Positions 1 through 64,000 of a stretch of DNA of 64,000 bases are shown piece after piece. Position numbers and translations under genes: made by a program. Source of the DNA: Bacteroidota bacterium (GTDB taxonomy: Bacteria; Bacteroidota; Bacteroidia; Palsa-965). Each line of letters starts with the position of its first letter. The first letter of the stretch is position 1. Where the stretch lies: NCBI GenBank assembly GCA_016194975.1, contig JACQAM010000004.1, positions 1 to 64,000 of the forward strand, given 5' to 3'. The notes beneath the pieces were generated by a model, which did not search any database, was not told where the DNA came from, and worked only from the letters and a program-made list of their open reading frames with translations.

Positions 1-116
1 CGCAATTGTTGAAGAAGGAAATTATGTGAATAGCTCGAGGACCGGTGTATGGACTTCTTATTATCCATCCGGCGGAAAAAAATCGGAAATGACTTATGTG
101 AATAATCGGCCGAACG
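1..116 (+). repeat. 116-bp perfect direct repeat, copy 1
   Basis: Bases 1-116 are identical to 963-1078. They encode the repeat segment from AIVEEGNY to NNRPN of both MORN-like genes. The match begins at the very first base of the window. Contigs often end inside exact repeats, so this may be the physical start of an assembled contig. Confidence 0.9.
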
Positions 117-814
117 GGCATGCGGTTTTCTACAATGAAAAAGGACATAAATCGGAAGAAGGAACGTGGAAAGCAACACACTGGATCGGTGATTATAAAA
201 TGTTTTACACAAACGATTCCGTCCGCCAGGCATTTCATTACAATTCGCAGGGAAAGCGCGATGGCGCAAACTACATGTACTGGCCCAATGGGAGATTATG
301 GACTTCTGTCACCTACATCGATGGGAAAGAAAACGATTGGGTGTATGAATTTGATTCCACCGGAAGAATGCTCAGCGAATTTTTTTACACCGATGGGCAA
401 GAAGATATTTCGCAGAGAAAAATATTTCCCGGTTCTTATCATGAAGATCATCCCGGATATAATTACAGTACTGATCATGAATGCATTGATTGTCATGTAG
501 CAATTGTGGTGAACATGAAGGACAGCAGTGACAACGGCAAAATTTCTGATCCGAAACCCGATTCATCCATTGTGATCAATCAGTGGCCGAATGGAAAAGT
601 AAAAAGAGAAACGCTTTTTGTCAATGGAAATTCAACCGGCAACTTCACTGAATTTGACGAGAAAGGAAATCAAACCGGCATTTTTAAAAATTACCGGCTC
701 ATAGACGGAGAAGAATATTGTTACGACAGCAAAGGAAAATTAATGCGCATTGCATTATATAAAAACGGAAAATATGTGGGTGAAGCTCCATTACCGGAAA
801 AGGAAAATAGATGA
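2..814 (+). CDS. MORN-like (YwqK-type) repeat protein, 5' end outside window
   Basis: Open reading frame already running at base 2, so the start and any signal peptide lie upstream of the window. The neighbouring paralogue shows what is missing: a signal peptide followed by about 45 residues. The visible 270 residues are a chain of short repeats of the type Y.NG....G......Y..G....., for example YWPNGRL, QWPNGKVKRE and YKNGKYVGE. This is the MORN-variant pattern of the family annotated as YwqK-like 'toxin-antitoxin' proteins. In Bacteroidota these are usually exported proteins of unknown role, and the antitoxin label should not be trusted. The stop overlaps the next ATG by four bases (ATGA), so the two paralogues are translationally coupled. 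The first 116 bases are identical to part of the next gene. Confidence 0.75.
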   Translation, partial: AIVEEGNYVNSSRTGVWTSYYPSGGKKSEMTYVNNRPNGHAVFYNEKGHKSEEGTWKATHWIGDYKMFYTNDSVRQAFHYNSQGKRDGANYMYWPNGRLWTSVTYIDGKENDWVYEFDSTGRMLSEFFYTDGQEDISQRKIFPGSYHEDHPGYNYSTDHECIDCHVAIVVNMKDSSDNGKISDPKPDSSIVINQWPNGKVKRETLFVNGNSTGNFTEFDEKGNQTGIFKNYRLIDGEEYCYDSKGKLMRIALYKNGKYVGEAPLPEKENR

Positions 815-1511
815 GATCTCTCTTCGTCATACTATTTTTTCTCTCTTGCAGCATTCTTCCTGCGCAAAACGATACGCTCAACCGCATTGACAGTGCAGGA
901 AAAAAACAGGGTTATTTCATCATCACCGGGAAAATGAAAAATGATAAGTCATTTGCAGACTCCGCAATTGTTGAAGAAGGAAATTATGTGAATAGCTCGA
1001 GGACCGGTGTATGGACTTCTTATTATCCATCCGGCGGAAAAAAATCGGAAATGACTTATGTGAATAATCGGCCGAACGCTCCAATGGAAAAATGGAATTC
1101 GACGTACAAGTAAAAGATGGATTTAGCAACGGATGGACAAAAGAATACAATGACAGCGGACGGCTTTACCGACAGACATTTTTCGTTAACGGATCTATTG
1201 ATTCTTCAAGAACAAAAATATTTCCCCCGCTTCCGGAAGAAAATGATTCACAAAAAGACAATCGGGATTATCAATACGATCCTAACCGAAAAAAATATTA
1301 TGAGAATTCAAATCACCATGGATTTGATGAAGGCCAGCGTGTACTTTACAAGAATGGAAAAATCTCTCAGAAAGGAATATTTCGCGATAACAAATTACTG
1401 ACCGGCGAAGAACGCGTTTACGACGCCAATGGAAATCTTGTGCAGGTAAAATTATTCAGGGATGGAAAATATGTGGGTGATGGCCCTATTCCTGCTGATG
1501 CAAATAAGTAG
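811..1511 (+). pseudogene. Second MORN-like repeat gene, broken by internal deletion/frameshift
   Basis: Frame 1 opens with ATG at 811 and encodes a signal peptide (MRSLFVILFFLSCSILPAQN), then the same N-terminal repeat region as the upstream gene. It runs off into a short junk tail after NNRPN and stops at 1113. The rest of the protein continues in another frame from about 1080 to 1511 (SNGKMEFD...DGPIPADANK), aligned with the second half of the upstream paralogue. The frame break at about 1079 is exactly where the 116-bp identity to the window start ends. By comparison with the first gene, about 165 bp are missing there. Either the gene is a real pseudogene made by recombination between tandem copies, or the junction is an assembly error. 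An intact gene at this locus would be an exported MORN-repeat protein of about 260 residues. Confidence 0.7.
963..1078 (+). repeat. 116-bp perfect direct repeat, copy 2
   Basis: Identical to bases 1-116. The match ends at the frameshift junction in the second MORN-like gene (base 117 is g and base 1079 is c). Confidence 0.9.
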
Positions 1512-1625
1512 AGAGGTAATTTATTTTTTTTCAAACCAGCAGTTGCGGCAGGCAACGGGTAAATATTGCCACTGATTAACACCGATTACTTCACAGATTT
1601 TCTCTGCCGCTGCTGCTGACAACTG

Positions 1626-1680
1626 TCCGCCCGCCCGCCCGTGCCGGTACGGACGGGGATGACCCGGACGGACGGGCCGC
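1626..1680. repeat. GC-rich palindrome-like spacer element
   Basis: A strongly GC-rich run in an otherwise AT-rich spacer. It is made of repeated CCCG/CGGAC words, such as GTCCGCCCG, CCCGTGCCGG, TACGGACGGG and GGACGGGCC, that can fold back on each other. A similar 29-bp block lies inside cysS at 2986-3014. The rest of the 1512-1722 spacer shows nothing else apart from the cysS promoter. Confidence 0.5.
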
Positions 1681-1703
1681 TGATTTTTTTTCCTTCATTC
1701 TGC

Positions 1704-1711
1704 TACCTTTG
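1704..1711 (+). promoter_or_regulatory. Bacteroidota -7 promoter box for cysS
   Basis: TACCTTTG is a perfect match to the Bacteroidota primary-sigma -7 consensus TAnnTTTG. It ends 11 nt before the cysS ATG, which implies a 5' leader of only a few nucleotides. Confidence 0.6.
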
Positions 1712-1722
1712 TCACCGCAGCA

Positions 1723-3282
1723 ATGTCCGGCCAAAAACTTTTCATACACAACACACTCACGCGGAAAAAAGAATTATTCGTTCCGCTTAATCCTCCCTAC
1801 GTGGGCATGTACGTGTGCGGGCCTACGCTCTACAGCGATGTTCACATTGGAAATTGCAGAACGTTCACTTCATTCGATATCATTTACCGTTACCTCACAC
1901 ACATCGGGTACAACGTGCGCTACGTGCGCAACATTACGGATGTGGGCCATCTCGAAGATGAAAATGCAGGTGAAGGCGAAGACCGTATTGCAAAACAAGC
2001 GCGACTGAAAAAACTGGAGCCAATGGAAATTGTGCAGCGTTATGCTTTTGGTTTTCGTGAAGTGATGAATCTGCTCAATCTTGTTCCGCCTTCTATTGAG
2101 CCAACAGCATCCGGCCACATCATCGAGCAGATCGAGATGACGGAAAAAATAATTGAGCAGGGATTCGCTTACGTGAAAGACGGAACCGTTTGGTTTGATG
2201 TGGAAAAATTCGCGAAGAAAAATAATTATGGAATTCTTTCGGGGAGAACGCCCGAAGATCAGCAGAGTAATACGCGCGAACTCGACGGGCAGGATGAAAA
2301 ACGCGGGCGACTCGATTTTGCATTATGGAAAAAAGCAAAACCGGAACACATCATGCGGTGGAATTCTCCGTGGGGAGAAGGTTTCCCGGGATGGCACATC
2401 GAGTGTTCGGCAATGAGCAGAAAATATCTCGGTGAAACTTTTGACATTCACGGTGGAGGAATGGATCTCATTCCCACGCATCATACGAATGAAATTGCGC
2501 AGAGCGTAGGATGTTGTGGTGAAGCTCCTGTGAAATACTGGATTCACACGAACATGCTTACCATTAACGGACAAAAAATGTCGCGCTCGCTTGGAAATGT
2601 TTTTCTTCCGGTAGAATTATTTACGGGAATGAAACTCGCTGCCGATTCGAAAAGCGCAACTCCATCGCAGGCAAAACTCGATGGAAAACATCCGTTGTTC
2701 GATAAAGGTTATTCGCCGATGACCGTTCGTTTTGCAATGATGCAAACGCATTATTCCAGCACGCTCGATTTTTCGAACGATTCATTACAAGCATCAGAAA
2801 AAGGGTTTCGCAAATTAATGGAAGCGGTTCGTCTTCTCGACAAACTCAAAACTTCTGCCACTTCTTCTTTTGACGTGAAAGAATTCAGAAAGCGATGCTA
2901 CGATGCAATGAATGATGATTTCAATACACCTGTTCTTCTTGCGCAGTTGTTCGATGCGGCGCGCATTATCAATTCGGTGAATGATGCCCGCCCGCACGAT
3001 GCGGCCGGACGGGGAAAAGAAACTTTAACTGCAGGTGATCTCGGTGAATTGAAAAAAACAATACATGATTTTGTTTACGATGTACTCGGGTTGAAAGATG
3101 ACGTGATGGAAAATTCCGGAAATGCTGCTGACGGTTTGATGCAACTCATCATTCGCCTGCGTGCCGATGCGCGCACGAAAAAAGATTTTGCAACGAGTGA
3201 TGTGATCCGCGATGAACTTGCAAAACTGAATATCGTGTTAAAAGATGGTAAGGACGGAACTGACTGGGAAATGAAATCGTAA
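1723..3282 (+). CDS. cysS: Cysteine--tRNA ligase (cysteinyl-tRNA synthetase)
   Basis: Charges tRNA-Cys with cysteine in the cytoplasm using ATP. This is a class I synthetase of 519 residues. It has the CGPT zinc/cysteine-site motif, the HIGN version of the HIGH signature near residue 40 ([10 protein letters not shown]), the second zinc-site region ([10 protein letters not shown]), HGGG..L..THH..E, and KMSRSLGN as the KMSKS loop near residue 290. The C-terminal DALR-like helical domain follows and ends in the anticodon-binding tail. The start is set by the TAnnTTTG box just upstream. Near residue 425 the sequence [10 protein letters not shown] is encoded by a GC-rich palindrome-like block (2986-3014) and looks like a short in-frame insertion in a loop of the helical domain. 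The gene should be functional. Confidence 0.97.
2986..3014. repeat. GC-rich palindrome-like insertion inside cysS
   Basis: The 29-bp block begins GCCCGCCCG and ends CCGGACGGGG, so its two ends are nearly complementary. It is much richer in GC than the surrounding codons and resembles the spacer element at 1626-1680. It encodes [10 protein letters not shown] in frame. Confidence 0.45.
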
Positions 3283-3341
3283 ATTAAGTCATTGGGACGT
3301 TCATCTCCAATGGTCAACAAACACTCCATGACAATTCACCA

Positions 3342-4349
3342 ATGACACCAATGTACTCCGTGAAATTTTTTTTCGTTTTAGCTTTCGTTTTCACTCTGGC
3401 AATTTCCTCCTGCTCTTCCGGAAATCCAGGCGATCATAAGAATGATTCTGCTGTTACCACTCCGAAAAAACCCAGAGTGAAAGGCCCTGCATTCTCTTCC
3501 GACTCGGCATTTGCATTCGTACAAAAGCAAGTTGATTTCGGCCCGCGTATTCCGGGCACACCTGCGCACGACGCATGCGCACAGTTTTTCATTGACAAAC
3601 TGAAGAGTTACGGTTATCCTGCAACCACGCAGGAATCTTCCGGATCATCTTACGACGGAAGAAATTTCACGATCAAAAATATTTTCGTGCAATACAAACC
3701 GGAACGCAAAGAAAGAATTCTCCTGCTCGCGCACTGGGACACGCGCCCGTACGCAGATCTCGACGAGGACACTGCATTCCGGAAAAAACCTTTTGACGGA
3801 GCTGATGATGGAGGAAGCAGCGCAGCAGTTCTGCTCGAGATGGCGAAAATTGTCAATGAAAAAGATCCGGGCATCGGTGTCGATTTTCTTTTTTCCGATG
3901 CTGAAGATCTCGGTGATAACGGCGGCGATGCAAAAACATGGTGCATAGGAACGCAGTATTGGGCGCAGCATACTCCACCGGGATACACAGCGGGATTTGC
4001 AATTCTCCTGGATATGGTGGGAGGAAAAATGCCGCTCTTTCCGCGTGAAGGAACTTCTGTTTTTTTCGCGCCCGACATTGTGAACAAAGTGTGGATGGCT
4101 GCAGCGGCACTCGGGTACGGAGGAATTTTTACCAATGATGTGACGGGCGAAACAACTGACGATCATCTTTACATCAACCAGATCACGCGCATTCCCTGCA
4201 TTGATATCGTGCATTACAATCCCGTTACGCACGACTACCCGGAGTGGCATCACAAGCACACCGACAATATGAGCAACATCGATAAGAACACACTGGGAAT
4301 TGTGGGCAATGTGCTGGTGGACGTGATCTACAACGAGAATGTGAAGTAG
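3342..4349 (+). CDS. M28-family zinc peptidase / glutaminyl-peptide cyclotransferase-like lipoprotein
   Basis: Exported lipoprotein: a hydrophobic signal is followed by a lipobox with Cys (AISSCSSG) near residue 25. It is then a single M28 domain of about 270 residues. Expected metal ligands are visible: HWDTRPYAD, DGADDGGSSAAVLLEMA, DAEDLGD, the TGETTDDH region and a final HKHTDN. The WCIGTQYWA and HTDNMSNID segments are typical of the branch annotated as glutaminyl cyclase, which forms N-terminal pyroglutamate, rather than ordinary aminopeptidases. Whether it cyclises or hydrolyses cannot be decided from sequence alone. The start could be ATG at 3342 or 3351. A 123-bp MITE-like element begins eight bases after the stop. 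Confidence 0.85.
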   Translation: MTPMYSVKFFFVLAFVFTLAISSCSSGNPGDHKNDSAVTTPKKPRVKGPAFSSDSAFAFVQKQVDFGPRIPGTPAHDACAQFFIDKLKSYGYPATTQESSGSSYDGRNFTIKNIFVQYKPERKERILLLAHWDTRPYADLDEDTAFRKKPFDGADDGGSSAAVLLEMAKIVNEKDPGIGVDFLFSDAEDLGDNGGDAKTWCIGTQYWAQHTPPGYTAGFAILLDMVGGKMPLFPREGTSVFFAPDIVNKVWMAAAALGYGGIFTNDVTGETTDDHLYINQITRIPCIDIVHYNPVTHDYPEWHHKHTDNMSNIDKNTLGIVGNVLVDVIYNENVK

Positions 4350-4357
4350 TTTCTTAA

Positions 4358-4480
4358 GGGCATCTCTAATAACTTCGAACTGCTGCGTTGGGCTACGTCC
4401 TCAAAATCCTCATTTACGAATAGTAAATTCCGGTTTTTCGGGCTTGCCCGCCTTGCATTTCTGTATTTTTAGAGATGCCC
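4358..4480. mobile_element. MITE-like element, copy 1 (123 bp)
   Basis: Non-coding 123-bp unit with terminal inverted repeats GGGCATCTCTAA / TTAGAGATGCCC, flanked on both sides by TTAA (4354-4357 and 4481-4484), a likely 4-bp target duplication. The interior is itself a long imperfect foldback centred on TTTACGAATAGTAAA. A second copy in the opposite orientation lies at 12769-12891 and differs at about five positions. It has no open reading frame, so it would need a transposase encoded elsewhere. Confidence 0.8.
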
Positions 4481-4583
4481 TTAACAAATCCTCTTCGTTT
4501 TTCAACATTTTTCCATAGTTATTCACACACTCTTTCATTTACGCTCTTGTTGTATTTTCTTTGGGTTTCGCAAAAAAAATACA

Positions 4584-5165
4584 ATGAAAAAAATTCTCTC
4601 CCTTCTTTTTACTGCACTTTTCGTTTCTGGAACTTCTTACGCGGAACTTGTCTGGAAAACAGGATATGTCATTCTTAATTCAGGCGATTCGGTTAAAGGA
4701 GACATTCATGTAAACACGACCAAAGAACTCTCGCTTTTTTCCAAAGTTTCTCTTAAGCAGGGCGAGGCCACAAAAACATACAAGCCCGAAGTGGTGAAAG
4801 AATTCGGTTTCGAACAAACACGTTTCATTTCAAGAACGATCGACGGAGAATTGTCATTCGTGAAAGTTCTTTCATCCGGCAGAATAAATCTTTATGAGTT
4901 GCAATATGAATTGCAGCGCGGGAATGAAGTGATCGTTGATTCCGATTATTTCATTGAGAAAAATGACGGAAGCGGTTCGCTCGAAAAAGTGAAAACAGGA
5001 AAGTTCAAAAAAACAGTTGCCGAACTGATGGCAGATAATACCGAACTGGTGGCCCGCGTTCAGAACGATGATAAAAAATATGAGATCGCCGATATTCAGA
5101 AAGTCGTTGAGGAATACAACACCTGGTATCAGCAACAGAACGGTTCCCTGCAGGGATCGCGTTAA
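4584..5165 (+). CDS. Secreted/periplasmic protein of unknown function
   Basis: 193 residues. A clear signal peptide (MKKILSLLFTALFVSGTSYA) with an AYA-type cleavage site near residue 20 is followed by a soluble, charged domain without transmembrane segments. The mature part begins WKTGYVILNSGDSVKGDI, reminiscent of the small beta-rich domain in Bacteroidota proteins that starts 'G.I.l..GD...G.I'. The C-terminal half is helical and lysine-rich (EKVKTGKFKKTVAELM). No catalytic motif is visible. It is a single gene between the MITE-like element and polA. I cannot assign a function. Confidence 0.7.
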   Translation: MKKILSLLFTALFVSGTSYAELVWKTGYVILNSGDSVKGDIHVNTTKELSLFSKVSLKQGEATKTYKPEVVKEFGFEQTRFISRTIDGELSFVKVLSSGRINLYELQYELQRGNEVIVDSDYFIEKNDGSGSLEKVKTGKFKKTVAELMADNTELVARVQNDDKKYEIADIQKVVEEYNTWYQQQNGSLQGSR

Positions 5166-5343
5166 GATTTTCCCTTAGTAGTAGTTTCCGCCCTCAGCCC
5201 TGAAGCAGCAATGTTTCCGGGCTGTGTGGTTTTTAACCGGAAAAGATTTGAGGATGGAAGAATGGAGTAATTGTACGATTATCTTTTTCTCAACTCCTTC
5301 TATTCTCAATTCCCCCATTCGTAATCCGTATATTCGCTTCTCT

Positions 5344-8187
5344 ATGAAAAAGAAATTATTTCTTCTCGACGCATTCGCTCTCATCTATCGCTCTTATTTT
5401 GCTTTTGCCAATAATCCACGTATCAATTCGAAAGGTGTTAACACTTCCGCCGTATTCGGATTCACGAATACTATTCTTGAATTGCTCAAAAAAGAAAATC
5501 CTACGCACATCGCTGTTGTATTCGATACCGCCGAACCCACGCACCGCCATATCGAATTTGAAGATTACAAAGCACATCGTGAAGAAATGCCGGAAGATCT
5601 TGCTGCTTCCCTTCCTTACATTTTCGAATTGCTGGAAGCTTTCAATATCGCTGTTCTGAAATCAGATGGATTTGAAGCGGATGATGTGATAGGCACACTC
5701 GCCAAGAAAGCAGAGAAAAAAGGATTCGTCACTTACATGATGACGCCCGATAAAGATTTCGGACAACTCGTCTCCGATAATATTTTCATTTACAAACCCG
5801 GTTACAAAGGCGGCCCTCCTGAAAAACTCGGCGTAAAAGAGATCTGTGATAAATACGGAATTAAATCGCCGCTGCAGGTTATTGATATTCTCGGTTTGAT
5901 GGGCGATGCTGTCGATAATATTCCGGGCATAAAAGGTGTCGGAGAAAAAACGGCCATGTCACTCATACAGGAATTCGGCAGCGTAGAAAATGTGCTGGAG
6001 AATACCGACAAGATCAAAGGAAAAATGCGCGAAAAAGTGGAGGCCGGAAAAGAGAATGCAGTATTATCAAAACGGCTTGCAACTATTCTCATTGACGCTC
6101 CTGTTCCATTGGATGAAGAACATTTGCGCGCAAAAGAGATCGATCGCGAAAAAGTAAAAACTCTTTTTGCAGAAATGGAATTCCGCCGTCTTGCTCAACA
6201 GGTGCTTGGAGAAGAACTTCCTGCTGCTACCAATGGAAAACAGGAAACAGCAGACGATTCTTCCAATGAGAATTCAGGCCCGTCGAAAAAAACAAAACCG
6301 GGGCAGATGGATATTTTCGGCCATACCGGGAAAACAGAAGAAGAAACTTCCTCCGATGCGGAAGAAAAAGTGCTGAAGAATATTGAGAACACCCCTCACG
6401 AATATGAACTGACCGATACCGAAGCAAAAAGAAAAAAACTTATTCATGAACTGAATTCAAAAAAGAATTTCTGCTTCGATACGGAAACCACCGGGCTTGA
6501 TACACTTTCGGCAGAACTCGTAGGCATGTCCTTCAGCTGGAAGGATCATCACGGATTTTACATTCCGTTCACCGGCGATAAAAAAGAAACGCAGAAGATC
6601 GTAGATGAATTCAAACCGCTTTTCTCGGATGAAAAAATTATCAAAACGGGACAGAATATAAAATACGATATGAGCGTGCTGAAAAATTATGGCGTGGAAA
6701 TAAAAGGTGTGTTGTTCGATACGATGATCGCGCATTATCTCATTCAGCCCGAAATGCGTCACGGGATGGACGTGCTCGCCGAAACTTATCTCTCTTATTC
6801 TCCTGTAAGTATTGAAACGCTCATTGGTAAAAAAGGGAAAAGCCAGATTTCCATGCGCGATGTTCCGATTGAAAAAATAAAAGAATATGCAGCAGAAGAT
6901 GCCGACATTACCTGGCAACTCGCAGAATATTTTTCTCCGAAACTGAAAGAACTCAATGCACAGAAATTATTCGAAGAAATAGAAATGCCATTGGTGCCTG
7001 TACTTTCCGCAATGGAAAGAGAAGGAATTGCACTGGACGCTGCATTCCTGAAAAAACTTTCAGGCCATCTGGAAAAAGATATTGAGAAGATCGAAAAACA
7101 AATACAACAACTCGCAGGCACTGCATTCAATATTTCTTCGCCGAAGCAAGTGGGAGATATTTTATTCGAAGTTTTAAAAGTTGCAGAGAAACCGAAAAAA
7201 ACAAAAACGGGACAGTATGCAACCGGTGAAGATGTATTGCTGAAACTCGTGAACAAACACGCGATCGTTCCTGCTATTCTCGATTATCGCGAACTCGTGA
7301 AACTGAAAAATACGTACGTCGATACGCTGCCGGAAATGGTGAATCCTGTTTCGGGAAGAGTACACACTTCCTTCAACCAAGTGGTCGCTGCAACCGGAAG
7401 ACTGAGTTCAGATAATCCGAATCTCCAGAATATTCCTGTCCGCACCGAACGCGGAAAAGAAATACGGAAAGCTTTTATTGCGCGCAATAAAGATCACCTG
7501 TTGCTCAGCGCCGATTATTCCCAGATAGAATTGCGCATTGTTGCTTCTATCAGCGGCGATAAAAATATGTGCGAAGCATTCCGCGAAGGAAAAGATATTC
7601 ACACGGCTACTGCGGCGCACGTGTACGGCATCAGCGAAAAAGAAGTGACGAAAGAAATGCGTTACAAAGCGAAGAGCGTGAACTTCGGAATCATTTACGG
7701 ACAAGGCGCATTCGGCCTCGCAGAAAATCTCGGAATTCCAAGAGCAGAAGCAAAAGAACTCATTGAAAATTATTTTCGGGAATATTCCGGAATAAAAAAA
7801 TACATGGACGACACGGTGAACTTTGCGCGCGAGTACGGGTACGTGCAAACTATACGCGGGCGCCGGCGCTACCTGCGCGATATTTCTTCGGCGAATGCCG
7901 TGGTGCGCGGATTCGCAGAACGCAACGCCATCAATGCGCCGATACAGGGATCAGCAGCAGATATGATCAAACTGGCAATGATCAATGTGCACCGTGAATT
8001 GACCGCGCAGAAATTCAAAACGAAATTACTTTTACAGGTTCATGATGAACTGGTATTTGACGTTCCGCAAAAAGAAGTGGAGAAAGTAAAACCGGTCATT
8101 GAATCGGCGATGCTGAATGCATTGCCGCTGAATGTTCCCATCGAAGTGGGAATAGGCACAGGTGTGAATTGGCTGGACGCACACTGA
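5344..8187 (+). CDS. polA: DNA polymerase I
   Basis: Gap-filling and repair polymerase, 947 residues. Start chosen at ATG 5344 (MKKKLFLLDAFALIYRSYFA), where family homology begins. The frame is open 40 codons further upstream but that part has no family resemblance. Order of domains: 5'-3' flap exonuclease (about 1-290, with FEADDVIGTLAKKAEKKG and GLMGDAVDNIPGIKGVGEKTA), a low-complexity linker, a 3'-5' exonuclease with an intact DTETTGLD and YAAEDADIT, then the polymerase domain with motif A (SADYSQIELRIVASIS), motif B (KSVNFGIIYGQGAFGL) and motif C (VHDELVF). All key acidic residues of the proofreading site appear present. TATATTCG just upstream of the start is one base off the TAnnTTTG box. 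Confidence 0.97.
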   Translation: MKKKLFLLDAFALIYRSYFAFANNPRINSKGVNTSAVFGFTNTILELLKKENPTHIAVVFDTAEPTHRHIEFEDYKAHREEMPEDLAASLPYIFELLEAFNIAVLKSDGFEADDVIGTLAKKAEKKGFVTYMMTPDKDFGQLVSDNIFIYKPGYKGGPPEKLGVKEICDKYGIKSPLQVIDILGLMGDAVDNIPGIKGVGEKTAMSLIQEFGSVENVLENTDKIKGKMREKVEAGKENAVLSKRLATILIDAPVPLDEEHLRAKEIDREKVKTLFAEMEFRRLAQQVLGEELPAATNGKQETADDSSNENSGPSKKTKPGQMDIFGHTGKTEEETSSDAEEKVLKNIENTPHEYELTDTEAKRKKLIHELNSKKNFCFDTETTGLDTLSAELVGMSFSWKDHHGFYIPFTGDKKETQKIVDEFKPLFSDEKIIKTGQNIKYDMSVLKNYGVEIKGVLFDTMIAHYLIQPEMRHGMDVLAETYLSYSPVSIETLIGKKGKSQISMRDVPIEKIKEYAAEDADITWQLAEYFSPKLKELNAQKLFEEIEMPLVPVLSAMEREGIALDAAFLKKLSGHLEKDIEKIEKQIQQLAGTAFNISSPKQVGDILFEVLKVAEKPKKTKTGQYATGEDVLLKLVNKHAIVPAILDYRELVKLKNTYVDTLPEMVNPVSGRVHTSFNQVVAATGRLSSDNPNLQNIPVRTERGKEIRKAFIARNKDHLLLSADYSQIELRIVASISGDKNMCEAFREGKDIHTATAAHVYGISEKEVTKEMRYKAKSVNFGIIYGQGAFGLAENLGIPRAEAKELIENYFREYSGIKKYMDDTVNFAREYGYVQTIRGRRRYLRDISSANAVVRGFAERNAINAPIQGSAADMIKLAMINVHRELTAQKFKTKLLLQVHDELVFDVPQKEVEKVKPVIESAMLNALPLNVPIEVGIGTGVNWLDAH

Positions 8188-8235
8188 TGCGAATTACGAA
8201 TAGTGCAGCTATGCGTATCATTCGTAATTCGTATC
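8186..8235. repeat. Intergenic foldback (ACGAATT family)
   Basis: Arms 8186-8201 and 8220-8235 are 16 bp with one mismatch, built from GAATTACGAAT. The left arm overlaps the polA stop. It may act as a transcription terminator for polA. Confidence 0.6.
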
Positions 8236-8299
8236 ACTTTGTTCAGAAATTCTTTTAATATGCTGCACCATTCACTTGCCATTATGCGTTATACTGAAG

Positions 8300-8307
8300 T
8301 ATATTTG
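8300..8307 (+). promoter_or_regulatory. Bacteroidota -7 promoter box
   Basis: TATATTTG is a perfect TAnnTTTG match 18 nt before the ATG at 8326, with a TTG at 8276-8278 as a possible -33 element. Confidence 0.6.
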
Positions 8308-8325
8308 GCGGCAATAAAATAAAAG

Positions 8326-9228
8326 ATGTTCAAACGCTTCTCATCCGTTATTTTTCTCACGATTGTTTTCACTGCACTTGAATTCTCCTGTAGTGATACG
8401 GCCAATAATGGCAATGCAGGATCTGATACCACCGCGATCGACCTGAATAAAAATGTTGTTTCTGCGCAGAATGTTTTTTATTACGTTCCGTCGCCGGTTG
8501 AAATGGCCAGTCTGCTGAAAACTGCGGGAGCGAAATACAATAAAAATTTTCTGAATGATCCGATGAATGCACCGAAGTACAGCACCACTTCATCGCGCGC
8601 ATTGAATCTCGGTGTGTATGGAACTGATCTCGCATTCGCCGGAATTTTTGATGAACATGCAGAAACAATGCTGTACATGAATTGCACCGGCAAGATCGCT
8701 GATGCGCTGCACGTGAGTTCTGCTTTCGATAATGACCGCCATTCACGTTTGGAAAACAATATGAATAATCGCGACAGCGTGTTGAGTATTATCACCGATA
8801 CGTATTGGGATTGCGATGCATTGTTCCGCGAGAATCATCAGGACGAAGCTTCTTCGCTCATGCTCGCCGGAGGATGGATAGAAGGCCTCTATCTCGCATG
8901 CAAAGTGGCGGAAGAAACAAACAGCAACGATATTCGCATTCGCATCGTGGAGCAGCGTTCTGCGCTTGATAAACTCATTGTAGTGCTCGATAAAGAAAAT
9001 AATTCCGACGTTAAATCAATCGATGATCAGTTGAAGTCGTTGAAAAAATATTTCGACGCACTACCGAAAACTGCCGACGGGCCCGTAAAAAACTCGACAG
9101 ATACTTTAAGCGGAGTCACCACGGTCGGCGATGATACCCAGAAACAGGTTAGTCTTAATGACCTGGAATTCAACAATATATTGGCACTTACCACTTCTAT
9201 CCGGAATTCAGTTGTAAATCAGAACTGA
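8326..9228 (+). CDS. Lipoprotein of unknown function
   Basis: 300 residues. The signal peptide ends in a lipobox-like LEFSCSD with Cys near residue 22, followed by an acidic low-complexity stretch (SDTANNGNAGSDTTAID). The rest is soluble and mostly helical (FYYVPSPVEMASLLKTAG, GWIEGLYLACKVAEE). The pattern is one I associate with conserved Bacteroidota lipoproteins of no known function. No enzymatic motif is visible. It has its own promoter and is followed by another exported protein at 9301 in the same direction. Confidence 0.75.
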   Translation: MFKRFSSVIFLTIVFTALEFSCSDTANNGNAGSDTTAIDLNKNVVSAQNVFYYVPSPVEMASLLKTAGAKYNKNFLNDPMNAPKYSTTSSRALNLGVYGTDLAFAGIFDEHAETMLYMNCTGKIADALHVSSAFDNDRHSRLENNMNNRDSVLSIITDTYWDCDALFRENHQDEASSLMLAGGWIEGLYLACKVAEETNSNDIRIRIVEQRSALDKLIVVLDKENNSDVKSIDDQLKSLKKYFDALPKTADGPVKNSTDTLSGVTTVGDDTQKQVSLNDLEFNNILALTTSIRNSVVNQN

Positions 9229-9300
9229 AACTCCTTCCCGATTTTTTTCGTAAAAGCAGTTTGGCACACTTTCTGAAAAGTTTGTCATAAAACCCCGTCT

Positions 9301-9744
9301 ATGTTCACTCGCTCGAAAGCAATTTTCTTTGCCGCACTTTTCTCCCTGGCAATTTCTACTGACGTTGTTGCGCAATGCAGTAAAACGTGGGTGAGAAAAA
9401 AATGTATTCCCAAGATCGCGCCGTTCATTCACAACGGGCAGATGAATACCACGCAACTCAAAGAAGGCGAAACCATGTCCACTTCACTTACTTTTTATTC
9501 GGGACAGGAATACCGCATTCTCGTTTGCTATGAAGAGACACTCGAAAATGTTTCATTCGTTGTTACCGATATGACAGGACAAGTGATCTTCGATTCGAAA
9601 CTTCATAACAATACAGATGTGTGGGATTTCAAAGCGAAAAGCACCAGTGATCTCAAAGTAACGGTGACCGCAGGAATGAATGACGGAGGCAACGGAACAG
9701 CTGCGGGCTGCGTTTCAGTACTCGTAGGATTCAAGACGAAATAA
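9301..9744 (+). CDS. Small secreted protein of unknown function
   Basis: 147 residues with an N-terminal signal peptide (FFAALFSLAISTDVVAQ) cleaved near residue 24. The mature part is a single beta-rich domain (ECMSTSLTF-like region around residue 60, then EYRILVCYEETLENVSF and VTDMTGQVIFDSKLHNNTD) that looks like a beta-sandwich, plus two or three cysteines. No T9SS sorting domain is visible, so it is probably periplasmic. The start ATG is 72 bp after the upstream lipoprotein. A strong hairpin terminator follows. Confidence 0.7.
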   Translation: MFTRSKAIFFAALFSLAISTDVVAQCSKTWVRKKCIPKIAPFIHNGQMNTTQLKEGETMSTSLTFYSGQEYRILVCYEETLENVSFVVTDMTGQVIFDSKLHNNTDVWDFKAKSTSDLKVTVTAGMNDGGNGTAAGCVSVLVGFKTK

Positions 9745-9760
9745 TAAATCTGTCAGAAAA

Positions 9761-9799
9761 AAACCGGCAGAGAATTTCCGCCGGTTTTATTTTTTTTAA
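9761..9799. terminator. Bidirectional intrinsic terminator
   Basis: Perfect 8-bp stem AAACCGGC (9761-9768) / GCCGGTTT (9780-9787), with T-runs on the plus side (TATTTTTTTT) and an A-run before it serving the minus strand. It lies between convergent genes. Confidence 0.85.
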
Positions 9800-9808
9800 A
9801 TCCGCCGC

Positions 9809-11902
9809 TCAGTTCACGATCATTTTCTGCGTGATGCTTTTTCCTTCGCTGGTTGTGAGTTGTACAAAATAAATTCCTGCGTCGAGTTCGGCTGTGCTTA
9901 CCGGGAACTGGTGTTCGCCGGAAGCAAGTTGTCCGTCATAAACATTTTTCACAATTCTTCCGGTCACATCCATAATGGTGATGGAAGCATTCATTGTTTT
10001 TTCCGCTCCGAAACTGATGTTGGTGTTGTCGCCTGCAGGATTCGGATAGATCGCAAAATTTTCTATGCCGGCTTCCGGAGAAAATATTCCGGTGGTGCCT
10101 TGTATGTTGATGTCGTCGATATAAATATTATTTCCGCCGTCGCTCGTGAATTCAAATTTAATTCTGACGTCAGAATTAGTTGCCACATTGGAAACACTTA
10201 CTGTTACAAGCCGCCATTGTGCAGATGAAGTGGGTGTAAATGAAACGCCGGTAGGAGAAACAGTAGAAAGTGTAGTTCCTGATTTCAAATAACGCTGTGA
10301 CCAGGTTTGCCCGCAATTCGTTGACACGAGTATGCGCAATTTATCGAGATCAGTAGAAGTGCGCTGCGCAAATGCGAGACGGAAAGTGAGTGAAGGCCCG
10401 CCGGTGATTGCAGAAAAATCAACTGATGGACTCACTAATTCATCAACCGATCCCGCACTTGAAGCAGAATTGGAAAGTTTCGCAGAAGCAGAACCATTGT
10501 ATGCGGCTGTAGTCACTCTTGTCCATCCGCTACCGGTGGGATTAATAACGACCCAGTCATTCGTGAAAGTGCTGCTGGTTTCCCATCCTTCAAAATAATT
10601 CCATTGATTGTATTGCGCAGTGGTCGAAGAAACATAAATGAGATTTGTTCTGGTAACTGTATTCGATCCGGTAGCATTGGTTGCTGTAAGCGTTACGCTG
10701 TAAACTCCAGGCGTGTTGTATTGCACGATAGGAATAGAATCGGTGGAAGTGGAAGGCGTTCCTCCGGGAAAACTCCAGAGCCAACCGGTAGGATGACCAT
10801 TCCAGGAAATGTCAGTGAACGTAATGCTTCCTCCGGCACACACCATTGTTGTATTGTAAGGAAGAAAATCTGCTTTAGGTGTGCACACATTCTGCGGAGA
10901 ATTCAGCGCGCCTGTCGCTACCATATTCGCTGCGGTCCACAAACTATTTCTTTGTCCTGTTCCGCTCGTGAGGGCGCTGCGCATGCGCGAAACCTGCCCG
11001 GCAGTGAACATGACGGAGCAATAAGAATACTCCATGTAGTTCTGCACATTCTCATGAATGGTGGCATTGCAGATCTCATTATTCGTAAGCGGGCAGGAAG
11101 TATATCCTTTGGTAACCGGCGTGTCTGTAACACCATCATTTCCGCAAGCCACTCCCGGATTATTGGTATTTCCCCACACATGCTGAAGATTGAGAAAATG
11201 TCCGATCTCGTGAGTGAGCGCGCGCGAGGTAGATGTATTTCCGGTTCCGATGCTTCCGATGTAACTCGAAAGAATGAGAACTCCATCTGTACTTGAAGAA
11301 GGCGCTGTTCCCGGCAAATAAGCATAGCCGGCTACACCTGTTGTACCAATGGATTTTACCACCCACACATTGAGATATTTATTTCTTGGCCAGTCATTCA
11401 ATTTGGAATTATCATCTGCATTATTGGTGAGCGAAGAATAAACGCGGTCAATTCCGTTCGTACAATTTCCATTCGGATCAATATTTGCAAGACGGAATTC
11501 TACATTCACATCAGAAGCGATGGCGCCGAAACCATTTACGATAGCGGCAGTATCTGCATTCAGTTTGCGGTAATCGCGATTGAGAATATTCACTTCATCG
11601 ATCACCTGTGCATCAGAAATATTTTCAGAACCGTACATGTGAATGATGTGAAATACAATGGGAATAATGTAAAGCGTAGTCGCCAGGTGCGCTTCCGGGT
11701 AACCATTCTGAAATTCGCTGCGGTCGTGGTTCTCTGCGTCCTGCTGGCTGCGATCGAAATCGGATTTCAATTCCGGGTGTTCAGCAAAAACTTTCGCCAT
11801 CTGCTGATCGGTTCCGCAATGAAGATAGCTGTCGTCCTGGGCACTGAGCGTGAATGCGCCGAAAAGAAACGCAGCAGATACTGTGGTAATTTTCCTGGTC
11901 AT
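9809..11902 (-). CDS. Secreted M43 (cytophagalysin-type) metalloprotease with PKD domain and T9SS sorting domain
   Basis: 697 residues. Signal peptide (AAFLFGAFTLSAQ) at the N-terminus. The M43 zinc-protease domain carries HEIGHFLNLQHVWG (HExxHxxNLxHxxG) near residue 230, with the downstream YMEYSYCSVMFTAGQ Met-turn region. A PKD-type beta-sandwich (ITFTDISWNG.P.GWLWSFPGG) follows, then a jelly-roll-like binding domain (ANSDVRIKFEFTSDGGNNIYIDDINI region). It ends in a T9SS type A sorting domain (FAIYPNPAGDNTNISF ... GIYFVQLTT). It should be exported by the Sec pathway and then across the outer membrane by T9SS, and cleave proteins outside the cell. It converges with the 9301 gene. Confidence 0.93.
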   Translation of the reverse strand: MTRKITTVSAAFLFGAFTLSAQDDSYLHCGTDQQMAKVFAEHPELKSDFDRSQQDAENHDRSEFQNGYPEAHLATTLYIIPIVFHIIHMYGSENISDAQVIDEVNILNRDYRKLNADTAAIVNGFGAIASDVNVEFRLANIDPNGNCTNGIDRVYSSLTNNADDNSKLNDWPRNKYLNVWVVKSIGTTGVAGYAYLPGTAPSSSTDGVLILSSYIGSIGTGNTSTSRALTHEIGHFLNLQHVWGNTNNPGVACGNDGVTDTPVTKGYTSCPLTNNEICNATIHENVQNYMEYSYCSVMFTAGQVSRMRSALTSGTGQRNSLWTAANMVATGALNSPQNVCTPKADFLPYNTTMVCAGGSITFTDISWNGHPTGWLWSFPGGTPSTSTDSIPIVQYNTPGVYSVTLTATNATGSNTVTRTNLIYVSSTTAQYNQWNYFEGWETSSTFTNDWVVINPTGSGWTRVTTAAYNGSASAKLSNSASSAGSVDELVSPSVDFSAITGGPSLTFRLAFAQRTSTDLDKLRILVSTNCGQTWSQRYLKSGTTLSTVSPTGVSFTPTSSAQWRLVTVSVSNVATNSDVRIKFEFTSDGGNNIYIDDINIQGTTGIFSPEAGIENFAIYPNPAGDNTNISFGAEKTMNASITIMDVTGRIVKNVYDGQLASGEHQFPVSTAELDAGIYFVQLTTSEGKSITQKMIVN

Positions 11903-11926
11903 ATTGGTGTGGTAAAGTGAGACGTT

Positions 11927-12652
11927 TTATGCCCTGATATCTTTCACTGAAAATAATGTTTCTGTGAATTTTTCAGGGACATCTAAGATAGCACAATATT
12001 TTTCCGCAATCAATAGCGGATCGGCGAGTGAATCCGATTTTTTATACTCGATAAAACGCTGCACCTGGCTGAATTCGGAAATATTTACCGTGCGTATATC
12101 GTCCTGCATTGCGGTATTCACCACACCCGGCGCTACAGCGAAAATATGCGTGTTCACATTCCCGCTTAACCGGATCTCGTCTGCCACTACGCGTGTGTAC
12201 ATGTCGAGCCCGGCTTTCGTTGCACAATAAACGCTCCATCCGTCAATGGGATTTTTACCGGCGCCGGAACTGATATTGATGATGATTTTTTTTGCCGTGT
12301 GATCGTGATACGTTTTCAGGAATGCGTTCGTAAAAATTGTGGGTGCAACAAGATTCACAACATAAGCCCGTCGAATAGCATCGGCATCCATCCTGCCGGA
12401 ATATTTCACTTGTCCCACAATTCCTGCGTTGTTGATGAGCGCGATTTTTTTTGCGTGAAACAGCAATGGAAATTTCCATTCGCTTATTTCTTTTTCATTG
12501 GAAAGGTCGAGCGCGTAATGCTCATAACGCGAATGCGTGATCGCGCACGTGCGTGCAATGCCGGTCACAAAATTATCTTCACGCTTCAATAATTTTTCCG
12601 CAATGGCTTTTCCAATGCCACGGGAAGTTCCGGTGATGAAGTAGTGATTCAT
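11927..12652 (-). CDS. Short-chain dehydrogenase/reductase (SDR)
   Basis: 241 residues, a classical SDR of the sepiapterin/benzil-reductase-like branch. It has the N-terminal nucleotide-binding TGTSRGIG at residues 7-14, NNAG in strand 4, SSGAG with the catalytic Ser, and YCATKAG with the catalytic Tyr and Lys. Arginine after the glycine motif (IARTC) suggests NADPH preference. The loop APGVVNTAMQ is typical of the family. The substrate cannot be predicted. It lies 24 bp upstream of the M43 protease start in the same direction and may share a transcript with it. Confidence 0.88.
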   Translation of the reverse strand: MNHYFITGTSRGIGKAIAEKLLKREDNFVTGIARTCAITHSRYEHYALDLSNEKEISEWKFPLLFHAKKIALINNAGIVGQVKYSGRMDADAIRRAYVVNLVAPTIFTNAFLKTYHDHTAKKIIINISSGAGKNPIDGWSVYCATKAGLDMYTRVVADEIRLSGNVNTHIFAVAPGVVNTAMQDDIRTVNISEFSQVQRFIEYKKSDSLADPLLIAEKYCAILDVPEKFTETLFSVKDIRA

Positions 12653-12668
12653 TTCGATTACAGATTTT

Positions 12669-12751
12669 CAGATTACAAATTACAGATTAAATATTCTACT
12701 GGGATGAAATTTCGATATTCAACGCAGAGACACCCCTCAATTTGTAATCTG
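12669..12751. repeat. Intergenic foldback (AATCTGTAATTTGTAATC words)
   Basis: Perfect 13-bp arms CAGATTACAAATT (12669-12681) and AATTTGTAATCTG (12739-12751), with further partial copies of GATTACAG around them. It fills the spacer upstream of the SDR. Confidence 0.55.
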
Positions 12752-12768
12752 TAATTGAAAAATTTGTA

Positions 12769-12891
12769 GGGCATCTCTAAAAACACAGAAATGCAAGGCG
12801 GGCAAGTCTGAAAAACCGGAGTTTACTATTCGTAAATGAGGGTTTTGAGGACGTAGCCCAACGCAGCAGTTCGAAGTTATTAGAGATGCCC
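12769..12891. mobile_element. MITE-like element, copy 2 (123 bp, inverted)
   Basis: Same 123-bp unit as 4358-4480 in the opposite orientation, with about five substitutions and no indel. Flanks are TGTA and TGTC, which would be an imperfect 4-bp target duplication. It ends five bases before the stop codon of the downstream minus-strand gene. Confidence 0.8.
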
Positions 12892-12896
12892 TGTCA

Positions 12897-14054
12897 TTAC
12901 CCAAGCGCCTGCTTCAGATCATCCAGCAGATCATTCACATCTTCAATTCCAACACTGAGCCGAAGAAGATTATCCACCACTCCCACTCTTTCGCGCTCTT
13001 CTTTCGGAATGGAAGCGTGCGTCATGGTCGCCGGATGATTCACCAATGATTCCACACCACCCAGTGATTCTGCCAATGAAAAAACTTTGAATGATGATGC
13101 AATACGGAAAGTTTCATCGAGATTCGCACCTTTCAAAACGATGGAGATCATTCCGCCGAAATCTTTCATTTGTTTTTTTGCTGTGTTGTGATTCGGGTGA
13201 TCAGGAAATCCGGGCCAGTAAATTTTTTCTATCCGCGGATGCGTTTTCAAATACTCAGCGATCTTTTTCCCATTGGCACAATGCCGGTCCATGCGCACGT
13301 GCAGCGTTTTTATTCCGCGCAAAACAAGAAATGAATCCATAGGGCCGGGATTTGCGCCGCATGAATTGAGAATGAAATAAAGTTCATCATAGAGTTTTTT
13401 GTCATTCATCACAAGTGCGCCCATCACTACATCGCTATGCCCGCCGAGATATTTTGTAACCGAATGCATCACAATGTCTGCACCGAGTGCCAATGGATTC
13501 TGCAGATACGGTGATGCAAAAGTATTATCGACCGCGAGCAGAATTTTATTTTCCTTCGCAATTTTCGCACACGCTTCAATGTCGATGATCTGCATCGTGG
13601 GATTCGTAGGCGTTTCGAGCCAGATGAGTTTTGTATTCTTATTCACCTGCTTTTTCACATTCGCTGCGTCACTCATATTAATGAAATTAAATTTTATTCC
13701 GTAGTGCGCAAAAATTTTCGTGAACATGCGGTAACTTCCCCCGTAAAGATCATCGCCGGTAATTACTTCATCACCGGGGCGCAATAATTTTATCACCGCA
13801 TCCATTGATCCCATTCCGCTGGAGAAACACAAACCATATTCCCCTCCTTCGAGTGCAGCAATACATTTTTCGAGAGCAACACGTGTTGGATTTTTTCCGC
13901 GCGCGTAACCGTAACCTTTATTTTTTCCGGGGGATTCCTGGACGTAAGTAGAAGTCTGGTAAATGGGCGTCATGATCGCACCGGTAGAAGGGTCGGGCTC
14001 CTGTCCGGCGTGAATGGCTTTGGTGGCGAAGCGTAATCCGGAGGCGTCTTTCAT
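12897..14054 (-). CDS. PLP-dependent trans-sulfuration enzyme (cystathionine gamma-synthase/lyase type)
   Basis: 385 residues from ATG 14054 ([20 protein letters not shown]), where family homology begins. The frame stays open to 14447, but that would overlap the divergent gene. Cys/Met metabolism PLP family: [34 protein letters not shown], the [11 protein letters not shown] phosphate loop, [24 protein letters not shown] and the Schiff-base lysine in [16 protein letters not shown]. It is likely to make or cleave cystathionine in methionine/cysteine interconversion. MetB, MetC-like and methionine gamma-lyase activities cannot be separated by eye. The 137-bp region between it and the phosphatase gene is divergent and holds both promoters. 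Confidence 0.88.
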
Positions 14055-14159
14055 TGGGAAAATTTGAATTGTAAAGTTGCAGATTTTTTTGTCGTCCCCG
14101 TGCAATGAACGAAGAGAAATTGATTGGGTTTCCTCCTGTTCCTTCACGTCATAAATTAT

Positions 14160-14167
14160 TACATTTG
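14160..14167 (+). promoter_or_regulatory. Bacteroidota -7 promoter box
   Basis: TACATTTG, perfect TAnnTTTG, 23 nt before ATG 14191. Confidence 0.6.
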
Positions 14168-14190
14168 AAAATACGGTTACATTTTTCAAT

Positions 14191-16206
14191 ATGTGTACTA
14201 CGAGGGCGGTCTTATTTGTCTTTATTCCTTTCCTTTTGTTCGCGCCACTTTCTTCTGCGGCACAGAACAGGAAAATAGATTCGTTGAGAACGCTACTTGC
14301 TTCCGATCGCACGGACACATTGAAGATCCGCCACCTCGTTGAAGAATCAGGCGAATTCATGAACATCGGGGGATATGATTCGGCCATTCTCAAGAGTAAT
14401 CTCTCACTGGAATTATCACTGAAAAATAATTTCAGTTCCGGCATCATTTCTTCCTATGGAAACATAGGGCTGGTGTATTACAACCAGGGAGATTTTCCGA
14501 AGGCGCTTGATTTTTTTTACAAGGAGTTGAAGAAAAGTGAAGAGTGGATGCACAGCCGCGAGATCGGCGTCGCTTATCATCATCTCGGTGTGGCTTATGC
14601 AGGACAATCGAACAATGTGAAAGCGCTCGAATATTATTTCAAAGCGCTGCAGATTTATGAGCAGATCGGGAATGAGAGCGGGAAAACGAGGATTCTCGGA
14701 AATATCGGGTTGATCTATTTATCGGAAAACAAATTCGACGAGGCGCTCGATTTTTCCAATCGCGCCCTTAGCTCTTTCGAACTACAGAAAGATGAGCACG
14801 GAATAGCAAGACAACTTTTCAATATTGGAATTATTTACAAAATGAAATCAGATGATGCGAAAGCATTCGAATATTATTTCAAAGCCCTTGCACTCGCGCG
14901 TAAACTGGATTATGTGAATGTGACGGCAGGAATATATCTCAGCATTTCCAGTCTCTACCGGTCGGAGGGAAAAACAAAAGAAGCGATCTCTTACATCGAC
15001 AGCGCGCTCGTGATACAGACGCGCCTGCACATTGTAACGGGCCTGCGCGATGCGTATTATGCGCGCGCGCTCGCTGACAGCACGCTCAGGAATTTTCCCG
15101 GTGCATTTGAAGATTACAAATTATTCAAGCAATGGAGTGACAGTGCATCCAACCAGGAATCCTCCAACCTGATCGCGCGCCGCGAGATGAATTACGAATT
15201 GGAAAAAGCAGAATCGGGGAGAAAAGCAGAGGAAACAAAAAAGAAACTGCTGGATGATGAAAAGGACCGCAAACAAAAACTGATTGATCGTTCCATTATC
15301 ATCGGACTTATTTTCATGCTCGTCTTCGCCGCATTTATTTTCCGTTCACTCCGCGTTTCAAGAAAACAAAACCGGATCATTAAATCGCAGAAGAATGAAG
15401 TGGAAGATCACCAGAAGCGGATCATTGACAGTATCACGTATGCAAAAAGATTACAGGAAGCCATTCTTCCATCGGCAGATCTTTTCAAAAAACATTTCAG
15501 CGATCATTTTATTTTTCACCGTCCGAAAGATATTGTTGCAGGAGATTTTTACTGGCTGGAAGAAATGGACGATCACATTTTTCTCGCGGTGGCCGATTGC
15601 ACGGGCCACGGAGTTCCTGGCGCAATGGTATCGGTAGTGTGCAATAATGCGCTCAACAGAACCATCAAAGAATTCGGCTTGAAAGATCCTGGTAAGATCC
15701 TGGATAAAGTGAATGAACTTGTTGTCGAAACTTTCCGGAAGAGCAGCGAGGAAGTCCGCGATGGAATGGATATTTCATTGCTGGTGATGAACGTAAAAAA
15801 TAAAAAAAATATTTCCTGGGCGGGCGCCAATAATCCATTGTGGATCGTTCGCAGGAAAAAACTGCTGAGCATTCCTGCCAACAAACAGCCGATTGGCCAC
15901 CAGGATAACCGCAATCAATTCACGACACAAACCCTGATGCCTGAGAAAGAAGATTGCATCTACTTTTTTTCAGATGGCTTTGCCGACCAGTTCGGAGGAT
16001 CTGAAAAAAATGATGCCGATAAAATAAATGAAAGCGAATTCGGGATGGGGAAAAAATATAAATACAAACGACTCAGTGAAAAATTGTGCGGGATAAGTGA
16101 CCTCGGAATGAATGAACAAAAAAACAAACTCGAAAAAGAACTGGATGACTGGCAAGGCGGCCTCGAACAGGTTGATGACATCTGCATTGTCGGAATCCGC
16201 ATCTGA
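14191..16206 (+). CDS. TPR-repeat membrane protein with SpoIIE/PP2C-type phosphatase domain
   Basis: 671 residues. The signal peptide (LFVFIPFLLFAPLSSAAQ) is followed by five or six tetratricopeptide repeats (about 45-310: YGNIGLVYYNQGDFPKALDF, LGNIGLIYLSENKFDEALDF and similar). One transmembrane helix (IIIGLIFMLVFAAFIF near residue 370) and a short coiled coil come next. The C-terminal SpoIIE serine phosphatase domain is cytoplasmic (SITYAKRLQEAILP, KDIVAGDFYWLEE, VADCTGHGVPGAMVSV, DGMDISLL, FSDGFADQFGG). The aspartates of the metal site are present. Periplasmic TPRs probably sense something and control dephosphorylation of an anti-sigma-factor antagonist or other phosphoprotein. The partner is not in the window. 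The stop overlaps the next start by one base (TGATG). Confidence 0.9.
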   Translation: MCTTRAVLFVFIPFLLFAPLSSAAQNRKIDSLRTLLASDRTDTLKIRHLVEESGEFMNIGGYDSAILKSNLSLELSLKNNFSSGIISSYGNIGLVYYNQGDFPKALDFFYKELKKSEEWMHSREIGVAYHHLGVAYAGQSNNVKALEYYFKALQIYEQIGNESGKTRILGNIGLIYLSENKFDEALDFSNRALSSFELQKDEHGIARQLFNIGIIYKMKSDDAKAFEYYFKALALARKLDYVNVTAGIYLSISSLYRSEGKTKEAISYIDSALVIQTRLHIVTGLRDAYYARALADSTLRNFPGAFEDYKLFKQWSDSASNQESSNLIARREMNYELEKAESGRKAEETKKKLLDDEKDRKQKLIDRSIIIGLIFMLVFAAFIFRSLRVSRKQNRIIKSQKNEVEDHQKRIIDSITYAKRLQEAILPSADLFKKHFSDHFIFHRPKDIVAGDFYWLEEMDDHIFLAVADCTGHGVPGAMVSVVCNNALNRTIKEFGLKDPGKILDKVNELVVETFRKSSEEVRDGMDISLLVMNVKNKKNISWAGANNPLWIVRRKKLLSIPANKQPIGHQDNRNQFTTQTLMPEKEDCIYFFSDGFADQFGGSEKNDADKINESEFGMGKKYKYKRLSEKLCGISDLGMNEQKNKLEKELDDWQGGLEQVDDICIVGIRI

Positions 16207-16562
16207 TGAAAACCATGAACTGTTTTTACTACCTCTCCTCCTGCTCCACCTGCGCACGCATCATCAAAGAAACTGCGATCGACAAAAAGAAAATTCCATT
16301 GCAGGATATCAAGTCAGAAAAAATTTCTCCGGAACAACTCGATGAGATTGCAAAACTTGCCGGTAGTTATGAAGCGTTGTTCAGCCGCGTTGCATTGAAA
16401 TATAAAACGCTCGATCCGAAACCGACGACGGAAAAAGAATACCGGAAATTAATTCTTGAAGAATATACTTTTCTGAAACGCCCGGTGGTGATCCTCGGAA
16501 AGAAAATTTTCATTGGCAATTCGAAGAAGAATGTGACGGCGCTAGCTGCTGCAGTAAAATAA
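16206..16562 (+). CDS. ArsC/Spx-family thioredoxin-fold protein
   Basis: 118 residues, thioredoxin fold of the arsenate reductase (ArsC)/YffB/Spx superfamily. It has the N-terminal redox motif CSTCARI (CxxC), IKSEKISPEQLDEIAK, and the C-terminal RPVVILGKKIFIGNSK typical of this superfamily (RPiv...). The third conserved region around residue 60 carries the arginine-containing SRVALKYK. The start could be ATG 16206 or 16215. It is translationally coupled to the phosphatase gene and may be redox-related, but a real arsenate-reducing role is not supported by any neighbouring ars gene. Confidence 0.8.
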   Translation: MKTMNCFYYLSSCSTCARIIKETAIDKKKIPLQDIKSEKISPEQLDEIAKLAGSYEALFSRVALKYKTLDPKPTTEKEYRKLILEEYTFLKRPVVILGKKIFIGNSKKNVTALAAAVK

Positions 16563-16591
16563 GATCACAAGTTGATGTTGGCACAATCAAA

Positions 16592-16612
16592 CGTCGGGTG
16601 TAACACCCGACG
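16592..16612. terminator. Palindromic terminator between convergent genes
   Basis: Perfect 9-bp stem CGTCGGGTG-TAA-CACCCGACG with a 3-base loop, between the stop of the ArsC-like gene and the convergent cyclophilin gene. No long T-run follows on either side. Confidence 0.6.
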
Positions 16613-16622
16613 ACACTCGTTG

Positions 16623-17744
16623 CTATTGCTTAACGAGTTTTCCCTGCTGTATTATTTTATTCCCATCTGCAATGCGATAAAAATAAATTCCTGCCGGCTG
16701 ACTGCGAAGATCAATTTCGCAGGAAGAATTTTCAGTGGATGTTTTCAGAATACTTTTTCCTGTCACATCAAAAACTTCTATCGTGTTCTTATTTTCCATT
16801 CCTGAAAATAAAAACTGTCCGTTACCCGGATTCGGTGTCACCGATACCGGATCAGTTGTTGTGTAAGATTCAATTCCCGTTCCCGAAATAAGAAAATTCC
16901 ATATCGGTGAATAGGCGCTTGTATCACCGCCGTTATTACTTTTCACTCTCCAGTAATACCTGCTTCCCGAAATAAGCCCTGTCACCGTGTATTGATTGGT
17001 TCCCACATCTACATTGCGATAAGTTGTTGCGAAAGTTGAATCTGTAGAAATCTGGACGTGATAAATAATTCCATCACTCTGTGCATTCCATTTCAAAACT
17101 CTGTTTGTTACTGCACTGAAAGAATTATTCAGCGGCTGCGTGAGAACAGGAACAGTGGCTAACGTATCATTCGAGCCAATGTACGTGATGAACATTTCTA
17201 TTTTCACCAGCGGATCATCCACCGAATCTCTTGGTTGCATGACGATGGTATCCACGACATCCATTCCTGAAATAACGCGGCCGTAAATAGAATATTGGCC
17301 ATTGAGCCACGGCGCTGCAGCTACACAAATAAAAAATTGTGAGTTGGCGCTGTTGATCCCTGTATCGCGCGCAGCAGAAAGAATTCCTCTTACATGTTTT
17401 GCTGCTGAAAATTCTGCCGGAACATTCGGTTGAGTAGAATCTCCGTATCCCCATGTTGAACGCGGGCCGTGTCTCGAATTAGGATCTCCTCCCTGTATCA
17501 TGAAACCGGGGATCACTCTGTGAAATGCTGTGCTGTCGTAAAATTGTGTACTTACGAGACTGTCGAAATTATTTACAGCAAGCGGCGCTATAGCCGGAAA
17601 TAATTCCACATCAATTGTTCCGAGATAGTTCCCTGCTTTTTTGGTGATGATCTGGTATTGCGGTTTACCGGTGAATGCTGTTTGTGAAAAGCACGCAGTG
17701 GCGCTTAAGGAAATAAAAAGCAGGACCAGGGGAAACTTTTTCAT
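16623..17744 (-). CDS. Secreted cyclophilin-type peptidyl-prolyl isomerase with FnIII-like and T9SS sorting domains
   Basis: 373 residues. The signal peptide (LVLLFISLSATACFSQ) is followed by a cyclophilin domain at about 35-195 with YDSTAFHRVIPGFMIQGGDPN, NSANSQFFICVA and YSIYGRVISGMDVVD. The catalytic Arg of FHRV and the QGGD and SQFFI segments are intact. A fibronectin type III-like domain follows (LKWNAQSDGIIYHVQIS ... SGSRYYWRVKS), then a T9SS sorting domain (VSVTPNPGNGQFLF ... GIYFYRIADG). It should catalyse prolyl isomerisation outside the cell or on its surface. A fusion of a folding enzyme to a T9SS signal is uncommon and suggests it helps fold other exported proteins. The start is supported by a TAnnTTTG box four nt upstream. 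Confidence 0.9.
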   Translation of the reverse strand: MKKFPLVLLFISLSATACFSQTAFTGKPQYQIITKKAGNYLGTIDVELFPAIAPLAVNNFDSLVSTQFYDSTAFHRVIPGFMIQGGDPNSRHGPRSTWGYGDSTQPNVPAEFSAAKHVRGILSAARDTGINSANSQFFICVAAAPWLNGQYSIYGRVISGMDVVDTIVMQPRDSVDDPLVKIEMFITYIGSNDTLATVPVLTQPLNNSFSAVTNRVLKWNAQSDGIIYHVQISTDSTFATTYRNVDVGTNQYTVTGLISGSRYYWRVKSNNGGDTSAYSPIWNFLISGTGIESYTTTDPVSVTPNPGNGQFLFSGMENKNTIEVFDVTGKSILKTSTENSSCEIDLRSQPAGIYFYRIADGNKIIQQGKLVKQ

Positions 17745-17748
17745 TTAT

Positions 17749-17756
17749 CAAATGTA
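17749..17756 (-). promoter_or_regulatory. Bacteroidota -7 box almost touching the start codon
   Basis: Minus strand TACATTTG, perfect TAnnTTTG, with only four nt between it and the ATG at 17744. The mRNA should start at or next to the AUG. Confidence 0.55.
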
Positions 17757-17758
17757 GT

Positions 17759-17850
17759 GAGTTATGAGTTATGAGTATTGGGTTTTGAGAAGTCACCGAT
17801 CGGAAATTCCTGCATCACCCATCACCCAAACCTATAACTCAATACTCATT
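17759..17850. repeat. Intergenic foldback (GAGTTATGAGTATTG words)
   Basis: Left side GAGTTATGAGTTATGAGTATTGGG and right side ACCCAAACCTATAACTCAATACTCAT are imperfect inverted copies. The best arms are ATGAGTATTG (17771-17780) and CAATACTCAT (17840-17849). The EamA reading frame is open through this repeat, which argues that the gene starts after it. Confidence 0.55.
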
Positions 17851-17862
17851 ACCTTAGCGATC

Positions 17863-18762
17863 GTGAACAGAACTTTTCTTGCTCACCTTTCTCTCTTCAC
17901 TGCAATGGCGATCTACGCTGCGGGATTCACCATCATCAAAGAGGTTACACCTTCACACATTTCTCCGATAGGATTTGTTGTACTGCGATTACTTGGCGCT
18001 ACTCCACTGCTCTGGTTAACGGGAATGATCGTTGGAGAAAAAATGGCGCGGAAAGATATTCTCAAATGCGCTTTGCTTTCTTTATTCGGAGTTTCCATCA
18101 ACCAATCGCTGTTCGTGAAAGGAATGAGTCTTACTTCACCCATCAGCGGTGCGATCATCATGATCACTTCTCCACTGCTGGTACTGATCCTCGGAAATAT
18201 TATTCTGAAAGAAAAAATAACATGGCAGCGGTTAACCGGAATAATTGTCGGGCTTGGCGGCGCGGTTTTCCTGGTGATGATGAATCTCCGTAACACTGTT
18301 TCTGCAAAAGCAGATTCACCTGTTGGAGATATTTTCATTTTCATCAATGCCATCTCATGGGGAATTTTCTTAGTGCTGGTTAAACCGATGATGCAGAAAT
18401 ACCATACGATCACTATTCTCAAATGGGTTTTCCTTTTCGGCATGGTGATCATTGTTCCGCTGGGAACATCCGATGTAATGAAAGTGAACTGGCATGAAGT
18501 GGATGGACACACCTGGTTCAATATTTGTTTTGTTGTTTTTGCTGTTACGTATTTCGCTTACATTCTGAATACACTTGCATTGAAGGCGCTGAGTCCGACG
18601 GTGGTGAGCGCATACATTTATCTTCAACCGGTTTTGGCGGCTGCTATTGCATTGTACCTTGGAAAAGATGTACTCTCGTGGCAAAAAATTGTTTCTGCGT
18701 TGATGATCTTCAGTGGCGTGACACTGGCGAGCCAGAATAAAAAGAGCGCGGCTGCCCAATGA
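17863..18762 (+). CDS. EamA/DMT-family transporter
   Basis: About 299 residues from GTG 17863. This start is chosen because the open frame upstream to 17764 consists only of the foldback repeat, and because TACCTTAG (one base off the -7 box) lies just before the GTG. There are ten predicted transmembrane helices in two EamA halves (AMAIYAAGFTIIKEVTPS, PTVVSAYIYLQPVLAAAIAL). The PxGFVVLRLLGATPLLWL and SPISGAIIMITSPLLVLILG segments are typical of the drug/metabolite exporter superfamily (RhaT/YdcZ-like). The substrate cannot be predicted. Confidence 0.88.
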   Translation: MNRTFLAHLSLFTAMAIYAAGFTIIKEVTPSHISPIGFVVLRLLGATPLLWLTGMIVGEKMARKDILKCALLSLFGVSINQSLFVKGMSLTSPISGAIIMITSPLLVLILGNIILKEKITWQRLTGIIVGLGGAVFLVMMNLRNTVSAKADSPVGDIFIFINAISWGIFLVLVKPMMQKYHTITILKWVFLFGMVIIVPLGTSDVMKVNWHEVDGHTWFNICFVVFAVTYFAYILNTLALKALSPTVVSAYIYLQPVLAAAIALYLGKDVLSWQKIVSALMIFSGVTLASQNKKSAAAQ

Positions 18763-18773
18763 AAACGGGAGAC

Positions 18774-18856
18774 GGAAGATGGCTTTACTTCAATTATAGA
18801 AATTAATATTTTCTTCGAATGCAGGAATTTGTTCCATCCTTCAACATCCATCTTCC
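18774..18856. repeat. Intergenic foldback upstream of yicC
   Basis: Arms GGAAGATGG (18774-18782) and CCATCTTCC (18848-18856), with a second inner pair around GGAATTTG/CAAATTCC-like words. The spacer after it is made of ATTCGTA words (18858-18915) belonging to the same word family as other spacers in the window. Confidence 0.45.
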
Positions 18857-18916
18857 ATTCGTATATTCGCACCAATTCGTATTCCGTACTTTCGTAAAAT
18901 CCGTAATTCGTACTCT

Positions 18917-19783
18917 ATGAAATCAATGACCGGTTATGGCAAATCCGTTTGTGAATTGCCGCAGAAAAAAGTAACGATCGAGATCCGCTCGCTCAATAGC
19001 AGGCAACTCGATCTGAATCTGCGCATGCCTTCGGTTTATCGTGAGAAGGAATCGGATATCCGCTCCGAGATCTCAAAAAATGCGGAGCGCGGCAAAATAG
19101 ATTTTTCAATTTTCATTGAATCGACGATGGAAGAACCGGCGGCCACCATCAACCAGTCTCTTGCCGCATCTTATCATAAAGAGTTGAAAAAACTTTCGAA
19201 ACATCTCGGTGAAAAAAGCGACAATCTCCTTTCCATTGTGATGCGCCTGCCTGATGTGCTAAAAAATGAAAGACAAGAACTGGATGAGAAAGAATGGAAG
19301 CTGGTAAATAAATCGATTGCAGAAGCATTGCAGTCTTTTTCAAAATTCCGCGCTGATGAAGGAAAAACGCTGTCGAAAGAATTCACTTCGCGCATTCATC
19401 TCATTCTTGAAAAACTGGAAGGAATCATTGCACTCGATCCGCAGCGTGCGGCGAATGTGCGCGAGCGGCTGGAAAAAAACCTGGCAGAAGCTGTGGCAAG
19501 AGAGAACGTCGACAAGAATCGTTTCGAGCAGGAACTCATTTATTACCTCGAGAAACTCGACATCACGGAAGAAAAACTGCGATTGAAAACACATTGTGAT
19601 TATTTTCTGAAGACGATGAAAGAAGATTCCAACGGCAGAAAACTCGGTTTCATTTCGCAGGAAATAGGAAGAGAAATAAATACGATTGGATCAAAAGCGA
19701 ATGATGCGGGAATTCAGAAACTCGTTGTGGAAATGAAGGATGAACTGGAGAAGATAAAAGAACAATTGTTGAACGTATTATAG
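18917..19783 (+). CDS. YicC-family endoribonuclease
   Basis: 288 residues. The N-terminal MKSMTGYGK and IEIRSLNSRQLDLNLRMP are the signature of YicC, followed by a coiled-coil middle and the conserved C-terminal DUF1732 region (FLKTMKEDSNGRKLGFISQEIGREINTIGSKAND). YicC proteins form a homohexameric, metal-dependent endoribonuclease acting on small RNAs and mRNAs. The order yicC-gmk-nadD is a familiar Bacteroidota cluster. Here a four-helix-bundle gene is inserted between yicC and gmk. TACTTTCG upstream is a one-mismatch -7 box. Confidence 0.93.
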   Translation: MKSMTGYGKSVCELPQKKVTIEIRSLNSRQLDLNLRMPSVYREKESDIRSEISKNAERGKIDFSIFIESTMEEPAATINQSLAASYHKELKKLSKHLGEKSDNLLSIVMRLPDVLKNERQELDEKEWKLVNKSIAEALQSFSKFRADEGKTLSKEFTSRIHLILEKLEGIIALDPQRAANVRERLEKNLAEAVARENVDKNRFEQELIYYLEKLDITEEKLRLKTHCDYFLKTMKEDSNGRKLGFISQEIGREINTIGSKANDAGIQKLVVEMKDELEKIKEQLLNVL

Positions 19784-19811
19784 TTTTTCTACACTTGCGT
19801 CCCTTTTTATT

Positions 19812-19842
19812 CAAGATTCAAGATTCAAGATTTTTTTAAGTT
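19812..19842. repeat. TCAAGATT triplet repeat, left flank of four-helix-bundle gene
   Basis: Three tandem copies of ATTCAAGATT-like units run into a T-tract. The inverse word (AATCTTGAAT) occurs at 20267-20277 on the other side of the gene, so the two flanks form an inverted pair. Confidence 0.55.
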
Positions 19843-19863
19843 TTATTATTAATTTATTTTTTT

Positions 19864-20259
19864 ATGGCTAGCTACAAACGATTTGAAGATTTGCCCGTTT
19901 GGCAGAAATCAAGAGTATTCGCAAAAGATGCTGACTCGTTGATCAGAAACTCCCTCATTAAAACAAACTTTAAGCTGAAAGACCAGATGAGCGGCTCTTC
20001 CGGATCGGTGATGGATAATATTGCGGAGGGATTTGAACGCGGTGGCAACAAAGAATTCACAAATTTCCTATCGTACTCAAAAGGTTCGGCGGGGGAATTC
20101 CGGTCACAACTTTACAGGTGTCTCGATTGTGGTTACATCACGCAGGAAGAATTTGACAAATTGAAGATGGATGCCGAAAGAATCAGTGGCGAACTGGAGG
20201 GATTCATCAATTACCTGAATAATTCTGGGCGAAAAGGTCATAAATTTGCCAACAGATAA
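19864..20259 (+). CDS. Four-helix-bundle protein (23S rRNA intervening-sequence/S23 family)
   Basis: 131 residues. RFEDLPVWQKSRVFAKD at the start and the conserved centre (KLKDQMSGSSGSVMDNIAEGFERGGNKEF, shown here only in part as NIAEGFERG) are diagnostic of the IVS/S23 family. FLSYSKGSAGEFRSQLY and a C-terminal helix follow. The fold is a pentameric four-helix bundle, related to the Avd accessory protein of diversity-generating retroelements, but its role as a stand-alone gene is unknown. It is bracketed by inverted TCAAGATT/AATCTTGA repeats and interrupts the yicC-gmk pair, which suggests it moves as a small cassette. Confidence 0.9.
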   Translation: MASYKRFEDLPVWQKSRVFAKDADSLIRNSLIKTNFKLKDQMSGSSGSVMDNIAEGFERGGNKEFTNFLSYSKGSAGEFRSQLYRCLDCGYITQEEFDKLKMDAERISGELEGFINYLNNSGRKGHKFANR

Positions 20260-20261
20260 TT

Positions 20262-20297
20262 TTCAATCTTGAATTTTCAATTTTGAATGTTGAATCC
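20262..20297. repeat. AATTTTCAATCTTGAA repeats, right flank of four-helix-bundle gene
   Basis: Tandem ATTTTCAATCTTGA / ATTTTCAATTTTGA units between the four-helix-bundle stop and the gmk start. They are the inverse of the TCAAGATT units at 19812-19842. Confidence 0.55.
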
Positions 20298-20299
20298 GG

Positions 20300-20860
20300 A
20301 TGGAAGGCAAACTCATAATATTTTCTGCACCCAGCGGCGCGGGTAAAACCACGATCGTTCATCACCTGCTGAAAACTTTTCCTACTCTGGAATTCTCTGT
20401 TTCTGCAACCAGCCGCAAACCTCGTGGCGACGAACAATTTGGTGTCGATTATTATTTTTATTCCGAAGATGAATTCCGTGCGCGCGTGGCAAATAATGAA
20501 TTCGTGGAATGGGAAGAAGTTTATCCGGGACAATTGTATGGTACACTTTATTCAGAAGTGGAACGCATCTGGAGAAAAGGCCATCATGTGATCTTTGATG
20601 TGGATGTGCAAGGCGGACTCACCCTGAAAAAAAAATATGCGGAAAAAGCGCTGGCCATTTTTGTGCGCCCGCCTTCGATTGAAATACTCGAAAAAAGACT
20701 GCGGCGGCGTGCTACTGAACCGGAAGAAAAAATAAAAATTCGCGTAATGAAAGCTACTTCAGAAATGCAATTTGCGCCTTCGTTTGATTTTACGCTGGTC
20801 AATGAAAATCTCGAAAAAGCTTTTATCGAAGCGGAAGGATTGGTCAGAAAATTCCTGTAG
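20300..20860 (+). CDS. gmk: Guanylate kinase
   Basis: 186 residues. Phosphorylates GMP to GDP with ATP in the cytoplasm. The P-loop APSGAGKTTIVHHLL is at residues 10-24. The GMP-binding region is SVSATSRKPRGDE and DYYFYSEDEF, followed by the lid (YPGQLYGTLYSEVE), VIFDVDVQGGL, and the RLRRRATEPEEKIKIRV segment. The length is normal. It has seven bases of spacing to nadD, so they are co-transcribed. Confidence 0.96.
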   Translation: MEGKLIIFSAPSGAGKTTIVHHLLKTFPTLEFSVSATSRKPRGDEQFGVDYYFYSEDEFRARVANNEFVEWEEVYPGQLYGTLYSEVERIWRKGHHVIFDVDVQGGLTLKKKYAEKALAIFVRPPSIEILEKRLRRRATEPEEKIKIRVMKATSEMQFAPSFDFTLVNENLEKAFIEAEGLVRKFL

Positions 20861-20866
20861 TACTCT

Positions 20867-21442
20867 ATGAAAGTCGGCTTATTATTCGGAAGTTTCAATC
20901 CTGTTCACATCGGGCATCTGGCTCTCGCAAATTATATGCTGGAGTACACGGATCTTGATCGTGTGTGGTTCGTTGTATCGCCACACAACCCGCTGAAGGA
21001 TAAAAAAACTTTACTCAGTGATGTGCAGCGTTTGCAGATGGTGCGGCTGGCAATCGGAGATCATGCGCACATGAAAGCAAGTAATATTGAATTCGATCTT
21101 CCGCAACCTTCTTACACGGTGAACACGCTGGCTTACCTGAAAGAAAAATATCCGGATGATGAATTCGCATTGATCATGGGTGCTGATAATTTAGAGACAC
21201 TTCACAAGTGGAAAAATTATGAATTCATCCTGGAACATCATCGAATTTTAGTTTACCCGCGCAAAGGCCACGACGGCGGAAAACTGAAAGATCATCCGTC
21301 TGTTTCTTTCACCAATGCGCCTCAACTGGAAATATCCGCTTCGTTTCTGCGTGAAGGGCTGAAAGCAAAAAAAGACCTGCGCCATTTTTTCCCGGGCGAA
21401 GTCTGGAATTTTGTGAAGACGATGAATTTCTACCAGAAATAA
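20867..21442 (+). CDS. nadD: Nicotinate-nucleotide adenylyltransferase
   Basis: 191 residues. Transfers AMP from ATP to nicotinate mononucleotide in NAD synthesis. It carries GLLFGSFNPVHIGHLALAN (the GxFNPxHxGH nucleotidyltransferase signature), FVVSPHNPLKDKK, the FALIMGADNLETLHKWKNY region, and the C-terminal ISASFLREGLKAKKDLRHFFP, where the usual S-S-T/S-x-[IL]R motif is expected. The window also has tryptophan 2,3-dioxygenase, but no other NAD-pathway gene. Confidence 0.95.
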   Translation: MKVGLLFGSFNPVHIGHLALANYMLEYTDLDRVWFVVSPHNPLKDKKTLLSDVQRLQMVRLAIGDHAHMKASNIEFDLPQPSYTVNTLAYLKEKYPDDEFALIMGADNLETLHKWKNYEFILEHHRILVYPRKGHDGGKLKDHPSVSFTNAPQLEISASFLREGLKAKKDLRHFFPGEVWNFVKTMNFYQK

Positions 21443-21513
21443 TTTTCGTGTAAAAGATTCTTGCTTTGTTCAGATAAATCAATTTAATTAGTCCTCTCTA
21501 ATTCACTTCCCCC

Positions 21514-21906
21514 GTGAACAAAACCGTTCAACACCGCACAGGTACCATTTCTCTTATTGGAGATATTTATCATTTTCAGATCAATGAAGGTGTGGAAATT
21601 GAATTGCAGGATGCGATCGAATTAGTGGAGATCGGTACGCGGCTGACCAAAGGTTTGCGCGTTGGCGCGCTCGTGGACGGGCGGTCGGGGTACACGGATA
21701 CGAACGAAGCAAGAAAATATTTCGCTGAGAAAACTGCGCAACAACAATTCCTTGCAGTGGCTGTTATCACACGCGCACTTCCTCAACGCCTGCTCGTGAA
21801 TTTTTACATCAATGTAAATCAGCCGAATGTTCCTACAAAAATGTTCACCGATGAAGAGAGTGCGATGAAGTGGCTGAGAGAACAATTAGACGGAGAAAAA
21901 AAATAA
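21514..21906 (+). CDS. STAS/DUF7793-like protein of unknown function
   Basis: 130 residues starting at GTG 21514. Small soluble alpha/beta protein (GDIYHFQINEGVEIELQDAIELVEIG, VGALVDGRSGYTDTNEARKYFAE, FLAVAVITRALPQRLLVNFY, MFTDEESAMKWLREQL). The alternation of strand and helix and the 'A..WL' end resemble the SpoIIAA/STAS-like domain of Bacteroidota proteins now grouped as DUF7793. It lacks an obvious phosphorylatable serine motif. Such domains can be targets of SpoIIE-type phosphatases, two of which are in this window, but a link is speculative. Confidence 0.65.
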   Translation: MNKTVQHRTGTISLIGDIYHFQINEGVEIELQDAIELVEIGTRLTKGLRVGALVDGRSGYTDTNEARKYFAEKTAQQQFLAVAVITRALPQRLLVNFYINVNQPNVPTKMFTDEESAMKWLREQLDGEKK

Positions 21907-21950
21907 CCGCCGTCCCTTCTGCATATTTATCAGCGTGAACGACGGTTATT
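21902..21950. terminator. Hairpin between convergent genes
   Basis: Arms AATAACCGCCGT (21902-21913) and ACGACGGTTATT (21939-21950), 12 bp with one mismatch. The left arm overlaps the stop of the 21514 gene. Confidence 0.55.
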
Positions 21951-21964
21951 CATTTACAATTTTA

Positions 21965-24658
21965 TTATTCGATCACCAAGCGCTTCACGGCAGTTCCTTT
22001 TTCTGTTTTCACCTGTACCATGTAAACTCCTTTCGCAAGTGAAGAGAGATCCATTTTTTCTGTGAAGATTCCTGCGCCTGCATTTTCCGTTTTTTCATAG
22101 GCAATTTGTCCGATCGCATCAAAAACTTTCACTTCTATTTTTCCGGAAATTAAAACCTGAATATTCAACTGGAAATTTCCATCATTAGGATTCGGCGCTA
22201 TACTGAAAGAATTCTGTAATAAATTATCCTGGGCAATTCCATTCGGGTTAGCCGTATTGATATTTGAAAGTGCATTGCTGTAATCGAGCGGTTGATAAGA
22301 AGAATTGATCGTGCGCGATGGCGCGCATCCACCGAATGGATGAACTGCTTCTACCAGATAATAATTCACACCCGCAGGTGGCGCCGGATCATTATAAATG
22401 GTGGTTGATGTAACGGTGGTAAGCAGTGAGAGTGTGCTGATGGATGTGCCCCGATAAATATTGTATTGCGTAACCGGCAATCCTTCGTAAGCTGTCCATG
22501 CAAGATCGAATCCTCCTGTTCCGTCTGGAGTGGTCTGCAGGAAAATTGTTCGGTGATGATAACTCGTATCCGATTCCTGCCCGCAAGGATTCACTGTTGT
22601 GATCACATATCGGTCGGCATTCAATTGTGGAGTAGAAGCCATATCCGTGTAAGTCGTGAATTGCGAAATAGGTTGTGAAGCAAGAAGTGCATACTGGCCC
22701 GTTATAGGATTCTCCTTGTAAATATTGTAGTAACCATTCAACGGAGAACCCCATCTTTCCCATATCACAACATTTTTATCGAGCGCAGTATCCACGCTCA
22801 CAAAACAAATCTGCTCGTTGTAATAATTCAATGTATCAAGGATCACCTGGAAAGTATCCTGCGCGGTCATACATGCATTTGATGCAGTAACGGTGTAAGT
22901 AATGTTCATGCCGGTATTGCTGAGTGGATCATAAATATTCGGATTGTTCAGCGATGAAGAAGGAGACCAGGAATAAGTTGCATTCGGGTCATTCGAATAA
23001 GCACTCAATTGAATCGTATCTCCGCAATAAAAATATCCGAGCGTTCCTGCGTAAACCCAAAGCGCAAATGCAGTTACACTTGTTGTACCGGTGTAAGAAC
23101 ATCCAGATGCATCAGTCACTGTAACTGTATAGGATCCGACAGGAAGACCGGAAATATTCTGCGTAGTTTGTCCGCCGGGTTGCCAGAGATAAGTATAAGG
23201 AGCAGTTCCTCCATTGGGGAAAGCAGACGCGGCGCCATTATTTCCATTACAGGTATCAGGTGCTGCACTAACCACTGCAGAGAAACTTGAATTATTCGCC
23301 ACAAAAACAGAATCTGTATTCATGCATCCGGAACCAACATCGGTTACCGCCACATAATAATTTCCTGAAATAAGTCCGTTTGCTGTTGCATTCGTCCCTC
23401 CCGACGGCGACCAGTTGTAAGTGAACGGACCTGTTCCGCCGGAAACATTCACAGTTGCACTTCCTGCAGACGAACACGTAACTCCAACCGAAGACATAGT
23501 GAGCACTGCACCTGTGTAACTGACCGTGACACTTGCTGAAGCGCAATCGCTTCCATCCTGCACAAACACCGAATAATTTCCCGCAGCGAGATTGGTCGCA
23601 GTAGAAGTTGTTTGTCCGCCCGGCAACCAGAGATACGTATAATTTCCACTGCCCCCTGTAACATTCACCGATGCACTTCCATTCCCATTGCAATTATCCG
23701 GAATAGAAGAAGTGGAAAGAGAAAGATTGGTTGCAACAGGTGTACACGAAGAACAGGTTGTTTTAAAATACAACCCGGCAACAGCGAGCGTGTAGCAATC
23801 TCCCCCATTATCATTCAGCGAGTAATTACAGGTTGCCTGTCCGTTCGTGACATTTGTTACAGTTGAAATTTCATTCCACCAGTTGAATTGCGGAGTGGGG
23901 ACCGTTACGCCGTTCATGATCACCGTGTACGTGTTGAACTGCATATCACCAACAAGACAGAACGCGGTACCTGAAGTAGAATTCGCGCATGCATTCACAT
24001 TCATCATCGTGTGACTCATGGGCCCGGACGCGACCGTATGACAACCATCGTCCATCACGAGTGTTCCTGTCCAGTTTGCCGAAGGATCACTGTAAATTAC
24101 TATGAGTGTTGCGCCTTCCACATCGACCGTTGCAGTGTTGGTACTCACAGGAAGTCCGCTCAGTGAATAAATTCCGGGACCTGTAATGCAGGAAGTAACA
24201 TCTGCTCTCCACACATGTGTTCCGTTCATTCCCCAGCAAACGTCAATGGAATTTCCGATATCCGTCATCGGAAAATTTGTGGTAGTAGTGGAAGGATCGG
24301 TAATGGTTGCTGTGATTGACGGAGCAACACCGAGAGCTTCTGTGTACAAATAAGCTTTGAGAACAGTTGCACACGCGGGCATGGCTACCGTAAGCGGCGC
24401 AGGTTGTGCAATTCCTATTGGAACAAAACGCTGGCCGAGACGCTGCGATGACATGCAATAATTTAATCCGCAGGCGGTGTTACTGTAAATATTATTCAGC
24501 GTATCGTTTCCATTCTGTGGAGTGACGACAGGTCCGACCAGTCGCTGCGTATGATTATGCTGCGCGGCCCATGCGGCGGTTCCGATCTGAGGAATTTGCG
24601 CGGCAATAAATGCCGGAAGAAAAACTGCAGCAATAATTACCTTTTGAATTTTTTTCAT
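21965..24658 (-). CDS. Large T9SS exoprotein with SprB repeats (paralogue A)
   Basis: About 897 residues from ATG 24658 (signal peptide VIIAAVFLPAFIAAQ). The N-terminal 300 residues form a conserved domain (QIGTAAWAAQHNHTQR ... CGLNYCMSSQRLGQRF ... IVIYSDPSANWTGTLVMDDGCH) that looks like a lectin-type beta-sandwich or DUF3344-like domain. Three or four SprB repeats follow (GGSGNYTYLWLPGGQTTSTA, GGTGPFTYNWSPSGGTNATA, GGTAPYTYLWQPGGQTTQNI). After these come Ig/FnIII-like domains and a T9SS type A sorting domain (SFSIAPNPNDGNFQLNI ... GVYMVQVKTEKG). It is probably a cell-surface adhesin or gliding-related protein. The ORF is open 17 codons upstream, without homology. Confidence 0.88.
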   Translation of the reverse strand: MKKIQKVIIAAVFLPAFIAAQIPQIGTAAWAAQHNHTQRLVGPVVTPQNGNDTLNNIYSNTACGLNYCMSSQRLGQRFVPIGIAQPAPLTVAMPACATVLKAYLYTEALGVAPSITATITDPSTTTTNFPMTDIGNSIDVCWGMNGTHVWRADVTSCITGPGIYSLSGLPVSTNTATVDVEGATLIVIYSDPSANWTGTLVMDDGCHTVASGPMSHTMMNVNACANSTSGTAFCLVGDMQFNTYTVIMNGVTVPTPQFNWWNEISTVTNVTNGQATCNYSLNDNGGDCYTLAVAGLYFKTTCSSCTPVATNLSLSTSSIPDNCNGNGSASVNVTGGSGNYTYLWLPGGQTTSTATNLAAGNYSVFVQDGSDCASASVTVSYTGAVLTMSSVGVTCSSAGSATVNVSGGTGPFTYNWSPSGGTNATANGLISGNYYVAVTDVGSGCMNTDSVFVANNSSFSAVVSAAPDTCNGNNGAASAFPNGGTAPYTYLWQPGGQTTQNISGLPVGSYTVTVTDASGCSYTGTTSVTAFALWVYAGTLGYFYCGDTIQLSAYSNDPNATYSWSPSSSLNNPNIYDPLSNTGMNITYTVTASNACMTAQDTFQVILDTLNYYNEQICFVSVDTALDKNVVIWERWGSPLNGYYNIYKENPITGQYALLASQPISQFTTYTDMASTPQLNADRYVITTVNPCGQESDTSYHHRTIFLQTTPDGTGGFDLAWTAYEGLPVTQYNIYRGTSISTLSLLTTVTSTTIYNDPAPPAGVNYYLVEAVHPFGGCAPSRTINSSYQPLDYSNALSNINTANPNGIAQDNLLQNSFSIAPNPNDGNFQLNIQVLISGKIEVKVFDAIGQIAYEKTENAGAGIFTEKMDLSSLAKGVYMVQVKTEKGTAVKRLVIE
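21967..22197 (-). repeat. Near-identical sorting-domain coding repeat, copy A
   Basis: 231 bp encoding the T9SS sorting domain. Aligned without gaps to 24767-24997, with about seven differences, while the rest of the two genes has clearly diverged. Confidence 0.85.
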
Positions 24659-24764
24659 GATGCTTTTTTTATGCAATTGCAATTTATTTTTTCGGGATAT
24701 TATCTCCAATGTTCTGCATCATCTTTTGTAAAAAAATCAGAAGCAGTTAAAAGATCATTCTATT

Positions 24765-27479
24765 TCATTCGATCACCAAGCGCTTCACCACAATTCCTTT
24801 TTCTGTTTTCACCTGTACCATGTAAACTCCTTTAGCAAGTGAAGAGAGATCCATTTTTTCTGTGAAGATTCCTGCGCCTGCATTTTCCGTTTTTTCATAG
24901 GCAATTTGTCCGATCGCATCAAAAACTTTCACTTCTATTTTTCCGGAATTCAAAATCTGAATATTCAACTGGAAATTTCCATCATTAGGATTCGGCGTAA
25001 TGCTCATACTGTTCTGCATCAATGAAGCTGCATCAATTCCAACTCCGTTTGCAAGACCGATATTTGAAAGTGATCCGTTAGTACTCGCCGCTTGTTGTGA
25101 AAGCCGCGAAGGATTACATCCTCCGGTTGGATGAACAGCCACTACACAATAATAAATTGGCCCTGCAGGCGGAGCGCCATCAGTGAAATTGAAAATTGTT
25201 CCGGGCACAGCAGCGATCACATTCATATTTCCTGGTGTTGAACCGCGATAAATATCATACGTCGCAATATTCAATCCTTCGTACGGAGTCCAGATCAAAT
25301 TATATCCGCCGGAAATAGAAGGGCTCACCTGGAGGAACAGTGTGCGGTGATGCGCACTCGTATCCGACTCTGCGCCGCATGAATCTGACGTGGTAATTTC
25401 ATAACGACTCGCCATTTGCAGCGGATTCGAAGTCATGTCGGTGAATGTGGAGAACTGTGTGATCGGTTGCGATCCGATGAGATTGTAAACTCCCGCCACT
25501 GACGACTCACGATAGATATTATAACTTCCTGCCGCCGGAGAATTTGTTCTTTCCCAAATAACGACGTTGTGATTGATCGCTGTATCAACCGACACAAAAC
25601 AGATCGGCTCATTGTGCGTATTCGATCCTGCCACACTTACTGTAATGGAATCGGTTGCTGTTCCGCATTGAGAAGTTGCAGTCACCGTGTAAGTAACATT
25701 TCCGATCACCAGCGCATGCGGATTCTGCGAAGTGGAATTATTCAGGTTTGCAGGAGGCGCCCAAACAAAAGTTGTTGGAGTGTAATTCGGAGTAGCAGCA
25801 AGATAAACGGAATCGAGGCAGGAAAAACTTCCCCCGACAATGGAAGCAGAAACTGTCATTGGAACATTCACCGTATTCACACTCACTTGCGAAGTGATCG
25901 CACATCCTACTGCATCAGTAACTGTAACAGTATAACTTCCCGCAGTGAGATTTGAAACCGATGACGTTGTTTGATTTCCCGGTTGCCAGAGATAAGTGTA
26001 AGGAGAAGTTCCTCCACTCACAAAAGCAAAAACTTTTCCTGTTGGTGATGGACACGTATCAGGAAGCGATGCTGTATTTACAATGAGCGAAGTATTGTTG
26101 TGCACAGTATCTGTTGCTGAAATGGAACAACCCGTATTATCCGTCACCGTCACTGTGTAAACTCCGGCTGGTAAATTATTCGCTGTAGAATTCGTTCCAC
26201 CCGTAGGCGCCCACGAGTACGTGTACGGGCCCGTGCCACCGGTCACACTCACGGAAGCTGATCCGAGCGTAGAACAATTCACACCGGTTGAAGTCACTGA
26301 AAGAACAGGTCCGGTGTATGGAATAGTTACACTCAAACCTGTACATGCAGATGCAGTGGAATCCGTAACAGAAACATAATAAGTTCCTGCAGGAAGATTG
26401 GTAGCTGTGTAACCGCTTTGTTGCGGCGATGTATTCCAGTTGATCGTATAATTTCCACTGCCACCGGAAACAGAAATTGTTGCCGCTCCATTATTCACGC
26501 ATGATGCAGGCGTTGTGGAAACAACATTCGCAGTGAGAACAGACGACATGGGGTTACAAGTGGTGCAAGCTGTTCGCGTGTACAAACCTGTCATTGCAAG
26601 ACAATCACAATCTCCGGAAGCATTCAGAGAATAATTACAACTCGTTTGTGTTTGAGGAACACTAGTAGAGGTAGAAAAATAATCCCACCAGTTGAAACTT
26701 GTAGTAGTATTCGTTGGCCCCGAATTCATGGTCCACGTCGCGCCGTTCATTTGCAGATCGGCCATCACCATGAATGCGGTTGCAGAAGTAGAATTTCCGC
26801 AGGGTGTTAATCCGCTCATCGTGTAATTACTTACTCCGCCATTTGTAACCTTGCAGCCATCATCGATTCGAATGGAACCGGTGTATGACGCAGAAACATC
26901 ATTGTAAATAACCATCATCGTTGCGCCGTCAATATCATTCGTTGTCGAAGAAAAAACTGTAGTAGTAGGCAAACCGCTGATCATATAATTTCCATTTCCA
27001 TTGATGATGCTCGTTATATCCGCACGATAGGCGTACGTGCCTGTAGCGCCCCAGCACATGTCGACATCCATGCCGATCATTGTCATTGGAAAAGTAGTTG
27101 TAGTTCCAACCGGATTTGTAACTGTGACATTTATCGCCGGGCCGTTTCCAACATCCACGCACCAGATATACGCTTTGTCGATTTGCGCACAGAAAGGAAG
27201 ATTGCCAATAGGAAATGCTGCGGGTTGTGTGATTCCTGCAGGAGTAAATCGTTGTCCGAGCCGCAGGGATGCTTGCTGGAAATTGAGTCCGCATGCAGTC
27301 GTGTCATAGATCATTCCGAGTGTTGCGTTTCCATTCTGGACAGAATTATTCGCAGCAACATTTCTTGTACGAACGGAATGTTGCGCTGCCCACAAAGAAG
27401 TTCCGATCTGCGGTTGCTGGGCAAATACAGAAGTGGATAAAAGAAATGCAGCGAAAGATAAGCGTAGAAATATTTTCAT
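24765..27479 (-). CDS. Large T9SS exoprotein with SprB repeats (paralogue B)
   Basis: 904 residues, tandem paralogue of the gene at 21965 with the same layout: signal peptide (LSFAAFLLSTSVFAQ), N-terminal domain (QIGTSLWAAQHSVRTRN ... CGLNFQQASLRLGQRF ... MVIYNDVSASYTGSIRIDDGC), SprB repeats (GGSGNYTINWNTSP, GGTGPYTYSWAPTGGTNSTA, GGTSPYTYLWQPGNQTTSS), Ig-like domains and a T9SS type A sorting domain. Its C-terminal domain is almost identical at DNA level to that of paralogue A, in contrast to the moderate identity elsewhere. It is probably surface-exposed. Confidence 0.88.
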   Translation of the reverse strand: MKIFLRLSFAAFLLSTSVFAQQPQIGTSLWAAQHSVRTRNVAANNSVQNGNATLGMIYDTTACGLNFQQASLRLGQRFTPAGITQPAAFPIGNLPFCAQIDKAYIWCVDVGNGPAINVTVTNPVGTTTTFPMTMIGMDVDMCWGATGTYAYRADITSIINGNGNYMISGLPTTTVFSSTTNDIDGATMMVIYNDVSASYTGSIRIDDGCKVTNGGVSNYTMSGLTPCGNSTSATAFMVMADLQMNGATWTMNSGPTNTTTSFNWWDYFSTSTSVPQTQTSCNYSLNASGDCDCLAMTGLYTRTACTTCNPMSSVLTANVVSTTPASCVNNGAATISVSGGSGNYTINWNTSPQQSGYTATNLPAGTYYVSVTDSTASACTGLSVTIPYTGPVLSVTSTGVNCSTLGSASVSVTGGTGPYTYSWAPTGGTNSTANNLPAGVYTVTVTDNTGCSISATDTVHNNTSLIVNTASLPDTCPSPTGKVFAFVSGGTSPYTYLWQPGNQTTSSVSNLTAGSYTVTVTDAVGCAITSQVSVNTVNVPMTVSASIVGGSFSCLDSVYLAATPNYTPTTFVWAPPANLNNSTSQNPHALVIGNVTYTVTATSQCGTATDSITVSVAGSNTHNEPICFVSVDTAINHNVVIWERTNSPAAGSYNIYRESSVAGVYNLIGSQPITQFSTFTDMTSNPLQMASRYEITTSDSCGAESDTSAHHRTLFLQVSPSISGGYNLIWTPYEGLNIATYDIYRGSTPGNMNVIAAVPGTIFNFTDGAPPAGPIYYCVVAVHPTGGCNPSRLSQQAASTNGSLSNIGLANGVGIDAASLMQNSMSITPNPNDGNFQLNIQILNSGKIEVKVFDAIGQIAYEKTENAGAGIFTEKMDLSSLAKGVYMVQVKTEKGIVVKRLVIE
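24767..24997 (-). repeat. Near-identical sorting-domain coding repeat, copy B
   Basis: Partner of 21967-22197; see that entry. Confidence 0.85.
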
Positions 27480-27619
27480 GGAGTGTTGGGTTAAGGGAAA
27501 AGAAAGTTCCGAATAAGAACAGGGGAAACAAAATTTATTTCGACAAAATCTTACTTAATCACGATGAAAAGTTGTTTCATCGAGGGAAAGGGCGAAATAA
27601 AAAGAAAGAGGAGTGATTT

Positions 27620-28312
27620 TCAGGCGTGAACGAGGCTGAGCAAGGAGCGGAAGAGAATTTTTCCATCGGTATTTCCCAGTTCAATATCGGAAGCGCGTTC
27701 AGGATGCGGCATCATTCCGAAAACATTTTTTCCTTCGTTACAAACTCCTGCAATATTTTCTTCTGCTCCATTCGGATTCGAATTTGCAGTGATCTTTCCA
27801 TTCTCATCGCAATAACGGAAAAGAATTTGTCCGTTGTCATTCAGTTTTTTCAAAGTGCCTGCATCAGCAAAAAATCTTCCTTCACCGTGGGCAATGGGAA
27901 TTTTCAGCGCTTTTTCCTTTGGAATTCCCTGCGTGATCGCGGTGTTGTTTGTTTCTGCTTTGATGAAAATATTTTTGCAGATGAATTTCCGTTCTGTATT
28001 GTGAAGCAATGCGCCTGGCAATAATCCGGATTCACAAAGGATCTGGAATCCATTGCACACCCCAAAAACAATTCCGCCTTTGCCCGCAAAATCGATCACT
28101 TCTTTCATAATGGGAGAGAATCTTGCAATAGCTCCCGAACGCAGGTAATCGCCGTAAGAAAATCCACCGGGCAGCACCACCATATCCACCCGCTGCAGAT
28201 CATGATCCTTGTGCCAGAGCTCCACCACTTCCTGGTTCATGATATTCCGCAGAACATAAATCATGTCCTGGTCGCAATTTGATCCCGGAAAAATTACTAC
28301 ACCGATCTTCAT
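27620..28312 (-). CDS. purQ: Phosphoribosylformylglycinamidine synthase, glutaminase subunit PurQ
   Basis: 230 residues. Class I glutamine amidotransferase that feeds ammonia to PurL for FGAM formation in purine synthesis. It has GVVIFPGSNCDQDM at the N-terminus, VLPGGFSYGDYLR, the nucleophile Cys in GIVFGVCNGFQIL, and the His/Glu of MPHPERASD. The length fits the stand-alone small PurQ, so the genome should have separate purL and purS rather than the single long PurL. Neither is in this window. A perfect -7 box lies 20 nt upstream of the ATG. Confidence 0.95.
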   Translation of the reverse strand: MKIGVVIFPGSNCDQDMIYVLRNIMNQEVVELWHKDHDLQRVDMVVLPGGFSYGDYLRSGAIARFSPIMKEVIDFAGKGGIVFGVCNGFQILCESGLLPGALLHNTERKFICKNIFIKAETNNTAITQGIPKEKALKIPIAHGEGRFFADAGTLKKLNDNGQILFRYCDENGKITANSNPNGAEENIAGVCNEGKNVFGMMPHPERASDIELGNTDGKILFRSLLSLVHA

Positions 28313-28332
28313 TTTATTTTTCTTTTACATCA

Positions 28333-28340
28333 CAAAGATA
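28333..28340 (-). promoter_or_regulatory. Bacteroidota -7 promoter box for purQ
   Basis: Minus strand TATCTTTG, perfect TAnnTTTG, 20 nt upstream of the purQ ATG. It has the same 8-mer as the purD and DUF6341 promoters. Confidence 0.6.
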
Positions 28341-28386
28341 CTGCGTAAACCGGCTTCCGTTGCCAGCACGGTGATGGATTTGTGAA

Positions 28387-29376
28387 CTACAATGGAAATT
28401 TGTTTAAAAAATAAGTGGTGGCAATACTGAGCAGGAGGAGGATGAAAATAATTTCTGCTATCCATGTGCGCCTTGCCAGAAGAAAATAATTCGAGATGAA
28501 AAGGGAAACAGGATAAAGGCAGAAAAGAAATCCGGCAACAGCGAAATTCTGTGCGGGCAGTACAGCCAGCAATGAAAAAACAAGAAACCAGATCATGACG
28601 GAAACAGATTTTTTTGTTTTGAGCGTAGATGTTCCTGATCCGGCAATGAATCTTCCTGCGGCTACCAATAAAAGTAAAGCCGCGACAGCGCTCAATGAAT
28701 AATATTCCACGGGAAGTTTCAGAAAAAAATCGCGGTGCTTCACCGGGTCAATGAGTACACGATAAGACATTTCTCTGAGCTGGTCATTCCAGAAAAAATA
28801 AACACCGGAATAAATCCACGGAATAAATACGCCAACGAGATAAATGATCCATTCGCGCCAGATGAAAGGGCGAAGAATGAGAATGACCACAAATCCGAAC
28901 AACACGAAAAGTAAAGAAGGTGCGTAGATCAACCCGGCAAATCCGATGAAAAATCCTGCATTGAAAACTGCGGTGAAAGCGCGGTCAGCCCGATAAGTTC
29001 CCAATAAGAAATGAAGCGCGACGAGTAACAATAAACCTGCGATCATTTCCGGAAAAAAACCCAGCAGCCCCGGTGAACAGGCAGAAAGCACCATGAAAAG
29101 CAAAGCAGGCAACCAGGATTTTTTTGTGAGCACCTGGTGATGATTGATGATGTAATTCAGAAAAAATGCCTGTGCAAGAGAAAGAATAATTCCGCAGCAA
29201 TGTGCAAAAAGCGGGTGAGAATTTGAAAAATCAGCAAGCCCTGAGAATAATGGCATGTAAATCTGCGCCGATGGTGAAGTAGGATTTAAAAATCCGGGCA
29301 GCCACAATGCAACGGCGATCAATGGAATCAATACCAATGAAAGCGGCTGATAGGTGCGAACCGTTCTGATGATCAC
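28387..29376 (-). CDS. DUF6427-family polytopic membrane protein
   Basis: 329 residues with a GTG start and about nine hydrophobic transmembrane segments (LSLVLIPLIAVALWLPGFL, AVFNAGFFIGFAGLIYAPSLL, IYLVGVFIPWIYSGVYFFW, VMIWFLVFSLLAVLPAQNFA). Repeated helix pairs with a polar loop after W.P..L are typical of this Bacteroidota-specific family, often found beside DUF6341 and purine genes. Its function is unknown. Some families with this look are glycosyltransferase-type membrane enzymes, but no catalytic motif is visible. Confidence 0.75.
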   Translation of the reverse strand: MIIRTVRTYQPLSLVLIPLIAVALWLPGFLNPTSPSAQIYMPLFSGLADFSNSHPLFAHCCGIILSLAQAFFLNYIINHHQVLTKKSWLPALLFMVLSACSPGLLGFFPEMIAGLLLLVALHFLLGTYRADRAFTAVFNAGFFIGFAGLIYAPSLLFVLFGFVVILILRPFIWREWIIYLVGVFIPWIYSGVYFFWNDQLREMSYRVLIDPVKHRDFFLKLPVEYYSLSAVAALLLLVAAGRFIAGSGTSTLKTKKSVSVMIWFLVFSLLAVLPAQNFAVAGFLFCLYPVSLFISNYFLLARRTWIAEIIFILLLLSIATTYFLNKFPL

Positions 29377-29429
29377 GAAGTAAAATTAGTCATTAGTCAC
29401 TGGCCATTTTTTCAATTAAAACGAATCCT

Positions 29430-29437
29430 TATCTTTG
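29430..29437 (+). promoter_or_regulatory. Bacteroidota -7 promoter box
   Basis: TATCTTTG, perfect TAnnTTTG. It overlaps the in-frame TTG at 29435, which therefore cannot be the start codon of the following gene. Confidence 0.6.
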
Positions 29438-29461
29438 AAGCCGGCTAAAAACATTTCAATT

Positions 29462-29656
29462 ATGATGACAGGTCACGGTTTCTGGTACAGCGTAGGACGT
29501 GCGTTCTACAAATTTTTCGATCTCCTCCAATGGATGTATGATCACATTTCGCCAAACAAAATTCTTATCCTCGGTGCTTTTATGTGTTTCATCTGGTGGA
29601 TGACCTGGCAACACAAATTGAATAAAAAAGCAATTCAAGAAGGCAAATTGAAATAA
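29462..29656 (+). CDS. DUF6341-family small membrane protein
   Basis: 64 residues from ATG 29462 (the next codon is also ATG). One transmembrane helix (KILILGAFMCFIWWMTWQ) after an amphipathic N-terminal part (GHGFWYSVGRAFYKFFDLLQWMYDHISPNK). The short length, aromatic N-terminus and genomic position next to DUF6427 and purD fit the Bacteroidota family DUF6341, function unknown. It is divergent from DUF6427 and is followed by a strong terminator. Confidence 0.75.
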   Translation: MMTGHGFWYSVGRAFYKFFDLLQWMYDHISPNKILILGAFMCFIWWMTWQHKLNKKAIQEGKLK

Positions 29657-29679
29657 GTTGCTGTAAAAATACAAAGTGG

Positions 29680-29708
29680 ATCCCTGCATTTTTTGCGGGG
29701 ATTTTTTT
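29680..29708 (+). terminator. Intrinsic terminator
   Basis: Stem ATCCCTGC / GCGGGGAT (one G-U pair) with a T-rich loop, followed by a run of seven T. It ends the DUF6341 transcript and faces the convergent purD gene. Confidence 0.85.
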
Positions 29709-29709
29709 A

Positions 29710-29746
29710 GAGTACGAATTCATTCGGGATTTCGTATTTCGTACTC
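29710..29746. repeat. Foldback (GAGTACGAA family) over the purD stop
   Basis: Arms GAGTACGAA (29710-29718) and TTCGTACTC (29738-29746). It overlaps the 3' end of purD and belongs to the same word family as 32672-32759 and 61216-61328. Confidence 0.5.
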
Positions 29747-31018
29747 CAGGAGATCCTGGCCGATATCTCTGCGGTAATAACTTCCGTCGAACTTTACTAA
29801 TGCAGCAGCTGAATAGGAATTGATGAGTGCATCCTCAATAGAATCGCCCCAGCCGGTGAATGCCATCACCCGTCCACCGTTAGTCAGAATTTTTTCTCCG
29901 TCAATTTTTGTTCCGGCATGAAACACCATGGCGTCTTTTACTTTTTCAAGTCCGGAAATTATTTTCCCTTTTTCATAATCGCCGGGATAACCACCTGCCA
30001 CCATCATCACTGTTGTTGCAGTGCGCGGATCCAGTTCGAATTTGAAACGAGCTAATTTTTTTTGTCCGACCGCAATGAAAGTTTCCAGCAGATCACTTTT
30101 GATGCGTGGCAATACCACTTCCGTTTCCGGATCGCCCATGCGGCAATTGTATTCGATCACTTTCGGGTCACCATTGTCATTCATCAGTCCGATAAAAATA
30201 AAACCGACGTAGGGGATCTTATCTTTTTTCAATCCGATGATCGTAGGAACAATAACACGCTCTTCCACTTTGCGTAGAAATTCTTCATCGGCAAACGGCA
30301 CGGGTGAAACAGCACCCATTCCACCGGTATTCAAACCTGTATCTCCTTCGCCGATCCTTTTGTAATCTTTTGCAGCCGGAAGAATTTTATAGGAATCTCC
30401 ATCGGTGAGCACAAAAACAGAAAGTTCAATTCCTTTGAGAAATTCTTCGATCACCACTTTCGAACTTGCATCACCGAATTTTGCATTGGCCAGCATCGAC
30501 TTCAATTCTATTTTTGCTTCGGCAAGTGTTTTCGGAATGATCACTCCTTTTCCTGCTGCGAGTCCGTCGGCTTTTAAAACATAAGGGGGAGAAAGTTTTT
30601 CAAGGAATCTGAATCCTTCTTCGAGCGAATCTTTCGTGAAAGTTTCATAGGCAGCAGTAGGAATTTTATGCCGCACCATAAATTGCTTTGAAAAATCCTT
30701 GCTCCCCTCGAGCATCGCACCGGCTTTCTGCGGGCCAATGACCATGATCTTTTCCAGTTCTTCATCCGAAAGAAAAAAATCGTGAATACCTTTCACCAAT
30801 GGATCCTCGGGGCCAACAACTACCATCTTCACATCATTGTCGAGAACGAACTTTTTTATTCCACCAAAATCGGTTGCCACTATTGCCACATTCGTTCCAC
30901 ACAAAGCTGTTCCCGCATTTCCTGGTGCAATAAAAAGTTTTGAAAGTTTTTTACTCTTTGAAAGTTTCCAGGCGAAAGCATGTTCACGTCCGCCGGAGCC
31001 GAGAAGAAGTACGTTCAT
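29720..31018 (-). CDS. purD: Phosphoribosylamine--glycine ligase
   Basis: 432 residues. ATP-grasp enzyme making glycinamide ribonucleotide, the second step of purine synthesis. Start ATG 31018 (MNVLLLGSGGREHAFAWKL) is where homology begins, and a perfect -7 box sits four nt upstream, so the open frame to 31084 is not used. Motifs: GSGGREHA, APGNAGTA, VVVGPEDPLVKGI, DFSKQFMVRHKIPTA, LKADGLAAGKGVI, the VVIEEFLKGIELSVF ATP-grasp segment, GAVSPVPF and YNCRMGDPETE. With purQ it indicates de novo purine synthesis. Confidence 0.96.
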   Translation of the reverse strand: MNVLLLGSGGREHAFAWKLSKSKKLSKLFIAPGNAGTALCGTNVAIVATDFGGIKKFVLDNDVKMVVVGPEDPLVKGIHDFFLSDEELEKIMVIGPQKAGAMLEGSKDFSKQFMVRHKIPTAAYETFTKDSLEEGFRFLEKLSPPYVLKADGLAAGKGVIIPKTLAEAKIELKSMLANAKFGDASSKVVIEEFLKGIELSVFVLTDGDSYKILPAAKDYKRIGEGDTGLNTGGMGAVSPVPFADEEFLRKVEERVIVPTIIGLKKDKIPYVGFIFIGLMNDNGDPKVIEYNCRMGDPETEVVLPRIKSDLLETFIAVGQKKLARFKFELDPRTATTVMMVAGGYPGDYEKGKIISGLEKVKDAMVFHAGTKIDGEKILTNGGRVMAFTGWGDSIEDALINSYSAAALVKFDGSYYRRDIGQDLLEYEIRNPE

Positions 31019-31022
31019 GCAA

Positions 31023-31030
31023 CAAAGATA
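31023..31030 (-). promoter_or_regulatory. Bacteroidota -7 box almost touching the purD start
   Basis: Minus strand TATCTTTG, perfect TAnnTTTG, four nt before the purD ATG. The transcript should be leaderless or nearly so. Confidence 0.6.
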
Positions 31031-31231
31031 ACGGGCAGTAGGAAGCGCGGAGCAATGAGCCGGGAAATATTGCCATTCCTGCAATGCATCGACTCATTGC
31101 TGCACAGTATCGATTTTTTATTTTGTAAGTGTCCCGGTTTTGTTCTTTTGTGATATAAGCCTTTTCATCATAACCTTTTTTACCCTGTAAACAATCCTGT
31201 TGTAAGCGGAAATGAAATAAAGTAAAGGATG

Positions 31232-31352
31232 AAAAAGGTACACCGGAGAGAGACCATTCGTGGGAGGAATTGTTTCTTCCGGTTTTTATATCTTCCTGTA
31301 CGGTTAAACGGCAGAAGAACAAAAGCGGCACATTTTGGGGGCCGCTTTTTTT
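31232..31352 (+). ncRNA. Candidate structured small RNA with its own terminator
   Basis: The 386-bp gap 31019-31404 has no convincing gene. On the plus strand it contains nested pairings: GTACA (31238-31242) with TGTAC (31296-31300), CCGGA (31243-31247) with TCCGG (31278-31282), and an inner hairpin CCA-TTCG-TGG (31254-31263). A textbook terminator hairpin with seven T follows at 31321-31352. No protein-coding gene on this strand needs that terminator. No clear -7 box is visible upstream. It matches no RNA family I can name. Confidence 0.3.
31321..31352 (+). terminator. Intrinsic terminator
   Basis: Stem AAAAGCGGC / GCCGCTTTT (9 bp, loop of 11) followed by a T-run, strong on the plus strand. 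On the minus strand it could also end the YHYH gene, with a weaker tail. Confidence 0.8.
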
Positions 31353-31404
31353 AGGGTTAAATTCTTTAAGCAAAAAAAATGTTTGCTGTTAGGAGGATGG
31401 GGAA

Positions 31405-32610
31405 TTACATCCGCACTAATTTTAATTTCACCTGCGCTCCGTTTGATTGCAAAAGCAGGATATAAATTCCCGCAGCGTGTTGCGAAAGATCAACACGATA
31501 CTGAACTCCCGGTTGCATATTCTCAAATGTTTCTATCAATTGTCCGTTCGCATCGAAAAGTTCTCCTGCAATATTATTCGTTGTGCTTGACGGATCAAAA
31601 TAGATGTAGGAAAAATCGCTCGTCGGATTCGGCATCAATGTGTATTTGATCGTTGGTGTGATGTTGTAAACGCCCGCAGCGCCCGTGTAAACTGTTGTTG
31701 TTTCCGTGATCGTCACGTGTCCGCCACCCGGACCTGTATTTCCCGCCTGCACTGTTCCGTAATAGGTGGGTCCGAGTACGTAAGGATATTGCGGATACAA
31801 AGTATCGTTGAGCGTAACGAAATAAGCATAGATCCCACTGGGATAATCAGGCGTAACACAGAATCTTCCATTGTGTATATCAAGATCGCCTGCACCCGGC
31901 GTGTACACATAATCTTCACAAAAACATCCTGCAGGATAAGTTGAATTCACATTCGGTCCGTTGGTACGGGTTGTGTTGGAAGACAACACGTAACTGCTGC
32001 GCATTCTTGTGACCGGCCCGGTTCCGTTTGTGTTCGTGTAAGCAAATGCACCGTAGATCGGAAATCCGTCGAACGCATAACCGATGATGGGCGAATGCAC
32101 ACTGCTGTCGTGATCATCATAAAGACAATGCGGATTCACGTGATTGTGGTATTCTCCATTGGGAGCAGGATGCCCGAGACAACTGTCGAAACTTATTCCT
32201 TCATAATACAATGCATTCCTGTTCCATATTCCCTGATTGTTGTAACTCATTCCGTCTTTCGCATTGAAAACAGAAACACCATTCGACCAAACACCAATGT
32301 GTCCGAGTGGAGTTACAACCGGTGAACCCGTATTCTGCACAGGTGCGCGCGTGATCATGTAAACAAAATTCTGATTCGAAGGAGTGTTCGGATTACCCGT
32401 CCATGGCCCGATGCTGTAACCGGGAATACAAGTGCAACTGATGTAAACCTGCGTTGCGGAATACTGCACGATCTGCACATCAGACGGAATATTATTGTAA
32501 CCGGTAGCGCTGTTCGTATTCAGTATCCACGAAGTGATCTCGGGAGTGAGTTGTGCTTTTGCAAAAAAGGAAAACAAAATTGCAACGGCAATGGTAGTGG
32601 TCTTTCTCAT
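31405..32610 (-). CDS. YHYH-domain secreted protein with T9SS sorting domain
   Basis: 401 residues. Signal peptide (MRKTTTIAVAILFSFFAKAQ). The main domain is the YHYH family: GEYHNHVNPHCLYDD near residue 150, then SPIIGYAFDGFPIYGAF, MRSSYVLS, GDLDIHNGRFCVTPDYPSGIYAYF and YPYVLGPTYYG. These histidine-rich segments probably bind metal, but the function of YHYH proteins is not known. It ends in a T9SS sorting domain (YTLMPNPTSDFSYIYF ... GIYILLLQSNG). No other exoprotein is in the same operon. Confidence 0.9.
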   Translation of the reverse strand: MRKTTTIAVAILFSFFAKAQLTPEITSWILNTNSATGYNNIPSDVQIVQYSATQVYISCTCIPGYSIGPWTGNPNTPSNQNFVYMITRAPVQNTGSPVVTPLGHIGVWSNGVSVFNAKDGMSYNNQGIWNRNALYYEGISFDSCLGHPAPNGEYHNHVNPHCLYDDHDSSVHSPIIGYAFDGFPIYGAFAYTNTNGTGPVTRMRSSYVLSSNTTRTNGPNVNSTYPAGCFCEDYVYTPGAGDLDIHNGRFCVTPDYPSGIYAYFVTLNDTLYPQYPYVLGPTYYGTVQAGNTGPGGGHVTITETTTVYTGAAGVYNITPTIKYTLMPNPTSDFSYIYFDPSSTTNNIAGELFDANGQLIETFENMQPGVQYRVDLSQHAAGIYILLLQSNGAQVKLKLVRM

Positions 32611-32671
32611 AAAGGAAATTTAGCGGTTTTATGAGAGTAAGACGATGATTAAGAGAAAAACTTTCGGCAGC

Positions 32672-32759
32672 GTACAAAATACAAAAGTGCTACCCGCAAG
32701 ATTGCTTCTCCCGATTAAGATCGGGATCGCAATGACCAACGCACTTTTGTATTTCGTAC
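32672..32759. repeat. Nested foldback element between YHYH gene and msrB
   Basis: Outer arms of 19 bp with one mismatch (GTACAAAATACAAAAGTGC at 32672-32690 and its inverse at 32741-32759). Inside are a 5-bp pair ATTGC/GCAAT and a 6-bp hairpin CCCGAT-TAAG-ATCGGG. The whole unit can form one cruciform with a complex tip. Confidence 0.75.
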
Positions 32760-32766
32760 TCCCCAC

Positions 32767-33276
32767 TTATTGCTTCACAAAAATCAACGCACCCGAATTG
32801 ATGCAGTAGCGCTGGTAAGTCGGAGGCGGTCCATCATCGAACACGTGACCGAGATGTCCTCCACATTTGTGGCAGGTTACTTCTGTGCGCGTCATTCCAG
32901 CCGAAGTGTCTTTGTGATAATCACACGTAGCGGAATCGAACGGCATGGTGAAACTCGGCCATCCGCAACCGGATTCAAATTTTTCATTCGAAGAAAATAA
33001 AACTGCTCCGCACGCCGCGCATTTGTAAATTCCTTTTTCGTGATTGTCCCAGTACTCGCCGGTGTATGCGGGCTCTGTTCCTTTTTCACGGAGTATCCGG
33101 TATTGTTCGGGCGTGAGTGTTTTTTGCCACTCTGCATCTGTCTTTACAATTTTCGTGGTGTCCATAGCAGTATTTTTTAAACTATCGTTGGCGAAATTTT
33201 TTGCCGGAACGGTATCCGGGCTTGCGCATCCGCCCATAAGCGCTATCGTGATTGCCAGAGAGTAGATCATTTTCAT
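32767..33276 (-). CDS. msrB: Peptide-methionine (R)-S-oxide reductase, lipoprotein
   Basis: 169 residues. Reduces methionine-R-sulfoxide in proteins. The signal peptide ends in a lipobox (LMGGCASPD), so this MsrB is anchored in the cell envelope rather than cytoplasmic. The domain has W...[28 protein letters not shown] and [14 protein letters not shown] (the four Zn cysteines), GCGWPSF, and the catalytic [13 protein letters not shown]. It is likely to repair periplasmic or outer-membrane proteins after oxidative damage. The thiol source in the envelope is not in the window. Confidence 0.95.
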
Positions 33277-33396
33277 TGTAATTGATTTCCCTGATATACG
33301 CTTCTACCGGCAAAATGGATTTCGCAACTGAATACTTCTACTGTTAAGAAAAGATAATGCGATAATCTTTGAGATCGGAACCGAATCAATACATTT

Positions 33397-33792
33397 TCAT
33401 TTCTGCCAATACCACTTAGAAGTATCCGGACTTTTAGTTTCCTGTTTCCAATAATAAATATCCACGAATTTTTTATCGCGCGTTTTCAGTTGGCGGTTGT
33501 AGATCGCCGTGATCGGATCGAATGACACATCGGTAACTCCAACGGTAAATGTTTCCGGCGCGGGCGGCGGTTCAGGCGCAGGCGGTGGCGCGACTTGTCC
33601 TTCCGCGAGCGGCGCTGCAGGTTTTGGAGGAACAACTTTCGGCGGAGGGGATTTGCTGATGACGACTGTGAATTTATTCAGCTCAAGAATATTTTTCAGG
33701 AATTCCACACGCTCAGGAGTGCACAGTTTTTCCACGATAGAACATTTGATTCCGTCGAGTTCTTCGAATGCGTGATTGGGATTCAATGCCAT
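33397..33792 (-). CDS. Proline-rich-linker protein at the end of the nuo operon
   Basis: 131 residues, soluble, without signal peptide or membrane segment. A short helical N-terminal part (ALNPNHAFEELDGIKCSIVEKLCTPERVEFLKNIL) and a beta-rich C-terminal part (TFTVGVTDVSFDPITAIYNRQLKTR) are joined by a long proline/alanine linker (PPPKVVPPKPAAPLAEGQ and further). It starts nine bases after the nuoN stop and is in the same direction, so it is probably cotranscribed with complex I genes. I do not recognise a family. It may be a complex I accessory or assembly factor, which is inference from position only. Confidence 0.6.
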   Translation of the reverse strand: MALNPNHAFEELDGIKCSIVEKLCTPERVEFLKNILELNKFTVVISKSPPPKVVPPKPAAPLAEGQVAPPPAPEPPPAPETFTVGVTDVSFDPITAIYNRQLKTRDKKFVDIYYWKQETKSPDTSKWYWQK

Positions 33793-33801
33793 CGCTGAAA
33801 A

Positions 33802-35211
33802 TTATTTCGTAAAAAGTGAAAAGATGTAATCATAAATGCCGCTGTAGAATCCAACGGCAACAATACCGGCAATGCAAATTACAAGAGCAAACGTGGGTGC
33901 CGGACTTCCTTTTATCTTTTCCATCGGCTGTTCCGCCTTATTCATAAAGATCGCTTTCACAATTCGCAGGTAATAATAAAGTGAGACCACCATGTTGAGT
34001 GCGGCGAATGCGATGAGATAATAATTTCCTTTTGAAGCTCCCGCCATTACCAAAAACATTTTTCCGAAAAATCCTGCCGTCGGTGGAATTCCCGCTAGAG
34101 AAAATACAGCAAGTGCCATCGCCCAACCGAGTATTCCGTTGTTCTTGTAAAATCCATTCATCTCGCTGATGTTTTCTTTTCCGGTCTGCGAAACGATCAT
34201 TCCTACTACACCGAATGCCGCGAGATTGGAAAAAATATAAACCACGAGGAAATAAATTGCCGCAGATGATCCGAGCGATCCGCCTTCTGTAAGCCCGAGT
34301 AAAATATAACCGATCTGCGTAATGGAAGAAAAAGCAAGGAACCGTTTCAGATTATCCTGACGGATGGCAAATAAATTTCCGACAGTAATAGTGAGAACGA
34401 TCGCAACAAGTAACAAATGTTCCCAGGCTTCATGCATTTCGCGGAAAAGAGGCGACAGCGCATTGATAAAAACAAATACAACCGCGCCTTTTGAAATGAC
34501 GGAAAGGTACGATGTGACTGCAACCGGCGATCCTTCGTAAACATCGGCCGTCCAGAAATGAAATGGTACAACGGAAAGTTTGAAAGCAAATCCACAGAAA
34601 ACAAAAATGAGCGAGATCATTTGCAAAGCGTTTCCATCAAGATGCGCGGCGATCTCATCAAAACTGATGGCACCGGTTGTTCCATACAGCATGGAAATTC
34701 CAAAGAGAAGAACGCCGGAAGCGAATGCAGAAGACATGATCAGTTTCAATGCTGCTTCGGAAGATTTTGTTTTATCGAGATCAAAATTGCAGAGCGCTGC
34801 TAAAGGAATTGTCGCCAGTTCCAAACCGAGATACAGCATCAGGAAATTTCCGGAAGAGATCATGAAGTTGAGGCCAAGCAGCGTGGAAAGAAGAAGAATA
34901 TAAAATTCAAGAAGATGCTGGTGTTTTTTCAGCCAGTCCCAGGCGAGAAGTGAAATGAGCAGCGTACCGAAAGCAAGAATATTTTTTTCAAGAACAATGA
35001 TCGCATTCGTATGATACATTCCGCTGAACAAAGCTCCTTCCTTATTCATGAAAAATCCGAGAATGAAATGCGCAACAAGAAAAAGATTAGCGATCACGAG
35101 CAATGTGCCGGTTTCTTTCACTCCATCCCAAATCTTCATTACAAGCAACAGGCAGATGATGAGCATTAAACTCACTTCCGGTTTCATCAATTCGAAAAAA
35201 TCAATTCCCAT
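33802..35211 (-). CDS. nuoN: NADH-quinone oxidoreductase subunit N
   Basis: 469 residues from ATG 35211 (MGIDFFELMKPEVSLML). Antiporter-like proton-pumping membrane subunit of complex I with about 14 helices. The core has ELATIPLAALCNF, the conserved lysine segment KSSEAALKL, FKLSVVPFHFWTADVYEGSPV with the pumping Lys/His region, and FLAFSSITQIGYILLG. The longer open frame upstream overlaps nuoM and is not used. It is the last nuo gene, followed by the proline-rich protein. Confidence 0.95.
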   Translation of the reverse strand: MGIDFFELMKPEVSLMLIICLLLVMKIWDGVKETGTLLVIANLFLVAHFILGFFMNKEGALFSGMYHTNAIIVLEKNILAFGTLLISLLAWDWLKKHQHLLEFYILLLSTLLGLNFMISSGNFLMLYLGLELATIPLAALCNFDLDKTKSSEAALKLIMSSAFASGVLLFGISMLYGTTGAISFDEIAAHLDGNALQMISLIFVFCGFAFKLSVVPFHFWTADVYEGSPVAVTSYLSVISKGAVVFVFINALSPLFREMHEAWEHLLLVAIVLTITVGNLFAIRQDNLKRFLAFSSITQIGYILLGLTEGGSLGSSAAIYFLVVYIFSNLAAFGVVGMIVSQTGKENISEMNGFYKNNGILGWAMALAVFSLAGIPPTAGFFGKMFLVMAGASKGNYYLIAFAALNMVVSLYYYLRIVKAIFMNKAEQPMEKIKGSPAPTFALVICIAGIVAVGFYSGIYDYIFSLFTK

Positions 35212-35213
35212 GA

Positions 35214-36716
35214 TCAGATTCCCCCGATGTTTGCTAAACGTTCCATAATAATTTTTGTATCGGGCGTGATAAGATTGGTAAGCCAATACGGTGTCATTCC
35301 TATTGCAAGGATCGCAACGATCAGCATTACCGCAGCTAATTTTTCATTCCACGTTGCATCTTTCAGTTCGAGAAAATGTTTGTCTTTTATAGGCCCCATC
35401 AGCGAAGCACCGGTCGCACGCAGAATGTAAACAGCAGTTACAACAATGGAAGCGCAGGCGAGAATAGTTGCAAGCCGGTGCCACGATTCCTGCACCTGCC
35501 ACGATCCCATGAAGACGGTCATCTCTGCAACGAATCCGCTGAGGCCCGGAAGTCCGAGTGAACACAAACCTGCGATCACAAAAACAACACCGATGAACGG
35601 CATTACTTTTAATAATCCTCCTAGTTGCGCAACTACACGCGTATGCGAGCGCTCGTACAACATCCCGATCGCGGCGAAGAAAAGTGCTGTCATTATTCCG
35701 TGCGAAACCATTTGCATCACCGCACCGTTGATCGCCGTCTGTGTCATCATTCCTATTCCCAGCAACACAAATCCGCAATGAGAAACGGAAGAATATGCGT
35801 TGATGTATTTCAGATCGGTTTGCATCAGTGTGGCGAATGCACCATAAATAATTGCGATGGTAGAAACCAAAATGATCAGCCACGAATAATGATGCGCTCC
35901 TTCGGGCATTAAATAAGTTGCGACGCGAAGACAACCATATCCTCCGAGTTTCATTGATATTCCTGCAAGAAACATAGACGCGGCAGTTGGCGCAGAAGAA
36001 TGTCCGTCGGGCGCCCACGTGTGAAAAGGAAACATCGCCGTGAAAACGCCGAAGCCGATGAATAAGAACGGGAAGAAAAAATATTGTACAGCCGGTGCGA
36101 TATGCTGATGAGAAATTTTCAGCAGATCGAAAGTATGTCCGCCGCTTCCATTGTCAGAATAAAAATAGACACCGAGAATTCCAACGAGCACGAGAGCAGA
36201 TCCGCCCATGAGCATCAATGCAAGTTTCATTGCGCTGTATTCTTTCCTGCCGCTTCCCCATATTCCTATGAGCAGAAATTTAGGAATGACCGCAACTTCG
36301 AGAAAGAAAAATAAAGTGAAGAGATCGAGTGAAATGAAAAATCCGTAAGCGCCCATGCTCAGCAGCATCAGCAAAAAGAAAAATTCTTTCGTGAGCGTTT
36401 CCATTTTCCAGGAGATGAGCACGCCTGCTGCGACTACAAATGCAGTGAGCAAGATCATTGCAATGGAAATTCCATCGACACCCACATAATAATCGATGTT
36501 CAATCCCTGGTACCAGGTGTGACGGTATTCAAAAAGCATCGGTGCGGCATTTCCTGCAGCGCGTTCCGCAAAATAACTTTTCAATAATATTCCGCCGAGC
36601 ACCAGTTGAACCATTGATCCCACGAACGCAACCCAACGCACATACGAAATGTTTTTGCACATCATCAGTCCGATGGCGGTTAAGAGCGGAATGAATATTA
36701 AGAGCGAAAGATTCAT
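35214..36716 (-). CDS. nuoM: NADH-quinone oxidoreductase subunit M
   Basis: 500 residues, about 14 transmembrane helices. Antiporter-like subunit. Signature segments: LFFFLEVAVIPKFLLIGIWG, FLFIGFGVFTAMFPFHTWAPDGHSSAPT (the helix 8 proton channel region), YINAYSSVSHCGFVLLG and GLPGLSGFVAEMTVF. The key glutamate of helix 5 (LEVAVIP) is present. It is followed within a few bases by nuoN. Confidence 0.96.
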   Translation of the reverse strand: MNLSLLIFIPLLTAIGLMMCKNISYVRWVAFVGSMVQLVLGGILLKSYFAERAAGNAAPMLFEYRHTWYQGLNIDYYVGVDGISIAMILLTAFVVAAGVLISWKMETLTKEFFFLLMLLSMGAYGFFISLDLFTLFFFLEVAVIPKFLLIGIWGSGRKEYSAMKLALMLMGGSALVLVGILGVYFYSDNGSGGHTFDLLKISHQHIAPAVQYFFFPFLFIGFGVFTAMFPFHTWAPDGHSSAPTAASMFLAGISMKLGGYGCLRVATYLMPEGAHHYSWLIILVSTIAIIYGAFATLMQTDLKYINAYSSVSHCGFVLLGIGMMTQTAINGAVMQMVSHGIMTALFFAAIGMLYERSHTRVVAQLGGLLKVMPFIGVVFVIAGLCSLGLPGLSGFVAEMTVFMGSWQVQESWHRLATILACASIVVTAVYILRATGASLMGPIKDKHFLELKDATWNEKLAAVMLIVAILAIGMTPYWLTNLITPDTKIIMERLANIGGI

Positions 36717-36736
36717 AGTATTATCAAATCACTTTT

Positions 36737-38683
36737 TTATTTCCAGATGTAGATTAATACCACCGCAAGGCCGAGCGCTCCCGTGAAGAAGTAAACGGCG
36801 TATTGCTGCACTTTTCCTGATTGTGAAGGCCGGAGCGTTTCAGAAAAATTTTCCGTTACGGTCGAAAGCATATTCATGAATCCGTCCACGATGTTGCGGT
36901 CTATCCATGCAGCAGGCCGGCCAACGAGATTGAACACGATCTTCTTCGTGATGAAAGAATAAATTTCATCAATGTAAAATTTTCTATACGCCGCGTTGTA
37001 CAAACCGGAAATTTTTTCCGAGATCGAATCCGCTTTGCTGCTTGATTTTTTATAAAGGAACATTGCGAGAAAAATTCCTCCCAATGCCAATGCTACCGGC
37101 CCGAGTGAAAACAACGGGTTGAATTCCGTGTGCAATGATTTTCCATCACTCGTTACAAAATGTCCGAACGGAATGAATCCGACACCAATGGCGCACAAGG
37201 CAAGAATGATCAGTGGAATCAGCATTGTTTTTGCGCCTTCCCCGTGCGCGTGAGCATCGTGAGCATGCGAGTCTACTTTTTCTTTGTTCCAGAAAATGGA
37301 GAAATATAAACGGAACATATAGAATGCGGTGATCGCGGCAGTGAGAATTGCAACAAAAAAAACCGGTTTATTATTCTGCCACGCCGCTGCAAGAATTTCT
37401 TCTTTCGAGAAAAATCCGGCGAACGGAGGAATTCCCGCAATGGCAAGACAAGCAATGAGAAATGTAATATGCGTTACAGGCATTGACTTTCGCAATCCTC
37501 CCATGTCTTTCATTTCATTGCTGTGAACATAATGAATTACAACTCCGGCGCCGAGAAACAATAATGCTTTGAACATCGCGTGCGTGAAGAGATGGAACAT
37601 GGACGCCATGAATCCCAATCCGTGTTCACCGCCATAACCGGAAACGCCGAGCGCGAACATCATGTAACCGATCTGCGACATGGTCGAATACGCGAGCACG
37701 CGCTTGATGTCCGTCTGCGTACACGCGATGATCGCTGCGAAGAACGAAGAAAATATTCCCACATACGTTACCACTTCCAGCGCGGGCATGCACGAGAGCG
37801 CATACACGGGAAATAATCTTGCTACGAGAAAAACTCCTGCAACAACCATCGTCGCCGCGTGAATCAATGCAGAAACCGGCGTTGGCCCTTCCATCGCATC
37901 GGGCAGCCAGATGTGCAATGGAAACATCGCCGATTTTCCTGCACCGCCAATGAAAACGAGTACGAGTCCCCAGGTGAGCGCGGAAATTCCCATGAAGGAA
38001 GCTGCGGTGATCGCAGAATAATATTCGGTGTGTGTTGTGAGCCGTGTGATGAGTGTTGAGAAATCAAGCGTGCCGGAATAAAATGCAAGAATTAAAATTC
38101 CAATGAGAAATCCGAGATCTGCAAATCGTGTGACGATGAATGCTTTTTTTGAAGCGGCAACTGCCGATGGTTTGTCGTAATAATATCCAATGAGCAGGAA
38201 GGAAGAAAGTCCGACCAGTTCCCAAAAAATATAGATCTGGAAAATATTACTTGAGAGCACAAGCCCGAGCATGGAAAATGTGAAGAGCGAGAGGAATGAA
38301 TAAAAAGTGGAATAGCGTTCCTCTCCTTTCATGTAACCGATGCTGTAGAAATGCACCATCAGCGAAACGAATGTCACCACCACGATCATCATCACGGAGA
38401 TCGGATCGAGAATGATACCCATGTCGATGGAAAGATTCGGTGAAAATTGCAGCCAGGTAATTTTCAGCGCAATGATCTTTTCATAAACGCCGGCGGTATT
38501 TTTTCCGATGACAAAGAAATATTCGTAAGCAACATAAACGGAAATGATCGCAACTGTCAAAAGCGAAAGTGTTCCGAGTATTCCCGAAAAGTTTTTCAGG
38601 TATTTTCTTCCGAACAATCCCGTTACGAGAAATGTCGCAAGGGGAAGTAACGGAATGAGCGCTATGAGTTTTGCGTCGATCAT
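36737..38683 (-). CDS. nuoL: NADH-quinone oxidoreductase subunit L
   Basis: 648 residues. The largest antiporter-like subunit with a C-terminal lateral-helix extension. Diagnostic parts: IFWELVGLSSFLLIGYY, GGAGKSAMFPLHIWLPDAMEGPTPVSALIHAATMV, RVLAYSTMSQIGYM and IPPFAGFFSKEEIL. The long C-terminal region after residue 500 (KSSSKADSISEKISGLYN) includes the lateral helix and a last helix. Glutamate and lysine positions in helices 5 and 7 are conserved. Confidence 0.97.
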   Translation of the reverse strand: MIDAKLIALIPLLPLATFLVTGLFGRKYLKNFSGILGTLSLLTVAIISVYVAYEYFFVIGKNTAGVYEKIIALKITWLQFSPNLSIDMGIILDPISVMMIVVVTFVSLMVHFYSIGYMKGEERYSTFYSFLSLFTFSMLGLVLSSNIFQIYIFWELVGLSSFLLIGYYYDKPSAVAASKKAFIVTRFADLGFLIGILILAFYSGTLDFSTLITRLTTHTEYYSAITAASFMGISALTWGLVLVFIGGAGKSAMFPLHIWLPDAMEGPTPVSALIHAATMVVAGVFLVARLFPVYALSCMPALEVVTYVGIFSSFFAAIIACTQTDIKRVLAYSTMSQIGYMMFALGVSGYGGEHGLGFMASMFHLFTHAMFKALLFLGAGVVIHYVHSNEMKDMGGLRKSMPVTHITFLIACLAIAGIPPFAGFFSKEEILAAAWQNNKPVFFVAILTAAITAFYMFRLYFSIFWNKEKVDSHAHDAHAHGEGAKTMLIPLIILALCAIGVGFIPFGHFVTSDGKSLHTEFNPLFSLGPVALALGGIFLAMFLYKKSSSKADSISEKISGLYNAAYRKFYIDEIYSFITKKIVFNLVGRPAAWIDRNIVDGFMNMLSTVTENFSETLRPSQSGKVQQYAVYFFTGALGLAVVLIYIWK

Positions 38684-38685
38684 AA

Positions 38686-39000
38686 TCAGAATCTCATGGA
38701 ATCGGCATCTTCCACATCGATGGATTTATATTTTCTGTACAGGTTGATGATGATAGCGATCGCCACTGCCGCCTCAGCAGCTGCGATGGTGATGATGATG
38801 AGTGTGAAAAACAATCCGTCGAGTTTTCCGGGATAAAGAAATTTATTGAACGCGATAAAATTAATATTCACGCTGTTTAGAATAATCTCGATCGACATGA
38901 GCATCGTTACCATGTTGCGCCTCGTGAGAAATCCGTACGTGCCGATAAAAAACAGCGCAGTACTCAGAACGAGATAATGATTCAATCCGATCTGGTTCAT
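38686..39000 (-). CDS. nuoK: NADH-quinone oxidoreductase subunit K
   Basis: 104 residues, three transmembrane helices. The two functionally important glutamates are visible in LMSIEIILNSVN and IITIAAAEAAVAIAI. The start overlaps the nuoJ stop by four bases (ATGA), so translation is coupled. Confidence 0.96.
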   Translation of the reverse strand: MNQIGLNHYLVLSTALFFIGTYGFLTRRNMVTMLMSIEIILNSVNINFIAFNKFLYPGKLDGLFFTLIIITIAAAEAAVAIAIIINLYRKYKSIDVEDADSMRF

Positions 39001-39512
39001 TCTTTAGGTTTTACTTTAATGGCAATGACGATCGCGCCGATCATCGCTGCTAGCAACAATACACTGATCACTTCGAAAGGAAGAATATATCCGTGTGCTG
39101 TGGTGCTCAGCATTTCTGTTCCTATCTCATTCACATCTGCATTTATCGAAGGCGCGGGGGAAGGAACGAATTGTTGTTTGTTCACGATCACGTAGATCAG
39201 TGCAAAAGCGCAGAGTGTTGCGATCACTGCGAATATGGAACGCTGCTTTATCGGCGGTTTCATATCGGCACCCGATTCGTGCGTGAGAAAAATAGAAAAA
39301 ATAAGGAGCACGACAATTCCGCCAACGTAAACTACGATCTGCACGGCCGCGATGAATTCGTAATGGAGATAAAAATAAACTCCTGCAATTCCCATCAAAC
39401 AGAAAAGAAGATAGATGGCGGCACGGAAAATTTTCAAACTTGTTACCGCCATGAACGCACCGCCAATGATCGCGGCGGACAATAAATAAAATATGATCGC
39501 AGATACACTCAT
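38997..39512 (-). CDS. nuoJ: NADH-quinone oxidoreductase subunit J
   Basis: 171 residues, five transmembrane helices. Family segments: FRAAIYLLFCLMGIAGVYFYLHYEFIAAVQIVVYVGGIVVLLIF (in parts) and ISVLLLAAMIGAIVIA. The pi-bulge helix (YVGGIVVLLIF) of TM3, important for proton-coupling, is conserved. It is coupled to nuoK. Confidence 0.95.
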   Translation of the reverse strand: MSVSAIIFYLLSAAIIGGAFMAVTSLKIFRAAIYLLFCLMGIAGVYFYLHYEFIAAVQIVVYVGGIVVLLIFSIFLTHESGADMKPPIKQRSIFAVIATLCAFALIYVIVNKQQFVPSPAPSINADVNEIGTEMLSTTAHGYILPFEVISVLLLAAMIGAIVIAIKVKPKE

Positions 39513-39513
39513 A

Positions 39514-39993
39514 CTATTCTATTCCGTCTTTTACTTTTGAGCCGGGCTCATTCAGGATCTTTTTCAGTTTTGATTTATCGAGTACGCTGTGTTCGAAAGC
39601 ATGTCCCATGACGATAGCTTCCGAAGGACAAGCTACAACGCAAAGATTACACATCGTACACAGATCGAGATGATAAATAAAAGCATCGATAGCTTTTTTC
39701 TTTTTGCCGTCTTCCTTGATGACTTGCTTTGTAATAATTTTTATCGATCCGTTCGGGCACGCGATCTCGCATGCCTGGCATCCCGTGCAGCGATGTTCGT
39801 TGTGTTCATCATGCGGCATGATCACTTCTCCGCGGAAACGATCGGCCATTACCAGTGTCGCGCGGTTGTTTGGATATTCTTCTGTGAGAATTTCTTTGTG
39901 ATGCGTGAAATAATATCCCGTCAGTTTCATTCCTTTCAGGAGTGAACGGATGGAAAGAAAGATCGTTTTAAAATATCCCGGTTGTGCTTCCAT
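39514..39993 (-). CDS. nuoI: NADH-quinone oxidoreductase subunit I (two 4Fe-4S)
   Basis: 159 residues. Two [4Fe-4S] motifs of clusters N6a/N6b are intact: CTGCQACEIACPNGSI and CTMCNLCVVACPSEAI, each CxxCxxCxxxCP. The N-terminal amphipathic helix region (GYFKTIFLSIRSLLKGMKLTG) fits membrane-arm docking. In a complex lacking NuoEFG, NuoI with NuoB is part of the electron entry path, so it is the likely docking area for ferredoxin. The ATG is six bases after the stop of the DUF4276 gene, which separates it from nuoH. Confidence 0.95.
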   Translation of the reverse strand: MEAQPGYFKTIFLSIRSLLKGMKLTGYYFTHHKEILTEEYPNNRATLVMADRFRGEVIMPHDEHNEHRCTGCQACEIACPNGSIKIITKQVIKEDGKKKKAIDAFIYHLDLCTMCNLCVVACPSEAIVMGHAFEHSVLDKSKLKKILNEPGSKVKDGIE

Positions 39994-39999
39994 TTTCGC

Positions 40000-40530
40000 T
40001 TACTTGAAACTATCGATTAATCTTTGAAAATCGGGAAAATCATGATAAAGTTTATCGGCATCTAATAATTTTAAGAGTTGTGCGCCGTGGTTTACTTTAT
40101 GATATGTTCCTTTTTTAGTGTCTTTTGTAATACGCTGCAATTCCTCATCTGGATTTGCAAATGCACTAGCATTTTTTTGGGGAAGCCGTTTGCTGATTTC
40201 CATATTGTAAAATTGATCCAAAATCTTTGGTTGAGAAATAAACCATGCTTCCATTTCCTGAATCATGTAAAAAACGGAATCCTTTGCTTTCTCAAGAGCA
40301 TTCTTTTTCAAATCATTTTCAATTTCAGGTGATGGAGCATCAAGATCACACAATAACTTAGAATTTGTACTGTGCTTAAACTTATTAATTGTTTGTTCCT
40401 TACCGCCCCCCATGTCAATTCGGAGCAATTTGTCCCTCACTTTTTGCTCAATGAGCATACCGAAACCTTCTCGTAAGTTTCCATTGCGAATTTCCTTTGT
40501 GCCTTCAATAAATAATCTTCTATCTACCAT
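40000..40530 (-). CDS. DUF4276-family (TOPRIM-like) protein, partner of adjacent ATPase
   Basis: 176 residues. The C-terminal half matches DUF4276 well: FYMIQEMEAWFISQPKIL (usual 'MVQxMExWFLAD'), FYN.EISKRLPQ, TKDTKKGTYHKVNHGAQLL and the final LDADKLYHDFPDFQRLIDSF. The N-terminal strand RLFIEGTKEI with a Glu, and later LLCDLDAPSPE with DLD, resemble the metal-binding motifs of TOPRIM-type nucleases. This is inference. The start overlaps the ATPase stop by seven bases, and the stop is six bases before nuoI, so it is translated as part of the nuo operon. Codons are visibly more AT-rich than in the nuo genes. I think it is the effector of a two-gene defence-type module, with no known activity. 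Confidence 0.8.
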   Translation of the reverse strand: MVDRRLFIEGTKEIRNGNLREGFGMLIEQKVRDKLLRIDMGGGKEQTINKFKHSTNSKLLCDLDAPSPEIENDLKKNALEKAKDSVFYMIQEMEAWFISQPKILDQFYNMEISKRLPQKNASAFANPDEELQRITKDTKKGTYHKVNHGAQLLKLLDADKLYHDFPDFQRLIDSFK

Positions 40531-41732
40531 CTGTTACCTCCCAAGTCTCCTTCTCTCCACATTTTGCCTACACTAAAGTCTTCGTACCAATCTTTAAAGT
40601 CTTCTTTTGTATAACTGAGAATTTTAGAAGAGTTTCGTTCGTCTTTTTCAAAAACCCTAATATTTGTTAGGTCAAAAGAATTTAATAGATTTTCCGAATG
40701 CGTAGATATTATCATATTGGATTTTCCTGATGCCTCAATTATAGCATTACAAACATTTGTTATCATGTCGGGATGTAAACCAACTTCAGGTTCATCTATG
40801 CAAATTAATGCACCTCTATCAGGATTAAATAATATTGATAATAAACACAAGTATCTTAATGTACCATCGGAAATATTGTTGACATGGATAGAGCTATTAA
40901 GATTATTCTCATCAAGCATCAATTCGATATTTCCACCAATAATATGAAAATCAAATCCCTTGAATTTTGGATTTACTTGATTTAACATACTTTCTATTTT
41001 TCGGAAACTTGTTTTATTATTAATGTTAATGGTATTTAATATCTGTGGTAAATTAGTTCCATCTGGCAACAATCTTTTTTCAGAAGTAGGAAGCATTGGT
41101 TTGCGAATCTGACTTGTAGGTGTTGTGTCAAAATAGTCGTAAACGACAATATCTGAAATTGCTTTTCTTATTGTTGAAAGAGCTAAGTACCGGTTGGTGT
41201 CAAAAATTTTTGACAAAGCCAATTCAGTAGGCTCAACAAAATCATTATACCTAATTAGTTTCGTTCTTTTGTAGTTGTCATTATTATCTAATTCGTTTAA
41301 CATACCTGTACCATTATCAAAATCCAAATAAGTAAAACCGACACCTTCTTTTTTTATTGTTTGTATTTTTTCCTTTATGTAATAATTTGAAGTGCTAGGG
41401 CTTTTAAAAAATTCTATCGTATAAATTACATCGTCAGTAAATTTAAAACCAAAATTTCTGATAACAGAAGCGTCAAATGTGTATTCAATGCGCAAATGAT
41501 TTTTTCCCTTGTTAGTTCCTTTGAAAAAGATGTTGTCAAATCCTCCAAGAACATCAAAAACATATTTTTTCATACCTATTCCCGCAACACCTTCTTTCAG
41601 AATTCTCAAACACTTTAAAAAATTTGACTTTCCAGAACCATTTATCCCGACAAGAATATTTTGACGTTTGTCGAATACAAAAGTTTCATCTTCAAAACTC
41701 AAGAAGTTTGTTATTCTAATATTCTTTAACAT
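40524..41732 (-). CDS. AAA/ABC-type ATPase (COG4637/AAA_21-like), sensor of two-gene module
   Basis: 402 residues, soluble. RecF/SMC-like ATPase: Walker A GINGSGKSNF at about 30, an insert with coiled-coil and beta parts, the ABC signature-like ISDGTLRYLCLL, Walker B ALICIDEPEVGLHPD, and the H-loop IISTHSENLL. The tail VGKMWREGDLGGNRW is the usual C-terminal motif of the predicted ATPases in COG4637. It is complete. The segment is AT-rich and without Bacteroidota nuo-type codon bias. It begins 34 bp after nuoH and overlaps the DUF4276 gene. Families like this work as ATP-dependent sensors in OLD-type, PARIS and AbiL defence systems, and this is the closest parallel. A DNA-repair role cannot be excluded. 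Confidence 0.85.
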   Translation of the reverse strand: MLKNIRITNFLSFEDETFVFDKRQNILVGINGSGKSNFLKCLRILKEGVAGIGMKKYVFDVLGGFDNIFFKGTNKGKNHLRIEYTFDASVIRNFGFKFTDDVIYTIEFFKSPSTSNYYIKEKIQTIKKEGVGFTYLDFDNGTGMLNELDNNDNYKRTKLIRYNDFVEPTELALSKIFDTNRYLALSTIRKAISDIVVYDYFDTTPTSQIRKPMLPTSEKRLLPDGTNLPQILNTININNKTSFRKIESMLNQVNPKFKGFDFHIIGGNIELMLDENNLNSSIHVNNISDGTLRYLCLLSILFNPDRGALICIDEPEVGLHPDMITNVCNAIIEASGKSNMIISTHSENLLNSFDLTNIRVFEKDERNSSKILSYTKEDFKDWYEDFSVGKMWREGDLGGNRW

Positions 41733-41766
41733 TTTTCTTTTTTAAAATCGTAGACTTTTTATTTTT

Positions 41767-42870
41767 TTAAAAATACCAACCCATTATTGCCATTAACGTA
41801 ACCAGCAGAACATTCACCATCGAGATCGGAAGTAAATATTTCCACTCAAGATTCAGCAGCTGATCAATTCTCAATCGCGGGAATGTCCAGCGGAACCACA
41901 TGATGATGAAAATGATAAAAAATGTTTTCCCCAGAAACCAGATCGATCCGGGAATATAATCCATGATGTGATTGAACGATTCCAGTTTCCCGAAATGCAG
42001 CGGCATCCATCCACCGAGAAAAAGTGTTGCGGCGATCGCAGACACGACGAATAAATTAATGTACTCTGATAAAAGGAACATCGCGAATTTCATTCCGGAA
42101 TATTCGGTATGAAATCCACCTGTCAATTCCTGTTCGGCTTCAGTAAGATCGAATGGCGCGCGATTGATCTCCGCGGTAGAAGCGACAATGAAAATAATGA
42201 AGGAGATGATCACCGGTAAATGTCCTTTGAAGATCCACCAGCCGTCGCTCTGGCTCGTTACGATGTCGGAAATTCTTAAACTTCCCGCAAGAATAACAAT
42301 GGTGATGAGCGAAAGTCCTATTGACAATTCATAACTCACGATCTGCGCTCCGCTGCGCATGGCGCCGAGTAAAGAATATTTATTGAAGCTCGACCATCCC
42401 GCCATGAGAATTCCTATTACGGAAATCGATGAAACTGCAGAAATATAAAACACGCCGATGTTGATGTCCCAGATCTGAAAATCTCGCGCGAACGCAAGCG
42501 GCGCACACACGAGCATGGAAGCAATAACAACGATGAACGGCGCGAGATTGAAAAGAAATTTGTCGGAGGCAGTTGGCGTGAGTCCTTCCTTGAAAAGAAG
42601 TTTCACCGTATCTGCGATGATCTGCAATGTTCCTTTCGGCCCCACGCGATTCGGTCCGCGGCGAAGCTGCATGAATGCGGCAACTTTTCTTTCCATGTAA
42701 CCGAGAAAAAAACTAAGCAGCACGAGAAAAACAAGAAGACAAATTCCGGTGAGCACCATTTCTGTCAATGAAACGATCCTCGGACTTGAAGGCAGAATTT
42801 CCTGCAGCCAGTGATGAATGCGCCCGGTCAATCCGGAAAAACTAATGAGTGTTATGAAGTTCGCCATCAT
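41767..42870 (-). CDS. nuoH: NADH-quinone oxidoreductase subunit H
   Basis: 367 residues, about eight helices. Quinone-site membrane subunit. Typical segments: YMERKVAAFMQLRRGPNRVGPKGTLQ, ADTVKLLFKEGLTPTASDK, FIVASTAEINRAPFDLTEAEQELTGGFHTEYSGMKFAMF (in parts) and FIIFIIMWFRWTFPRLRIDQLL. The longer N-terminal extension (about 40 residues) is more than usual. It is followed by the ATPase/DUF4276 cassette instead of nuoI. Confidence 0.96.
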   Translation of the reverse strand: MMANFITLISFSGLTGRIHHWLQEILPSSPRIVSLTEMVLTGICLLVFLVLLSFFLGYMERKVAAFMQLRRGPNRVGPKGTLQIIADTVKLLFKEGLTPTASDKFLFNLAPFIVVIASMLVCAPLAFARDFQIWDINIGVFYISAVSSISVIGILMAGWSSFNKYSLLGAMRSGAQIVSYELSIGLSLITIVILAGSLRISDIVTSQSDGWWIFKGHLPVIISFIIFIVASTAEINRAPFDLTEAEQELTGGFHTEYSGMKFAMFLLSEYINLFVVSAIAATLFLGGWMPLHFGKLESFNHIMDYIPGSIWFLGKTFFIIFIIMWFRWTFPRLRIDQLLNLEWKYLLPISMVNVLLVTLMAIMGWYF

Positions 42871-43988
42871 CTGTCAATATCCGGAATTACGAGATCAATT
42901 GTCGCCATGATCGCAACGAGGTCGCCGATCTTGGTTCCTTCTGCCATTGTTGCAAGAGCGGAAAGATTACTGAATCCCGGTGAACGGTATTTTACCCTGT
43001 AAGGAGAAGCAGCGCCATCACTCACGAGATAAACTCCGAGTTCGCCGCGCGCGGTTTCAACCCGCTGATAAAATTCTCCTTTCGGTAATTTGAGTACTGC
43101 TTTTGTTTTCGCCTGGAAATCTCCTTCGGGAATATTATCAATAAGTTGTTCGATGATGGAAACAGATTGTTTCATCTCTTCCATCCTCGCCATGTATCGC
43201 GCGTAACAATCTCCACCTGTAGCGATGATCTCTTCGAACTGAACTTTATCGTAGGCGCTGTAAGGAAACCATTTTCTCACATCGCAACTCACGCCCGATG
43301 CGCGCGCGGTAGGGCCGGTAACGCCGAAGGAGATCGCATCTTCTTTCGAAAGATAACCAACGCCTTTGGTGCGATTTTCAAAAATTATATTTCCCGTGAG
43401 CAGTTCATCGTATTCGTGGAGATTCTTTTTTATTTCATTGATCGTCTCTTTTGTGCGCTTCACAAAATTCGGATGCAGATCGAACATTACTCCGCCGGGC
43501 ACCATGTAATTCTGCGTGAGTCGTGCGCCACAAGTTTCTTCCATTATCGCATTGATCGCTTCACGGTCGCGGAAGGCGAAGAAGAATGGCGTGACTGCGC
43601 CGAGATCGAGTCCTGTACATCCCCACCATAATTGATGTGATGACAATCGCGTAAGTTCCGACATGATCGTGCGGATCACTTTAACACGTTCAGGAACTTC
43701 GAGCGCCAATCCTTTTTCTACTGCGAGCGCACACGCTTCATTATTCATGTGCGCGGATAAATAATCCATCCGGCTTGTTGCGAAAATAAAATTTCTATAG
43801 GATAATGCTTCGCTCATTTTTTCGATCGAGCGGTGAATGTATCCGAGATGCGGTTGAATATGTTTGATCGTTTCTCCGTCGAGCCAGACTTTCAGATGCA
43901 ACACACCGTGTGTAGAAGGATGCTGCGGGCCTATGTTCACAATGAACTCGCCTTCTTCAGTGACCTGATCTTCTCCCAGCAGTTTCAC
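42867..43988 (-). CDS. nuoD: NADH-quinone oxidoreductase subunit D
   Basis: 373 residues, GTG start overlapping the nuoC stop. The 49-kDa quinone-site subunit, related to NiFe hydrogenase large subunits. Motifs: NIGPQHPSTHGVLHL, HLGYIHRSIEKM, SRMDYLSAHMNNEA, GVTGPTARASGVSCDVRK and RVETARGELGVYLVSDG. The quinone-site His (HPSTHG) and Tyr of SRMDYLS are present. NuoC and NuoD are separate here, not fused. Confidence 0.97.
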   Translation of the reverse strand: MKLLGEDQVTEEGEFIVNIGPQHPSTHGVLHLKVWLDGETIKHIQPHLGYIHRSIEKMSEALSYRNFIFATSRMDYLSAHMNNEACALAVEKGLALEVPERVKVIRTIMSELTRLSSHQLWWGCTGLDLGAVTPFFFAFRDREAINAIMEETCGARLTQNYMVPGGVMFDLHPNFVKRTKETINEIKKNLHEYDELLTGNIIFENRTKGVGYLSKEDAISFGVTGPTARASGVSCDVRKWFPYSAYDKVQFEEIIATGGDCYARYMARMEEMKQSVSIIEQLIDNIPEGDFQAKTKAVLKLPKGEFYQRVETARGELGVYLVSDGAASPYRVKYRSPGFSNLSALATMAEGTKIGDLVAIMATIDLVIPDIDR

Positions 43989-44440
43989 AGTTCGATCATA
44001 TTTATGTCCGTATAATCTTTCCGCAATGGAAATCCGGGCCAGTTGTCATCAAGGAATAATCTGCGCAGATCAGGATGATTTCTGAATTTCACTCCGAAGA
44101 GATCAAAAACTTCGCGCTCATGAAATTCCGCGGTCTTCCAGATATCGCAAACTGTTTCCACTTCTGCGTGATCACGATCGGTCAATTTTACTTTCACCAC
44201 CAACTGATGTTTGTGTTCGCGTGAAAGTAAATGATAGACCATTGTGAAATGCGTTTTCCAGTCAACACAAGTGAGGCAGAAAAGAGAATCGAAGCAGAAA
44301 TTATTTTTTTCACGAAGTGATTTCATAAAAGAATGGAACTCATCATTCGGAATTTCAGCGTTCAGAAATTCGCCGGTCTCATCAAAAATAACGGAAGGAC
44401 ATAATTCAAGTAAAGCAGCTTTCAATTCTTCCCTGTTCAT
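43985..44440 (-). CDS. nuoC: NADH-quinone oxidoreductase subunit C
   Basis: 151 residues from ATG 44440 ([13 protein letters not shown]), overlapping the nuoB stop by four bases. 30-kDa subunit: [74 protein letters not shown] (in parts). The longer frame upstream overlaps nuoB and is a shadow. Confidence 0.95.
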
Positions 44441-44967
44441 TCTTCTTTTTGTTTTACTTTCCTGAAATAGGGTTCGCGTTTTATTTTTTCCTGGAGTGTG
44501 ATCATCGCGTGCAACAAAGCTTCGGGACGCGGAGGACATCCGGGAATATAAACGTCAACAGGAATAACGTGATCAACTCCTTTGACAACGGAATACGTAT
44601 TGTAAAAAAATGGTCCGCCGGAGATCGTACATGCGCCCATTGCGATAACATATTTCGGATCGGGCATCTGGTCGTATAATCTTTTCAGCACGGGAGCCAT
44701 CTTCATCACGATCGTTCCTGCAACAATAATAAGATCAGCTTGTCGGGGAGTAGCACGTGCCACTTCAAATCCAAATCGCGACCAATCGTATTTTGCATCT
44801 GCCGCCGACATCATTTCGATTGCGCAACAACTCGTTCCGAATACAAGAGGCCATAATGAATTTGAACGTGCCCAGTTGATTACATCATCCAGCTTCGTCA
44901 CTAATATCCCGCCTCCCTCTGTAGGATGAACTTCGCCGGGAAATTCAATTTTATTCTTGTCGCTCAT
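44437..44967 (-). CDS. nuoB: NADH-quinone oxidoreductase subunit B (cluster N2)
   Basis: 176 residues. Holds the terminal [4Fe-4S] cluster N2: [11 protein letters not shown] (tandem Cys-Cys), [12 protein letters not shown] and [12 protein letters not shown]. Also [21 protein letters not shown]. The core is complete. It feeds electrons to quinone at the NuoB/NuoD/NuoH interface. Confidence 0.97.
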
Positions 44968-44999
44968 CTCAATCTATCTTGGTATTAATTTACACAAAA

Positions 45000-45350
45000 T
45001 TACATCCATTTCAAAGCACCTTTTTTCCAAGCGTACAAAAGTCCGAGAAAAAGAATGGCAATGAAAATAATTATTTCAACGAAAGCAGTCATCCCGATAT
45101 GTTTTACCACAACAGCCCAGGGATACATGTAAATCATTTCCACATCGAACACCAGGAATATCAGCGCAAAAAGATAATACCCCACATTGAACTGTATCCA
45201 ATTGGTTCCCGTGGGTTCAATTCCGCACTCGTAAGCTTCTCCTTTTACCACATTCTTCGACGACTTAGCCAAAACTTTCGACAAAAGAATTCCACCGCCT
45301 GCGAATGCAATTCCGCAAAGAATTAAAAGAATAAGTGACCCTGCTCCCAT
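45000..45350 (-). CDS. nuoA: NADH-quinone oxidoreductase subunit A
   Basis: 116 residues from ATG 45350 (MGAGSLILLILCGIAFAGG). The open frame continues 20 codons upstream to 45410 without homology. Three transmembrane helices. Family motifs: VKGEAYECGIEPTGTNWIQFNVGYYLFALIFLVFDVEMIYMYPWA (in parts), including the Cys of the TM1-2 loop and the conserved Asp/Glu of TM2 (FDVE). First gene of the operon. Confidence 0.93.
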   Translation of the reverse strand: MGAGSLILLILCGIAFAGGGILLSKVLAKSSKNVVKGEAYECGIEPTGTNWIQFNVGYYLFALIFLVFDVEMIYMYPWAVVVKHIGMTAFVEIIIFIAILFLGLLYAWKKGALKWM

Positions 45351-45509
45351 AAAATTTTTAATGTACTGATTGGTGGTACAAAGAACGGAAATACCTGTTT
45401 TGATAAACAAATATGCACAGGAAAAAGTGCAACAAATATTACTTTTTAATAACTAACTTCGTATACTTTTACAGCAAAATCTTTTCTTCCATTTAAAAAA
45501 AACATAGTT

Positions 45510-45857
45510 ATGGCGATCAAAATCACAGAAGAATGCATCAATTGCGGAGCGTGTGAGCCGGAATGTCCGAATGGTGCAATTTATGAACCCGGTGCAAACT
45601 GGCAGTTTTCTTATAAAACTGAACTCACCGGTAATTTCACTGCAAAAAGTGGCCTCACTGCAGATGCGAATTCAGAACAACCTGCCGTTTCTGCCGATTT
45701 TTATTACATCATTACTGATAAGTGTACAGAGTGCGTTGGATTTCACGACGAACCTCAGTGTGCTTCCGTTTGCCCTGTAGATTGTTGTCTTCCTGACGAG
45801 GCACACGTAGAATCGAAAGATGAGTTGTTGGAAAAGAAAGCGTCATTACATCCTTAA
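45510..45857 (+). CDS. 2[4Fe-4S] ferredoxin
   Basis: 115 residues. Two cluster motifs: [16 protein letters not shown] at residues 9-24 and, after an insertion of about 45 residues, [22 protein letters not shown], the 'long-loop' form CxxCxGxxxxPxCxxxCPVxxC typical of Fdx partners of 2-oxoacid oxidoreductases. Cytoplasmic electron carrier. It is 17 bp upstream of korA in the same direction, so ferredoxin is likely the direct acceptor of KorAB. TACTTTTA upstream (45466-45473) is one mismatch from the -7 box. It is divergent from nuoA across about 160 bp. Confidence 0.93.
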
Positions 45858-45874
45858 GTAATTCAAAAAAAATT

Positions 45875-47755
45875 ATGGACACCTTGGAAAAAAAATCCGA
45901 AAAAGTCGTTCAGACAAGAGAAGCTGAAAATGTGGTTGTTCGATTTTCCGGTGACTCCGGCGATGGAATGCAACTTACCGGAACTCAATTCACAGATACT
46001 TCTGCCTTTCTCGGGCAAGACCTGAGTACGTTTCCAGAATTCCCTGCGGAAATCCGCGCCCCTATCGGTACGGTCGCAGGCGTATCCGGATTCCAGGTGA
46101 ATTTCGGAAGTAAGGAAATTTATACGCCCGGCGATATGTATGATGTGCTGGTGGCAATGAATTCCGCTGCGCTCAAAACTGATATTCATAAACTGAAAAA
46201 AGGCGGGATCCTCATTGCTAATACAGCAGGATTTGACAAGAAGAATCTCAACCTCGCGCATTATCCAGAAGGAGTAAATCCGCTTGAAGACGGTTCGACA
46301 GATGATTTTATCGTTTACAAAATTGACGTCACCAAATTCACCAAGGAAGCACTCGCCGGAAGCGGATTGAGCAATAAAGAAATTGAGCGTTCGAAAAATA
46401 TGTTCGTGCTCGGACTTCTTTTCTGGATGTTCGACAAATCGATGGATTACACGATCGGTTTCATCAAGGAGAAATTCGGAAAGAAACCTGATATCATGAA
46501 TGCGAATATCACCGCGTTGAAATCGGGATGGAATTTCGGAGACAATACTGAAATTTTCACGACACGATTCAAAGTTGATGTTGCAAAACTTCCTGCCGGT
46601 GTTTATCGCCAGATCACAGGAAATCACGCAACAGCTATTGGATTGATCTGCGCAGCAGAAAAAGCCGGCATTCAATTATTTCTCGGATCATATCCTATCA
46701 CACCTGCGTCCGATATCCTGCATGAACTTTCAAAATACCGCGGAAACGGAGTGAAAACTTTCCAGGCGGAAGATGAAATCGCAGCAATATGTTCAGCGAT
46801 CGGCGCTTCTTATGCAGGTGCGCTTGGTGTGACAACTTCTTCGGGCCCCGGCATTGCGCTCAAAGGAGAAGCAATGGGATTAGCCGTAATAACTGAAACT
46901 CCAATTGTTGTTATCAATGTGCAACGCGGCGGACCATCAACAGGTTTACCAACGAAAACAGAACAGTCGGATCTTATGCAAGCGATCTATGGCCGTCACG
47001 GAGAATCTCCGATGCCTGTTATTTCCGCTTCTTCTCCTGCCGATTGTTTCCAGGCAGTATATGAAGCAGCTAAAGTTGCATTGGAACACATGACGCCGGT
47101 AATTTTTCTGAGTGATGGTTATGTTGCAAATGGATCTGAGCCGTGGAAATTCCCAAGCGCAGATTCTTTAATGCCGATCGATTGCAAATTCGTTACAGAA
47201 AATAATAATCCCGGCGGAACATTTCTTCCTTACAAACGCGACGACAGATTTGTTCGTCCGCGCACGAAGCCAGGAACTCCCGGCCTGCAGCATCGCATTG
47301 GCGGACTCGAGAAACAGGATGAGACCGGAAACGTTTCTTATGATTCGAAAAATCACGAGAAGATGACGCACCTGCGCGCGAAGAAAGTGGAACGCATCGC
47401 CGATTTTATTCCCGCTGCGAAAGTAGATTCCGGAAAAGAGAAAGCGAAGATCTGTGTTCTCGGATGGGGATCGACATATGGCGCGATCAAAACTGCTGTG
47501 ATGGAATTACTCGAAGAAGGGCATGATGTGGCGCACGTTCATCTTCGCTGGGTAAATCCGTTCCCGAAAAATCTCGGTGAATTGCTGAAAGGATTTGATA
47601 AAGTACTTGTGCCTGAAATGAACATGGGACAACTTTGTTCATTAGTGCGCGCAAAATATCTTATTCCCGCAATGAATTACAGCAAAGTGCAGGGATTGCC
47701 ATTTGCAGTGGATGAATTAAAAGCTAAGATCATTGAAACTCTAAATAGCAAATAA
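45875..47755 (+). CDS. korA: 2-oxoacid:ferredoxin oxidoreductase, alpha subunit (gamma-alpha fusion)
   Basis: 626 residues. Gamma (acceptor) domain first: VRFSGDSGDGMQLTGTQF, FPEFPAEIRAPIGTVAGVSGFQVNFGS. Then the alpha/pyruvate-binding domain with LGSYPITPASDILHELS, FQAEDEIAAICSAIGASYAGALGVTTSSGPG, PIVVINVQRGGPSTGLPTKTEQSDL and the C-terminal LGWGSTYGAIKTAVMELLEEG transketolase C-like domain. It makes reduced ferredoxin and acyl-CoA from a 2-oxoacid, most likely 2-oxoglutarate. Pyruvate or branched-chain acids cannot be excluded. Its partner korB starts one base after the stop. Confidence 0.93.
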   Translation: MDTLEKKSEKVVQTREAENVVVRFSGDSGDGMQLTGTQFTDTSAFLGQDLSTFPEFPAEIRAPIGTVAGVSGFQVNFGSKEIYTPGDMYDVLVAMNSAALKTDIHKLKKGGILIANTAGFDKKNLNLAHYPEGVNPLEDGSTDDFIVYKIDVTKFTKEALAGSGLSNKEIERSKNMFVLGLLFWMFDKSMDYTIGFIKEKFGKKPDIMNANITALKSGWNFGDNTEIFTTRFKVDVAKLPAGVYRQITGNHATAIGLICAAEKAGIQLFLGSYPITPASDILHELSKYRGNGVKTFQAEDEIAAICSAIGASYAGALGVTTSSGPGIALKGEAMGLAVITETPIVVINVQRGGPSTGLPTKTEQSDLMQAIYGRHGESPMPVISASSPADCFQAVYEAAKVALEHMTPVIFLSDGYVANGSEPWKFPSADSLMPIDCKFVTENNNPGGTFLPYKRDDRFVRPRTKPGTPGLQHRIGGLEKQDETGNVSYDSKNHEKMTHLRAKKVERIADFIPAAKVDSGKEKAKICVLGWGSTYGAIKTAVMELLEEGHDVAHVHLRWVNPFPKNLGELLKGFDKVLVPEMNMGQLCSLVRAKYLIPAMNYSKVQGLPFAVDELKAKIIETLNSK

Positions 47756-47756
47756 G

Positions 47757-48791
47757 ATGAGCGATATCAATACCACAGTACCGAAAAAAACAGCAAAGGA
47801 TTTTGCTTCTGACCAGGATGTGAAGTGGTGCCCCGGTTGCGGCGACTATGCGATCCTCAGCCAGGTGCAGAAAATATTTCCCGACCTCGATGTGAAACAG
47901 GAAAATTTCGTTTTCATTTCCGGTATCGGCTGTTCTTCGCGCTTCACCTATTACATGAATACCTATGGCTTTCATAGTATTCACGGACGTGCAGCAGCAG
48001 TAGCATCGGGAGTAAAAGCAACAAATCCTGAATTGGATGTGTGGCTCATCTCTGGCGACGGAGATTCTATTTCCATTGGAGGAAATCACTTCATTCATTT
48101 ATTGCGCAGGAATTTCAACATTAAATATCTCCTGTTCAATAACCAGATCTACGGACTTACCAAAGGACAGTATTCTCCATTATCAGAAAAAGGAAAAAAT
48201 ACAAAATCCACTCCGTACGGATCTGTTGACGAACCATTCAATCCGCTCGAACTTGCGCTCGGCGCAAAAGCAACGTTCGTTGCACGGTCAATGGATCGCG
48301 ACACAAAACATCAGCAGGTACTTTACAAACGCGCGCATGAACATAAGGGAACTGCTTTTGTAGAGATCTACCAGAATTGCCCGGTGTTCAATGATGAAGC
48401 TTTTTCTCCTTACACAGAAAAAGAAACCAAAGCGGAAGAATGTATTTTCGTTGAACATGGCAAACCGATGATCTTCGGAAAAAATAATGAGAAAGGAATT
48501 AAACTCGACGGACTGAAACCGGTGATCGTTGATATTTCCAATGGCGCTTCAGCAAATGATCTCTGGATTCACGATGAGCGCGATAAAACAAAAGCAATGA
48601 TTCTCGCCGGCCTGTTCGATGATGTTTCATTGCAGCCGCACAATCCGCGTCCATTCGGCGTATTCTATGTTGAAGATCGTCCTACTTACGAAGATGATCT
48701 TACCGCGCAGATCAATGCGGTAACAGCTAAAAAAGGAAAATTGCCACTCGATAAAATTCTTGCCGGCGACAAAACCTGGATCATCGCATAG
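47757..48791 (+). CDS. korB: 2-oxoacid:ferredoxin oxidoreductase, beta subunit
   Basis: 344 residues. TPP-binding subunit. WCPGCGDYAILSQVQKIFPDL carries two Cys of the cluster motif, GIGCSSRFTYYMNTYGFHSIHGRA and LISGDGDSISIGGNHFIHLLRRN form the TPP motif (GDG...N), and NNQIYGLTKGQYSPLS ends the cofactor site. A fourth Cys (NCPVFND) fits the single [4Fe-4S] cluster of this type. It follows korA by one base. A strong terminator follows. Confidence 0.94.
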   Translation: MSDINTTVPKKTAKDFASDQDVKWCPGCGDYAILSQVQKIFPDLDVKQENFVFISGIGCSSRFTYYMNTYGFHSIHGRAAAVASGVKATNPELDVWLISGDGDSISIGGNHFIHLLRRNFNIKYLLFNNQIYGLTKGQYSPLSEKGKNTKSTPYGSVDEPFNPLELALGAKATFVARSMDRDTKHQQVLYKRAHEHKGTAFVEIYQNCPVFNDEAFSPYTEKETKAEECIFVEHGKPMIFGKNNEKGIKLDGLKPVIVDISNGASANDLWIHDERDKTKAMILAGLFDDVSLQPHNPRPFGVFYVEDRPTYEDDLTAQINAVTAKKGKLPLDKILAGDKTWIIA

Positions 48792-48811
48792 AACAGAATT
48801 TATTTTTTTTG

Positions 48812-48840
48812 AAAACCTGCTTTTACCGGCAGGTTTTTTT
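48812..48840. terminator. Bidirectional intrinsic terminator
   Basis: Stem AAAACCTGC (48812-48820) / GCAGGTTTT (48829-48837), with T-runs on the plus side and an A/T-rich side on the minus strand. It lies between korB and the convergent anti-sigma-like gene. Confidence 0.85.
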
Positions 48841-48853
48841 ATTCATCCGCACA

Positions 48854-50218
48854 TTAATTTCTGTTCAGCAACACATCATATTTCCCCACGGTAAAAACTG
48901 TTCCGTCATCATTCTTCGCAAGGTGCACATTGGCGCCTGTTGCGTACGACACGCGGTCGAGCGCACTGCTCGTGAGATCGAAACCCGTAACATCTCCGGT
49001 AGTCGTCTTGTCTTTTTTATTCATCGCATAAAGATCGTCGTGATCCTGGTCGTCGTTGGTTTCATTATTTGAACGGCGATCTAGTTTATTTTTTACCCAG
49101 CGCATCGCGTATTGTCCGACTGAAATATCATTGGAAGCGGGCGCCGCATTCGGATGAATATTTTGCCGCGGCGCGTCATAATAAACGCCCGAATAATCGG
49201 CGTAATAATTTTTCACAGGAATTTCATTCAGCACATTGCCGGAATAACGCGGAGAAATTTCAGCAAAAACAATTTTCTCTTTATTATCATTCGCCGAAAT
49301 ATTTTTCACAAGGATACGATCTGAATTTTTCGGATGAATCGTATTCCCAACGGCGATCTGCGAATTGTTCGAAGGAGAATGGATGCCCGGCGCAACAACA
49401 GAATCTTTTTTGAGTACTGAAGGATTTGAGTGATGATCCCCGTTCTTCGCGATCACGTTTGTTTTTCCCGGAGCAGTTTCATTCTGCATTCTGCTCCACA
49501 CAAAAAATCCAACGAGCAACACGATCATTGCCGCTGCTGCAAAACTCACTTCTCTCCACCACACAAATCCACCGCGATCACGCTCATTTTTCTTCAGCGA
49601 ATTTTTATTTGCGAAAATAATTTTTTCATCGGCAACAAGTTTCGTCGCGAGGAATTTTTCATTCCCCGCACGCGCCTGCGGATGCGCACTCACATACGCG
49701 CTGAAAGCAGCAAGTTCTGCCATGGAGAGTTCTTGATCCATCGCCAGCACAGCATACTCATCGAAATTTACTTCTGTAATGAGCAGGGATTTCTTCAACG
49801 CATTCTTCCATTCTAAGCTGAGCGAAGCCGAAGCGTCTTTTTCGGGAATGAGAATAGTTTTCTTCAGCAACTCCATTTCACCCTGCAGGTGCGGATTTTT
49901 TTCCAGGAACAAATTCACCTGCGCAACTCCATCCGTGTTCAATTCTCCTTCGAGAAAAGCAACGAACCATTGCTGGTAATTGGTTTCTGACACCGCGTCT
50001 TCGCTCGATGCCGGCACTTCTTTCTTCAGCGCATCCTTGCCTTCAAATTTTATTTTGTTGTCGTTGTCGAAATAAACATCTTCATAACTGTCAAAAATTT
50101 CTTTCAGATCGGGATTCATCACGAGAAACGCAAACATTTCCTCCACTCCTTCTTTCGAAAGATTTCCCTCGTAATAATCGAGGAACCATGCTTCACAATT
50201 TTCGCGCGTTATTTTCAT
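48854..50218 (-). CDS. Membrane protein with three anti-sigma-like repeats
   Basis: 454 residues from ATG 50218 (MKITRENCEAWFLDYYEG). The cytoplasmic N-terminal part has three tandem units of about 65 residues: (1) WFLDYYEGNLSKEGVEEMFAF..MNPDL, (2) WFVAFLEGELNTDGVAQVNLF..KNPHL, (3) YAVLAMDQELSMAELAAFSAY..AHPQA, each ending in K.(A/S)LKK. The unit resembles the helical sigma-binding domain of Bacteroidota anti-sigma factors. One transmembrane helix (VSFAAAAMIVLLVGFFVW) is near residue 235, and the C-terminal 200 residues are extracytoplasmic and low complexity. The ECF sigma factor gene is directly upstream in the same operon, so it is most likely the anti-sigma factor for it. The C-terminal end VFTVGKYDVLLNRN is probably a sensor. 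Confidence 0.75.
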   Translation of the reverse strand: MKITRENCEAWFLDYYEGNLSKEGVEEMFAFLVMNPDLKEIFDSYEDVYFDNDNKIKFEGKDALKKEVPASSEDAVSETNYQQWFVAFLEGELNTDGVAQVNLFLEKNPHLQGEMELLKKTILIPEKDASASLSLEWKNALKKSLLITEVNFDEYAVLAMDQELSMAELAAFSAYVSAHPQARAGNEKFLATKLVADEKIIFANKNSLKKNERDRGGFVWWREVSFAAAAMIVLLVGFFVWSRMQNETAPGKTNVIAKNGDHHSNPSVLKKDSVVAPGIHSPSNNSQIAVGNTIHPKNSDRILVKNISANDNKEKIVFAEISPRYSGNVLNEIPVKNYYADYSGVYYDAPRQNIHPNAAPASNDISVGQYAMRWVKNKLDRRSNNETNDDQDHDDLYAMNKKDKTTTGDVTGFDLTSSALDRVSYATGANVHLAKNDDGTVFTVGKYDVLLNRN

Positions 50219-50227
50219 TTTTCCAGC

Positions 50228-50262
50228 GCCGCCCCCTCGGTCCCCCAAAGGGGGAAGGCCAG
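50228..50262. repeat. GC-rich hairpin between sigma and anti-sigma genes
   Basis: GC-rich block with a 6-bp hairpin TCCCCC-AAA-GGGGGA at 50241-50255, flanked by GGCC/GCGC words. The mRNA could fold here upstream of the anti-sigma ATG at 50218. Similar GC-rich blocks appear at 1626 and 50940. Confidence 0.45.
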
Positions 50263-50273
50263 CGCGCATTTTT

Positions 50274-50759
50274 TTAGACTACTTTTTCTATCGATCCAAT
50301 ATAATTTTTCAAAAACGTCCTCGCCCGGAAAATATAAACTTTCACTTGCGATTCTGTCAATCCTGTTATTTCTCCTATTTCATCGTACGCGTATCCTTCG
50401 TAATCACGGAGCAGCACTACAGACTTTTGTATTTCCGGCAATTTGTTCAACGCTTCATTCAGAATTTCTTTCAGGTCGCTGTACTGTTTGTTGTGCGACA
50501 CCGCTATCATCGGCACTTCATCCATCGTTCCCTGGCGTTTATCTTTTCGTATGTAATCGATCATCGTTCTGTATGCAGTGGTGAACATGTACGACTTCGC
50601 ATTTTTCGATTCGGTTTCCGAAACTTTCATCCACAATTTTTCATACGTGTCCTGTACTATGTCCTGCGCCTTTTCTTTATCCTTCACATTTTTCAATATG
50701 AAACGATACAGGTTGTCAGAATAAAGATCGACGCAGCGGTTATATTCTTCTACGGTCAT
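50274..50759 (-). CDS. ECF-type RNA polymerase sigma factor
   Basis: 161 residues with ECF region 2 (YRFILKNVKDKEKAQDIVQDTYEKLW) and region 4 (ALNKLPEIQKSVVLLRDYEGYAYDEIGEITGLTESQVKVYIFRARTFL), the helix-turn-helix motif at the end. No extra domains. It lies immediately upstream of the anti-sigma-like gene and is thus probably inhibited by it. Its target promoters are unknown. TAATTTAG upstream is one base off the -7 box. Confidence 0.93.
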   Translation of the reverse strand: MTVEEYNRCVDLYSDNLYRFILKNVKDKEKAQDIVQDTYEKLWMKVSETESKNAKSYMFTTAYRTMIDYIRKDKRQGTMDEVPMIAVSHNKQYSDLKEILNEALNKLPEIQKSVVLLRDYEGYAYDEIGEITGLTESQVKVYIFRARTFLKNYIGSIEKVV

Positions 50760-51115
50760 TGGCAGCTTGGCTTGAAGTAACGTTGCACTTCACTCCCTTG
50801 GTGTAGTCATAAGACGGAGAACTACACAGGTAGTTACAGCTAAATTACTTTAAATCACAATGGGTTGAAGGCCAATTTGGAGGAGCGGCACCCCGGTGCA
50901 TCAAATTACCACCTGTCCCGTCATCTGGTCGGCGGAGCTCCCGCCTGCCGGGGCTATGAAAGTTGGTCAGTGTTTCAAAAGTCCTTTTACTTGGGGAACC
51001 TTGAAGTCTCTTTGAGAAAAAATACTTCTGTTTTTTTTATTATTGACTATAGAATCAAATACATAATATTATTAAATAAGATGCTAATTATCGAATTACA
51101 CTGCAGTCTTTTCAA
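50760..51115. other. Spacer without a supported gene; possible dispersed element
   Basis: 356 bp. Its first part is the leader of the sigma gene. The middle (about 50875-51010) is GC-rich and contains palindromic words such as CACCCCGGTG and GGCGGAGCTCCCGCC. Two short open frames (for example 50865-51152, plus strand) have no resemblance to a protein family that I can defend. The last part is AT-rich. It looks like a dispersed repeat or IS remnant, but I cannot show a second copy in the window. Confidence 0.35.
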
Positions 51116-51607
51116 TCATAGATATTTCATATCGCCAAGCTTCTTATCGTAATTCATTTTAATTTCCCTTTCCAAGATATCTTTTTGCTTTACCAGTTCC
51201 GTTTTTTTATCCTCGAGATCCTTCAATATTTTTTCCTTCCGAAGTTTTATTTCTCCGCCATCCTTATTAAGATCTATTAAACTCATTTCTACAATTATTG
51301 AAACTATCTTATTATCAAGAGGAGCAATCTTTTTTCGTAACTCGGCATTATACTCTCGTTGTATTTCTTGCTTGATCTTATATTTTTTATCGAAAATTCC
51401 CCTAACTCCTTTTCCAAGATCATCTAAGGTATCAGGAGTTGCTATAACGTTGCCTTTTCCTCCGAGAATAGAATCTTTTGTTTTAATAGAAGTTCCAGAA
51501 ATTTTGGAAATCAAAGCTGGCAAAATACCGAAAACAACTATAAGGAAAATGACCAGAAGGAAAATTGCGCCTGCGCCGCTAAGAAAACTGGATTCCAAAA
51601 TTCGCAT
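51116..51607 (-). CDS. Small membrane-anchored coiled-coil protein, unknown
   Basis: 163 residues, one N-terminal transmembrane segment (AGAIFLLVIFLIVVFGILPALI) and then a lysine/glutamate-rich helical part (about 70-160) with heptad-like pattern (EIKLRKEKILKDLEDKKTELVKQKDILEREIK). This suggests a coiled coil. No family recognised. The DNA is AT-rich compared with the core genes around it, and it sits in the accessory patch next to HicBA. Confidence 0.55.
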   Translation of the reverse strand: MRILESSFLSGAGAIFLLVIFLIVVFGILPALISKISGTSIKTKDSILGGKGNVIATPDTLDDLGKGVRGIFDKKYKIKQEIQREYNAELRKKIAPLDNKIVSIIVEMSLIDLNKDGGEIKLRKEKILKDLEDKKTELVKQKDILEREIKMNYDKKLGDMKYL

Positions 51608-51714
51608 ATGACATTGCTATTTTCTTCTAATATACAATTATCTCTCAGCTTTCATAAATCCAAAACTTTAAACAGCTCCATCTGTAATTTGTAATCACGT
51701 AATCTGTAATTAAT

Positions 51715-51786
51715 TTATTGATCAACCTCCAAATCCGTCAACGCCATCTTCTTCAATCCCGAAATTTTTCCAAGAACATCCGTTAG
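51715..51786 (-). pseudogene. Relic of the 3' end of an M16-peptidase gene
   Basis: Minus-strand reading L-T-D-V-L-G-K-I-S-G-L-K-K-M-A-L-T-D-L-E-V-D-Q-stop is clearly homologous to the C-terminus of the intact M16 paralogue at 52500-53882 (KISGLQKMALTDIEKDQ-stop), at about 75 percent nucleotide identity, with a TGA stop just upstream in frame. The HicBA module lies between the relic and the intact gene. It is a displaced or duplicated tail, not a gene. Confidence 0.65.
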
Positions 51787-51804
51787 TCAAAATTATTCGA
51801 TCAC

Positions 51805-52035
51805 TCACAATATCTTCAGAAATTCTTCGAGTTCCATCTGAAGATCTTCGCGGATTATTTTTCTCAGAAGTCCTTTGGGAATCGCATCATTTTTGTGAAC
51901 AGGAATGGTGGTTACTCTTCCGTCAGGATGCGACATTCTATGATGTGATCCGTTAACTCTGATCACGGAAAAGCCATGCCGTTGTAAAACTTTGATGAGA
52001 TTCTTTCCCGAAATAGCTGGCAAATGTGTTCCCAT
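51805..52035 (-). CDS. hicA: HicA-type toxin (type II toxin-antitoxin)
   Basis: 76 residues, small basic dsRBD-like protein: SGKNLIKVLQRHGFSVIRVNGSHHRMSHPDGR.TTIPVHKNDAIPKGLLRKIIRE. The conserved catalytic histidine lies in GSHH.M. HicA toxins are mRNA interferases neutralised by HicB. HicB is directly upstream with three bases between the genes. The position downstream of the antitoxin is the less common hicB-hicA order. Confidence 0.88.
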   Translation of the reverse strand: MGTHLPAISGKNLIKVLQRHGFSVIRVNGSHHRMSHPDGRVTTIPVHKNDAIPKGLLRKIIREDLQMELEEFLKIL

Positions 52036-52038
52036 AAA

Positions 52039-52293
52039 TTAACTTGCCTTCACTTCGATCTCGCGGAAACCAACAAAACGGTTTATTGGAATAATGCTCT
52101 TGCCCTTTTTCTTTGGCTTCACTTCGTCAATACACATCTCCACCACTTCCCTTATATTTTCCAACGCCTCATCAATTGTTTTGCCGTAAGTGTGACATCC
52201 TTTAAAGAGCGGACAAGACACGATGAAGAATCCATCCTCATCTACTTCGACGATAAGTGGGATATGCATTTTTTCTCTTGCGTTCCTTTTCAT
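52039..52293 (-). CDS. hicB: HicB-type antitoxin
   Basis: 84 residues, or 76 if ATG 52269 (MHIPLIVEVDEDGFF) is used. HicB partial RNase H fold: IPLIVEVDEDGFFIVSCPLFKGCHTYGKTIDEALENIREVVEMCIDE. It lacks the C-terminal DNA-binding domain found in longer HicB proteins, so autoregulation may depend on another part. TATCTTTA (52299-52306, minus strand) is one mismatch from the -7 box and lies five bases upstream of the first ATG. Confidence 0.85.
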   Translation of the reverse strand: MKRNAREKMHIPLIVEVDEDGFFIVSCPLFKGCHTYGKTIDEALENIREVVEMCIDEVKPKKKGKSIIPINRFVGFREIEVKAS

Positions 52294-52369
52294 AATTCTA
52301 AAGATACAAAATAAGGAGAAACGAATTGTGAAGAGGAGTTTTCAATTATCTTCTCTTTCAAAATCCCCA

Positions 52370-52498
52370 ATGAGAAAGAGAAACAAATACGATTCCTCCG
52401 TCGTGTTTCTTTATTCCACCGGCAACGAACATTTTCTTCCTGCATCCTTCCGCAAACAAATTCCATACACCACGGTTGCTGAATGGAAGAAGTTCCCC
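52370..52498 (+). pseudogene. Possible transposase N-terminal fragment
   Basis: Open plus-strand frame MRKRNKYDSSVVFLYSTGN....FLPASFRKQIPYTTVAEWKKF, reminiscent of the helix-turn-helix N-terminus of Bacteroidota IS transposases ('...IP.STI..WKK'). It is abruptly joined at about 52498 to the antisense of the M16 peptidase 3' end. No inverted repeats or rest of a transposase are visible. It is weak evidence for a past insertion event at this position. Confidence 0.3.
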
Positions 52499-52499
52499 A

Positions 52500-53882
52500 T
52501 TATTGATCCTTCTCAATATCCGTCAACGCCATCTTCTGCAATCCGGAAATTTTCGCGAGCTGATCTGCAAGATCTGTTGCATCACCGGCGATCATCAGCT
52601 TGTAACAATCGGGCGTAAAATATTTTTTGATCGCTTTGTTCACCGTTGCAAGATCGATCGCGTCGAGATCTGCCAAATAATTTTTCCGTTTCTCATAATC
52701 TTTGTACACCCACGGATTGATGAGCGATGCCATTGAAGAGGGTTCTTCCACATTAAGAATATCGGTCTTCATCATGTTCCTGAATTTTTTCAGCTCGGCA
52801 TCAGTCGCGCCATTTTTGAAAAGATTGCTCAGCACCGTATCGTATGCCATTATCGTGTTGTACGTCACTTCATTTCTTATCTGCGTTTTCGCACGGAAAA
52901 TTCCGTCGTTCTGTGTTTCGGAATACGTGCTGTAAATTCCATAGGTGAATCCTTTTTTCTCGCGGATATCTTTTCCGAGACGATCAGAAAAAATTGCATT
53001 CGCCAGGCGGAACGCCAGCATATCTTTGCTTCCCGCATCGGGCGCACGCTTGAACCATTCGAGGCAGGCCTGCTTCGCTCCTTCTTTCGGAATGAATGCA
53101 AACTCTTTTGTTTTGATCGGTGGAATATCATACGACGAACCATTCACTTCTCCGTAAGCAGCATTCCATTTTCCGAAATACTGTTCGATCAGTTTTTTCA
53201 CCAGTTCCTGGTCTGTCTTTCCGGTCACGACCAATTTTGTATTTCCCGGAGTATAATTGAAAGAATAAAATTCTTTGATCTGGGAAATTCCTTCTTTTGA
53301 ATATTGTGTTTCATAAAAATGCCTTCCGAGCGGATGGGCAATTCCGTACGTGAAATAATTTCCATACATGTCTGCCAGCGCGCCTATATCCATCTTCGAC
53401 GGTTTGTTCTGCGAAATGGTAAAACCTTTTTCTTCATCCACATCGGCCTGCGGAAAAGAAGGATGCAAAAGCACGGCGGATAAAAGTTTCATTCCGTCTT
53501 CAAGATTTTCATTGAGAAATTCTCCGTTCACTTCCGTAAAATTCTCATTGGCTGACGCTGAAATATTCGCATCCATTCGGTACATCAAACGATCTTCATC
53601 AATGCGCGAATACTGGTCATTGCCCATCAGCAAAGAAGTCGCTGTGAGTTCGGCGAGTCCCTGTTGGCCGGGCGTTTCACTTTTCTTTCCCACGTTGATG
53701 AAGAAAGTAAGATCCGTAACGGGCAATGAACCGTAAGGCGCAAAAATCACTTCGAGTCCGTTCGGAAGTTTGTAGCGCGTTATTTCCGGGAAAGGATTTT
53801 TCTGAATGGATCCTGCAGAAAGCAGGAAGATCATTGCCGGAATAACAGCAAGCCGGAGAGAAAATAATTTTTTCATGTTCAT
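52500..53882 (-). CDS. M16-family peptidase-like protein, inactive (no HxxEH)
   Basis: 460 residues with signal peptide (AVIPAMIFLLSAGSIQ). M16 fold: KLPNGLEVIFAPYGSLPVTDLTFFINVGKKSE, then GQQGLAELTATSLLMG where the zinc motif HxxEH should be, so it is catalytically dead. GNTKLVVTGKTDQELVKKLIEQYFGKW and a second M16 C-terminal half are present. Such inactive subunits pair with an active one, here the gene at 56214. Between them is a phosphatase gene. ATG 53882 and 53876 are both possible starts. Confidence 0.9.
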   Translation of the reverse strand: MNMKKLFSLRLAVIPAMIFLLSAGSIQKNPFPEITRYKLPNGLEVIFAPYGSLPVTDLTFFINVGKKSETPGQQGLAELTATSLLMGNDQYSRIDEDRLMYRMDANISASANENFTEVNGEFLNENLEDGMKLLSAVLLHPSFPQADVDEEKGFTISQNKPSKMDIGALADMYGNYFTYGIAHPLGRHFYETQYSKEGISQIKEFYSFNYTPGNTKLVVTGKTDQELVKKLIEQYFGKWNAAYGEVNGSSYDIPPIKTKEFAFIPKEGAKQACLEWFKRAPDAGSKDMLAFRLANAIFSDRLGKDIREKKGFTYGIYSTYSETQNDGIFRAKTQIRNEVTYNTIMAYDTVLSNLFKNGATDAELKKFRNMMKTDILNVEEPSSMASLINPWVYKDYEKRKNYLADLDAIDLATVNKAIKKYFTPDCYKLMIAGDATDLADQLAKISGLQKMALTDIEKDQ

Positions 53883-53888
53883 TTGTTT

Positions 53889-56096
53889 TCAGGTTTTAAT
53901 TCCGATCACTAAAATATCATCCACTTGTTCCACGTCACCTTTCCAGTTTTCGATGAACGTGTCGAGGAACGATCGTTGTTCTGTCATTGTTTTTCCGGCG
54001 AGCGATAGAATGATCTCGCGGAAACGTTTGGTCATTAATTTTTTTTCTGTTTTGCTGAACTGGTCGGCATAACCATCGCTGAAAATGTAAACAGTGTCTC
54101 CCGGATTCATGATCACATCGTGTCCTTCAAATTCCTGCTCATCATCGGTCATTCCTCCAATGGGAGCTTTCGTTGCTTTTATTTCTTCCAGCTCTCCGTT
54201 CTTTCTTACGATCCACAGCGGGCGATTGGCACCGGAATAATTCAGTGTATTTTTTTCTTTCGACAAAGCACAGAGTGCAATATCCATTCCGTCATTCACA
54301 TCGAGTGATGTGGCATTATTTTTCTGCGCTGCATTTTCCGACTGGCGGAGAACTTTTTTTATCCCACGATTAACCTGCTTAAGAATTCCCGAAGAATTTC
54401 CGTTCATCTCCACTGCTTCATGTAATTTTTCAGAAGCGAGCATGCTCATGAACGCGCCGGGAACTCCATGACCTGTGCAATCAGCTGCTGCAAAAAATAT
54501 TTTTTCTTTTGTTTCTGCAAGCCAGTAAAAATCGCCGCTCACAATATCTTTTGGTTTGAACAGGATGAAAGAATCGGGCAACGCTTTATTCCATATTTCT
54601 GCAGCGGGCAACATGGCTTCCTGAATCCGTTTTGCATAATGAATACTGTCGCGGATATCTTTGTAAACTTCCTGCAGTTTCTCACTTTTTTCCTCGATCT
54701 CTTTTTTCTGTTGCACCACTTCGGCAGTGCGTTCGGTTACCTGCGATTCGAGAATTTCATTCTGCGATTCGAGAATTTTTTTCTTTTCCTGTTCCTGCGC
54801 AATTGTTTTTGCAGAAAGTTCTTTTACCTGTACCATCTGCAATTCCAATCCTTTATTCGTCCGTGCGAACTGTCGTGCGAGATAAATAGACATGGAAACA
54901 GAAATACTCAGCACCGATGAGCCGAGCATGATCTGCACGATCAGTCCTAACGTGCTTGTTAAAGCGAAGGAAATGTTGCCGCCTTTAAGCAAAACAAAAC
55001 TGATCACAACACACAAAATAGGAAACAGCACAGCAATAATCACACCTGTTCCGATCACCCACGCGCCATCTGTTTTCCTGATGATTCCGCGGATCACCAC
55101 TCGAATACATTCTACCCCGGCAAAAAAGAAAATAAATACCATAAGAAATCCGGCGAGTTCCGATGACATCAGTCGCAGGATCATTGCCACAAAACAGAGG
55201 CCGGTAAACACCCAGAAAATTTTAGGAATCTTCTCATAGAAAATCGAGTAAAGAAAACCTGTGAGCGAGATCAGCATTAATAATAAAACTATTGAACCTG
55301 TATTATCGGCCGTTGCCTCTCCTGAATTCAGATTGTAGATTTTTATTGCAGTGGATAAACAGATCCAGAACATGCAGAGTGAAAAAGCGCTGTAGTAAAG
55401 ATTGGATCTGTTCTTGCGATAGAAGATGTAGAGAAATGTGTGCAGGAAACAAAGCGCCGCAAAAAATCCGAGCAGGAAACCGAATAAGTGCCCCATCATC
55501 ATGGCGGTGTTCAATTCAGCGATCCGCGTTTCTTTCCAGTCGGCGATCTTGCAACTGAATCCGTTCAGAGAAATATCACCTAATTTATTCTCCTTTTTTT
55601 CCGACAAGTGCCAGGATGAATAGCGAACGGCAAGAAGATGCTCTTTGTTTTTTCCAAGATTCACCATTACCGGTTCCGTTCCTTTTGAGTGGTAAACTTT
55701 TTCTTCCGAAATATTATCACCTGGAATTCCGAATTGCTGAATGAGATTTCCATCGAGATAAACATCCGCACTGCCTATCATCACCATCACCAGCGCAATG
55801 GGCTTGCCCATCATGGAAGTATCCACTGTGAAATGCAAACGAAACCATCCATTGCCTTTGAATAATTTTGCAGGCGGAGAAACCATCGTCGGCAATGACG
55901 ATACCGCAGCGGTCCAATCGCTGTCATCGTATTCCGGTTGCGACCACGCAGGTTCATCGCCCGGAAAAAATTTCCATCCCTTATCAAGTAACATTCCCTG
56001 CGTCACTTCACCCACATTCATGTTAGCATGCACATCCTGCGCGAACGTGCGCACAGACGAGAGAAGGAACAACAGGAGAAATATTTTCTTTTTCAA
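53889..56096 (-). CDS. 7TMR-DISM sensor with SpoIIE-type phosphatase
   Basis: About 735 residues starting at TTG 56096 (LKKKIFLLLFLLSSVRTFAQ, signal peptide). The frame is open to 56207 but that part reads through the foldback spacer. N-terminal extracellular beta-sandwich domain (7TMR-DISMED2, GNGWFRLHFTVDTSMMGKPIALVM), then seven transmembrane helices (residues 205-410), a coiled coil (EQEKKKILESQNEILESQ), and a SpoIIE/PP2C domain (SIHYAKRIQEAMLPAAEI, KDIVSGDFYWLAET, AADCTGHGVPGAFMSML, DGMDIALC, FSDGYADQF). It resembles the second phosphatase in the window (14191) in the catalytic part but has another sensor. It probably responds to an extracellular ligand. Confidence 0.88.
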   Translation of the reverse strand: MKKKIFLLLFLLSSVRTFAQDVHANMNVGEVTQGMLLDKGWKFFPGDEPAWSQPEYDDSDWTAAVSSLPTMVSPPAKLFKGNGWFRLHFTVDTSMMGKPIALVMVMIGSADVYLDGNLIQQFGIPGDNISEEKVYHSKGTEPVMVNLGKNKEHLLAVRYSSWHLSEKKENKLGDISLNGFSCKIADWKETRIAELNTAMMMGHLFGFLLGFFAALCFLHTFLYIFYRKNRSNLYYSAFSLCMFWICLSTAIKIYNLNSGEATADNTGSIVLLLMLISLTGFLYSIFYEKIPKIFWVFTGLCFVAMILRLMSSELAGFLMVFIFFFAGVECIRVVIRGIIRKTDGAWVIGTGVIIAVLFPILCVVISFVLLKGGNISFALTSTLGLIVQIMLGSSVLSISVSMSIYLARQFARTNKGLELQMVQVKELSAKTIAQEQEKKKILESQNEILESQVTERTAEVVQQKKEIEEKSEKLQEVYKDIRDSIHYAKRIQEAMLPAAEIWNKALPDSFILFKPKDIVSGDFYWLAETKEKIFFAAADCTGHGVPGAFMSMLASEKLHEAVEMNGNSSGILKQVNRGIKKVLRQSENAAQKNNATSLDVNDGMDIALCALSKEKNTLNYSGANRPLWIVRKNGELEEIKATKAPIGGMTDDEQEFEGHDVIMNPGDTVYIFSDGYADQFSKTEKKLMTKRFREIILSLAGKTMTEQRSFLDTFIENWKGDVEQVDDILVIGIKT

Positions 56097-56147
56097 TTTC
56101 CGGGAATTAATACAGCACGTTATTATTTTTGATGGAGTGGTTATTCG

Positions 56148-56212
56148 TATTCGTAATTTTCGTTTTACTTCGTAGTTCGTAATTCGTGAGTTTCGTAGTT
56201 CGTACAATAGAA
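56148..56212. repeat. Spacer of ATTCGTA/TTCGTAGTT words
   Basis: Tandem imperfect copies of ATTCGTAATT, TTCGTAGTTCGTA and similar between the M16 gene and the phosphatase gene. Same family of words as 8186-8235 and 18858-18915. Confidence 0.5.
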
Positions 56213-56213
56213 T

Positions 56214-57551
56214 TTACTCCGTCGGTTTAATATTGATCAGGTCCACGTGATCGGGCGAAAAATAAAGTGCAGCCACGCGTTTGATGTCATCCTGTGTAAC
56301 GGCTTTGTAACTATCCACCATCGTGTCGGCTTTATGATAATCGTGAAAATAATATTCCGCCATTCCGAGATCGTCAGCAATTCCCGCAGCAGAATACGCC
56401 GACATGATTTTCGCCGCATTCATATTCGAAATAAAATCGTCCACTTTATCCTGCGGCAATCCATTTGCGATCACTGAATCCATTTCTGCACGGATCGTTT
56501 TTTTCACTTTTATATTTCCCGGCATAGGCGGCATGAACACATCAAACTGCGTCATGGACGGATACAAACTCATCGGTTCATTCGCCTGTATGACCGCATA
56601 CGCGAGGTGATCTTTTTTCACAAGGCGTTCGTTGAGAATGGAATTTTCATCTGTAAAAAAAAGTGACATCAGCATATCGTAAGCGAAATAATCCTTATCG
56701 CCGGCAGCAGGTTGTGGAAATGCATAACAATAATCCTGCAGCGGATAATTCAGATCCATGTCGGTGATCTTCACATGAAAATTCATCAGGTCGGGAGAAG
56801 GGCCCGGAACTGTTAGTGGAAGTTGTTTTGTGATCACGCCGAAATATTTTTTTGCCATTGCAAAAACTTCTTCATGATTCACATCGCCGCTAACAATTAC
56901 AAATGCATTGTTCGGCGAATAATATTTATTGTAAAAATCCATGCATTGCGGCGCGGTAAAATTCACGATCTCGTCGAGATGGCCGATCACATCATACTGG
57001 TAAGGATGTCCGTCCGGATACAAAGCTTCGTAACGATCCTGCGACATTTTCTGGTACCAGTTACTCATTCCATTCCGGTATTCTTCTCCCACCACTTGCC
57101 GTTCCGTATTTAAAATTTCCTGAGTCACATGCAGATTCGCCATACGATCGGCTTCCAGCATAAGCGACATATCCACAGCAGAAACAGGAACATATTCATG
57201 ATAAACTGTTCTGTCGAAAGTGGTGTACGCATTCCAGTCGGCGCCCACGCTGTCGAATTTTTCCAGCAATTGTTCGCCGGTAACATTGGTTGTTCCTCGA
57301 AACATCATGTGTTCAAACATGTGTGCCATTCCGCGAATGCCGGCTTTTTCATCTTTGCTTCCCACGCGGTACCACACTTCCACTTCTGCAAAACCGTTTC
57401 CCGCCTGCCCGGCAGACAAGCCCGGTTTTTCACACACGATCACTTTCAAACCGTTCGGTAGTTGTGTATCGAAGGTGGGATAGATGTAGGCATTCGCAAA
57501 AAGCGGCAGTAAAAACAGAGGCAGTTGCAGTACTAATTTTTTGTTTTTCAT
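56214..57551 (-). CDS. M16-family zinc peptidase, active subunit
   Basis: 445 residues with signal peptide (LPLFLLPLFANAYIYP). M16 active site is intact: GMAHMFEHMMFRGT (HxxEH) with a downstream Glu in ERQVVGEEYRN. N-terminal part includes VIVCEKPGLSAGQAGNGFAEVEVWYRVGSKDE, where a stretch of about nine residues (GLSAGQAGN) is encoded by a GC-rich palindrome-like block. It probably degrades peptides in the envelope together with the inactive paralogue at 52500. Confidence 0.93.
   Translation of the reverse strand: MKNKKLVLQLPLFLLPLFANAYIYPTFDTQLPNGLKVIVCEKPGLSAGQAGNGFAEVEVWYRVGSKDEKAGIRGMAHMFEHMMFRGTTNVTGEQLLEKFDSVGADWNAYTTFDRTVYHEYVPVSAVDMSLMLEADRMANLHVTQEILNTERQVVGEEYRNGMSNWYQKMSQDRYEALYPDGHPYQYDVIGHLDEIVNFTAPQCMDFYNKYYSPNNAFVIVSGDVNHEEVFAMAKKYFGVITKQLPLTVPGPSPDLMNFHVKITDMDLNYPLQDYCYAFPQPAAGDKDYFAYDMLMSLFFTDENSILNERLVKKDHLAYAVIQANEPMSLYPSMTQFDVFMPPMPGNIKVKKTIRAEMDSVIANGLPQDKVDDFISNMNAAKIMSAYSAAGIADDLGMAEYYFHDYHKADTMVDSYKAVTQDDIKRVAALYFSPDHVDLINIKPTE
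57400..57425. repeat. GC-rich palindrome-like insertion inside M16 gene
   Basis: CCCGCCTGCCCGGCAGACAA, then GCCCGG, an inverted-repeat block. It encodes the extra residues of a loop after the first beta strand. It resembles the short GC-rich block at 2986 in cysS and the words at 50940. Confidence 0.4.
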
Positions 57552-57599
57552 TTTTGAATTATTTAATCGTTGAATTATTTTTTTGCCAATGAAGAATTT

Positions 57600-60092
57600 T
57601 CAATTCAATCTCACGCCAATTCTCATTCCGGCGCTCACTTTTGCATTCTGCATATAGCCCAGCGCAAAATCGACGCGGATGAGCCCGAGTTTATCGGCAC
57701 CGAAATATAATTCATAATACGAAGGAACTTTATCGGTAACAAGATAATTCACGCCGATCACTTCAGAAAGATGAAGGCGCTTCACAAATGGAATTTTGTC
57801 GAAGATGAATCCACCGAAATGATTTTCAGCATGCGCTTCGAGGTACCAGTTGCTGGTGGAATAAGTATAATAATCGAGCAACTGGAAACTTTGTTGCGGA
57901 AATGTGGACCAGATCGTTCTGTTGCCAACGAAATGATAGTAATCCATGAAGGGTAAATATTTTTTTGTAAGAAATTTTCCTGCGCCAATGTAGTAATTGA
58001 ATTTTCCGAAAAGTTTAAGGTTCACTTCGTCGCGCACACTCACTTTCACAAAATCATAATCGGTTTTACTTCCGAACACGCCGGGAATTCCGCGTTTGTA
58101 CTGGATGCCGAAGGTAGGATACTTCGAACCGAGAATTATTTTTTCATTCGGCCGTGTGTAATACTTCTGTTTGTATCGGAATGTCATCTGGATATTAATA
58201 TCGCAGGAGCGATGCGCATCGAATGCGGAAGAAAGTTCATTGTCGGGATGAAGCGGATCGTTGGAAGTGAAATGACGATTCGCCAGCACATTTTCTTCCT
58301 TCCACGGATTTTTCATCAGTGAATACGGATCCCAGTAATCATACGAAGTATTGTAAAGCGGTTTGCGATCGGCGTATTCAATTTCGGAAGTGAGCATCAC
58401 TCCATTGGTTACTTCCGTATGCCAGTTCACATTCACATAATCTTTCGAATACAGCTTCATGTAATTTTCTTTTTCGAGTAAAGTGTAAAGTGTATTCACA
58501 AAAACAGGTATCGGATCTTTCGTGCTGAATTGTGTAGCGGCGCTTCCACCCGCGAGCGTGATGCGCGCGAAACGCACGGGCTTGTACAGGTACGAGCATT
58601 CCGCATCCGCGTAAATTTTTTTATCGGCGCAGCCGTAGGAAAAAGAAGGATCAATGTTTAGCCATTTATTATTATCCCAATCCTTGAAAAAATTCATGTC
58701 TGTTCCAATGCGCACGCCCTGCACGGTGTTGTAGCTCACTGCGCGTACGAGAGGAGAAACACTTAAGCTGTAGTGATGGTAGCGTTTCGAAAAAGCATAA
58801 CCGGCAAAAAGAATATCCGTCACCTTCGGGCGATTCTGTTTGCGGTCCACCGAATCGAGATACGCTTTTGAATTCCGGATATTGAAGAGCGAATCGCGCT
58901 TGTGATAATCACGCGCCTCCTCATCCGTAAGCGGAACCGGGCGTGTTTGTACCCAATAAGCGGAATCTTTTTTATTCGCTTCATCATCCACATGCATCTC
59001 TTCGTTACTGAAATATTTTTTCGGAAAATCGGGATCAATGATGTAGTTGCTGTTCACGCCCACGAAAAATCCATTTCCTTTCAATCCCATGAATCCGAAA
59101 TTGAAAGTGAATTTATTCATGAACACCATCCACACATCTTTCTCAATGGGAACGAAGGTCTGGTTGATCATGAGTGTATCCACGAAATCGATCTGCGCAT
59201 CTTTCGTGAGAAATAATTCCGTTTCATAAATGCGCCAGGAATTTTCGGCGATGTAAATGTATCCGCGGAAACAGGGATCTGTTTTTCTTTTAGGGATCAC
59301 TTCTATTTTATTGATGATGGAATCATTTTCAATGATCGTTCCCACCATCCGGTATTTATAAAACAGCATCGCATCAGCGGCAATAGGAGAAACAAAACCT
59401 CGTTCGCTGAGATCTTCAATCTCGATGAGATTTTCGTAAAAATTAAAAAGCATATCGGAAGCGCGGTTGTAGCTGAATGCTTTATTATCGCCACTCACTT
59501 TCGATGAGATCATTTCTTCTTTAATGTGATCAGTGCGTTTGAAATTGAATTTCGAAACCGATTCCGAGAGATAAACTATTCCCGAAACAGAATCGATATC
59601 GCCATCCACATCCACTTCCATTCCCATAATTTTATCGGGATGTTCAGTCACACGTTGCAACCCTTTGATGTAAACATCACAGGAAAAAGCATCCACTTGT
59701 TCGAGATAATATTTTCTTTTTTTAATCGCATTCCGGATCACTGCGTAAGCGGGATCTTCTCCATCAGTAACCACGGCTTCTTTCAGCGTAACAGAATTCG
59801 CACTGAGTTGCACGTCGAGTGATTTATTTGCAGTCGTGAGATCGACATCAAATTGTTTCTGGTTGTAACCGATGACCTGGAAGATGACGGTATATTTTCC
59901 CGGATCAAGATCGAGTGAATAAAATCCTTTGTCGTTGCTGGTGGTTCCTTTGGAAGTTCCCTTCACATAAATGGCTCCGTAGGGCAGCGGTTCTCCTTTT
60001 GTATCGGTGAGTTTTCCGCTGAGTGTGAATGCAAAAATATTTCCCGGAAGAAAAAACAGAAAAATAAAAATGCAGAAAATACAGCGCAACAT
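57600..60092 (-). CDS. DUF5686 / carboxypeptidase-regulatory-like outer-membrane protein
   Basis: 830 residues from ATG 60092 (signal peptide CIFCIFIFLFFLPGNIFAF). The first part is a carboxypeptidase-regulatory-like Ig domain (SGKLTDTKGEPLPYGAIYVKGT..GTTSNDKGFYSLDL). The rest is the DUF5686 domain, rich in aromatic-alternating beta strands and ending in ASAGMRIGVRLN, the pattern of an outer-membrane barrel. This suggests a TonB-plug-less barrel of unknown transport role. A perfect -7 box on the minus strand at 60161-60168 fixes transcription start near 60153, so the frame open to 60191 is not translated. Confidence 0.9.
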   Translation of the reverse strand: MLRCIFCIFIFLFFLPGNIFAFTLSGKLTDTKGEPLPYGAIYVKGTSKGTTSNDKGFYSLDLDPGKYTVIFQVIGYNQKQFDVDLTTANKSLDVQLSANSVTLKEAVVTDGEDPAYAVIRNAIKKRKYYLEQVDAFSCDVYIKGLQRVTEHPDKIMGMEVDVDGDIDSVSGIVYLSESVSKFNFKRTDHIKEEMISSKVSGDNKAFSYNRASDMLFNFYENLIEIEDLSERGFVSPIAADAMLFYKYRMVGTIIENDSIINKIEVIPKRKTDPCFRGYIYIAENSWRIYETELFLTKDAQIDFVDTLMINQTFVPIEKDVWMVFMNKFTFNFGFMGLKGNGFFVGVNSNYIIDPDFPKKYFSNEEMHVDDEANKKDSAYWVQTRPVPLTDEEARDYHKRDSLFNIRNSKAYLDSVDRKQNRPKVTDILFAGYAFSKRYHHYSLSVSPLVRAVSYNTVQGVRIGTDMNFFKDWDNNKWLNIDPSFSYGCADKKIYADAECSYLYKPVRFARITLAGGSAATQFSTKDPIPVFVNTLYTLLEKENYMKLYSKDYVNVNWHTEVTNGVMLTSEIEYADRKPLYNTSYDYWDPYSLMKNPWKEENVLANRHFTSNDPLHPDNELSSAFDAHRSCDINIQMTFRYKQKYYTRPNEKIILGSKYPTFGIQYKRGIPGVFGSKTDYDFVKVSVRDEVNLKLFGKFNYYIGAGKFLTKKYLPFMDYYHFVGNRTIWSTFPQQSFQLLDYYTYSTSNWYLEAHAENHFGGFIFDKIPFVKRLHLSEVIGVNYLVTDKVPSYYELYFGADKLGLIRVDFALGYMQNAKVSAGMRIGVRLN

Positions 60093-60160
60093 GGGAAGAG
60101 TGTGTGAATGAAAGACGTTGCGTAAGCGGGGCAGTTGCTTTGCACAACGAGGTACTCTTA

Positions 60161-60168
60161 CAAATGTA
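60161..60168 (-). promoter_or_regulatory. Bacteroidota -7 promoter box for the DUF5686 gene
   Basis: Minus strand TACATTTG, perfect TAnnTTTG, giving a leader of about 60 nt to ATG 60092. Confidence 0.6.
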
Positions 60169-60224
60169 GGAAATGAAAAGCGGCCTCGCACAATGATAAT
60201 GGGCTATGAAAAGAAAAAATCTTT

Positions 60225-61148
60225 TCAGAAATTTCCCCAGTTCTTCAGCTCATCAGTAGTCCACAATTCCGGGAAAAATATTCGGCGTTGATGCGAAGGA
60301 TGCAGGTATTTTTTCCATTCACTTCCACCGGTTGCCGGTTTCACGAGCCCGCCTGATTCGAGGTAATGCTCGGCAGTTTTCAAATGAGCCAGCGGCCACA
60401 CCACGTTGTAAGTATGATCGAAATCGCGTAACGCTTTTTCGAGCGATTTCTTTTCTCCATTCATCGCAAGAAATTTCCGGTACACATTCCGGTTCTTCAT
60501 TTTCTCTGCCGTGAACTTGAGCGCATTTTCATATTTTTCTTCGAAGAGAATCAGCGTCTGTGTTTTTTCGCCGGTTTTCCGGTCGAGTCCTGCGTCTTTC
60601 CAATACAATTCTCCAAAAATTTTATCAAGATCAGAATCATTCTCTATTTTATTCTTCACACGATGATTCAACAACAATAAAATATCGGTACACATCAGTT
60701 CTATGAAACGGAACTGTACACTCTGGAATCCGCTTGCGGGCGCGAGTGCGAGACGGAATTCATTGTACTGATCGTAATCCATTCCTTCACGCATCACGCT
60801 GAAAGAAGCAGTTAGAATTCCGGCATAACGATTCACACGTTCGATCTTCGTCTGAAAAAAATCCATTGTGATCTCCTCTGCATTCACCACCTGCTCGAGC
60901 TCATGCACAATGAGTTTTAAAATAAGTTCCGTCACCTGGTGATACATGATGAAAATAGTTTCATCGGGATAATCCGTGCGCGGGCGCTGCAGCGACAATA
61001 AAGTTTCGAGCTGAACGTAATCCCAGTACGTAACGGGTTTCTGATAAGAAAATCCTTTCAGGAAAGATCCCGCATCCTGTCCGAGTGCTTCGTACTTCTC
61101 TTCAATTTTCTTTAACGTGTCGAGGTGTTCTTTCTTGAAATCGGTCAT
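60225..61148 (-). CDS. kynA: Tryptophan 2,3-dioxygenase
   Basis: 307 residues from ATG 61148 (MTDFKKEHLDTLKKIEEKY). The frame is open from TTG 61172, but that lies next to a TATTTTGA promoter-like box. Heme enzyme opening tryptophan to N-formylkynurenine. Motifs: YWDYVQLETLLSLQ, ETIFIMYHQVTELILKLIVHE (distal His), QYNEFRLALAPASGFQSVQFRFIE (substrate Arg) and WPLAHLKTAEHYL (heme-ligand His). First step of the kynurenine pathway, which would give NAD or be used for tryptophan catabolism. The rest of the pathway is not in the window. Confidence 0.95.
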   Translation of the reverse strand: MTDFKKEHLDTLKKIEEKYEALGQDAGSFLKGFSYQKPVTYWDYVQLETLLSLQRPRTDYPDETIFIMYHQVTELILKLIVHELEQVVNAEEITMDFFQTKIERVNRYAGILTASFSVMREGMDYDQYNEFRLALAPASGFQSVQFRFIELMCTDILLLLNHRVKNKIENDSDLDKIFGELYWKDAGLDRKTGEKTQTLILFEEKYENALKFTAEKMKNRNVYRKFLAMNGEKKSLEKALRDFDHTYNVVWPLAHLKTAEHYLESGGLVKPATGGSEWKKYLHPSHQRRIFFPELWTTDELKNWGNF

Positions 61149-61215
61149 TGGAATTTTATTAAACGATTTCAAAATACGGAAATAAGATGGTCAATGGCAA
61201 ATGATAATTATCAGG

Positions 61216-61328
61216 GAGTACGAAATACGAAATCCTGAATTAATTCGGGAAAAAATCTATTGGGGAACACAGATTTTGTATTCATCTGTATTACGTAACT
61301 TTTAGTAGCATTTTCGTATTTCGTACTC
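61216..61328. repeat. Foldback with GAGTACGAAATACGAAA arms
   Basis: Perfect 17-bp arms at 61216-61232 and 61312-61328, loop about 79 bp, with inner words CCTGAATTAATTCGGG that can form a small hairpin. Lies between kynA and the DUF3108 gene. Same architecture as 32672-32759. Confidence 0.75.
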
Positions 61329-62114
61329 TTATTTCACCATGTTCAGCGAGGAATACAATCCGCTGGTGGACATCAGATCAAGTTTGATGGAGCCAACGAG
61401 AATTTCTCCTTCTGCGCGCACGGGAACATGATCGCTGTCGTCGCTGATCCAGAGCCGGAGATCGTCTTCGCTTTTAAACACGCGCCCCTTCTGAACGACC
61501 GGACAAAATTTAAGACAATTGATCTGGCCGAGATCGGAGTCGATGGATTCTTTGCCGAGATATTTTATTTTGAGATCCCAAATTTCATCGTCAATAAAAG
61601 TTTTCACTTCGAAGAGATCTCCTTTTTTCGCTTTTGAAAAATCCATAGTACGCGCATAATAAAATGCAGAAAGCATATCCTGGATATATTTCGGAACGGT
61701 GAGCGATTTCCCATTGGAATTTACTTTTCCGCCGTTGTGATCATAGGTTTGATTCTGTTTGATCTTGAATCCGCCTTCATCCACATTGCGCAGAAAAAGC
61801 CACGGCATGAGCGCATCTTCATCCATATACGATTCATAACGATCACGCACTTTGAAAAACCAATCGAATCCGCCTTTGGATTCACCCGTTCCGACAACGT
61901 GAAGTGTATGACGATCGTTGATGACTTTATCATCGTAATTCACATTGAGTATCGCTTCACCGGCATTTACTGCGCCGTAATGCACGCGATATTTCAATTC
62001 TTCACCGCGCTTGAAAGCGATGTTGGAAATTTTACGATACGTAGTTGCGTCCTGTGCATTTGAAATGCAGGGAAACAATCCGAAGAGTAGCGGGAAAATG
62101 AGGATGCGTTTCAT
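61329..62114 (-). CDS. DUF3108-domain secreted protein
   Basis: 261 residues, signal peptide (ILIFPLLFGLFPCISNAQ). DUF3108 pattern: AFKRGEELKYRVHYGAVNAGEAILNV, GTGESKGGFDWFFKVRDRYESYMDED, DMLSAFYYARTMDF and LRLWISDDSDHVPVRAEGEI.VGSIKLDL. Periplasmic beta-rich protein whose role is not known; the family is found near cell-envelope genes. Confidence 0.88.
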   Translation of the reverse strand: MKRILIFPLLFGLFPCISNAQDATTYRKISNIAFKRGEELKYRVHYGAVNAGEAILNVNYDDKVINDRHTLHVVGTGESKGGFDWFFKVRDRYESYMDEDALMPWLFLRNVDEGGFKIKQNQTYDHNGGKVNSNGKSLTVPKYIQDMLSAFYYARTMDFSKAKKGDLFEVKTFIDDEIWDLKIKYLGKESIDSDLGQINCLKFCPVVQKGRVFKSEDDLRLWISDDSDHVPVRAEGEILVGSIKLDLMSTSGLYSSLNMVK

Positions 62115-62164
62115 GATTCAATAGCGTTTGATGGTATAACTTCAAACCCTGTGCCATCGTGTTT

Positions 62165-63670
62165 TCAATGGGCGAATTTCAGAACAATTTGCTGCCCGTT
62201 TATCACTCCTTTAAAGATATACAATCCTGCCGGGAGTTCGTTTACAGGCACTTGTATAACGTTCCCATTGGCAGAAAAAATACCTTCGTTTAATAAGCGG
62301 CCGCTTAAATCAGTTATCTGGTACGATATCGCCGCATTCACAGGAAAACCAAAATCGATATTCAGAATGTCAATCGCCGGATCGGGCCACGCTTTAGCAT
62401 GAATAAAATTAATTTCTTTTTCACCCAGGATCACCGACCAGTCGTTGGGAGTTCCCCATGTTTCTGTTCCTTTTGAAAAATAAAGTAAATAATAATCGAG
62501 AAAACAAGTTGCAGATCCATCGTGCCCTGCCACTTGTCCTACACCATCTGCAAATGTCATATCGATCCCGTCACACATATCAGGATACACAGTAAAATCA
62601 AAACAATGATCGGCAGAATTATATCCCCATCCCCACGCGCGGTCCGCGAATTCTTTTTGCATCCGGCCGTTGTACAAAGAATTATTGTAAGGAAAATCAG
62701 GATATTTCCATTCGAAAAATCCGGCAGCAGTATCCGGCGGGTTCACCAATTCGATGGGTTGATCAGGAAAATAATTCAGGCTGTCGAGCTGCGATAAAAT
62801 GTAAGTGACATTCACCGCTTGATTCATGTGCTGGCCCTGGATGACGTTCCCCATCTTCCTGCAATAATTTTCATTGAATGTGTAAGTGATCGTATCGTTG
62901 TTGGCAGAAATATTTTTTGCAATAACAACTCGCGTGTACCATTGATCCAAATTCGGAAATTGTGTAGCATCTGTATTACTTGCGATAAGAAAATCAAACT
63001 GGTCGCCGATGTTGAAATTAAAAATATCCGCAGCCGTCACAATTCTAATTCCTTCCTGCGGATTGGTCATTCCTGCGAGACGATACGCATTTGTGTCATT
63101 GGGAAAATCGCGCCAGTTGTAACCGAGGATCATTCCATGATCTTTTGCCGACTGAATATATTTTCCGTTGAAGAGCGATGCGATCGGATTTCCGGCAGCA
63201 TCACGCAATTGCAGTTGCATTGTTTTTACAGAATCGGGAACGCCGATAATATTCTGCTGCGCAACAGAAATAATATTTCCGTGAAGCGTGTCGCCATTCT
63301 GGAATGGAACAATGAATCCGTCCTGTCCATTGGCCGCCGAAGGAAAAAACCAGATGCTGTCGCCGGCTGAACTTACAAAACAGGTTTTTCCGTTGCTCAA
63401 CTGAAAAATATTTTTTCCTGCCCAGCCGGTGTCGCTTATGTAAAGACAACCCATGGAAAGAAAATTGGCAATATCGCGCCGGTAATCGGTGTAGCAGGTA
63501 AAATTTCCCAGTGTGAAAGAGGTATCGGGCCGAATGGACTGAACATGATATTGCGTGGAATAATCATGCAGGAGAAAGAATGCAGTTCTACCGGGAACAT
63601 AAGCATTGTAATTCTGCGCAGAAATGCAGATGGAAACGAACAGGAAAATGAAGAGTAAATTTTTTTTCAT
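62165..63670 (-). CDS. T9SS-secreted protein of unknown function
   Basis: 501 residues with signal peptide (LLFIFLFVSICISAQ). The middle region (QYHVQSIRPDTSFTLG, YTFNENYCRKMGNVIQGQHM and GWGYNSADHCFDFTVYPDMCDG) belongs to no family I recognise. It ends in a T9SS sorting domain of the shorter type (IDILNIDFGFPVNAAISYQI ... AGLYIFKGVING). Tandem with a paralogue cut by the window end: they share WGTP.DWSV.LG before the sorting domain. Confidence 0.8.
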   Translation of the reverse strand: MKKNLLFIFLFVSICISAQNYNAYVPGRTAFFLLHDYSTQYHVQSIRPDTSFTLGNFTCYTDYRRDIANFLSMGCLYISDTGWAGKNIFQLSNGKTCFVSSAGDSIWFFPSAANGQDGFIVPFQNGDTLHGNIISVAQQNIIGVPDSVKTMQLQLRDAAGNPIASLFNGKYIQSAKDHGMILGYNWRDFPNDTNAYRLAGMTNPQEGIRIVTAADIFNFNIGDQFDFLIASNTDATQFPNLDQWYTRVVIAKNISANNDTITYTFNENYCRKMGNVIQGQHMNQAVNVTYILSQLDSLNYFPDQPIELVNPPDTAAGFFEWKYPDFPYNNSLYNGRMQKEFADRAWGWGYNSADHCFDFTVYPDMCDGIDMTFADGVGQVAGHDGSATCFLDYYLLYFSKGTETWGTPNDWSVILGEKEINFIHAKAWPDPAIDILNIDFGFPVNAAISYQITDLSGRLLNEGIFSANGNVIQVPVNELPAGLYIFKGVINGQQIVLKFAH

Positions 63671-63682
63671 GCGAATGAATTT

Positions 63683-64000
63683 TCATTTCACAAAACGAAG
63701 CGTTGTTTTTCCCTGCGAGTTGATGATCGTAATAAAATAAGTTCCATTTGCCAGTGTAGAAATATCAAGCGGAAAATTATTTCCCGGAACAATTCCTGTT
63801 GCTACTCTTTCACCGAAAACATTTTCAAGTTCATAAATAGAATTTGTTGTACTTCCGTCGAAAGAAATATTGATCACACCGGTTGCAGGAACAGGATATA
63901 CATGAATATTATTTTTATGAATTGAAATTTCATTGGTTCCGAGCAGCACGCTCCAGTCGAAAGGTGTTCCCCATTGTTCAGGATTTTTCTGAAACCAGTT
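63683..64000 (-). CDS. T9SS-secreted protein, C-terminal part only (gene continues past window)
   Basis: The stop is at 63683 and the frame is open to the end of the window (upstream residues NWFQKNPEQWGTPFDWSVLLG are still in frame), so the start lies beyond 64000. The visible part is a linker and a complete T9SS sorting domain (IHVYPVPATGVINISFDG ... NGTYFITIINSQG). It is homologous to the same region of the 62165 gene. The two genes are 12 bp apart. Confidence 0.85.
   Translation of the reverse strand, partial: NWFQKNPEQWGTPFDWSVLLGTNEISIHKNNIHVYPVPATGVINISFDGSTTNSIYELENVFGERVATGIVPGNNFPLDISTLANGTYFITIINSQGKTTLRFVK

Follow-up and report, generated by a model that had tools for sequence, protein, structure and literature searches.

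The window, the whole 64,000-nucleotide stretch of Bacteroidota DNA analysed here, carries a hicBA toxin–antitoxin module between two copies of the 3′ end of a peptidase M16-like gene, referred to here as M16a. The features of the locus are as follows.

50274–50759, minus strand: ECF sigma factor, the conserved far border of a variable spacer (81–91% orthologues; synteny)
51116–51607, minus strand: orphan protein of 163 aa, a TM segment followed by a coiled coil
51676–51716, minus strand: short dispersed intergenic repeat directly after the relic stop codon (own-genome BLAST)
51715–51768, minus strand: relic copy of the M16a tail, in frame and ending in TAA
51769–51786, minus strand: possible 6-codon extension of the relic (9/18 identical; alone not significant)
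51805–52035, minus strand: hicA toxin, 76 aa, GSHH motif kept (Pfam PF07927, HicA_toxin, 3e-19; PDB 1whz, 6g26, 4c26)
52039–52293, minus strand: hicB antitoxin, 84 aa (Pfam PF15919, HicB_lk_antitox, 1e-7; PDB 6g1c, 6g1n)
52370–52495, plus strand: first ~41 codons of an rve (IS3/IS481-like) transposase
52500–52553, minus strand: intact copy of the M16a tail
52500–53882, minus strand: M16a, peptidase M16-like subunit without HxxEH, 3′ end duplicated (Pfam M16_C 3e-26, M16 8e-6)

An earlier note on this DNA had claimed that the last 24 codons of an M16 peptidase gene occur twice, that HicB and HicA fill the space between the two tails, and that a TM/coiled-coil gene and a possible transposase fragment lie beside them. 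The flanking tails are confirmed: the copies at 52500–52553 and 51715–51768 align without gaps over 54 bp and are identical at 47 of 54 positions, a TAA stop closes both, and the local score of the pair is 73 against at most 36 among 100 shuffles. In a BLAST search of the whole 4.1 Mb genome, the relic was the sole other copy of the M16a tail (E 5.4e-12). The length claimed for the duplication stands in part, as the last 18 codons including the stop are certain but the first 18 of the 72 bp (51769–51786) match at 9 positions. The gene at 52500 is M16-like but encodes a subunit lacking HxxEH; its neighbour M16b (56214–57551) has this motif as HMFEH. Both members of the toxin–antitoxin pair were recognized by Pfam in the space assigned to them, the transposase fragment proved real, and the TM/coiled-coil gene corresponds to the ORF at 51116–51607, which has no Pfam family.

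The M16a protein ends in AKISGLQKMALTDIEKDQ and the same strand at 51715–51768 in GKISGLKKMALTDLEVDQ, each followed by a stop; the relic tail protein reads LTDVLGKISGLKKMALTDLEVDQ and its intact counterpart ends in LADQLAKISGLQKMALTDIEKDQ, again up to the stop. An identical core of 20 bp is present in both copies. The 731 bp between them contain the transposase fragment, hicB and hicA, and long direct repeats (54 bp, 87%) are thereby found at both ends of the insert. Six of the seven differences between the copies are protein-changing. Judged by G001 and G007, two genomes of other species, most of the amino-acid differences show the relic as the copy that has diverged further, and the relic differs at residues conserved in both (Q, LQ and IE). 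This departure suits a decaying duplicate equally well as a foreign allele.

The HicA_toxin profile scored 69 bits against a curated cut-off of 27, and the GSHH motif of HicA aligns with GSAH in chain E of 6g26, a column that we take to hold the catalytic histidine. For HicB, whose gene lies 3 nt from hicA, PF15919 scored 32.3 bits against a cut-off of 27. The protein matches solved HicB or HicB-like chains over residues 9–61 only, corresponding to their N-terminal half; a DNA-binding C-terminus is not found in every HicB. Thus, the module resembles type II HicBA modules in the HicA fold, the GSHH motif and the adjoining HicB, whereas it differs from them in its hicB–hicA order and in a HicB of 84 aa that is matched in the N-terminal half only. 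HicA relatives of the same subtype (63–66%) occur in four other bacterial families, amid unrelated genes, and the subtype was not found in the source genus at E 1e-3. No relatives of HicA or of the transposase fragment were found among viral contigs, and a search of plasmids returned only HicA matches, all below 47%. Judged by its sequence, the module appears to be an ordinary hicBA, and the interest is in the scar and its recurrence.

The plus-strand ORF that runs up to the M16a stop encodes MRKRNKYDSSVVFLYSTGNEHFLPASFRKQIPYTTVAEWKK. Forty-two residues of this fragment match the N-termini of proteins of 366–468 aa; three genomes have such proteins at 66, 64 and 53%, and one more genome at 36%. 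The full-length relatives possess the rve integrase core, and their resemblance to IS3 and IS481 falls below the family cut-offs. Homology of the transposase DNA, leader included, extends from 52342 to 52491, so that its end lies no more than about 8 nt from the M16a stop; therefore, the insert starts directly behind M16a. Transposition of an IS with target-site duplication, for which an intact transposase and terminal inverted repeats were sought, finds no support as an account of the scar: an intact transposase is absent from the scar, which retains only ~41 N-terminal codons, and inverted repeats that would mark the element's ends were looked for in three relatives and none were found.

Several other features were observed in and around the spacer. 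The sole relative of the 163 aa orphan is a partial one in G008, of the same bacterial family (44% over residues 4–87). About 17 of 41 own-genome BLAST matches map to query bases 83–132, that is, to the dispersed repeat at 51676–51716; this repeat and a second kind of short dispersed intergenic repeat, at 50893–50980, match close together at C8:309825–309999. An Rfam search of 48.5–54 kb gave no matches. As a separate observation, relatives of the transposase fragment (L111 6266–7225, L112 7440–7908, L113 8418–8696, L116 543, L115 9261 and L097 5384) are followed past the stop by a hairpin, a CATTCAGAAAAAGCGGA-like motif and a tRNA 3′ half, which often ends in GGGCTAC and beyond which come unrelated gene fragments. 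In L111, L112 and L113, a further tRNA 3′ half accompanies an inverted end, and two sister species agree as far as GGGCTAC and differ beyond it. On these sequence features, the transposase relatives with their tRNA 3′ halves look like an undescribed capture element.

The order of the DUF5686 gene, M16b, M16a, spacer, ECF sigma factor and next gene is kept in G001 and G007. Each of these species has a single M16a orthologue (66% and 60% identical, respectively) with a single tail and without hicBA. Their spacers contain MbnP-like and cytochrome peroxidase genes in G001 and two AAA ATPases in G007, and no relic of the M16a tail was found in the spacers of G001, G007 and L038. In G002 and G003, the sigma gene adjoins the gene at 60225–61172 or is separated from it by one gene, and the M16 cluster is absent there. 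These differing contents and arrangements therefore mark the spacer as a variable site. A second complete M16a gene in relatives, named in the earlier note as the case that would speak against insertion, was searched for in G001 and G007 and not found.

Additional observations concern the surrounding genes. The DUF5686–M16b–M16a cluster (57600–60191 to 50274) lies between the 60225–61172 gene and the ECF sigma gene in some family members, and it is missing at that place in other members of the genus. A 7TM-DISM/SpoIIE phosphatase gene (53889–56207) parts M16b from M16a in the window; the two M16 genes are adjacent in G001 and G007. Of the ATPases in the G007 spacer (L012 11539–15066), one has TPR repeats, and the pair is weakly like defence proteins.

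The only other hicBA of the genome (C8:129993) stands behind asnS, and its HicA is 46% identical to that of the window. The asnS tail, VIPFPRTPKNAEF with its stop, reappears over 41 bp at about 90% at the stop of hicA, which the second copy overlaps.

L034 1176–1218 and 1724–1766 (own genome, C8): asnS tail copies framing the second hicBA

This asnS-framed module in the same genome is a new finding of the present analysis, and it means that the tail-scar architecture is not unique to M16a. The asnS copies differ at five bases, all of them silent, including a swap of the stop between TAG and TGA. In simulations in which the tail was duplicated and one of the copies then decayed neutrally, such a silent-only pattern arose in 0.6% of runs (P about 0.006). 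The silent differences favour one-sided recombination over duplication with decay; the M16a case cannot separate the two models because six of its seven differences alter the protein. The ends at the hicA stop are compact, which points to a unit whose ends are defined.

For 41 Bacteroidota hicA loci, 1 kb of flanking DNA on each side was surveyed for direct repeats, and 338 other ORFs from the same contigs were treated alike. An initial control of random positions had mixed in tandem-repeat loci; hence, the matched same-contig control and a scan of gene tails were used. Thresholds and windows were picked during the work, which makes the p values no more than guides. A direct repeat reaching the set score was found at 8 of 41 hicA loci against 15 of 338 control ORFs (p 0.001), and, at a slightly lower score, repeats beginning within 100 nt of the stop at 8 of 41 against 5 of 338 (p 8e-6). 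Compared with small ORFs alone, the enrichment was not significant (8/41 versus 10/106, p 0.16). The unbiased scan covered 1.14 Mb with 771 gene tails; 11 of these tails had a copy within 1.3 kb, comprising 6 of the 33 tails situated up to 900 bp upstream of hicA and 5 of the 738 others (p 1.5e-6).

Among the six hicA cases is the window, selected because it shows the pattern. Two more are genes with type IX secretion-signal tails (21 and 42 bp), which are common to many genes, and another is the dispersed repeat L199. Leaving out the window and the two secretion-tail genes, asnS, priA and L199 remain (p 0.003). L199 was not counted as a gene tail, as it looks like a dispersed intergenic repeat, and neither was L202, which looks like low-complexity DNA; with L199 dropped as well, two clear tail cases are left, asnS and priA (20 bp for priA). 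A relic of the murB start in L128/L180 is suggestive and below the threshold. The chromosomal ccd and mazEF of E. coli (PMC7167474) are, like the module here, bare toxin–antitoxin modules between conserved genes. However, no flanking duplication was found at the ccd and mazEF insertions with known empty sites, in contrast to the duplication seen here.

We give about an even chance to the following account: hicBA and an IS piece were inserted behind the M16a stop, and the last 54–72 bp of the gene were doubled, likeliest through one-sided homologous recombination, with the result kept by addiction. The donor DNA, with an M16a tail ahead of the IS fragment and hicBA, would have paired with the resident gene, while the other donor end, just beyond hicA, would have been joined illegitimately, leaving the resident tail as an orphan downstream. 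One-sided homologous recombination whose far end is joined illegitimately is expected to leave a gene tail–insert–gene tail structure; insertion with a long target duplication would look the same. The direct repeats should then let RecA delete the module; cells losing hicBA would keep the stable toxin, so that the scar would persist and comparable scars around harmless genes would vanish. This account is favoured by the tail copy and its position, the single M16a in G001 and G007, the asnS-framed module with its silent differences, the further tail cases and the occurrence of the HicA subtype in other families; the departure of the relic from conserved residues, the loss of significance against small ORFs, the small number of clear tail cases and the absence of duplication at ccd and mazEF weigh against it. 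The suggestion of the earlier note that an insertion or recombination at the M16 3′ end brought in or trapped hicBA and left the old tail behind is thus the best reading, except that the copy surviving downstream need not be the old one.

For T6SS effector and Rhs loci, homology-facilitated illegitimate recombination has been put forward to explain orphaned 3′ ends (PMC5361080). As here, a new module stands behind a conserved gene part at those loci, with the displaced 3′ end downstream. They exchange a toxin domain and its immunity gene, whereas at the present locus the host gene stays complete and bears no relation to the cargo. Toxin–antitoxin cassettes have also been discussed as stabilising repeat-rich arrays in superintegrons (PMC2654758), and addiction by hicBA, if real, would oppose excision and keep such scars.

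A tentative alternative, possible and on the unlikely side, is insertion with a long target duplication, in which the process copies 20–250 bp of the target and the second copy decays, with no foreign allele involved. The survey result that repeats cluster within 100 nt of the stop of hicA agrees with it, and so does the finding that, compared with G001 and G007, the relic deviates more at most amino-acid differences. We know of no enzyme that makes such long duplications, which counts against it. Such insertion with long and variable duplications has been described for restriction-modification genes (Nobusato et al. 2000, as relayed in PMC3874152 and PMC1643837). The restriction-modification insertion is like the hicBA scar in that a compact addictive unit without a transposase is flanked by long direct target repeats of variable length; here, by contrast, the cargo is a type II toxin–antitoxin pair in Bacteroidota, the repeat is often a gene 3′ end, and the genomes compared with and without the insert belong to different species. 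The silent-only differences of the asnS copies, improbable under duplication with decay, argue against this alternative.

Some islands and prophages enter tRNA or protein genes carrying replacement tails, and the scar could accordingly be the remnant of an element that integrated site-specifically at the gene 3′ end. The restored tail, the displaced old one and the 20 bp core identical in both copies agree with such an origin, but it is very unlikely: no integrase ORF lies between 51787 and 52499, the target tails of the two hicBA modules, M16a and asnS, are unrelated, and the relic is absent from the M16a end in G001 and G007. Equally improbable is that M16a was doubled whole and the second copy cut down to its tail while hicBA entered, which would leave the same two tails but is unsupported because G001 and G007 have one M16a, no relic and other spacer genes, two M16a genes were seen in no relative, the genome itself has one M16a homologue above 25% identity, and the asnS case would demand the same coincidence.

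A broader and rather doubtful idea is that bare toxin–antitoxin modules such as hicBA may be mobile units without a transposase. Recombination would double the end of a neighbouring gene, the repeats would allow exit as circles and re-entry by a single crossover at homologous sites, and addiction would protect the unstable repeats. The hicBA scars connect toxin–antitoxin modules with the way in which restriction-modification genes are reported to insert. The scar at hicBA hints at how selfish pairs enter chromosomes without a transposase of their own, and a datable scar at the edge of hicBA, recurring at a second hicBA, provides a direct handle on this chromosomal entry.
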